This document shows, one piece after another, positions 1-35,209 of a stretch of 35,209 bases of DNA. The DNA comes from an uncultured Bacilli bacterium (GTDB taxonomy: Bacteria; Bacillota_I; Bacilli_A; RF39; UBA660), in NCBI GenBank assembly GCA_947624175.1, contig CANQJD010000009.1:1-35209 (forward strand), given 5' to 3'. The position numbers and the translations under genes were made by a program. Position 1 is the stretch's first letter. Each line of letters starts with the position of its first letter. A model generated the notes under the pieces. It was not told the DNA's origin and made no database searches. It saw nothing but the letters and a program-made list of their open reading frames with translations.

Positions 1-149
1 TAACTCCTTCTATTCTACTTGATTATATCATATAATCTTTGCGAAGAAATTTTTGGTAATTTTACTCTTTTTTGCTGGAAAATAAAAAAATGTTTGTAAA
101 ATTAAGAAAATTGTTGTATACTTATTATAAAGTAGAGGAGAGATGTTAA

Positions 150-965
150 ATGGATGAAAAGAAAAAAGGTATAATTTTTGGAACTTTAGCTCTTGTTGCT
201 GGAATTACAATGATTGCTTATGGAGTTGTAAATCTAATGAAAGATAATAAAGAACCAGTTGAAGATGATCAAACAAATCTTGATGGACCTAGTATTACGG
301 TTACAGAAGATGATATTAAAACTTGGTCTACCGATAATAAGACATTACTTGATTATTTCTTTATTTATAATTATAGTAAAGACTTTGATTTAGATACTGC
401 AACCGAAGAAGATATTAGTAATGTATTTGCTTGGTATTTTTTCCATGTATATGATCATGGTGAAGGAGAAAAGCCAACTGATAGCAAATATAAATATCGT
501 TATACAATGCCTAAAGCTGATGCTGAAGTATTCATGCAAAATTATGTAGGTGTACCACTTGATATGGTAAACATTGAAGCGATTTCTCTATATAAAGATA
601 ATTTGTTTTTTACAAGTGATGATGAAAACTTTTATGTAGATGTTGTTGAATTTGGACTCGATGATGGTGGTTTAGCTTATTCTCTTGATACGATAGAAAT
701 TGTATCTGATAGTGAAATTAATGTTACTTATCAAATAAAAAATAATATTCTTTGTAATTCACCAGATGAAGAATGCTTTAATATGACTAAACAATTAACT
801 TTAAGAAAAGCTGATGAAGGATTTACAATATTAAGAGCAACTACTGTTGGTGATACTGAAACTGATAATAGCAACTTAGAAGATAACACTCAAGAAGATA
901 ATCAAACAGAAAATGAAAATACGAATCAAGAAACAGAAAATAATGAGGCAAGTTCAGAAGAATAG
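150..965 (+). CDS. Hypothetical membrane-anchored protein (N-terminal TM helix, acidic Asn/Glu-rich C-terminus)
   Basis: 271-aa ORF; N-terminal hydrophobic segment GIIFGTLALVAGITMIAYGVV; RBS-like gaggagag upstream; low-complexity C-terminal tail. Confidence 0.8.
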   Translation: MDEKKKGIIFGTLALVAGITMIAYGVVNLMKDNKEPVEDDQTNLDGPSITVTEDDIKTWSTDNKTLLDYFFIYNYSKDFDLDTATEEDISNVFAWYFFHVYDHGEGEKPTDSKYKYRYTMPKADAEVFMQNYVGVPLDMVNIEAISLYKDNLFFTSDDENFYVDVVEFGLDDGGLAYSLDTIEIVSDSEINVTYQIKNNILCNSPDEECFNMTKQLTLRKADEGFTILRATTVGDTETDNSNLEDNTQEDNQTENENTNQETENNEASSEE

Positions 966-971
966 TTAATT

Positions 972-1001
972 AGAATTAGATTTAAGTCTAGTTCTTTTTT
1001 T
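972..1001 (+). terminator. Rho-independent terminator
   Basis: AGAATTAGA-TTTAAG-TCTAGTTCT stem (one G-U) followed by T run, just after the stop at 965. Confidence 0.75.
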
Positions 1002-1044
1002 GTATAAATTTTCCATATTTGAAAATAATAAAAATGGTGATAGT

Positions 1045-1488
1045 ATGGAAAAGAAATTATATAACAAATTAGTAATGGATCATAAACCAAAAGAAAAAAG
1101 AGGTCAAAATGCTTTTATTGCTTTCATGGTTGGTGGATTAGTTGGGGTTCTTGGTCAATTATTAGTTGAATTTTATTCTTATTATTTAGGATTATCTTCA
1201 AGTGATGCTTCAATTTTCATGATTGTGACACTTATCTTCTTTGCAAGTTTATTTACAGCTTTAGGTTTCTTTGATAAATGGGTTAAATTTGCAAGATGTG
1301 GACTTATTATTCCAATTACTGGTTTTGCTCATTCAATGACCAGTGCTGCAATTGAATATAAAAGAGAAGGTTTTGTTACAGGGCTTGGTGCTAATATGTT
1401 TAAGTTAGCTGGAACGGTTATTTTATATGGAGTAGTTTCAGCCTATATCTTTGGCTTTATTAGACTTATTATTATGGGAGGTGCCTAA
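1045..1488 (+). CDS. spoVAC: Stage V sporulation protein AC
   Basis: MEKKLYNKLVMDHKPK...NAFIAFMVGGLVGVLGQ...GFAHSMTSAAIEYKREGFVTGLGANMFKLAG, typical SpoVAC; followed by SpoVAD and SpoVAE. ORF track start at 1000 is probably too early; ATG at 1045 has an RBS-like ggtgat. Confidence 0.92.
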   Translation: MEKKLYNKLVMDHKPKEKRGQNAFIAFMVGGLVGVLGQLLVEFYSYYLGLSSSDASIFMIVTLIFFASLFTALGFFDKWVKFARCGLIIPITGFAHSMTSAAIEYKREGFVTGLGANMFKLAGTVILYGVVSAYIFGFIRLIIMGGA

Positions 1489-2487
1489 GTGACAACGAAA
1501 TATAAAGATGTTTATATAAAAGATGTAGCAACAGTAGTTGGACCTTATGAATATAAAGGACCACTTGGTAAAAGATTTGATAAGTATTATAAAAAAGATA
1601 TGTATTTTGGATGTGATAGTCTAGAAAGTGCTGAAGTTAAACTGATGAATGATAGTATTAAGTTAGTTTTAAAGAAAAGTGGAGATGAAAAATCAGATAT
1701 TGATTTATTTATTGCCGGTGATTTGCAAAATCAAATTACGGCTAGTTGTTATGCGGCAAGAGATTTAGGAAGACCTTTCTTTGGAATTTATAGTGCTTGT
1801 GCAACTAACACGGAAGGCTTGATTATTGCTTCTAACTTCGTTGAAAATAAAGTATGTGATAATGTTTTAGTAAGTGTTAGTAGCCATAATATGGTATCTG
1901 AAAAACAATTCAGAAATCCAACTGAATATGGAGCACCAAAACCAGGAACAGCTACGTTCACAGCAACGGGTGGTGCAAGTTGTATCTTAACCAATAAAGA
2001 AGGAAAAGTTCGAATTGAAAGTTCAACTGTTGGAACCCCAATTGATATGGCTCAAAATGATCCTTTACATATGGGAAGTGTGATGGCTCCGGCCGCGGCT
2101 GATGTGATTAATCAACATTTAAGTGATATGAACAGAACCGTTGATGACTATGATTTAATTTTAACTGGTGATTTAGGAATTTATGGCAAAGAAATATTAA
2201 GAGATTATTTAAAACAAGAATATGATATTGATTTAAAAGATAAATACAATGATTGTGGAGTTATGCTTTATGATTTAGATAAACAAAAAGATGTTCAAGC
2301 TGGAGGTTCTGGACCCGTTTGTAGTGCTCTTGTTGTTTATTCTGATATAATAAAAAAACTCATAAAAGGTGAATTAAAAAGAGTTTTATATATAGCAACC
2401 GGGGCTTTATTTAATCCAACGATGGTTTTTCAAAAAGAAAACATTGTAAGTATAGCCCATGCTGTTAGTTTGGAGAGTGTTCTATGA
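1489..2487 (+). CDS. spoVAD: Stage V sporulation protein AD (thiolase-fold)
   Basis: GTG start; VYIKDVATVVGPYEYKGPLGKRFDKYY...YSACATNTEGLIIAS...GDLGIYGKEILRDY...ATGALFNPTMVFQKENIVSIAHAVSLE. Confidence 0.95.
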   Translation: MTTKYKDVYIKDVATVVGPYEYKGPLGKRFDKYYKKDMYFGCDSLESAEVKLMNDSIKLVLKKSGDEKSDIDLFIAGDLQNQITASCYAARDLGRPFFGIYSACATNTEGLIIASNFVENKVCDNVLVSVSSHNMVSEKQFRNPTEYGAPKPGTATFTATGGASCILTNKEGKVRIESSTVGTPIDMAQNDPLHMGSVMAPAAADVINQHLSDMNRTVDDYDLILTGDLGIYGKEILRDYLKQEYDIDLKDKYNDCGVMLYDLDKQKDVQAGGSGPVCSALVVYSDIIKKLIKGELKRVLYIATGALFNPTMVFQKENIVSIAHAVSLESVL

Positions 2488-2834
2488 TATACATTTATTC
2501 ATTTTTATTTGCAGGAGCCGTTTGTTTAATTGCTCAATTAATCTTAGATAATACAAAATTAACACCTGGTCATATTACGAGTATCTTTGTAATATGTGGG
2601 GCTGCTTTAGATATCTTTAATATCTATGATTTAATCGTTGCTCATGTTGGAGCTGGTGCCTTAGTACCAATTACTTCATTTGGTCATTTACTAATTCATG
2701 GTGGATTAGTGAGAGCCTCAGAAGTTGGATTCATGGGACTTGCTATGGGAATATTTGATTTAACAGCATCAGGTATTACATCAGCTATCTTCTTTGCTTT
2801 CATTTTCTCTTTATTCTTTAGACCTCGAGATTAA
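2484..2834 (+). CDS. spoVAE: Stage V sporulation protein AE
   Basis: 116 aa; AQLILDNTKLTPGHITSIFVICGAALDIF...LLIHGGLVRASEVGFMGLAMGIFDLTASGITSAI; ATGA overlap with spoVAD. Confidence 0.93.
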   Translation: MIYIYSFLFAGAVCLIAQLILDNTKLTPGHITSIFVICGAALDIFNIYDLIVAHVGAGALVPITSFGHLLIHGGLVRASEVGFMGLAMGIFDLTASGITSAIFFAFIFSLFFRPRD

Positions 2835-2859
2835 TACAAGACTTTCTTGTATTTTTTTT
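2833..2859 (+). terminator. Rho-independent terminator of the spoVA operon
   Basis: AATACAAGA-CTT-TCTTGTATT followed by T run. Confidence 0.85.
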
Positions 2860-2920
2860 GGAAAAATTATTGTATTTTACCGTCTTTAGTGCTATTATAA
2901 AAAGAAATTTGGAGGAGTTT

Positions 2921-3610
2921 ATGGAAGATATAGAAAGAGAATTTAAAGATATTAAGAAGGATATTTATAAATGTTATAAACAAAATAAATTTACTAATAA
3001 AATATCTTGGTTAAGTTTGCCAATTTCTTTAACTATATTTATTGTAAGTAGATTAATTCCTCCTTTAGCTTTTTTAAATATAATACCTATTCTTCTTTCA
3101 TTTTTAAATCTTTTAGTTATGCCAACTTTTAAAATATTAAAAAAAGTAAAGCATTTAGATAATAGTATTCAAAAAGAAAAAAATAATTTAGAATTAGAAA
3201 AAATAAATGAAATATATTATGAAATTAAAAAATTCTATAACATTGGAGAAATACCTACTAAGTATTTATGGATATCATTTATAACTTTTATAATTTCTTT
3301 AATAGGAATGATATTAGGTGATTGTATGAATTTATTAATTTATGTTATACCAATTGTTCCTATTACTTTAACTACAAGTTTAGTTTTATCTTTAAAAGAA
3401 TTAAAAGATGCTAAAATAATTATAAAAGATTTAGGAAAAATAGTTTCATTTCTTGAAATTCAAGAGAGAAATAAAGAATTAGAAAAAGAGTTAGAATTAA
3501 GAAATAATATAGTTAAAGAAAATAAGACTTATAATTATCAAGATAATTTTTATTATCAAAAGCAAGAAGAAATTACTAAAGTATTAAAAAAAGGTTCAAG
3601 ACCTTTCTAA
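2921..3610 (+). CDS. Hypothetical membrane protein with two TM-helix pairs
   Basis: ATG 2921 preceded by ggaggagttt; hydrophobic segments WLSLPISLTIFIVSRLIPPLAFLNIIPILLSFLNLL and WISFITFIISLIGMILG...LLIYVIPIVPITLTTSLVL; ORF-track start at 2858 is upstream of this RBS. Confidence 0.75.
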   Translation: MEDIEREFKDIKKDIYKCYKQNKFTNKISWLSLPISLTIFIVSRLIPPLAFLNIIPILLSFLNLLVMPTFKILKKVKHLDNSIQKEKNNLELEKINEIYYEIKKFYNIGEIPTKYLWISFITFIISLIGMILGDCMNLLIYVIPIVPITLTTSLVLSLKELKDAKIIIKDLGKIVSFLEIQERNKELEKELELRNNIVKENKTYNYQDNFYYQKQEEITKVLKKGSRPF

Positions 3611-4423
3611 TTTATTATCTAAAAATTCATAGTAATATTCTTCAAAAGTTAAATTATTTTCATGGATATATTTAGCAACACTAAGACCTACATATCTATA
3701 ATGCCATGGTTCATAGATATAACCAGTTATATTTTCTTTATCTTTGGGGTATCTTAAAATAAAACCATATTTATAAGCATTTTCTTGCATCCAAGTAAAC
3801 TCATCAGTATCTTCAAAATCTGTATAAATTTTAGTAATATTGTCAACATCAATCGCAAGTCCCGTATGATGTTCTGAAAAACCAGGTCTAGCTGAATAAG
3901 TATCGGCATTATTAACACCATCGCATTTGGCATAGTTATTATATAAATTACTTTGATAATCATAAGTTCTATATGTTGAGATGGCTCTTAAATTATAGCC
4001 TTCTTTTTTTATATCATTTGCCATTTTAATAAATGCATCCTTTGCTTTTTCTTCTAAGTACATACCTTCTTTAGCATATTCTTCTACTTTAACTAAATTA
4101 GGTACTTCAAAATCTTTAGCCAAATAATTATATTTATTAACAAGCATTAATAAGTTAAATTCTTTTACTTCTTTAGTATTCGTATAAAAACTATTATCAA
4201 GATTCATATTAACTCTTAAAACAATATCTTTAGAATTTAAATCTGGATTACTGATACTATATTTTTTATATCTTTCCAAGTTTTCCTTCTTATAAAACTT
4301 AACTTCTTGATAAGGATTAGTTTCGACTTCTTCTTTAACCACTTCTTTTTTATTATTTTTTAAAATACAAAGAATAGCAACAACTGTAATTAAAATAATT
4401 AATAAAGCCATACCTTTTTTCAT
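3596..4423 (-). CDS. M15 family D-alanyl-D-alanine carboxypeptidase (VanY/DacB-like), membrane anchored
   Basis: SARPGFSEHHTGLAIDVDN (zinc ligand region) and EPWHYRYVG, signature M15B motifs; N-terminal TM anchor. Confidence 0.93.
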   Translation of the reverse strand: MKKGMALLIILITVVAILCILKNNKKEVVKEEVETNPYQEVKFYKKENLERYKKYSISNPDLNSKDIVLRVNMNLDNSFYTNTKEVKEFNLLMLVNKYNYLAKDFEVPNLVKVEEYAKEGMYLEEKAKDAFIKMANDIKKEGYNLRAISTYRTYDYQSNLYNNYAKCDGVNNADTYSARPGFSEHHTGLAIDVDNITKIYTDFEDTDEFTWMQENAYKYGFILRYPKDKENITGYIYEPWHYRYVGLSVAKYIHENNLTFEEYYYEFLDNKLERS

Positions 4424-4515
4424 TAAATCAACCTCTAATTAATGATATTCTAAATAATGTAAAAAAATAATCGCTTTTTAGGAAAAAATATAATATAATT
4501 AATTTAGGTGAATTT

Positions 4516-5310
4516 ATGCAAGACTTTAATTATAAAAAATCTTTAGGGCAAAACTTTTTAAATGATAAGAATGTGTTAACAAGAATTGTAAAGGCTGTTC
4601 CGTTTAAAGATAATTCTTTGGTTATTGAAATTGGACCTGGAAGTGGTAATTTAACAAGAGAACTTGCTTCGGTTGCAACTAATGTAGTATGTTATGAAAT
4701 AGATGATAGACTAGAAACGATACTAGATGAGGCTTTAAAAGACTTTAATAATGTTCATATTATCTTTGAAGATTTTTTAAAAAGTGATATAGAAAATGAC
4801 CTTAAAGACTATAAGTATGATAATTTATATTTAGTTGCTAATCTTCCTTATTATATAACAACACCAATCATTGAAAAAGTTATTAATTCTAATCTTGATT
4901 TTTCCTATATAACCGTTATGGTGCAAAAAGAAGTAGGAGAAAGATTTAATGCTAAACCAGGAACTCGGGAATATAATTCTTTAACGGTTTATTTGAATTA
5001 TTATTTTGATATAAAGAAAGAATTTATTGTATCTCGTAATTCATTTACACCGAAACCTAATGTTGATAGTATGGTTATTTCTTTAATCAAAAAAGAAAAT
5101 CCTTTACCTTTAAAAGATAAAGAGATGTTTAATAAATTATTACATGATGCATTTAAATATAAAAGAAAGAATATTAGGAATAATTTAAAAAATTATGATT
5201 TAGATAAAGTATTAAAAATCCTTAATAAATACGGTTATGATTTAACAGTTAGAGCCGAAGAATTAAAACTAGAAATATTTGTGGAACTTGCTAATAGTTT
5301 AGATAATTAA
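4516..5310 (+). CDS. rsmA: 16S rRNA (adenine1518/1519-N6)-dimethyltransferase
   Basis: KKSLGQNFLNDKNVLTRIV, VIEIGPGSGNLTREL, NLPYYITTPII, FTPKPNVDSMVI: KsgA/RsmA motifs. Confidence 0.97.
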   Translation: MQDFNYKKSLGQNFLNDKNVLTRIVKAVPFKDNSLVIEIGPGSGNLTRELASVATNVVCYEIDDRLETILDEALKDFNNVHIIFEDFLKSDIENDLKDYKYDNLYLVANLPYYITTPIIEKVINSNLDFSYITVMVQKEVGERFNAKPGTREYNSLTVYLNYYFDIKKEFIVSRNSFTPKPNVDSMVISLIKKENPLPLKDKEMFNKLLHDAFKYKRKNIRNNLKNYDLDKVLKILNKYGYDLTVRAEELKLEIFVELANSLDN

Positions 5311-5339
5311 AAAGAAATAAAACGTTGTTATTTCTTTTT
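5309..5339. terminator. Bidirectional terminator between convergent rsmA and XRE gene
   Basis: AAAAAGAAATAA-aacgttg-TTATTTCTTTTT, 12-bp perfect stem with A and T flanks. Confidence 0.8.
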
Positions 5340-5603
5340 TTCATCTATTCTCTTAAAATTTGTAATATGTTTTTTATTAAATTTAACTAAATCTTCTGAT
5401 TTTATATTAATTTTTTTATCATATTCGTTGATATTATGAGCAAATTTATCGATTGTAGAACATTTTACATCAACTTTAGCATTTTCAATTTGATTTAAAT
5501 ATGATAAAGTTGTTTCTAACATTTCAGCAAATTTTTCTTGTGATAAGTTAAATTTTTTACGATAATATTTTAAATTAATCGCTAAAATTTCACATAGATT
5601 CAT
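5328..5603 (-). CDS. XRE-family helix-turn-helix transcriptional regulator
   Basis: ILAINLKYYRKKFNLSQEKFAEMLETTLSYLNQIENAKVDVKCSTIDKFAHNI, canonical HTH_3 pattern. Confidence 0.9.
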   Translation of the reverse strand: MNLCEILAINLKYYRKKFNLSQEKFAEMLETTLSYLNQIENAKVDVKCSTIDKFAHNINEYDKKINIKSEDLVKFNKKHITNFKRIDEKKK

Positions 5604-5736
5604 ATTATCACCTCATGATGTTATTTTATACTTTGATAAATGCAAAGTCTTTACTAATAAAACGAAAGAAAAAAGCACGAATTTTGTTGACTTTACTAGT
5701 GAAAGCATATATAATTTAAAATGGAAGGAGGTAGAA

Positions 5737-6723
5737 ATGAAAAATATTTTTAAAATATTATTTGTTAGCATTTTAGTAATTATGTTAAGCGGATGTGGCA
5801 ATAAAAAAATTGATTGGAATGAAATTGAGTTAGGTGATAAAATGCCTAAATCAGAAATTTTGACTGGAGAGATTAAAACCAATCGTAGTGATTTAGCTAG
5901 TATTGAGATAAAAAAGATTTCTAAAAAAGAATATAAGAACTATGTTCAAAGTTGTATATCTGCTGGGTTTGATATTGATTTAGAATATGAAAATTGGGAT
6001 ACAGTTTATGGTGCTTTTAATAAAGATGGATATTCTATTAGAATTGTGTATTTAGAATCTAATAAGGAAATGGATATTACCTTTGAAATTCCAGAAACTT
6101 CTAATATGAAAGAAATTGAGTGGCCAAAAACGGGACTTGGAGCTATGTTACCTAAACCTGAATCAACACTTGGAAAAATATCTTGGGATAATAGTGAGAC
6201 ATTTATAGTTCATTTAGGAAATACAACCATTGAAAAATATAAAGAATATGTTAAGGAATGTGAAAACCGTGGTTTTACCAAAGATTACAGTAGAGAAGAT
6301 AAGTATTATAAAGCTAAAAATTCTAACGATTATGAATTAACTTTAAGATATCTTGGAGCAAATGTTATTGAAATATCTTTGGAAGCGCCAGAAGAAGTAT
6401 CAGATAATTCAACTTCAGATACAACTAAACCAGAAACATCTACACCAAATAATAATTCAGAAATGAGAGCAGATTTTAAAACAGCAATGGATAATTATGA
6501 AAAGTTTATGGATGAATATATAGCATTTATGAAGAAATATAAAGCATCTAATGGTTCGGATTTAAGTTTACTTTCAGATTATACTAATTTTTTAAGTAGA
6601 TATACTGAATTTACTAATAGTTTTTCTGAATGGGAAGATAAAGATTTGAATTCTAAAGAACTTGCTTATTATTTAGAAGTTCAAACAAGAGTTAATAAAA
6701 AATTATTAGAAGTTACTAATTAA
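5737..6723 (+). CDS. Lipoprotein with tandem duplicated N-terminal domain and helical C-terminal domain (DUF6591-like)
   Basis: Lipobox IMLSGCGNK; two copies of an I[DE]W...LG..[ML]PK...(K)EYKxYVxxC...GF module; C-terminal FKTAMDNYEKFMDEYIAFMKKYKAS; RBS aaggagg. Confidence 0.8.
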   Translation: MKNIFKILFVSILVIMLSGCGNKKIDWNEIELGDKMPKSEILTGEIKTNRSDLASIEIKKISKKEYKNYVQSCISAGFDIDLEYENWDTVYGAFNKDGYSIRIVYLESNKEMDITFEIPETSNMKEIEWPKTGLGAMLPKPESTLGKISWDNSETFIVHLGNTTIEKYKEYVKECENRGFTKDYSREDKYYKAKNSNDYELTLRYLGANVIEISLEAPEEVSDNSTSDTTKPETSTPNNNSEMRADFKTAMDNYEKFMDEYIAFMKKYKASNGSDLSLLSDYTNFLSRYTEFTNSFSEWEDKDLNSKELAYYLEVQTRVNKKLLEVTN

Positions 6724-6738
6724 GGATAGGAGTAAAAA

Positions 6739-8151
6739 ATGAAAAATATAAATTATTTAAAAGCTTTAAAAATATTTATTATTATTTTAGGGGTAGTTGC
6801 TTTTTTAGGCTTATTTATGCCTTATCAAAAATCAATTGGTGAACTTAAAGAAGAATTATTAAGTGCCCCAGGGGAAATGTATCTTGATGAAGTAGATTTA
6901 ACAAATAAAGATGCAGTTAATTTATCAATTATAGAAAATTTCAAGATTTATAAATATGCAATGGACAATAGTGAGGGTATTGATTGGGTACATGAAGAAG
7001 CAACTATAAATGTGGTCATTACAATTGTATTAATAATATCAATTATTTTAGTTTTATTGTTTGCTATTTTAAATAAAAATATCTTGGTGATCATTTTTGA
7101 TATAGTTTTAGGAATAAGTTCTCTTGCTATGAATTATGATATAACTTCACGAGGAGTTATGCCAAGTGATAATTATACTTGTGGAATTTCTTATTATTTA
7201 TTTATAATAATTGCTATTTTAATTCTAATTAGTGTTATAGCAATCAAAATTTTCAAAAAGCATCCTGAAATTTTAAAAAAGATAAAAGGTAATGAAGAAA
7301 TAACTGAAAATAAAACAGAAGATAAAAAAGAAGATAAAAATATTCAAGAAGAGAAAAAATATAATAAAGAATTAGAAAAAGTAATTGGAAAGTTAAAAAA
7401 ATATTGGTATATTTTAGTTATTGTAATATTAGTAGTAGTTGTAATGATAATACTTTTAGGTAATAAATCAAATAATTCTACAAATAACTCAGATGATTTT
7501 GATGATTATACTAATGAAGTTGATGATAACAAAGATAAAGATACCAATAATAAAGATAATAATAGCAATCATAGTAGTTCAAGTGGAAGTACAACTGGTA
7601 AAAATGAAAAAGCAAGTAATGTTGAATATTCAATTTTTCAAACTATTAGAAATGAAAATATAATGATTGGAAAGAATACTAATAATGGTATAAATGATAT
7701 TGAAATAGAAGTTGAGTTTTATGATAAAGATGACAATTTCCTTGGTTCTTCTAATGAGGATTTAGAATCTGTAACTAAAAATTCAGAGTTTGCAGTAGAA
7801 CTTTATGGATCACCAGAAAATTATGATCATTATAAAGTATTTGTTGAAGTAGAAGAATCAGATGATTATTCTTATACTGATAAGTTAAAAGCAACTTCAA
7901 ATGATACAGGAGAAAAAATAGTTGGACAGATAAAAAATACAACTGATGATGAAATAGAATATATAGAAATAGCAATTGTCTACTACAAAGATAAGAAAGT
8001 AGTAGGACATTCAGATACATTAGAATCAGCTGTTAAACCTGGACGTACTGCTAATTTTGAGTTTGAATATCCTTATGATAATAGTTATGATGATGTTGAG
8101 TTTGATACATATAAAGTATTTATAAATGAAGCATATACTTTTAATTGGTAA
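6739..8151 (+). CDS. Multi-TM membrane protein with two C-terminal FxLYD-like beta domains
   Basis: Several hydrophobic segments, charged linker, DDYTNEVDDNKDKDTNN linker, then repeated NGINDIEIEVEFYDKDDNFLG.. / TTDDEIEYIEIAIVYYKDKKVVG.. domains. Confidence 0.75.
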   Translation: MKNINYLKALKIFIIILGVVAFLGLFMPYQKSIGELKEELLSAPGEMYLDEVDLTNKDAVNLSIIENFKIYKYAMDNSEGIDWVHEEATINVVITIVLIISIILVLLFAILNKNILVIIFDIVLGISSLAMNYDITSRGVMPSDNYTCGISYYLFIIIAILILISVIAIKIFKKHPEILKKIKGNEEITENKTEDKKEDKNIQEEKKYNKELEKVIGKLKKYWYILVIVILVVVVMIILLGNKSNNSTNNSDDFDDYTNEVDDNKDKDTNNKDNNSNHSSSSGSTTGKNEKASNVEYSIFQTIRNENIMIGKNTNNGINDIEIEVEFYDKDDNFLGSSNEDLESVTKNSEFAVELYGSPENYDHYKVFVEVEESDDYSYTDKLKATSNDTGEKIVGQIKNTTDDEIEYIEIAIVYYKDKKVVGHSDTLESAVKPGRTANFEFEYPYDNSYDDVEFDTYKVFINEAYTFNW

Positions 8152-8235
8152 AAATAGTTCTAAAACTTTTTACTTATAATTTATCATTAGCATAATAAAT
8201 AAATATTTGGCATATAATTTCATGGAGATGATTAT

Positions 8236-9012
8236 ATGCCATTTAATATAGGAGATTTAGTAACAAGAAATTCATATAACAATGATACAGTCTTTAAAAT
8301 ATTAGATATTGATTCAGGGATTGCTATTTTAAAAGGGGTTAATATAAGATTATTAGCAGATGCTGATGTATCAGATTTAAAGAAAGTAGAAGTTAATAAA
8401 AATATTAAAGATGATCAAGTATTTTTAGATAGGTTTCATGTCGAGTTAGATAGAAATGAATACTTTTACTTGCCTGGTAAGGTTCTACATATTGATTCCG
8501 ATGAAGAATATTTAGAAAGATGTATGGATTTTTATAAAAATGTTCATGTTAAAGCTGTAGGAATTAAAATAAAAGAAGATGAAATAAGTAGTAATATTAA
8601 AAAATTATTAGAAGAATATAATCCTGATATATTAGTAATAACCGGACATGATGCTTATTATAAAAAACTTGGGGCTGAAAGTGATAATGATAATTATAAA
8701 AATACAACTAATTTTATTAAAGGAGTTAGGGAAGCCAGAAAATATGAAAGTCATGATGATTTAATAATTATAGCTGGGGCTTGTCAGTCTAATTATGAAG
8801 AATTAATTAAAGCTGGAGCTAATTTTGCAAGTAGTCCAAAACGAGTTAATATTCATGCACTAGACCCAGCCATTATTGCATCAAGTGTTGCTTTAAGCGA
8901 TAAAAATAAACCTATTGATTTAATTGGTATTTTAGAAAAAACTAAATATGGTGCTAAAGGCATTGGGGGAATTATCACGAATGGAACTATGTATGTGGGG
9001 TATCCAAGATGA
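8236..9012 (+). CDS. yabG: Sporulation-specific cysteine protease YabG
   Basis: FNIGDLVTRNSYNNDTVFKI..., GKVLHIDSDEEYLERCMDFYKN, ILVITGHDAYYKK, IIAGACQSNYEELIKAGANFASSPKRVNIHALDPAIIAS; followed by veg. Confidence 0.95.
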   Translation: MPFNIGDLVTRNSYNNDTVFKILDIDSGIAILKGVNIRLLADADVSDLKKVEVNKNIKDDQVFLDRFHVELDRNEYFYLPGKVLHIDSDEEYLERCMDFYKNVHVKAVGIKIKEDEISSNIKKLLEEYNPDILVITGHDAYYKKLGAESDNDNYKNTTNFIKGVREARKYESHDDLIIIAGACQSNYEELIKAGANFASSPKRVNIHALDPAIIASSVALSDKNKPIDLIGILEKTKYGAKGIGGIITNGTMYVGYPR

Positions 9013-9245
9013 TATCAAAGATAAAAAACGATTTAACAAAAGAAATTGGAAAACCTTTACATTTTAGATTTAATGGGGCTAGAAACCAGATTGAAGAATT
9101 TGAAGGATGTATTGAAAATACTTATAACTTTATTTTTACTATTAAAACAACGGGTGCTAATGAACGAATTAAATCTTTTACTTACAGTGATATCCTAACT
9201 TTGAATTTAGAAATATTAGATTATGAATTTCAAGATAAAAGTTAA
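9009..9245 (+). CDS. veg: Veg protein
   Basis: Small protein LTKEIGKPLHFRFNGARNQIEEFEGCIENTYNFIFTIKT...KSFTYSDILT; overlaps yabG end, conserved yabG-veg order. Confidence 0.9.
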   Translation: MISKIKNDLTKEIGKPLHFRFNGARNQIEEFEGCIENTYNFIFTIKTTGANERIKSFTYSDILTLNLEILDYEFQDKS

Positions 9246-9339
9246 AAATATTTACATTATTTTACAATTGATAATGATATAACTTTGCATTAAAAGCAAA
9301 AATATGATATACTTTTCATATATAAAGGATATGATGATT

Positions 9340-10542
9340 ATGAAAAAAAGATATATTGTATTTGCTTTTTTATTATTAATACTTATAATGCCTTTTAAAG
9401 TAGAAGCCAAAACTTTAAAAGATTTTCGAGATGAACTTGCTGCTTTAAAACAAAAGAAAGCCGATCAAGATGCTGGTAAAGCCTTGAAGCAGCAAGAAAT
9501 AAACGATGTTAATCATAAAATTGAAAATATAACTAATACAATTTCAGAACATGAAACAACAATTAAAACCTTAACAAAAGAAATAGATACATTAAATGAA
9601 CAAGCCAAAGAAAGAGAATTAGAAATTAAAGAAGTTTTACATTTCTTACAAATTGCTAATGGTGAAAGTGCTTATCTTGAATATATATTTGGGGCTAAAG
9701 ATATAACGGATTTTATTTATCGGAGTGCTGTTAGTGGTCAATTAGTTGAATATAACGATGAATTAATTGATGAATACAATGCTACTATAAAAAAGAATGA
9801 ACAAAAACAAGTTGATTTAAAAAACGAATTAGTAAGTCTTGATAAAAAGCAAAAAGAGTTAGAAGTTAGTTTATCTTCTCTTGGTAAAGAATTAAATTCG
9901 ATGTTAGATGTTTCGATGTCAATTGATGAAGAGATTAAAGCAGCTGAGAAAAATATTAAAATGTATGAAGATTTAGGTTGTAAAGAAACTCAAGATATTA
10001 ATGATTGTACGAGTAAAGTTCCTTATTCAAATGGTTTTGTAAGACCAGTTGTAAATGGAAGAATTTCAAGTAATTATGGAATGCGTTGCTATACAAGAAA
10101 TAATGGTCAATATTATTGTGGTATGCATAATGGAATTGATATTGCCGGTAGTACTAATACTAATATCTATGCAGCCGCTCCAGGAATAGTTGGGGCTATT
10201 ACTTTGAAATATAAATGTGGTGGTAATATGATATTTATTCACCATAATATAAATGGTAATAATTATACAACCGCTTACTTCCATACTAAAAATATCCGAG
10301 TTAAAGTTGGAGATTATGTTGACCAAAATACAGTTATAGCAACTATAGGCGGTGATCCTTCTACTTGGAGTTATGATCAATGTACAACTGGACAACACCT
10401 ACACTTTGCAGTTGCAACAGGACTTTATATGAAAGATTATACATGGTTTTCAACTTATGAATCGAGAAATATCAATCCAACCTCTGTTGTTAACTTCCCT
10501 GGTTATGGAGTATGGTTCTCTAATCGAGTTACGAAATATTAA
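9340..10542 (+). CDS. Secreted coiled-coil M23 family metallopeptidase
   Basis: Signal peptide, long N-terminal coiled coil, M23 domain with MHNGIDIAG and GQHLHFAV; RBS aaagga suits ATG 9340 (ORF track starts 9304). Confidence 0.92.
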   Translation: MKKRYIVFAFLLLILIMPFKVEAKTLKDFRDELAALKQKKADQDAGKALKQQEINDVNHKIENITNTISEHETTIKTLTKEIDTLNEQAKERELEIKEVLHFLQIANGESAYLEYIFGAKDITDFIYRSAVSGQLVEYNDELIDEYNATIKKNEQKQVDLKNELVSLDKKQKELEVSLSSLGKELNSMLDVSMSIDEEIKAAEKNIKMYEDLGCKETQDINDCTSKVPYSNGFVRPVVNGRISSNYGMRCYTRNNGQYYCGMHNGIDIAGSTNTNIYAAAPGIVGAITLKYKCGGNMIFIHHNINGNNYTTAYFHTKNIRVKVGDYVDQNTVIATIGGDPSTWSYDQCTTGQHLHFAVATGLYMKDYTWFSTYESRNINPTSVVNFPGYGVWFSNRVTKY

Positions 10543-10569
10543 AAAAGTGTCGAGATTCGACATTTTTTT
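10541..10569 (+). terminator. Rho-independent terminator
   Basis: TGTCGA-GAT-TCGACA stem with T7 tract right after the M23 stop. Confidence 0.85.
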
Positions 10570-10728
10570 ACATTGTAAATATTTATAATATTAAAATAAA
10601 ATAGTAAGAAAAGTTTACAAAATTAAGCTGTCCAATTTATAAAAATCAAGTTCTAGATACGAAAAATTAAAAAAAGGGGTATATATTTAGTGAAATACAT
10701 GATATAATGGTTAAAGAGTAGGTGGATT

Positions 10729-11406
10729 ATGAAAAAAATTTTTTGTCTTGCTCTTATCATTCTTTTATTTACTGGATGTAGTATTACTAAAGTAGAAGAA
10801 GAAAGTTTTGATAGTATTATAAATACCGTTTTATATAAAGATACCAATTTAACTAATACCTCATTTGATGGATATAAATTTTATTTACCAAGAGGGACAA
10901 GGGTATCTCTTAAAAAACAATCGAATTTAGAGATTAAAGATAAGGATAATTACTATTATTTATATGTTGATATGATTTCTTATTTTTATAAAACAAAAGA
11001 AAGTCATAAGGTTGATTCTAATATTTATTATTCAAGAAACTTAAATTCAGCTAATGGATTTGGGTACATTGATATTTCTAAAGTTAATAATAAATACTTT
11101 CTAGAAGTTATGTACAATTATGCTAAAATCGAAGCTTATGTCGAGGAAGAAGATTTATATGATTCGTTTTTAAATATTTGCTATATCTTATCAACAATCG
11201 ATTATAATGAAAGTGTTATTAATTATCGATTAAGTAATAAAGAGTTAGAGACAACAACAGAAGAATTTAATATCTTTAAATCAAAGAAAGATGATGATGA
11301 CTTCTTACAATATATAGAAGAATTCGATAAATATGAGGATAAACAGAATACTGGACAAGACCAAGATAGTCTTGAAACTGATACAGAAGAAGAACTAGGA
11401 AGGTGA
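10729..11406 (+). CDS. Hypothetical lipoprotein
   Basis: Lipobox LLFTGCSIT; RBS gtaggtgg; 225 aa. Confidence 0.8.
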   Translation: MKKIFCLALIILLFTGCSITKVEEESFDSIINTVLYKDTNLTNTSFDGYKFYLPRGTRVSLKKQSNLEIKDKDNYYYLYVDMISYFYKTKESHKVDSNIYYSRNLNSANGFGYIDISKVNNKYFLEVMYNYAKIEAYVEEEDLYDSFLNICYILSTIDYNESVINYRLSNKELETTTEEFNIFKSKKDDDDFLQYIEEFDKYEDKQNTGQDQDSLETDTEEELGR

Positions 11407-11410
11407 GAAA

Positions 11411-12325
11411 ATGGGATTAGTCGATAAACTTAAAAATATCTTTTTTGAGGAAGAAGAAGAGGAAGAAGTAGAAGATACAAGACCTATTCAAAAAGTAAAA
11501 GAAAAAGAAGTTAAAAAAGAAAAGGAAGTTATTGCTAAAAAGGTTGAAATTCCAAGAAGAAGAAAAGAAAACGAAGATGATGATGGAGAAATCGTTGAAG
11601 AGATAAAATTTGAGGTTCCAAAGAAAGAAAAAGAGGTAACAAGCTATGTTGAAATACCCAAAGAAGAACCTCCTAAAAGAGAATCTAAAATAACCGAAAT
11701 GATATTTGAAGATGAAGACTTTATTTTAGATACTCCTAAAGAAGAACCAAAAAAAGTAGAACAACCATTTAAAACTAGAGAAAGTAGAGAAACTTATGTT
11801 GAAAAAGAAATAAGAGATGTACCAAGATATGATTATCCTAAGAAAGAAGAGCCTAAAAAGGTTGGAGGGTTTACTCCATCACCTATTATTTCGCCTATCT
11901 ATGGTATTTTAGATAAGAATTATAAAAAAGAGGAAGTTAAAGAAAATAAAGAGATAAGAATTACAAGCAGGGTTAGTCGAATGGATCTTGATAGTGTTCG
12001 AAATAAAGCCTTTGGTGATTTAGAAAATGAATTATTTTCAAGAGACTCAGATACTCCTAAAGAAGAAGATGAAGAACCTAAAGAAGATTTAAGTAAGTTA
12101 AGAGATAAAATTGAAGATGATGGTAAACCCGTTATCGATAAAGTAACCTTAGGAGAAGCTGATGAATATTATACTGATTTAGGACTTGCTTATAACACCG
12201 ATTATAAAGATGTATCTAAAGAAATAAATGATGGAAAAGTTAAAAAAGAAAAGAAAGAAAAAGGGGATAAATTAGAAGATAATTTATTCGACCTTATTGA
12301 AACAATGTACGATAGGGAGGATTAG
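11411..12325 (+). CDS. Highly charged, largely disordered protein with amphipathic N-terminus and SPIISPIYGILDKNYKK motif
   Basis: MGLVDKLKNIFFEEEEEEE..., repeated PKEEP/KEEPK segments, islands FTPSPIISPIYGILDKNYKK and SRVSRMDLDSVRNKAFGDLENELF. Confidence 0.8.
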   Translation: MGLVDKLKNIFFEEEEEEEVEDTRPIQKVKEKEVKKEKEVIAKKVEIPRRRKENEDDDGEIVEEIKFEVPKKEKEVTSYVEIPKEEPPKRESKITEMIFEDEDFILDTPKEEPKKVEQPFKTRESRETYVEKEIRDVPRYDYPKKEEPKKVGGFTPSPIISPIYGILDKNYKKEEVKENKEIRITSRVSRMDLDSVRNKAFGDLENELFSRDSDTPKEEDEEPKEDLSKLRDKIEDDGKPVIDKVTLGEADEYYTDLGLAYNTDYKDVSKEINDGKVKKEKKEKGDKLEDNLFDLIETMYDRED

Positions 12326-12327
12326 AA

Positions 12328-12609
12328 ATGGATTTTTTATTAATTTTATTAACCGTTTTTGGTATAATTTTGATTATTGCTTTAATAATATTATGTGTAA
12401 GATTAAATTTTACCATTACAAGAGTTAACTTATTACTTGATGATATAAACGAGAAGATGAAGACTATAGACCAAGTCTTTGAGGTTATTTCCAAAGTTAC
12501 AAATTCTATTAATGTAGTAAATGATAGAATTGCTGGAGTATTAACTTCGTTAATTGGTAATGTAATTGCAAAATTTAAGAAAAAGAAAGAGGAAGAGGAG
12601 GAATTTTAA
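12328..12609 (+). CDS. DUF948-like membrane protein
   Basis: N-terminal TM, helical VNLLLDDINEKMKTIDQVFEVISKVTNSINVVNDRI, directly upstream of YtxH. Confidence 0.75.
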   Translation: MDFLLILLTVFGIILIIALIILCVRLNFTITRVNLLLDDINEKMKTIDQVFEVISKVTNSINVVNDRIAGVLTSLIGNVIAKFKKKKEEEEEF

Positions 12610-13035
12610 ATGGCAAAGAAAAATTTAGGCAATTTAGCATTAGGTGTTGCAATTGGAGCAAGTTTAGGAATTTTATTTGCACCAAAGAAAGGTAGTGAAA
12701 CAAGAAAGGAACTTAAAGGCAAAATGCTTGATTTAGTATCAAGAGCAAAAGAATTAAGTATTTCAGATGTTTCAGATATGGTTCAAGATAAAATTAATGA
12801 AATTCGTAAGGACTTAAATGATTTAGACAAAGAAAAAGTATTAAAGATTGCTAAAAAGAAATCAGAAGATATTAAAAAGAAATGTGAAGATTTAGTTAAA
12901 TTAGCAATTGATAAAGGAACACCAGTTTTAAAAGATGCTGCTGAAGAAGTAAGAGATAAAACAATTGAAGTTATGAAAGACATGATTGCTAAATTAGAAC
13001 AGACTGAAGAACCTAAAAAAGACAAAGAAAAATAG
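12610..13035 (+). CDS. YtxH domain-containing protein
   Basis: NLALGVAIGASLGILFAPKKGSETRKELKGK, YtxH signature. Confidence 0.9.
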   Translation: MAKKNLGNLALGVAIGASLGILFAPKKGSETRKELKGKMLDLVSRAKELSISDVSDMVQDKINEIRKDLNDLDKEKVLKIAKKKSEDIKKKCEDLVKLAIDKGTPVLKDAAEEVRDKTIEVMKDMIAKLEQTEEPKKDKEK

Positions 13036-13064
13036 TTGACTTTATAGTATAAATATGATACTAT
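13036..13064 (+). promoter_or_regulatory. Sigma-A-like promoter immediately after YtxH stop
   Basis: TTGACT (13036-13041), 17 nt, TACTAT (13059-13064); alternative TATAAT at 13062. Confidence 0.55.
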
Positions 13065-13101
13065 AATTATGCAACAAAAAAATGTTAAATCATTTTTGTG
13101 T

Positions 13102-13136
13102 GGACTCTATTATCGGTGGAGTCCTATTTTTCTTTT
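13102..13136 (+). terminator. Terminator hairpin
   Basis: GGACTC(TAT)-TATCG-(GTG)GAGTCC stem followed by tatttttctttt. Confidence 0.75.
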
Positions 13137-13218
13137 ATATACTTTACACCTAGTGTCTAATCACTTTTATTTTTACTATTATTAGGTTATAATTAATTAT
13201 AGTAAGGATAAGGATAAT

Positions 13219-13806
13219 ATGAATGATGAGTTAAAAAGTTTTAATAGTCTAACTCAAGAAATATTTGAGATAATTAAAACGGATTATGGTAAATTTTTAA
13301 CAAAAGAAAAATTAGAATATCTTGATAATAATAATCTTTTTAAAATAGTAGATGATACTATTTATTATCAAAAAGATTTAGTTTCTTATCCCCTAAAAAA
13401 AGAAAATTTAACAATTCAAGTTATAGTCTTCATGTGTCTTTTATCTGTTTGCTCAAATATTAATCCTTTAAAAATATTATTAATTTCTGATGAAGTAAAT
13501 AATATTATTACTAAGTATAATTTAGATGAAAATAATAATATAAGAAATTTTGATTTTATAGATATCTTAAAAACGAAAATTTTAGATGATTTACCATTCA
13601 ATATTATTTTTTTAGATACAGATATTGAAATATTTAATTATTTAGTAACTGAAAAAGGTATTAAAACAGCAAAACTTTATTATGATATAAATAAATCTTT
13701 AGGAAAAGTAAATAATCCAATTGATTATTACTTAAATTATCAAGATTATGATTATGATTTAGCTTATGATAAAGTTTATAATTTTATAAATACGAGAATA
13801 ATTTGA
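13219..13806 (+). CDS. Hypothetical protein
   Basis: 195-aa ORF with ATG after a purine-rich aaggataaggataat; no family recognised. Confidence 0.65.
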   Translation: MNDELKSFNSLTQEIFEIIKTDYGKFLTKEKLEYLDNNNLFKIVDDTIYYQKDLVSYPLKKENLTIQVIVFMCLLSVCSNINPLKILLISDEVNNIITKYNLDENNNIRNFDFIDILKTKILDDLPFNIIFLDTDIEIFNYLVTEKGIKTAKLYYDINKSLGKVNNPIDYYLNYQDYDYDLAYDKVYNFINTRII

Positions 13807-13824
13807 TAGAACAAAAGTAATTTT

Positions 13825-13940
13825 CGAATAAATTCGTAAATCACTAAGGAAGCCTCACGACTTCCTATTTCTACTTCATAGGATACTTCGTATCCTCCAT
13901 AGACCAAGATTCGATGGTCGCCACCGTTTTTTTTATATGA
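13825..13940 (-). ncRNA. Putative TnpB omega-RNA / HEARO-like structured RNA at right end of element
   Basis: Directly 3' of tnpB on the same strand; successive hairpins GACCA/TGGTC (13902-13919), AGGATAC-TTC-GTATCCT (13880-13896), GGAAG/CTTCC (13848-13865), CGAAT/ATTCG (13825-13836); higher GC than flanks. Boundaries approximate. Confidence 0.65.
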
Positions 13941-13952
13941 TTTATAATTATT

Positions 13953-15149
13953 CTAAATTAACTTTAATTCTCTATCTATATTTTCTAAATATAATTTCAT
14001 TTCTTTATCCAAATCTTTAAAATACAACTTCATTCCTTCTTCTAATATATTAAGACTAGCATTTATATCTCTTTCATTTACATTATGACAATTAGGACAT
14101 TTCCACTTTCTCACACTTAAATTCTTAACCTTTTCATTCCGAGAACCACACGAATAGCATATTTGACTACTAGGAAAGTAAGTACTAACTTGATAAACTT
14201 TCTTACCTAGCATCTTTGCTTTATATTTAAATTTATTTATAATGTCACTAAAGTTTGAATTAGATATAGATTTTGCTAAACTAGATGCACCATTTTCTAT
14301 CATTTCTTTGGTTTTTAAATTCTCTAAGAAAACAACATCATTTTCTTTTAATATTTTATTTATCATAATATTATTATAGAATTTCTTTGCATTTCTAATT
14401 TTTTGATTTAATTTTTGGATTTTTATAATTATCTTTTCTCTATTTTTACTTCCTTTTTTACTTCTTGCTAGCCATCTATTTAAACCCTTTAATTTATGTT
14501 CATATCTTGCTAGTTGTTCTTTTATATTTTCTATTTTTTCTCCATCACTTGTTGTCATTAATGTTTTTACTCCTAAATCTATTCCAACCATATTTAAAGA
14601 TGGTTTAAAACTAGGTACTTCTATATCTTCTGATACTAAAACATTAGCATAATATTTACCTGCAACTCTTTTAACTGTTACATTAATTATCTTTTTATCA
14701 AATGTAGTTAAGTTACGATAACCTTTTATTTTTATTTCAGATATTTTAGGTAATTTAATTGTTCTATTTATTAAATCCACTTTTATATTTTGATATTCTT
14801 TATCTTTATGTTCCCTTCTTATACAAGAAGTTCTATAACTACATAGTGAAGAATGTTTTTTGAATTTAGGCTTACCTCCTAAATTATTAAAATATCTAGT
14901 AAAAGCATTTTCTAAATTATCAATTGCACATCTTGGAATTATAGAATCTACTTCTTTCATCCAAGGATAATTTTCTACTAGACTTGGAATATCTTTTTTC
15001 ATATCTTTAAAGTTTAAACTATATTCTTTTTCTTTTAATTCTAAATAATGATTATAAACAAATCTTGTAGTTCCAAGAAAAGAATTAAGTTTTTTCTTTT
15101 GGTCATTATTTGGATATAACCTAAAGGTATAAGTTTTGAATTGACTCAT
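13953..15149 (-). mobile_element. tnpB: IS200/IS605-type TnpB (RNA-guided nuclease), no TnpA in window
   Basis: FRLYPNNDQKKKLNSFLGTTRFVYNHYL; RuvC-I NMVGIDLGVKTL; RuvC-II VVFLENLKTKEM; zinc finger CYSCGSRN...KCPNCH; RuvC-III NERDINASLNI. Uninterrupted ORF. Confidence 0.95.
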
Positions 15150-15374
15150 CTTTGTATCCTCACTTTCTTGACACATTATTATATATTTTATTTTTTATAT
15201 TGGCAAGACTTTTTTAATACTTTTTTTTAGTTTTTTTTCTATTTTTTTGATATCACTTTTTGTTCTTTTATATTTTGTATTTAATTAAGCCCAATAATTT
15301 CTATATGAATTTTGAAACACACTTTCCTATTGTATAAAACCTAATTAATTTTCATAGTATTTAGTGGTGATACA

Positions 15375-15857
15375 ATGAAAATTAAATTAAATCAAAACAT
15401 TAAAACTTTAATAATTGCTATAATTATTCCTTTATTAGTTGGTTTTATATCTTTTTTATTAACCAAAGAGGGAATAAGTAATTATAGTAATAATTTAATT
15501 AAACCAAGTTTTGCTCCTCCTAGTTACTTATTTGGAATAGTCTGGACAATTCTTTATATTCTAATGGGAATATCTAGTTATATAATTTATAATGACATTT
15601 CATCTCATAAGAATATATGTTTACTTATCTATGGTTTAAATTTAGTTCTTAATTTCTTATGGCCAATTATTTTCTTTAATTTAGAATTAAGATTATTTGC
15701 CTTTATCTTTATAATATTTTTAGATATAGTAGTTATTTATATGATAATTTGTTTTCATGGCATTTCTAAAAAAGCTGCTTACTTACAAATACCTTATTTA
15801 ATTTGGTTAATATTTGCAACAATTTTAAATTTTAGTGTTTATTTTTTAAACAGGTGA
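15375..15857 (+). CDS. TspO/MBR family protein
   Basis: LIKPSFAPPSYLFGIVWTILYILMGISSYIIY, TspO signature, five hydrophobic helices. Confidence 0.93.
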   Translation: MKIKLNQNIKTLIIAIIIPLLVGFISFLLTKEGISNYSNNLIKPSFAPPSYLFGIVWTILYILMGISSYIIYNDISSHKNICLLIYGLNLVLNFLWPIIFFNLELRLFAFIFIIFLDIVVIYMIICFHGISKKAAYLQIPYLIWLIFATILNFSVYFLNR

Positions 15858-15885
15858 ATGTATAATATTCATAAGGGTGGGTCTT

Positions 15886-17076
15886 ATGAATATTATTTTT
15901 CATGTTGATGTTAATAATGCATTTCTATCTTGGAGTGCTGTTTATCTTCTTAAAAATGGATACAAGGAAGATATTAGATTAATTCCTAGTGTCATAGCTG
16001 GAGATGAAGCTAAAAGACATGGAATAGTCTTGGCTAAAAGTGAAGTTGCTAAAAAATATGGAATTAAAACAGCTGAAACTTTACATTCAGCAAGATTAAA
16101 ATGTAAAAATTTAGAAGTATTTAAACCTAATTTTGAATTTTATAAAGAAACATCAGATAAACTTTATGAATATTTTTTAAGTTTTACACCTGATGTTGAA
16201 AGATTTTCAATTGATGAATGTTTTTTAGATTTATCTAATACGACTCTTTTATATGATGATGTTTTAGAACTTGCATATCATATGAAAAATGAAATTAAAG
16301 ATAAGTTTGGCTTTACAGTTAATATAGGAATAGGTAATAATAAATTATGTGCTAAAATGGCTGGTGATTTTTCAAAGCCTGATAAAGTTCATACTTTATT
16401 TAATAATGAAATTAAAGATAAACTTTGGCCTTTACCGGTTGAAGACTTGTTATTTGTTGGAAAAAGTAGTAGTCAAGAATTAAGAAATATTGGAATTAAG
16501 ACAATTGGTGATTTAGCTCATTGTGATGAATCTTTATTAAGAAAACACTTTAAAAATCGAAGTAAGTTCATGATTGAATATGCTAATGGAATAGATGACT
16601 CGAAGGTTATTAGTAAAACAGGTAAAAATAAATGTATTAGTTTTTCAGAGACTTTAGAATTTGATACCAATGATAAAGAGTTTTTAAAAAGAAAACTTAT
16701 GGTTATGTGTGAAAAAATAGGCATAAAATTAAGAAAAGAAAAGTTATATGCAAGAACGATAGCAATTACAATCAAAACTAATTATTTTAAAGATTATTCT
16801 CATCAAAAGAAACTTGTTAACGAAACTAATAATACAATGGAATTATATCAAGCGGTTTTAGATATTTTGGATACGATAGTTGCATCTAACTTAGTTAGAA
16901 ATATTGGAGTTCGAGTATCTGATTTAGTTAACTTTAAAAGTAATCAAATATCTTTCTTTGATAATCAAGATCAAAATGATGATAAAATTCAAAAAATGGT
17001 TGATGACATCAATGAAAAATATAATGATTTAAAGATAATGCCAGCTATCTTTTATAAAAAAGATAAAAATGAATAA
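15886..17076 (+). CDS. Y-family DNA polymerase (DinB/Pol IV-like)
   Basis: IIFHVDVNNAFLSWSAV, FTPDVERFSIDECFLDLSN, FGFTVNIGIGNNKLCAKMAGDFSKPDKVHTL, FVGKSSSQELRNIGIKTIGDLA; ATG at 15886 fits gggtggg RBS. Confidence 0.94.
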   Translation: MNIIFHVDVNNAFLSWSAVYLLKNGYKEDIRLIPSVIAGDEAKRHGIVLAKSEVAKKYGIKTAETLHSARLKCKNLEVFKPNFEFYKETSDKLYEYFLSFTPDVERFSIDECFLDLSNTTLLYDDVLELAYHMKNEIKDKFGFTVNIGIGNNKLCAKMAGDFSKPDKVHTLFNNEIKDKLWPLPVEDLLFVGKSSSQELRNIGIKTIGDLAHCDESLLRKHFKNRSKFMIEYANGIDDSKVISKTGKNKCISFSETLEFDTNDKEFLKRKLMVMCEKIGIKLRKEKLYARTIAITIKTNYFKDYSHQKKLVNETNNTMELYQAVLDILDTIVASNLVRNIGVRVSDLVNFKSNQISFFDNQDQNDDKIQKMVDDINEKYNDLKIMPAIFYKKDKNE

Positions 17077-17118
17077 ATCTATCTGTCAAGGTTGTGTCAA
17101 ATAGATTTATTTTTTTAT
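17072..17118 (+). terminator. Hairpin/terminator overlapping polymerase stop codon
   Basis: AATAAATCTAT / ATAGATTTATT 11-bp perfect stem, 18-nt loop, T run. Confidence 0.6.
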
Positions 17119-17152
17119 TTATTTGTTTTATTATAAATCTAGGAGGTTTTTT

Positions 17153-19564
17153 ATGCATGCTGTAATACTAAGAAGATTAAAAATAAACGATGAAAATTAT
17201 TATCAAATGTTAGATAAAGTTGAAGGTAAAGAAATAAGTGATGGATTTATTAGAGTTATTAAAGGACATAATAAATTTGAAGGGCAAGATATTGTTTCCA
17301 TAGATAATAAAGAAAACGAGGTTGTTTATTTAGAAATAGATGATATTTTAAATGAACAAATAAGAGGAAACGAAACAGAGTTTTTTAAGAATGATATAGA
17401 TAATATGATCATACCAATCGATGATATTGTTGAAAAAAATAAAGTTATTTTGGCCTTTTATAATAAATATAAAGATTTTCGAATTATTCCAGATTATAAT
17501 TTAGATGAGTGTATTAATTCATTAGAGGCAAAATTAAAATCAAAAGTTTTAGGTCAAGATGAAGTAATTGAAAAACTTATTAGTAAAATATACAATAATC
17601 AAATGTATTTTAAATCTGATTTAGCTATTGATGTTATGCGTAAAAACAAACGTAATGCTTTAATCATGGGACCTATTGGAACTGGTAAAACAACTATCAA
17701 AAATGCTTTAGTTGAATCTAGTTCGGAAATACCTATTGTTGAAATTGAGTTAACTGATAGTTATTTAAGTGATGCAGCTAATATTGTTAATTTTTTAACA
17801 AATGCTAGTAAAGGTAATTTATATTTGGCTCAAAGAGGAATTGTGGTAATTGATAATATTAATTCTAATAATTCTAAATTTTCAACTGATGAAGATGGGA
17901 TCGATGATGAAAATTTATATTTAAAATCATTAGAAAAATTAATTAAGTCAACTAAAATTTATTTTCCAACTAAAAATGATGAAACTTTTGCATTTGATTT
18001 TTCTTTAATAACTTTTGTTTGTTTCGTAGATACTTATTATAAAGAAGAAGATGAATCTAAAAATTATTATGAAAAAATGCATAATGAAGATTATTTAGAT
18101 TTAGGTCTTACAGGAGAATTTTTAGTTACTTGTTTTGATGATGAAATTATTTATATGAATGAAATGACAGAAGAATTAGCTTTAAAGATTTTGAAAGATA
18201 AAAACTTATCGCCTTTATATCAATATAAGAAAACTTTAGAAAATTCTGGACGGAAAGTAAAAGTTAGTAAAAAGTTTGTTGATTTGTTAATTGAAAGAGG
18301 TTTAGAAACCAATGAAGGGTTTGATGGAATTATTCGATTTTTTAAATATGCTGTTGAAACCAAAGATAGAAACTTAAAAAATATTGTTTTTAGGGAAAGC
18401 GATTTAAAGAATTTAAGAGTAGGTTCAGCAGGTACAGATTTTTTAGAAGATATGGATGATGAAGATGAATATGGTACTAATACAGAAAAAGTAACTTCTT
18501 CTGATGATGGACTTGATGTTGATGTTAAAAATCGAACTATCAATGGCTTACATGTTATGGATGCTGTTAATTTAATTAAAAAAGAAATTAAGGGGCAAGA
18601 TGAACAAGTATTTAGAATTGTTAATGCTTTTTATAACCATACTTTAAATAGGTATAAAGGATTTTCAGAAGATGAATTTAGAAAACTAAAACAAAATGTT
18701 TTCTTGATAGCTTCAACTGGAGTTGGAAAAACAGCTATCTTTGAAGCCTTAGCAAGAACTTTTAAATTACCTTTTAAAAGAGATTCTATTAATAGTTATA
18801 CGGCTAGTGGTTATGTTGGTAAAAGTGTTGAAGATTTAATTTTAGGTTTAATCTCTTCAGCTAGCGAAAATGCTACGAAAGCTCAATATGGTATTTTAGG
18901 TTTAGATGAATTTGATAAATTAGCAAGGGATTCCGGAGATGTTGGATTTGGAAGAAAAGTTCAAGAAGAATTATTAACTTTAATTGAAGGTGACGTCAGA
19001 GATGTTCAAAAGAGTATTTATTCCAAGCCTTTTAAGTTTAATACTGAATACTTATTTATTATACTAATGGGAGCTTGTCAAGATATTGATAAAGTAATAG
19101 AAAATAGAATAAAAAATTCAAGAAAATTAGGTTTTGCTAATAATGAAAAAGCTATCTCAAAAGAAGTAACCAGAAAAGATTTGCTGGCTTATGGTTTTGA
19201 AGAACAAGTTCTAGCAAGAGTTCCTAATATTATAAGATTAAATGATTTATCAAAAGAAGTATTATTAGAAATCATTGAAAGTGAAATGGGTTATGTTAAC
19301 TTAATGAAAAGGTCTTATGAACTATCTAATATAAAAATAAACATGACTGATAACTTTAAACATAATTTAGCAAGTGAAGCCTTTGATTTAAAAGTTGGTG
19401 CTAGAGGTATTAGACAATTATTTGAAGTTATAGTAAATGAGATAGATAAAAATATTCAAAATGGTGATATATCAGAAGTTAATATCGGGGATAATGCTTT
19501 ACATGATTTTACGGATATAACTTATATAAAAAGAAAAAATAAAGTTAAAAAGTTAAAAAAATAA
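17153..19564 (+). CDS. Tandem ClpX-like AAA+ ATPase (two AAA+ modules, no zinc-binding domain)
   Basis: D1: GPIGTGKT, LAQRGIVVIDNINS. D2: ASTGVGKT, SYTASGYVGKSVEDLILGLIS, YGILGLDEFDKLAR, RKLGFANNEK, VLARVPNIIRLNDLS, KVGARGIRQLFE. RBS taggaggtttttt before ATG 17153. Confidence 0.85.
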   Translation: MHAVILRRLKINDENYYQMLDKVEGKEISDGFIRVIKGHNKFEGQDIVSIDNKENEVVYLEIDDILNEQIRGNETEFFKNDIDNMIIPIDDIVEKNKVILAFYNKYKDFRIIPDYNLDECINSLEAKLKSKVLGQDEVIEKLISKIYNNQMYFKSDLAIDVMRKNKRNALIMGPIGTGKTTIKNALVESSSEIPIVEIELTDSYLSDAANIVNFLTNASKGNLYLAQRGIVVIDNINSNNSKFSTDEDGIDDENLYLKSLEKLIKSTKIYFPTKNDETFAFDFSLITFVCFVDTYYKEEDESKNYYEKMHNEDYLDLGLTGEFLVTCFDDEIIYMNEMTEELALKILKDKNLSPLYQYKKTLENSGRKVKVSKKFVDLLIERGLETNEGFDGIIRFFKYAVETKDRNLKNIVFRESDLKNLRVGSAGTDFLEDMDDEDEYGTNTEKVTSSDDGLDVDVKNRTINGLHVMDAVNLIKKEIKGQDEQVFRIVNAFYNHTLNRYKGFSEDEFRKLKQNVFLIASTGVGKTAIFEALARTFKLPFKRDSINSYTASGYVGKSVEDLILGLISSASENATKAQYGILGLDEFDKLARDSGDVGFGRKVQEELLTLIEGDVRDVQKSIYSKPFKFNTEYLFIILMGACQDIDKVIENRIKNSRKLGFANNEKAISKEVTRKDLLAYGFEEQVLARVPNIIRLNDLSKEVLLEIIESEMGYVNLMKRSYELSNIKINMTDNFKHNLASEAFDLKVGARGIRQLFEVIVNEIDKNIQNGDISEVNIGDNALHDFTDITYIKRKNKVKKLKK

Positions 19565-19565
19565 G

Positions 19566-19594
19566 TTCCTGGAAATTAATTTTCTAGGAATTTT
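19566..19594 (+). terminator. Terminator after AAA+ gene
   Basis: TTCCTGGAAA-TTAAT-TTTCTAGGAA stem, short T run. Confidence 0.6.
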
Positions 19595-19642
19595 GAAATT
19601 TGATGTTGAAAAAAATTTTTTCTCTAAATTGTAAAGAAAAAT

Positions 19643-19673
19643 GGTCTCAATTTTTAAAATTGACCTTTTTTTT
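19643..19673 (+). terminator. Second tandem terminator
   Basis: GGTC(tc)AATTTT / AAAATTGACC stem followed by T8. Confidence 0.65.
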
Positions 19674-19714
19674 AACCCTCAATTTGGCAAATTAATCTTA
19701 TTATTTCAATCAAT

Positions 19715-19744
19715 TTGACGATTTGAGCAATTTTTGTCTATAAT
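19715..19744 (+). promoter_or_regulatory. Promoter P1 of Rpn-like gene
   Basis: TTGACG (19715-19720), 18 nt, TATAAT (19739-19744). Confidence 0.6.
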
Positions 19745-19761
19745 TTGTAAATTTACAATAT

Positions 19762-19790
19762 TTGACATATTTTGTAATCTATGTTATAGT
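19762..19790 (+). promoter_or_regulatory. Promoter P2 of Rpn-like gene
   Basis: Consensus TTGACA (19762-19767), 17 nt, TATAGT (19785-19790). Confidence 0.75.
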
Positions 19791-19812
19791 CAATTTGCAA
19801 GGAGGAATTAGT

Positions 19813-20874
19813 ATGACAAAAGAAGCAAATAATCATAAAAAAGGAGAAATAATTCAATGTATTAAAGATACTAATGCTAAAGCTTTATTTGGTAATGTTA
19901 ATAATCTAGATATTACAACTTTTATAGTATCTTGTATTTTAAAAATAGATTATAAAGAATTAGAAGGAAATATAAGTTTACAACCTTTAAAAATAATCGA
20001 AGGAGTAAAAAATGAAATGGTTCCAGAATGTGATGTAGTTATAAAAGTAAAGTTAAATAATAAGGAAAGAATAATCGTATTAGAATTTAATTACTTCACA
20101 ATGGATTTAGCAAGTTTCTTTAAGAATAGCAATTATACTTTTAAAGAGAAGAAAAACTTATCAAAAGCTCATCAATTAAAATTAAATAGAAATTTATTTT
20201 ACGTATTGAAAATAATAAGTAGTAGAATTAAGAAAGGAAATAACTATACTGAGATAATACCTGTAACCTTAGTAAACTTTAATACATTTTCTAAAAAGAA
20301 TAAGAAATTAAATAAATATGGAGTAGTAGATATATTAGATACCAGTGATTATTATTCAGAAAATTTAGAAATATTTAATTTAGATATTGTCAAATGTTAT
20401 CAAGCAGTGTATAATAATAAGTATCAAGGAAGTAATATATATGAAGAGAATTTAATAATAATGGGTGCTATAATGGCTACTAATAAATATAGTGAAGTAA
20501 AAGAGCTAGTAGCAAGACTTCATATAAAAGAAGAGATAAAAGAAAGGATGATGGAGGTGATCGAGAATATGATGGGAGAAGGAGAATTAGGTCTATATTA
20601 TTATCCAGACCAAGAAAAGAAGGATTTTGATGAGGCTTTATTAGAGTTATGTAGGAAAGAAGGAAGGTCTGAAGGAATTAATATTGGAATGTCTAAAGGA
20701 ATTAATATTGGAAGATCTGAAGGATTAACATTAGGTCGTGCTGAACAACAAAGAGATATAATTATTAATATGTATAAAGCTAATGAAGTAATAGAAAAAA
20801 TTAGCAAATATACAGAATTACCAATTAAAAAGATTAAACAAGTAATTAATGATTATTTGAAAAATAATAAATAA
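19813..20874 (+). CDS. Rpn/PD-(D/E)XK nuclease family transposase-like protein
   Basis: ALFGNVNNLDITTFIVSCIL, ECDVVIKVKLNNKERIIVLEFNYF (D...ExN), LNKYGVVDILDTSDYYS, C-terminal EGRSEGINIGMSKGINIGRSEGLTLGRAEQQ; RBS aaggaggaatt. Confidence 0.8.
   Translation: MTKEANNHKKGEIIQCIKDTNAKALFGNVNNLDITTFIVSCILKIDYKELEGNISLQPLKIIEGVKNEMVPECDVVIKVKLNNKERIIVLEFNYFTMDLASFFKNSNYTFKEKKNLSKAHQLKLNRNLFYVLKIISSRIKKGNNYTEIIPVTLVNFNTFSKKNKKLNKYGVVDILDTSDYYSENLEIFNLDIVKCYQAVYNNKYQGSNIYEENLIIMGAIMATNKYSEVKELVARLHIKEEIKERMMEVIENMMGEGELGLYYYPDQEKKDFDEALLELCRKEGRSEGINIGMSKGINIGRSEGLTLGRAEQQRDIIINMYKANEVIEKISKYTELPIKKIKQVINDYLKNNK
20668..20739 (+). repeat. Three 24-bp in-frame tandem repeats
   Basis: tctgaaggaattaatattggaatg / tctaaaggaattaatattggaaga / tctgaaggattaacattaggtcgt (8 aa: S[EK]GINIGx). 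Confidence 0.85.
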
Positions 20875-20932
20875 TAAGATGTATTGTGTTTTAGAAAGTA
20901 TAAATATATTCGAGTAAAGAATTAGAAATTAT

Positions 20933-20963
20933 AAAAAAATAGAATAATATCTATTTTTTTTTT
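20933..20963 (+). terminator. Rho-independent terminator
   Basis: AAAAATAGA-ATAATA-TCTATTTTT plus T run. Confidence 0.7.
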
Positions 20964-21004
20964 GAAAAGTATGCTAAAATATTAATAGAATAAAGGGTGA
21001 TACA

Positions 21005-22441
21005 ATGAATAAGAAAACAGTTTTGTTTTTAATAAATGGATTTGGTGTTGAAAAAAAAGAATCTTTTTCTATTTATGATGCATCTATAATGCCAACTTTT
21101 GATATGTTAACAAAAACTCATATGTTTTCAACTATTGATTCAAAAGTTAGTAATTATTTTGATGCTTATAGAAATATTAGTTTAGATGTAAATGAATTAT
21201 ATAATTATACTTTAATAGATAAAGATGTTGTTAATAAAACTTTAGTTAATAATCAGGTATTACAAAAATTAAAAAATGATTTTGATACTAAAAAGAGTAA
21301 TTTACATATTTTTTGTTTAGTTGATACAAGTATGAAGATAGTTGAACATTTAAAAGAAACTTTAAAATATCTAAATCCTAATAAAGATAAAAAGGTTTAT
21401 TTACATTTAATCATCTCAAGTATTAATATTGAAGATTATAAAGGATTAATTGAAGTGTTTAGTCATCTTAATATTGAAATGGCAAGTTATGCTCCAATTG
21501 GGTTTATCATGGGATTATCGGCTATTGATAATACAGCGAAAGCAGTTGATTTAAACTTCTTCTTTAAAATGTTTATTTCAAAAGTTGGAGAAAAGTGGCA
21601 ATCATTTACTCAAAAATTTGATGTATTATATGCAACAAGGGCTTTACCTAGAAATACGAAACCATTTATGATTAATACAAATTTTGAACTTAGCAAAGAT
21701 GATATTTTCTTCTTCTATAATTATGATAATATTAATTTAACTAACTTTATAGATTCTTTATCAGGTATTGCTTTTGGAAGTGAAACTAATAACTTTTCAT
21801 ATTATTCATTATTTAATGTTACGAGTAATAAACAAATACCATTTATGTATAATCTAGAAACTGCTAAATATTCAATGGTATCTAATCTTGAAAGTATTAA
21901 AGCAACCGGTTTAGTTTTATGTTCTAATGATAAAATACCGATTATCAATTATTTCTGTAATGGACTTAAAAATGAAGCAACTGATACTTTAAAATTTGTA
22001 GATATTACACCATATGAAAATAATCCAACGGGAATAGTATCAATTATTAATCAATTTAATAGTGATTTAATTATTGTTAATTTTGATGTTGATAATGTTT
22101 CAACAGTTGATGAATTAAAAACGAAACTTACGAATGTTGATAATGTTTTAAAAGCCGTTTATGATAATATTAATGGAAGTAAATATACTTTGATTGTTTC
22201 ATCTTTATATGGAATGAATAAACTTTTAAAAACTGAAAGGGGTACCAATGCTAATGTTATTTTTGCAGGAAGAGTACCATTTATCTATATAGATGATTTT
22301 ATAACAGGTAAAAATTATTTAATTGAACCAGGTACAATTAATGATATACCTAAAAGTGTTTATAAAAATATTAAAAGAGATAGTAACTTTGATTCCATTG
22401 TTGAAAAGAAAAATGGTTTATATAAACTATTCTTTAAGTAG
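21005..22441 (+). CDS. Divergent alkaline-phosphatase-superfamily / cofactor-independent phosphoglycerate mutase-like protein, probably catalytically inactive
   Basis: Overall order resembles GpmI: LFLINGFG (cf. DGWG), MPTFDMLT (cf. TPNLDxL), DDIFFFYNYDNINLTNFI (cf. ..FFNFRPDRARQ), LIIVNFDVDNVSTVDELKTKLTNVDNVL (cf. NxxNPDMVGHTGxxxAAIKAVEAVD), YTLIVSSLYGMN (cf. TADHGN). Confidence 0.6.
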   Translation: MNKKTVLFLINGFGVEKKESFSIYDASIMPTFDMLTKTHMFSTIDSKVSNYFDAYRNISLDVNELYNYTLIDKDVVNKTLVNNQVLQKLKNDFDTKKSNLHIFCLVDTSMKIVEHLKETLKYLNPNKDKKVYLHLIISSINIEDYKGLIEVFSHLNIEMASYAPIGFIMGLSAIDNTAKAVDLNFFFKMFISKVGEKWQSFTQKFDVLYATRALPRNTKPFMINTNFELSKDDIFFFYNYDNINLTNFIDSLSGIAFGSETNNFSYYSLFNVTSNKQIPFMYNLETAKYSMVSNLESIKATGLVLCSNDKIPIINYFCNGLKNEATDTLKFVDITPYENNPTGIVSIINQFNSDLIIVNFDVDNVSTVDELKTKLTNVDNVLKAVYDNINGSKYTLIVSSLYGMNKLLKTERGTNANVIFAGRVPFIYIDDFITGKNYLIEPGTINDIPKSVYKNIKRDSNFDSIVEKKNGLYKLFFK

Positions 22442-22447
22442 GTTATC

Positions 22448-23914
22448 ATGTATAATAGTATTGTAGAAAACTTAAAAAAAGTAATATATGGTATATCTCC
22501 AATTATTATTTTAGTACTTATTTTAAGTTTCTTTTTTAAAATAGATACAAATACTATCATTAGATTTATTTGTAGTTCTTTAATGGTTATAATTGGTTTA
22601 ACTTTATTTACAAGTGGGGCTGATATATCTTTAAATGTTATAGGGGAAAAGATTAGCAAAAGTTTAATTAAAAAGAAAAATTTAGTTTTAATATTAGTGG
22701 TTTGTTTTTTACTAGGTACTTTTATTACCGTTTTAGAACCTGAATTTTTAACTGTAAGTGATGAAGCTAATGGAATACCTTTACCAGTTTTATTACTTTT
22801 TGTATCAATTGGAATTGGAATTTTCTTAATGTTAGCTATTTTTCGAATTTTAAAAAGAATTGATTTTAAATATATTTTAATATCAGGTTATTTACTTATT
22901 TTTCTTATTTTAATGCTTGGGAATTTTGATATTATTCCTTTTGCTTTTGATATGGCGTCCGTCACAACCGGTGCAATTTCGGCTCCTTTTATATTAGCTT
23001 TTGGAGTTGGGTTTGCATCTCATATTAGAAGAAAAAAGACGGATAGTTCAGAGTTTGGTATTTTATCAATTTGTTCAATTGGACCAATTTTAATGATCTT
23101 AATTTTAGGGCTTTTATATCACCCTCATATTGTTTATGATTCAGATCCTATTTTAAAAAGATTAGATTTTCTAGAGACTTTATGGATGAATTTTTATCAA
23201 GTATTTTGTTCCATGACACCTCTTGCAGTTATGTATTTTTGGTTTTATCACTTTAAAGATAAAAAAAGAAAAAGAGAACTTCGAAGTATTATAACGGGTT
23301 TACTAATGGTCTTAATTGGAATTACTTTATTCTTAACTGGCGGAGATGTTGGATTCTTTAAAATCGGGTATATGTTAGGTAGTCATTTAGGAGGCATTAA
23401 TCATATTATTATTTTGATAATTGGAGGAGTCTTCGGATACTTTATTTCCAAAATCGAACCATCTTTAAAAGTGTTAATTAATTATGTAAACGAAGTTACA
23501 AATGGTGGTATTAAAGATAAATTCCTAGAAGTTTGTCTTTGTATTGGAGTATCTTTATCCGTTATTTTGTCTTTATGGAGAGTTTTAAATGGATATTCCG
23601 TTATGGCATTTTTAATTCCAACTTATTTTCTAGCCATTTTATTTGCTTTCTTTACACCCAATAATTTTCTATCAATTGCCTTTGATTCAGCTGGAGTAGT
23701 TGCTGGTAATATGACGTCTAGTTTCTTACTTCCTATGTTAGTAGGAGTGGCATCAACCGTTAGTGCTGATTATTTAAAAGAAGCCTTTGGAGTTTTATCT
23801 TTAGTAAGTATAATTCCGGTTATTATCATTGAAATAGTAGGTTTAATTTATAGTGTTGAAGAAAAATCATTTGATAATGTTATATTAGATGATAGTATAG
23901 TAGATTATAGGTGA
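22448..23914 (+). CDS. DUF1538 domain membrane protein (two DUF1538 repeats)
   Basis: Repeated signatures GLTLFTSGADISLNVIGEKI and GITLFLTGGDVGFFKIGYMLGSHLG; SVTTGAISAPFILAFGVGFAS and AGVVAGNMTSSFLLPMLVGVAS. Confidence 0.88.
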   Translation: MYNSIVENLKKVIYGISPIIILVLILSFFFKIDTNTIIRFICSSLMVIIGLTLFTSGADISLNVIGEKISKSLIKKKNLVLILVVCFLLGTFITVLEPEFLTVSDEANGIPLPVLLLFVSIGIGIFLMLAIFRILKRIDFKYILISGYLLIFLILMLGNFDIIPFAFDMASVTTGAISAPFILAFGVGFASHIRRKKTDSSEFGILSICSIGPILMILILGLLYHPHIVYDSDPILKRLDFLETLWMNFYQVFCSMTPLAVMYFWFYHFKDKKRKRELRSIITGLLMVLIGITLFLTGGDVGFFKIGYMLGSHLGGINHIIILIIGGVFGYFISKIEPSLKVLINYVNEVTNGGIKDKFLEVCLCIGVSLSVILSLWRVLNGYSVMAFLIPTYFLAILFAFFTPNNFLSIAFDSAGVVAGNMTSSFLLPMLVGVASTVSADYLKEAFGVLSLVSIIPVIIIEIVGLIYSVEEKSFDNVILDDSIVDYR

Positions 23915-23915
23915 T

Positions 23916-24548
23916 ATGATGAAGTTATTAGTAATGATTTTTAATGATGAAAAGAAAATAAAATCTTTATTCAAGAAGCATAAATTAATATATAATGCTA
24001 TGACATACGGAAGTGGAACGGCTTCAGTTAGTTTACTTAAATATTTAGGGTTAGATGAAATTAGAAAGAGTGTTTATTTTTCTTTGATACCTGAAAGAAT
24101 TGAAGATAGTATTTTTAATGAAATAGATAGTAAATTAAAAATAAAAGAAATTGGGAAGGGAATTGCTTTTTCAATAAGGTTAAATAGTTCAAGTAAATTT
24201 ATAAGTGATAATTATGTAGGAGATGAGATTGTGGAAACTAAAAAAAATACCTATGAATTAATTGTAACCATTGTTAAAGAAGGTTATAGTGATTTAGTTA
24301 TGCAGGCAGCTAAAAGAGTCGGATGTACAGGTGGGACAGTTATAAGTGGAAGAAGTCTTGGAAGTAGTAGGACCATCTTCATGGATTTAGCCATTGAACC
24401 TGAAAAAGATATTGTTTTAAATATAGTACCTCATGAAATTACTAAAGATGTTATGAAAAGTATCACAAAAGAAGCGGGAGTGAAAACCGAAGCCCGAGGT
24501 CTTTTAATCTCACTTCCGATTGATAAAGTATCAGGTTTACAGGAATAA
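23916..24548 (+). CDS. P-II family regulator-like protein with two tandem domains
   Basis: KLLVMIFNDEKKIKSLFKKHKLIYNAMTYGSGTASVSLLKYLGLDEIRKSVYFSLIP; second half ELIVTIVKEGYSDLVMQAAKRVGCTGGTVISGRS; adjacent to DUF1538. Confidence 0.8.
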   Translation: MMKLLVMIFNDEKKIKSLFKKHKLIYNAMTYGSGTASVSLLKYLGLDEIRKSVYFSLIPERIEDSIFNEIDSKLKIKEIGKGIAFSIRLNSSSKFISDNYVGDEIVETKKNTYELIVTIVKEGYSDLVMQAAKRVGCTGGTVISGRSLGSSRTIFMDLAIEPEKDIVLNIVPHEITKDVMKSITKEAGVKTEARGLLISLPIDKVSGLQE

Positions 24549-24698
24549 TGTCAACTTAGAAAAAAATTAACTTAAATAAATTGTCAAATTATGACTAATA
24601 TTATATAATATACTTGAGTCCATTGATAAGTTAAAATCTGATAATTGTATTTAACTCACTATAGGAAATATAGAATACAAATTATTATTGGAGGTGAT

Positions 24699-24767
24699 TT
24701 GCTTATCGTTATGAAGTTAATCTTTAAAGTAATGGTTTTAATTACAAAGATTAATTATAATTATTAA
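24699..24767 (+). CDS. Candidate hydrophobic micro-ORF (22 aa, TTG start; ATG start at 24711 gives 18 aa)
   Basis: GGAGGTG at 24690-24696; in-frame (M)LIVMKLIFKVMVLITKINYNY; followed by terminator hairpin. Confidence 0.35.
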   Translation: MLIVMKLIFKVMVLITKINYNY

Positions 24768-24803
24768 GTAATTAGTAATTAGTTCATAACATAAGATAAG
24801 AAT

Positions 24804-24830
24804 AAAGTACATAGAAATATGTGCTTTTCT
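24804..24830 (+). terminator. Hairpin with short T tract after micro-ORF
   Basis: AAAGTACAT-AGAAAT-ATGTGCTTT then T, cTT. Confidence 0.5.
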
Positions 24831-24905
24831 TAATATGTTGGAAAAGACTTGAATTATTTTGAATATTCTTGTATAATCAATATGGTTGAATATTAAGGAG
24901 TAAGT

Positions 24906-26168
24906 ATGAAAAAGAGAAAAACCAAGAAGAGAAGAAGAATGATAAAACCCAAAATTCAAACAGCTTTTTGTTTAATTAGCCTAGCTTTTATTATAGGCTG
25001 TTGTATTTATTATGGAAATAGATTAATTAAATATTATAAGATTTATAATCCAAAGAGTGAAACTGGAGAGACTTTAATGACTTTAGCATCAACGATTACT
25101 TCTAAATCTCAAATTGTTTATGAAGGTGATGGACTTTATCTTGATAATGGTAATTATATTTATAAAGGAAGTAAAGTTGATAATTATGTTTTAGTTAATA
25201 ATATCTTATTTCGAATAATTAAAGTTAATAGTGATAGAACCATGGATATTGTTTTTGATGAATATATAAATAAATTACCTTGGAATAGTGAATATAAGGA
25301 TTATAGTGAATCAAGTATAAATAAATACTTAAATGAAAAAGTTTTAAGTATCTTTGATAAAGAAATACTAGAACCAACAGTTGTTTGTTCTCCAAAAGTT
25401 TCTAAATTAACCGAGGTTAAATGTGATGAATATACCAACAAAGATTATGTTAGATTACTTGGTATAAGTGATATATTAAATAGTATGGTTGATAGTAAAA
25501 GTTATTTAGTTAATGATTCAGAGTATTTATGGTTATATAATGAAACGGATTCTAAAGCATGGCATACAAGTGGCAGTAGTTTTGGAAGTAGTGAAGTTAC
25601 GGAAAAGTATGGAATTAAACCAGTTATAACTTTAAAAAATAATGTTACATTAGTAAGTGGAGATGGAACTAAGAATAATCCATATCAAATTACCCATGGT
25701 GGGGATGAAATTGGAGTTGGTACTTATTTAGATATAAATGACCAAATATATACAATATATGAAGTTGGAGAAGATTATTATAAAATTCAAAGTGATACTT
25801 TACTTCCAAGTACGAGAATCTTTGATGCAAGTACTAATGATTATTCAAAATCAGGATTAAAATATTATTTAGAAGGAGATTATTTAAAAGAGATTAGTTA
25901 TGATAAACTTTTAAAAGAAGTAGATTTTGATGGAGTAACTTCGAAGGTTGGTATTTTAAATGAAAATGATTTGAAGTTTAATAGTAAATTAAAAGGATAC
26001 TTTATAAATCTTCCTGTTGACGAGAATATAACATTATATAATGGAACGATTGTATCAAGTAAAGTTAATATTCGAAGAAATGTTCGTCCTTGTCTTGGAA
26101 TTACTAAAGACTTAAATATTATAAGTGGTAATGGTAGTATTTTAGCACCATTTATTGTGGAGGTATAG
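24906..26168 (+). CDS. Membrane-anchored protein with duplicated DUF6273-like domains
   Basis: KKRKTKKRRRM + TM; PVITLKNNVTLVSGDGTKNNPYQI and PCLGITKDLNIISGNGSILAPFIVEV end each half. Confidence 0.75.
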   Translation: MKKRKTKKRRRMIKPKIQTAFCLISLAFIIGCCIYYGNRLIKYYKIYNPKSETGETLMTLASTITSKSQIVYEGDGLYLDNGNYIYKGSKVDNYVLVNNILFRIIKVNSDRTMDIVFDEYINKLPWNSEYKDYSESSINKYLNEKVLSIFDKEILEPTVVCSPKVSKLTEVKCDEYTNKDYVRLLGISDILNSMVDSKSYLVNDSEYLWLYNETDSKAWHTSGSSFGSSEVTEKYGIKPVITLKNNVTLVSGDGTKNNPYQITHGGDEIGVGTYLDINDQIYTIYEVGEDYYKIQSDTLLPSTRIFDASTNDYSKSGLKYYLEGDYLKEISYDKLLKEVDFDGVTSKVGILNENDLKFNSKLKGYFINLPVDENITLYNGTIVSSKVNIRRNVRPCLGITKDLNIISGNGSILAPFIVEV

Positions 26169-26169
26169 T

Positions 26170-27180
26170 ATGCGGAAGTCAACAATTTTCTTTTTAATCG
26201 TCGATTTATTAGTAATATTTTGTTTTGTCTTATTCTATGGACCTTTTGAAAACTTTAGAAATGTTTTAATTAATACAGCTATGGTTACCAAGAGTCATCA
26301 ATATATTGCTTATACTTTTTATAGTGAAGAAACAGTTCAAAAAGTTTTAGATTTAAATAAATTTATTCCAGTTACTGGAGATATTAATCTAGATGATATT
26401 GTTATTGATACATCAGAAAAGGATAGTTATGATAATGAATATGATGAAGAAATTTTAAAAAGAGATAAAGGTAATGATGATTATAAATATATTCAAGTTA
26501 AAGTTGGAAAACATAATGCTCATTTAGTTGCTATTTATAATCCTGAAGATGTTCATTTAATAAGTAGCAAAAAATTTAATACAGGTTCAGGACAAGAAAC
26601 AGTTTTAAATATGTGTAAACGATTAGGTGGACTTGTTTGTATAAATGGTGGTGGTTTTGCAGACCCAGATGGTTGGGGAAGTGATATTCCATTTGGTTAT
26701 GTTATTAAAGATGGAGAAGTTATTTGGTCTCCTTCTAAATCTAAAGAAAATATAATTGGTATAACTGATGAAAATAAATTATTACTTGTAAATGCAACTG
26801 GTGATGAGGCTGTAGCCATGGGAATGCGAGATGGACTTCAATTCGGACCATTCCTAATTGTCAATGGAGAAAGTATTAAATATCAAACTTCAGCTGGTGG
26901 GTATGATAGAGCTGCTCGAGTTGCCATTGCTCAAAGAAAAGATGGAGTAATCTTATTCCTAGTAACGGAAGGTACACACGGAACCGGACCTACAATGAAA
27001 GAAGTAATTGATACTTTAGAATTATATGGTGCTTATAATGCAGCTAACCTTGATGGAGGAACTTCAGCTCAAATGGTTGTCAATGGAAAACTTGTTAATA
27101 ATCCTAAAAATGTCTTTGGACAATCCGTTGCAGGTGGAAGACGAGTAGTAACCGGATTTGGACTTATTCCTGGAAAATAG
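26170..27180 (+). CDS. Phosphodiester glycosidase (NAGPA-like) family protein
   Basis: CINGGGFADPDGWGSDIPFGYVIKDGEVIW, YNAANLDGGTSAQMVVNGKLVNNP; N-terminal TM; ATG 26170 after ggaggtat. Confidence 0.92.
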   Translation: MRKSTIFFLIVDLLVIFCFVLFYGPFENFRNVLINTAMVTKSHQYIAYTFYSEETVQKVLDLNKFIPVTGDINLDDIVIDTSEKDSYDNEYDEEILKRDKGNDDYKYIQVKVGKHNAHLVAIYNPEDVHLISSKKFNTGSGQETVLNMCKRLGGLVCINGGGFADPDGWGSDIPFGYVIKDGEVIWSPSKSKENIIGITDENKLLLVNATGDEAVAMGMRDGLQFGPFLIVNGESIKYQTSAGGYDRAARVAIAQRKDGVILFLVTEGTHGTGPTMKEVIDTLELYGAYNAANLDGGTSAQMVVNGKLVNNPKNVFGQSVAGGRRVVTGFGLIPGK

Positions 27181-27196
27181 ACCTTAGGTCTTTTTT
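27179..27196 (+). terminator. Compact terminator overlapping stop codon
   Basis: AGACC-TTA-GGTCT-TTTTT. Confidence 0.75.
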
Positions 27197-27197
27197 C

Positions 27198-27226
27198 TTG
27201 ACTTTTTAAGACTAATATGTTATAAT
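27198..27226 (+). promoter_or_regulatory. Sigma-A-like promoter
   Basis: TTGACT (27198-27203), 17 nt, TATAAT (27221-27226). Confidence 0.75.
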
Positions 27227-27250
27227 CTCTTATATCAAAAGGGGGATACT

Positions 27251-29644
27251 ATGAAAAATCAAGATTTAACCAAAGAATTAAAGAACAAAATTAATAGGAC
27301 AAGATTTAGAGAAGGTTTTAAAGGCCAATTATTTAATAGTCATTTAATAGAAAAAATGCAAATAGATTTACTTACTAATTTACTTTCTGCTAATGACTAT
27401 GATTTTAATATGTATTTAAGTTTTTTACTTAAATTTTCCAAAACTAAGAAGGGATTTTTAAATTATGAAGATAAACTTTCCATAATTAGTAATTATTTAA
27501 TACTAAATATGGGAATAATTAATACAAGTGAATTAATGAATTTACTAATTGATACAGATTTAATCGAAAATCCTGATATTATAAGATTTTCTTATAACTT
27601 TTTAAATATAAGTGATATAGAAAAAGTTGATGCTTTAACCAATATTTTATATTCTTTAAATGGTAAATTAAATAGTCTTAATTTAAGACATATATTTGGT
27701 TTAGTAAATAAAGTAAATGATTCGAAAACTTTATTTCAAATAACCCATTTATTTGAAAAAAATATTATTAAAGATGATAAAAATTTAAATGATTATCTAA
27801 AATTAATCTATGAAAATACTGATAATTATAATTTAGAATTTTTCATGAGACTTTTATATATAAGAGAAGTAAGAGAAATTCCTAATATTAAAGAATTACT
27901 AAAAAAATATATTTTAAATATTAATAATTCTAATGTTAATATGAATGATATTAATACTAAAAATGAAATATTTCTTGCAATATTTAAAAATTTAGATATG
28001 TTAGAATCACATTATTTAGAGAATGTTTTAGATTTTGTAAATTCATGTGATACTAGTTATTATCCTATAATTAGAAATTTAATTAATAATAAAAATATGT
28101 TTAAAGATAGAAACTTCTATGTTTTATTCCAAGCTTTAAAAGAAACGAAAACTGAAATTGAAAGAGATTTCTTAATCTCTATTATGAAAAATCCAAGAAT
28201 CATTAGCAGTGAACTTCAAATTAAAGCGGGATTAGAATTTTTAAAGAAAACAAAAGATGAAAATAAATTAGTTGCTTTCTATAAACTATTTATAGTTGGA
28301 CCTTTAAAAGATGATAGTTTATATTCCGAATTTTCTATCCTTATGCAAGATAACTTATTAAAATGTAAAACTAAAGAACAAACATTAAGCTTAATTAAAT
28401 TAGCACCTACTTTAAAAACATCTAAATTTAAATATGATATTTTAAAAATAGTTTTAAATACTAATAATAACTATGCTTTAGAAATATATCCTGAATTATT
28501 AAAAATAAGTTATGTTAAAGAAGATTTAAAAACTTTAGATTTAATGAAAAAATTAACTAATCTTGAAAATGAAAGTCAACTTATGTTAATTAGAAAATTA
28601 GTAAGTGTAGAAAAGATATTTAAAAACAATAATTTTAATTATTTAGTTGATGAAGTATTAAGAAAAAGAAATATGAAATTAGTATATCCTCTTACTTATA
28701 TAGATTTATTTAAAGAACCAAATAATGAAATATTATTTGAAAATAATATCTTTCTAAAATTTTGGGATATCGTTTTAAATATTAAGAATCATAGTCAATT
28801 TAATTTCTTAATTAATATGTTAAAGTATAAAAAATTATTATTAGATAATAAAAATATAGAGATTATAAAAGATTTTATTTCTAGTAATAAAGAAGAATAT
28901 AAGTTTAAATATTTAGAAGAATATATTAGAAATAATTCTAGTAAAGATAAAGAGTTTACTTTAGATAGTGATAGAAGTAAAACAATTATTATGTTACTTA
29001 AAGATTGTAAAACAGATTATCAAGCTTTATCTTTAATTAAAGTTAGTAAGTTAGTTAAAGATTCTAGTGAAGAAGCTGATTTATTAGTAAGAGTTATTTG
29101 TCTTGAAAGTGAAGATAAATGTAATGAATTAATTAGTTTATTAGAAATACCTAATGTTTTAGAAAGTCCTAAATTTAAAGAAATATTATATCATTATGAT
29201 AAATGTGATGATTTAATGCAAAAGAATAGTATTTTAGAACTTTTAAATATAGATGGAATAATGGAATCAGATTATCTTATTGGTTATTTAATGATTATAA
29301 GAAGACTTAAAACTTTACCTCAAATTCAGGCTTTATTAAAAGTTTTAAGTGAATATCCTGATTTAAAAGATTATGAATTATTTACGTTTTGTAAAAGAAT
29401 TATGTTTATAACTAATCAAGCTAAATTAATTTTAGTAGGTGAAATGATTATTGTATCTAAATCTATGCCTTATGAACTAACTGATTTAGTAATCGAGAAA
29501 ATAGTTTTAGCAGATTCTGATAAGATGATTGAAACGGTTGAATATGTTGGTAATTTAATCACAAAATATCATGGGGAAGAAAGTCCGGATATAGAAAACT
29601 TATTAATAGATTTAAAACATATAAAAACATTAAGAAAGAAGTAG
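27251..29644 (+). CDS. Large hypothetical protein, Leu/Lys/Asn-rich, probable alpha-solenoid
   Basis: 797-aa ORF with RBS aaaggggg; repeated helical segments (e.g. EFLKKTKDENKLVAFYKLF, LIKLAPTLKTSKFKYDILKIVLN, SLIKVSKLVKDSSEEADLLVRVI). Confidence 0.75.
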   Translation: MKNQDLTKELKNKINRTRFREGFKGQLFNSHLIEKMQIDLLTNLLSANDYDFNMYLSFLLKFSKTKKGFLNYEDKLSIISNYLILNMGIINTSELMNLLIDTDLIENPDIIRFSYNFLNISDIEKVDALTNILYSLNGKLNSLNLRHIFGLVNKVNDSKTLFQITHLFEKNIIKDDKNLNDYLKLIYENTDNYNLEFFMRLLYIREVREIPNIKELLKKYILNINNSNVNMNDINTKNEIFLAIFKNLDMLESHYLENVLDFVNSCDTSYYPIIRNLINNKNMFKDRNFYVLFQALKETKTEIERDFLISIMKNPRIISSELQIKAGLEFLKKTKDENKLVAFYKLFIVGPLKDDSLYSEFSILMQDNLLKCKTKEQTLSLIKLAPTLKTSKFKYDILKIVLNTNNNYALEIYPELLKISYVKEDLKTLDLMKKLTNLENESQLMLIRKLVSVEKIFKNNNFNYLVDEVLRKRNMKLVYPLTYIDLFKEPNNEILFENNIFLKFWDIVLNIKNHSQFNFLINMLKYKKLLLDNKNIEIIKDFISSNKEEYKFKYLEEYIRNNSSKDKEFTLDSDRSKTIIMLLKDCKTDYQALSLIKVSKLVKDSSEEADLLVRVICLESEDKCNELISLLEIPNVLESPKFKEILYHYDKCDDLMQKNSILELLNIDGIMESDYLIGYLMIIRRLKTLPQIQALLKVLSEYPDLKDYELFTFCKRIMFITNQAKLILVGEMIIVSKSMPYELTDLVIEKIVLADSDKMIETVEYVGNLITKYHGEESPDIENLLIDLKHIKTLRKK

Positions 29645-29662
29645 AAAATTACTTCTTTTTTT
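29636..29662 (+). terminator. Rho-independent terminator
   Basis: AAGAAGTA-GAAAAT-TACTTCTT plus T run. Confidence 0.8.
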
Positions 29663-29752
29663 ACACTTTACACTTCTACTTTACAATAACTTAATAAATT
29701 TATTTCTTCCTTTTCATATAATATGGTATAATGAAGATAGATGGGTGATGAA

Positions 29753-30847
29753 ATGCGAGTTATTATAAGTGCTGGGGGGACTGGTGGTCATATTTATCCA
29801 GCTTTAAGTATTATTAATAAAATTAAAGAACATGAACCTAAAAGTGAATTTTTATATATTGGAACAACAGATAGAATGGAAAGTAAGATTATTCCAGAAG
29901 AAAAGATTCCTTATGTTGGAATAGAAATGAAAGGATTAAGTAAAAATCCAATTAAAAGTTTAAAAAGCTTTAGGTTATTATTAAAATCAATTAGTAAAAT
30001 AAAAGAAGAGATTAAAAAGTTTAATCCTGATATTGTAATTGGAGTAGGAGGGTATATTACTTTTCCAGTTATTTATACAGCTAAAAAGTTAGGATATAAA
30101 ACATTTATTCATGAACAAAATCTAATTCCGGGAAAATCCAATAAAATGCTAGTTAAATATACTGATAAGATTGCTGTTAGTCTGCCTGGTAGCCTAAAAT
30201 ATTTTCCCAAAGAAAAAACAACCTTTACAGGTAACCCTAGAAGTAGTGAAGTAGTAAAAGCAAAACCTATCAAAAAAGAAGAATTAGGACTATCGAGTAA
30301 TAAAAAATTAGTTTTAATTGTAATGGGTTCACTGGGTTCGATGACTATAAGCCTAGAACTTGAAAAAATCATCATGAACTTTAAAGATAAAGAATATGAA
30401 GTGTTAGTTGTAACTGGAAATAATTACTATGAAGAATTTAAAAATATTAAGTTAAAAAATGTAAAAATTGTCCCTTTTTTAAATAATATGTTGAATGTTT
30501 TGCAAATATGTGATTTAATAGTAACTCGAGCAGGGGCATCAACCATTTCGGAGATAACCGCGATTGGTTTACCTTGTATTTTAGTACCAAGTCCTTATGT
30601 TGCTAATAATCATCAATTTTATAATGCGATGGAATTAGTTAATAATAAAGCGGGCTTGTTACTTGAAGAAAAAGATTTTAATGCTCAGAATCTACTTGCA
30701 AAGATTGATTTAGTTTTAAATGATAAAAAAATGTATGATGAGATGCACTTTAATTCTTTAAAACTTTCAAATCCTTCTAGCAGTGAGCAGATTTATCAGT
30801 TAATTTTAGAATTGGTAGGTAAAAATGATGGAAAAGATAATCAATGA
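29753..30847 (+). CDS. murG: UDP-N-acetylglucosamine--N-acetylmuramyl-(pentapeptide) pyrophosphoryl-undecaprenol N-acetylglucosamine transferase
   Basis: VIISAGGTGGHIYPALSI, GVGGYITFPVIYTA, HEQNLIPGKSNKML, TRAGASTISEITAIGLPCILVPSPYVANNHQFYNA. Confidence 0.97.
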   Translation: MRVIISAGGTGGHIYPALSIINKIKEHEPKSEFLYIGTTDRMESKIIPEEKIPYVGIEMKGLSKNPIKSLKSFRLLLKSISKIKEEIKKFNPDIVIGVGGYITFPVIYTAKKLGYKTFIHEQNLIPGKSNKMLVKYTDKIAVSLPGSLKYFPKEKTTFTGNPRSSEVVKAKPIKKEELGLSSNKKLVLIVMGSLGSMTISLELEKIIMNFKDKEYEVLVVTGNNYYEEFKNIKLKNVKIVPFLNNMLNVLQICDLIVTRAGASTISEITAIGLPCILVPSPYVANNHQFYNAMELVNNKAGLLLEEKDFNAQNLLAKIDLVLNDKKMYDEMHFNSLKLSNPSSSEQIYQLILELVGKNDGKDNQ

Positions 30848-31736
30848 AATAATGGAAAAGAGAATCGGGGATGTGTTAATTAATCCTTTATTATCAAAGT
30901 ATACAACCTATAAAGTAGGAGGGAATGCTAGAGTTTTAGTATACCCTAAAGATGTTGATAAATTAATTGAATTAATGGAAATTCTAAATCTTAATAAAAT
31001 TAAATACTTTGTTTTAGGAAATGGTAGTAATGTTTTATTCAGTGATAACACTTATGATGGAGTAATTATTAAACTAGATAAGTTTGATGACATTGAATTT
31101 CAAGATAACATTGTAAGAGTTGGGGCTGGGTATAGTTTAGTAAAACTATCTCAAGAAGCAGCTAAACTTGGACTTGCAGGACTTGAATTTGCATCCGGGA
31201 TTCCAGGAACTGTAGGTGGGGCTACTTTCATGAATGCAGGAGCCTACAACTCTGATATGAAAAGTGTTATCAAAAGTGTTAAAGTTTTAACTCCAGATTT
31301 AAAGATAATTACCCTTACGAATTCTGAAATGCAGTTTGGTTATAGAGATAGTTTCTTACAACATAATAAAGGTTATATTTGTCTAGAAGTAATTCTTAAA
31401 CTTTGGCATGGTGATAAAGATATTTTAGCTGAAGTTATAAAAGATAGAAAACTAAAAAGAAAAAGAACTCAACCTCTTGAATATCCAAGTGCGGGGTCCG
31501 TATTCCGAAATCCTGATGGAATGTATGCGGGTAAGTTAATTGAAGATTTAGGACTCAAGGGTTATCAAGTAGGAGGAGCTAAAATAAGTGAAAAACATGC
31601 TAACTTTATTATTAATGTTGGTAATGCCACCGCTTCTGATATAAGAGAAATAATTGATGTTATAAGAGAAAAAGTTTTAGAAGAATATAATATAAAATTA
31701 AGAGTAGAACAAAGACTCGTTAACTGGGATGATTAA
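30825..31736 (+). CDS. murB: UDP-N-acetylmuramate dehydrogenase
   Basis: TTYKVGGNARVLVYP, LGNGSNVLFSD, GLEFASGIPGTVGGATFMNAGAY, YPSAGSVFRNP, AGKLIEDLGLKGYQVGGAKISEKHANFI. Confidence 0.97.
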   Translation: MMEKIINEIMEKRIGDVLINPLLSKYTTYKVGGNARVLVYPKDVDKLIELMEILNLNKIKYFVLGNGSNVLFSDNTYDGVIIKLDKFDDIEFQDNIVRVGAGYSLVKLSQEAAKLGLAGLEFASGIPGTVGGATFMNAGAYNSDMKSVIKSVKVLTPDLKIITLTNSEMQFGYRDSFLQHNKGYICLEVILKLWHGDKDILAEVIKDRKLKRKRTQPLEYPSAGSVFRNPDGMYAGKLIEDLGLKGYQVGGAKISEKHANFIINVGNATASDIREIIDVIREKVLEEYNIKLRVEQRLVNWDD

Positions 31737-32406
31737 AATGCGAAGAAAAAAGAATAAAAAGAAAAATCTAATCAAGTTTTTAATAATCTTTCTAATTTTA
31801 GGAAGTTTAACTTTATATTTATTTACTATGAAAATTAAAAATATTTATGTGGTTGGGAATAATCTTCTAAATGACCAAGAAATAATTGAACTAGCTGGCA
31901 TTGAGAATTATCCTAAACTATTTAAATATCCAAGTATAAGTTTAGAAAATAAAATTAAAGTTAATCCTTATATTGAAGATGTTAAAGTTAGAAAGAATTT
32001 ATTTGGAGCAGTTACTATTGAAGTTCAAGAATATAATTTGTTATTAAAAAATGAAATTGATAATACAATTTATTTATCTAATTTAAAAACAATACCATCG
32101 GATAATCAAATAGTAGGTATTCCTACTTTAATAAATTCGGTTGATAAAGAAATATTAGAAACTTTTTTAAAGAAACTTAATAAAATTGATAGAGATATTT
32201 TAAGTATTATTTCCGAAATTGAATATAAACCAAATGAATATGATAAAGATTTATTCTTATTTTATATGAATGATGGTAATTATGTTTATATAACAACGAC
32301 AAGATTAAGTCATATTAATAAATATGATGAAGTATTAAAAGAATTAGAAGGTAAGAAAGGTATTTTATATCTTGATAGTGGAAATCATTTTCAAGTACTA
32401 GAATAA
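31729..32406 (+). CDS. ftsQ: Cell division protein FtsQ/DivIB
   Basis: N-terminal TM, POTRA-like MKIKNIYVVGNNLLNDQEIIELAGIENYPKLFKYPS...NPYIEDVKVRKNLFGAVTIEVQEY; downstream of murG-murB. Confidence 0.9.
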   Translation: MIKMRRKKNKKKNLIKFLIIFLILGSLTLYLFTMKIKNIYVVGNNLLNDQEIIELAGIENYPKLFKYPSISLENKIKVNPYIEDVKVRKNLFGAVTIEVQEYNLLLKNEIDNTIYLSNLKTIPSDNQIVGIPTLINSVDKEILETFLKKLNKIDRDILSIISEIEYKPNEYDKDLFLFYMNDGNYVYITTTRLSHINKYDEVLKELEGKKGILYLDSGNHFQVLE

Positions 32407-32443
32407 TCTTTCTTTTTTTGTTATAATGGATAAGGAGGCTAAG

Positions 32444-33145
32444 ATGTACGATATAAGTTTAGATAATTTTCAAGGTCCTATGGATTTACTTTTACATTTA
32501 ATTAAGAAAAAGAAAATGAATATTTTAGATATTAAACTTGAAATTATTATTGATGAATATTTAAATTATATTAGACATATGGAAGAGATGAACTTGAATA
32601 TTGCTTCAAGTTATTTAGTCATGGCCTCTGAACTAATTGAAATTAAATCCCGGATGCTACTTCCTAATTCAGAAACTGATGAGGAAGAAGATTTAGGTGA
32701 AAACTTAGTTAATAGGTTAATAGAATATCAAAAGTATAAAGATATGATACCAGTTTTTAGGGCTTTAGAAGATGAAAGAAGTAATTATAAAACCAAAAGT
32801 CCTAGTAGTATTTTAGAGTATAAAGATGAAGAGAATTATGTCAGTGAATTGAGTATGGATGATTTAGTTTCAGCTTACAAAAAGTTTTTAGAAAGGGTAG
32901 AGGAAGAGAAGCCTATTCAAACTAAAGTTACCAAGAAAGAAATCTCCGTTGATGATCAAATTAAAAATATCAGAAAGAAATTAAAGAAAGATAAAAAGTT
33001 TGATTTTTTCTCTTTATTTGAAGTTAGAACAAAAGAATATGTAATTGCAACATTCCTAGCCATACTTGAAATGTCAAGACAAAATGAAATTAGGATTATG
33101 CAAAATGGAAATTTTCAAAATATAATAGTTGAGGTAGTAGAATGA
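32444..33145 (+). CDS. scpA: Segregation and condensation protein A
   Basis: YDISLDNFQGPMDLLLHLIKKKKMNILDI, ASSYLVMASELIEIKSRMLLP; ATG 32444 after aaggagg; followed by scpB. Confidence 0.96.
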   Translation: MYDISLDNFQGPMDLLLHLIKKKKMNILDIKLEIIIDEYLNYIRHMEEMNLNIASSYLVMASELIEIKSRMLLPNSETDEEEDLGENLVNRLIEYQKYKDMIPVFRALEDERSNYKTKSPSSILEYKDEENYVSELSMDDLVSAYKKFLERVEEEKPIQTKVTKKEISVDDQIKNIRKKLKKDKKFDFFSLFEVRTKEYVIATFLAILEMSRQNEIRIMQNGNFQNIIVEVVE

Positions 33146-33714
33146 ATTTAAAAGGTGTGTTAGAAGGTATTTTATTCGTGGTTGGAGATGATGGAGCCAC
33201 ATTAAAAGAACTTATGGATATATTAGAAATTGATAAAGAAAATTTAGAAAGTTTAATTTTAGAACTTAAAAGTGATTATGAAAAAGAAGATAGGGGAATT
33301 AGATTAAGTATTTTAGGAGATGCTTTTAAACTTACAACTAAAAAAGAACATCGAGATTATTATTCTAAATTACTTACAAGTGATGAAGCTAATACTTTAT
33401 CTCCATCAGCTATTGAAACTTTAGCCATTATTGCTTATAATGAACCAATTACTAGAGTTGAAGTTGATGAAATTCGTGGAGTAGGAACGGCTCCTATGAT
33501 TCGGAAGTTAGTTGCAAAAGGCTTAATTAAAGAAGTTGGAAAAAGTGATTTACCAGGAAGACCTATTTTATATAAAACAACCAGTGAATTTTTAGATTAT
33601 TTTAATATGGAATCACTTTCTGATTTACCTAAAATAGATGAGACAACAGAAGTAATTGATGCTGTTGATTTATATGAATCTAAATATACAGAAGAAGATA
33701 CTGATGTAATTTAA
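33142..33714 (+). CDS. scpB: Segregation and condensation protein B
   Basis: LEGILFVVGDDGATLKELMDIL, LSPSAIETLAIIAYNEPITRVEVDEIRGV, LVAKGLIKEVGKSDLPGRPILYKTT. Confidence 0.96.
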   Translation: MNLKGVLEGILFVVGDDGATLKELMDILEIDKENLESLILELKSDYEKEDRGIRLSILGDAFKLTTKKEHRDYYSKLLTSDEANTLSPSAIETLAIIAYNEPITRVEVDEIRGVGTAPMIRKLVAKGLIKEVGKSDLPGRPILYKTTSEFLDYFNMESLSDLPKIDETTEVIDAVDLYESKYTEEDTDVI

Positions 33715-33771
33715 TTTTTTCCACAATTTTGGTGGATAAAATAAAAAAACTCCTAAGAGTTAATTTTAAAA

Positions 33772-33846
33772 TGGTTGTCCTAGTTAGGTTCGAACTAACG
33801 CTCGTGGAGTCAGAGTCCACTGCCTTACCACTTGGCTATAGGACAA
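33772..33846 (-). tRNA. tRNA-Gln (anticodon CUG), CCA encoded
   Basis: Reverse complement TTGTCCTATAGCCAAGTGGTAAGGCAGTGGACTCTGACTCCACGAGCGTTAGTTCGAACCTAACTAGGACAACCA: 7-bp acceptor, GTGGA-CTCTGAC-TCCAC anticodon arm, TTCGAAC T-loop. Confidence 0.96.
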
Positions 33847-33931
33847 TTACAACTAAATTATACTAAATAATTATTAAAAAATCAACTTCCATTTTGCTTA
33901 ATAATCAGGTAAAATATGGATTAGGTGAAAT

Positions 33932-34141
33932 ATGAAAAACGTATTAATAAAATTAATTAAATTATATCAAAAAACACCAGGCCATTTTCATTCCTGTTGT
34001 AAATATTATCCTAGTTGTTCTAATTATACACTTGATGCCATCAATGAATACGGGGCTTTCAAGGGAAGCATATTAGGAATAAAAAGAATTTTAAGATGTA
34101 ATCCTTTTGCAAAGGGTGGCTATGACCCTTTAAAAAAGTAA
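33932..34141 (+). CDS. yidD: Membrane protein insertion efficiency factor YidD
   Basis: [60 protein letters not shown]. Confidence 0.95.
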
Positions 34142-34144
34142 AAT

Positions 34145-34173
34145 AAAAATGTCTACTCACTGTAGACATTTTT
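34145..34173. terminator. Bidirectional terminator
   Basis: AAAAATGTCTAC-TCACT-GTAGACATTTTT, 12-bp perfect stem between convergent genes. Confidence 0.85.
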
Positions 34174-35064
34174 ATCATATGTATGTTCTTTGGTATCTAA
34201 TTTTTCAAGTTCACTATCACTTATTAAAAAGAAATTATCTTCAAGTAAATCTTTACCATCTTCTAAAATTGGATCATCCCAAGTTAAATCTAAGTTATAC
34301 CAATCATTATTTAAATAAACATAGTTCCAAATATGATTATCACTTGAAATTCGATAACTCTTAACTCCAAATTTTTCTAAGAATAACATCATACTATCAG
34401 TATATCCGCCACATAAAGCATAATGTTCAATTAAAGCACCATAAGCCGTATCTGACCTATAATTAATAATATTATTATCACTTCTATCTTTATCATATTT
34501 CGTATTGTTAATTATATAATCATGAATTGTTTTTATCTTTTCTTTTAAAGTCATATTATCTTTAATATTTTCTTTAATTATTCTATCAACTTCATAATTT
34601 AAAATAATTCGCATTTCTTCTGTATAATTTCGATTTATTTTCATTGTTACTTTACCATTATCACTAACAGTTGTTTCTAAATCTTTAAATCCATTATAAG
34701 GATGAACAAAATTATTAATATTAGAAATTATTTCTTGATTATTAGCAATATTTTTAGCATCACTAAGACAAGAATCATATTCAGTATCACAATAGAAAGT
34801 AAATTCATTCATACCACTATTAATAACTGTATAATAAATATTCATAATATCTTGTTTACTAGATGGAGTAAAATCATCAGTATTTGAAACATAATTAAAA
34901 TTATAATTACGATAATACTCATTTTTTACTAAAGTAGATGGGACTCTTTCATTTTTAACTAGGAATTCATTATAATAATTTAAGATTTCTTCTTTATAAT
35001 GAAAGGTTAAGACAAATATAAGAGCAAGAATTAAAAGATAAACTATTTTCCTCATCCACATCAC
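34153..35064 (-). CDS. Transglutaminase-like domain protein, membrane anchored
   Basis: KIKTIHDYIINNTKYDKD, AYGALIEHYALCGGYTDSMMLFLEKFGVKSYRISSDNHIWNYVYLNNDWYNLDLTWDDP: Cys-His-Asp transglutaminase core. Confidence 0.93.
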   Translation of the reverse strand: MMWMRKIVYLLILALIFVLTFHYKEEILNYYNEFLVKNERVPSTLVKNEYYRNYNFNYVSNTDDFTPSSKQDIMNIYYTVINSGMNEFTFYCDTEYDSCLSDAKNIANNQEIISNINNFVHPYNGFKDLETTVSDNGKVTMKINRNYTEEMRIILNYEVDRIIKENIKDNMTLKEKIKTIHDYIINNTKYDKDRSDNNIINYRSDTAYGALIEHYALCGGYTDSMMLFLEKFGVKSYRISSDNHIWNYVYLNNDWYNLDLTWDDPILEDGKDLLEDNFFLISDSELEKLDTKEHTYDKNVYSE

Positions 35065-35100
35065 CCAATTTTATTTTAACACAAAAAATGAAAAAAGATA

Positions 35101-35136
35101 CAAAAAAAGTAACAATTTTTTTAATTTTTTTGTTAC
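35101..35136 (-). terminator. Terminator of a minus-strand transcript entering from beyond the right edge
   Basis: On minus strand GTAACAA...TTGTTAC stem followed by T7. Confidence 0.6.
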
Positions 35137-35209
35137 CTCGAATGCAAAAGTAAATTCCACCCCTAAAAAGTACAAGCATGGAATTTAATCTTTCAAAATA
35201 AATATATGG

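Follow-up and report, generated by a model that had tools for sequence, protein, structure and literature searches.

Among bacterial Clp unfoldases, the double-ring forms known to cooperate with ClpP are Hsp100 proteins (ClpA, ClpC, and their kin), and ClpA carries a GF-type ClpP loop in its second AAA+ module (D2). A loop of this type is also found in D2 of ClpC, and ClpI, also a double-ring Hsp100 protein, has its ATPase motifs intact (PMC10149685). In ClpX, the counterparts of the catalytic Walker B glutamate, the arginine finger, and sensor 2 touch nucleotide (PMC7112951, PMC7112952), with the finger working in trans on the neighboring subunit (PMC7112952); Ile/Leu-Gly-Phe loops dock on ClpP (PMC7112951, PMC7112952), and an RKH loop has a part in substrate binding (PMC7112951). 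In Pex1/Pex6, the first module (D1) keeps Walker A and lacks the Walker B glutamate, finger, and pore loop, with D2 as the motor; in yeast Pex1 D1, asparagine replaces the glutamate, and D1 has been proposed to aid assembly (PMC9265785).

Here, we analyzed a 35,209-nucleotide stretch of DNA (the window) from an uncultured Bacilli bacterium of the RF39 lineage, which encodes a tandem ClpX-like protein that shares features with each of these systems. Like ClpA, ClpC, and ClpI, it runs in the order N-domain, D1, D2; unlike theirs, which belong to the Hsp100 type and have active ATPase motifs, its modules are of the ClpX type and D1 appears inactive, and the M-domain of ClpB, ClpC, and ClpI sets those proteins further apart. 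Because ClpI is an Hsp100 protein whose ATPase motifs are intact, its architecture is other than that of the tandem. Both modules fall in the ClpX clade, and D2 has the GYVG, DE.DK, arginine finger, sensor-2, and xGF elements of ClpX; ClpX, however, has one module, whereas the tandem has two, with an inactive-looking D1, no zinc-binding domain, and no RKH motif in D2. The engineered single-chain ClpX pseudohexamers also consist of covalently joined ClpX modules (PMC7112951), but they are man-made and form one ring, while the tandem is natural and its D1 lacks a trans-acting finger. By motif pattern, the division of labor is that of Pex1/Pex6, an inactive D1 with an intact D2; Pex1/Pex6 are eukaryotic type II AAA+ proteins of another subfamily, in contrast to a bacterial protein with ClpX-derived rings and a ClpP-type loop in D2.

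The gene lies at positions 17153 to 19564 of the window on the forward strand, as do all of its features given below, and encodes 803 amino acids plus a stop codon; the 15 homologs of the genus are alike in length and architecture. Direct reading of the sequence places a Shine-Dalgarno AGGAGG at 17141 to 17146, ahead of the ATG at 17153. The AlphaFold2 monomer (mean pLDDT 80) has two complete AAA+ modules with a disordered linker between them. The N-terminal domain (aa 1 to 116; 17153 to 17500) is predicted to be mostly beta with a helix at its C-terminal end. D1 (aa 117 to 419; 17501 to 18409) comprises large and small domains with a degenerate active site, as judged from profile matches and the predicted fold. 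The linker (aa 420 to 454; 18410 to 18514) is acidic, variable (mean identity, 21%), and disordered, with pLDDT below 50 at aa 422 to 450, and leads into an intact D2 (aa 455 to 793; 18515 to 19531) that matches ClpX in NCBIfam, PDB, and Foldseek searches.

A sequence-only reading of this gene had proposed that both halves are ClpX relatives, and profile-profile comparison, PDB searches, model scores, phylogeny, and predicted structure concur in this. The tandem protein scores 200 bits against the NCBIfam ClpX model NF003745 (cutoff, 359), with the best stretch in D2, and 172 bits against TIGR00382, also ClpX (cutoff, 370.75). In a PDB sequence search, D2 matches solved ClpX chains at an E value of 2.6e-36, and by Foldseek it matches ClpX at 1e-22; ClpX chains appear throughout the best 50 Foldseek matches of the predicted model. 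A D1 profile built from 13 homologs finds ClpX as its top match among PDB sequences (E = 2.6e-21), followed by HslU, with other matches weak. D1 and D2 profiles align with each other over 277 columns, the small domain included (99.4%; E = 2e-21). A canonical-ClpX model from the same class outscores ClpB/C D1 and D2 models, each built from at most four sequences, for 15 of 15 D1s and 15 of 15 D2s. In a tree of 99 modules, the D1s form a single clade (100/100), as do the D2s (100/100), and both sit in a ClpX-like group apart from the D2 of ClpB/C (100/99). The profile searches thus do not place the halves in different AAA+ clades such as a ClpA/B type, and an Hsp100 origin of either half is ruled out by the tree, the PDB profile matches, and the ClpX-versus-ClpB/C model scores. 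Together, these comparisons establish, at the level of sequence and predicted fold, that both modules share ClpX ancestry.

We surveyed motifs across the aligned 15 full-length tandem proteins of the genus (g1), in which identity goes down to about 40%. Walker A of D1, GPIGTGKT (aa 173 to 180; 17669 to 17692), fits the pattern GxxGxGK[TS], and GK[TS] is present in all 15. D1 Walker B reads GIVVIDNI (17837 to 17860); the asparagine reported in place of the catalytic glutamate is there (VVIDN), the aspartate is kept in 15/15, and the glutamate position holds N, S, G, G, D, G, G, G, G, T, G, G, G, G, and L across the proteins, never glutamate. At the pore loop 1 position, D1 reads IELTDSYLSD (17744 to 17773; GYVG in 0/15). 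The sequence also reads LVTCF at the arginine-finger position (LVTCFDDE, 18122 to 18145) and GFDGII at the sensor-2 position (NEGFDGII, 18311 to 18334), both as had been pointed out: no arginine aligns to the finger, a GR[LFI]P-like motif occurs in 0/15, and the sensor-2 arginine is lost (0/15) within a G[FM]xGI motif found in all 15. The GF loop is likewise missing from every D1.

The D2 motifs GVGKT, GYVG, LDEFDK, ARVP, GARGIR, and KLGF were all located where the earlier reading had put them. Walker A (ASTGVGKT, 18710 to 18733) and the DE.DK of Walker B (GILGLDEFDK, 18890 to 18919) are present in 15/15, as is the arginine of the finger (LARVPN, 19211 to 19228); pore loop 1 (YTASGYVGKS, 18797 to 18826) conforms to G[YF]xG in 14 proteins and reads GIVG in one (L011), and the sensor-2 arginine (VGARGIR, 19394 to 19414) is kept in 14, with alanine in the other (L015). 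At the position of the ClpX IGF loop, D2 has SRKLGFAN (19118 to 19141; KLGF is aa 658 to 661), in a segment that is disordered in the AlphaFold2 model (aa 658 to 666). GF is invariant in this loop (15/15), although the flanking residues differ in length and sequence; 13 proteins have [LIVM]GF, and two have AGF (L018 and L019). The RKH loop is found in 0 of 15 tandems versus 5 of 7 canonical ClpX proteins of the class, and so substrate choice probably differs from that of ClpX.

Homologs that lack the D2 GF loop or keep a catalytic glutamate in D1 Walker B were sought among the 15 tandems, and there are none. Of the conservation anticipated from the window alone, GF in D2 and the loss of the D1 glutamate hold throughout, but the residue that replaces the glutamate varies and [LIVM]GF falls short of universal. 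D1 evolves faster than D2 (mean identity, 44% versus 51%), with D1 identity as low as 34%. The motif pattern is not chance, since the D1 glutamate is absent and Walker A kept across 15 homologs, and retention of the Walker A lysine and Walker B aspartate in all of them despite this divergence implies selection for nucleotide binding. D1 of the g1 tandems would, on these residues, bind ATP without hydrolyzing it.

The reading that we favor, with somewhat better than even confidence, is a ClpX-derived double-ring unfoldase in which D2 would be the motor, probably feeding ClpP, and D1 a scaffold that binds ATP. With two ClpX modules joined in one chain, six chains would probably assemble as a stack of two rings. 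The upper one, made of the N-domain and D1, would hold ATP unhydrolyzed, serving as a collar at the entry and as a static scaffold for assembly; the lower ring, made of D2, would hydrolyze ATP, pull substrate by its GYVG pore loops, and most likely dock on the genome's ClpP through its LGF loops. Because the finger acts in trans, working D2 sites need an adjacent D2, which favors separate D1 and D2 rings. Three chains could instead form a single ring of six modules with D1 and D2 alternating, a natural counterpart of the laboratory-made linked ClpX pseudohexamers. Engineered single-chain hexamers with short linkers do function, even with several inactive subunits (PMC7112951), and the roughly 30 disordered residues of the tandem linker are ample for such a ring. 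We nevertheless consider this arrangement quite unlikely, because each D2 site would face a D1 that is fingerless in 15/15 and would have to take its trans-acting finger from it. The ring would also lack half of its pore loops and half of its docking loops, and the joint loss from D1 of the trans finger, pore loop, and docking loop suits a separate D1 ring better.

In the favored double-ring reading, the entry side would carry the N-domain, which AlphaFold2 models with confidence (pLDDT 87 over aa 1 to 118). The sequence-only reading had described a novel region of about 150 aa in place of the zinc-binding domain. The absence of that domain stands, as the N-domain has no Pfam match; the length comes to about 115 aa, and aa 117 to 131 form the first helix of D1 and so lie outside the N-domain. 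Its fold has no PDB match at E ≤ 0.001. The N-domain takes the place of the ClpX zinc-binding domain and, we infer, probably chooses substrates. Among the N-domains compared, its profile matches only that of a tandem from a second genus, g107 (77%; E = 2e-5). A domain common to the single-ring relatives described below was also considered: the first strands look alike by eye, but the similarity between profiles does not reach significance (best probability, 11.7%).

Of the 17 genomes of the genus, 15 encode a full-length tandem, and the other two are 70% and 89% complete; ClpP is present in 17/17. Four proteins in the window's genome match PF07724: a ClpB-like protein (L001), which has no GF loop, a ClpC-like protein (L002), Lon, and the tandem itself. 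A separate canonical clpX was looked for in this genome, and none was found; gene absences here are by sequence searches of genomes. No match to the ClpX zinc-binding domain (PF06689) exceeded the cutoff in the 243 family genomes, which span 148 genera, or in 117 genomes of the order, a set that overlaps that of the family; the controls of this search were positive in 10 of 14 cases. The genome has one ClpP, with catalytic motifs that read intact (GMAASMGA and MIHQPLGG). The ClpC-like gene (L002, 60 to 2291) has an AIGF loop in its D2 and is a second candidate ClpP partner.

Outside the family, no tandem occurs among the matches listed from 296 genomes of the class, where open frames reach at most 465 aa against about 800 aa for the tandem. 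Within the family, the other frames of at least 750 aa that we read (L112, L119, and L122) each have one module preceded by a long N-terminal part and are not tandems. Beyond the tandems reported here, no natural tandem ClpX was found in the genomes searched or is described in the literature searched, and no paper in that literature, outside which most subscription papers lie, links RF39 with ClpX. Named public relatives come from uncultured Bacilli and Clostridia of gut and rumen metagenomes, including roe deer, sheep, and a "Lapin" series that we take to be rabbit.

Single-ring ClpX-like proteins of about 450 to 760 aa occur in about 40% of sampled family genomes (a count from the tabulated matches), and their N termini are other than the zinc-binding domain. 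Most have an xGF motif, which is absent from one compact group of about 450 to 470 aa. In one ClpX-like protein (L029, 1387 to 2781), the N-terminal region looks like the tail of an ImmA/IrrE-type peptidase (NEFAMHFLIP). Separate single-ring genes lie in adjacent pairs in L114 (2507 to 6507), L115 (2599 to 6008), and L116 (1381 to 4587), and such pairs are a possible route to a fused tandem. For genera g58, g97, and g48, searches of two genomes per genus (G074, G207, G113, G239, G064, and G198) detected no ClpP at E ≤ 10, yet most of the ClpX-like proteins encoded there keep xGF (MGF and IGF; AGF in one).

Retention of xGF in genera without detectable ClpP is the strongest caution about the tandem, since the loop alone is then no proof of ClpP docking. 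The same double-ring machine might unfold or disassemble its targets as a standalone remodeler without ClpP, with the GF loop kept for another reason. Besides these single-ring relatives, the AGF of two tandem members and the loss of the ClpX RKH loop from D2 speak for such a remodeler, and the ClpC-like protein, with its AIGF loop, could serve ClpP instead, which also counts directly against a partnership with the tandem. Invariance of GF in all 15 tandems within an otherwise variable loop, and ClpP in every genome of the genus, weigh the other way, and we regard the ClpP-independent machine as a rather unlikely alternative.

Genus g107 contains two tandems, of 800 aa and 760 aa, and the gene for the 800-aa protein adjoins a DinB gene, whose product is 57% identical to the window's DinB, in the same position. 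The g107 D1 clusters with D1 in the tree (80/97, with long branches), and the g107 tandem is orthologous to that of g1. Both Walker A (GPRGHGKK and GTYGCNKE) and Walker B (FISE and FIKI) are lost from D1 in g107, while D2 keeps all motor motifs plus MGF or IGF. With D1 decayed and D2 intact there, the D2 motor alone is kept throughout. ATP binding by D1 thus appears to be retained in g1 and lost in g107. Loss of both Walker motifs from an orthologous D1, along with the faster evolution of D1, would fit a degenerating remnant that contributes nothing beyond what its D2 partner does; given that all 15 g1 proteins keep GK[TS] in Walker A and the aspartate in Walker B and that the D1 fold is predicted to be complete, we find this very improbable for g1.

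Instead of canonical ClpX, a two-unit ClpX is thus found in two related groups of uncultured bacteria from the gut, and the double-ring layout seems to have had a second, ClpX-derived origin in these bacteria, which lack the canonical protein. More tentatively, and with slightly less than even confidence, we suggest that this lineage lost canonical ClpX and then rebuilt a double-ring ClpP unfoldase from ClpX modules, independently of ClpA and ClpC, with an ATP-bound, nonhydrolyzing D1 and a new receptor domain, as part of a wider lineage-specific radiation with new N termini. The single-ring relatives, the tandem with a putatively ATP-binding D1, and the g107 tandem with a dead D1 form a natural series in which one can ask why one ring so frequently becomes inactive in two-ring motors and what a ClpX motor gains from a second ring. 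The fast-changing N-domains bear on how the ClpX family retargets after losing the zinc-binding domain and the RKH loop.

The gene order TspO, DinB, tandem, iPGM-like, DUF1538, PII-like is found in many of 13 related loci, as far as the contigs reach, and this conserved neighborhood indicates that the tandem is a stable chromosomal gene. Relatives of its N-terminal half were absent from 2.9 million viral contigs, which together with the chromosomal synteny rules out phage origin or carriage. SOS control was considered and set aside, as the window contains no GAACNNNNGTTC site, as was CtsR control, CtsR-like matches in the window being at chance level. The iPGM-like gene (21005 to 22441, forward strand; 478 aa), which weakly matches an iPGM N-terminal domain, immediately follows the tandem at most of the related loci, and its product is a possible functional partner. 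In the window, a forward-strand gene with a weak PDDEXK transposase match (19762 to 20874) sits between the two; in L036 and L037, its relatives are found upstream of the tandem. Farther downstream, a 797-aa forward-strand open reading frame (27251 to 29644) has no Pfam match at all. On the reverse strand, an IS605 OrfB/TnpB-like gene with a Cas12f1-like TNB domain (13953 to 15176) adjoins the TspO-DinB-tandem block.
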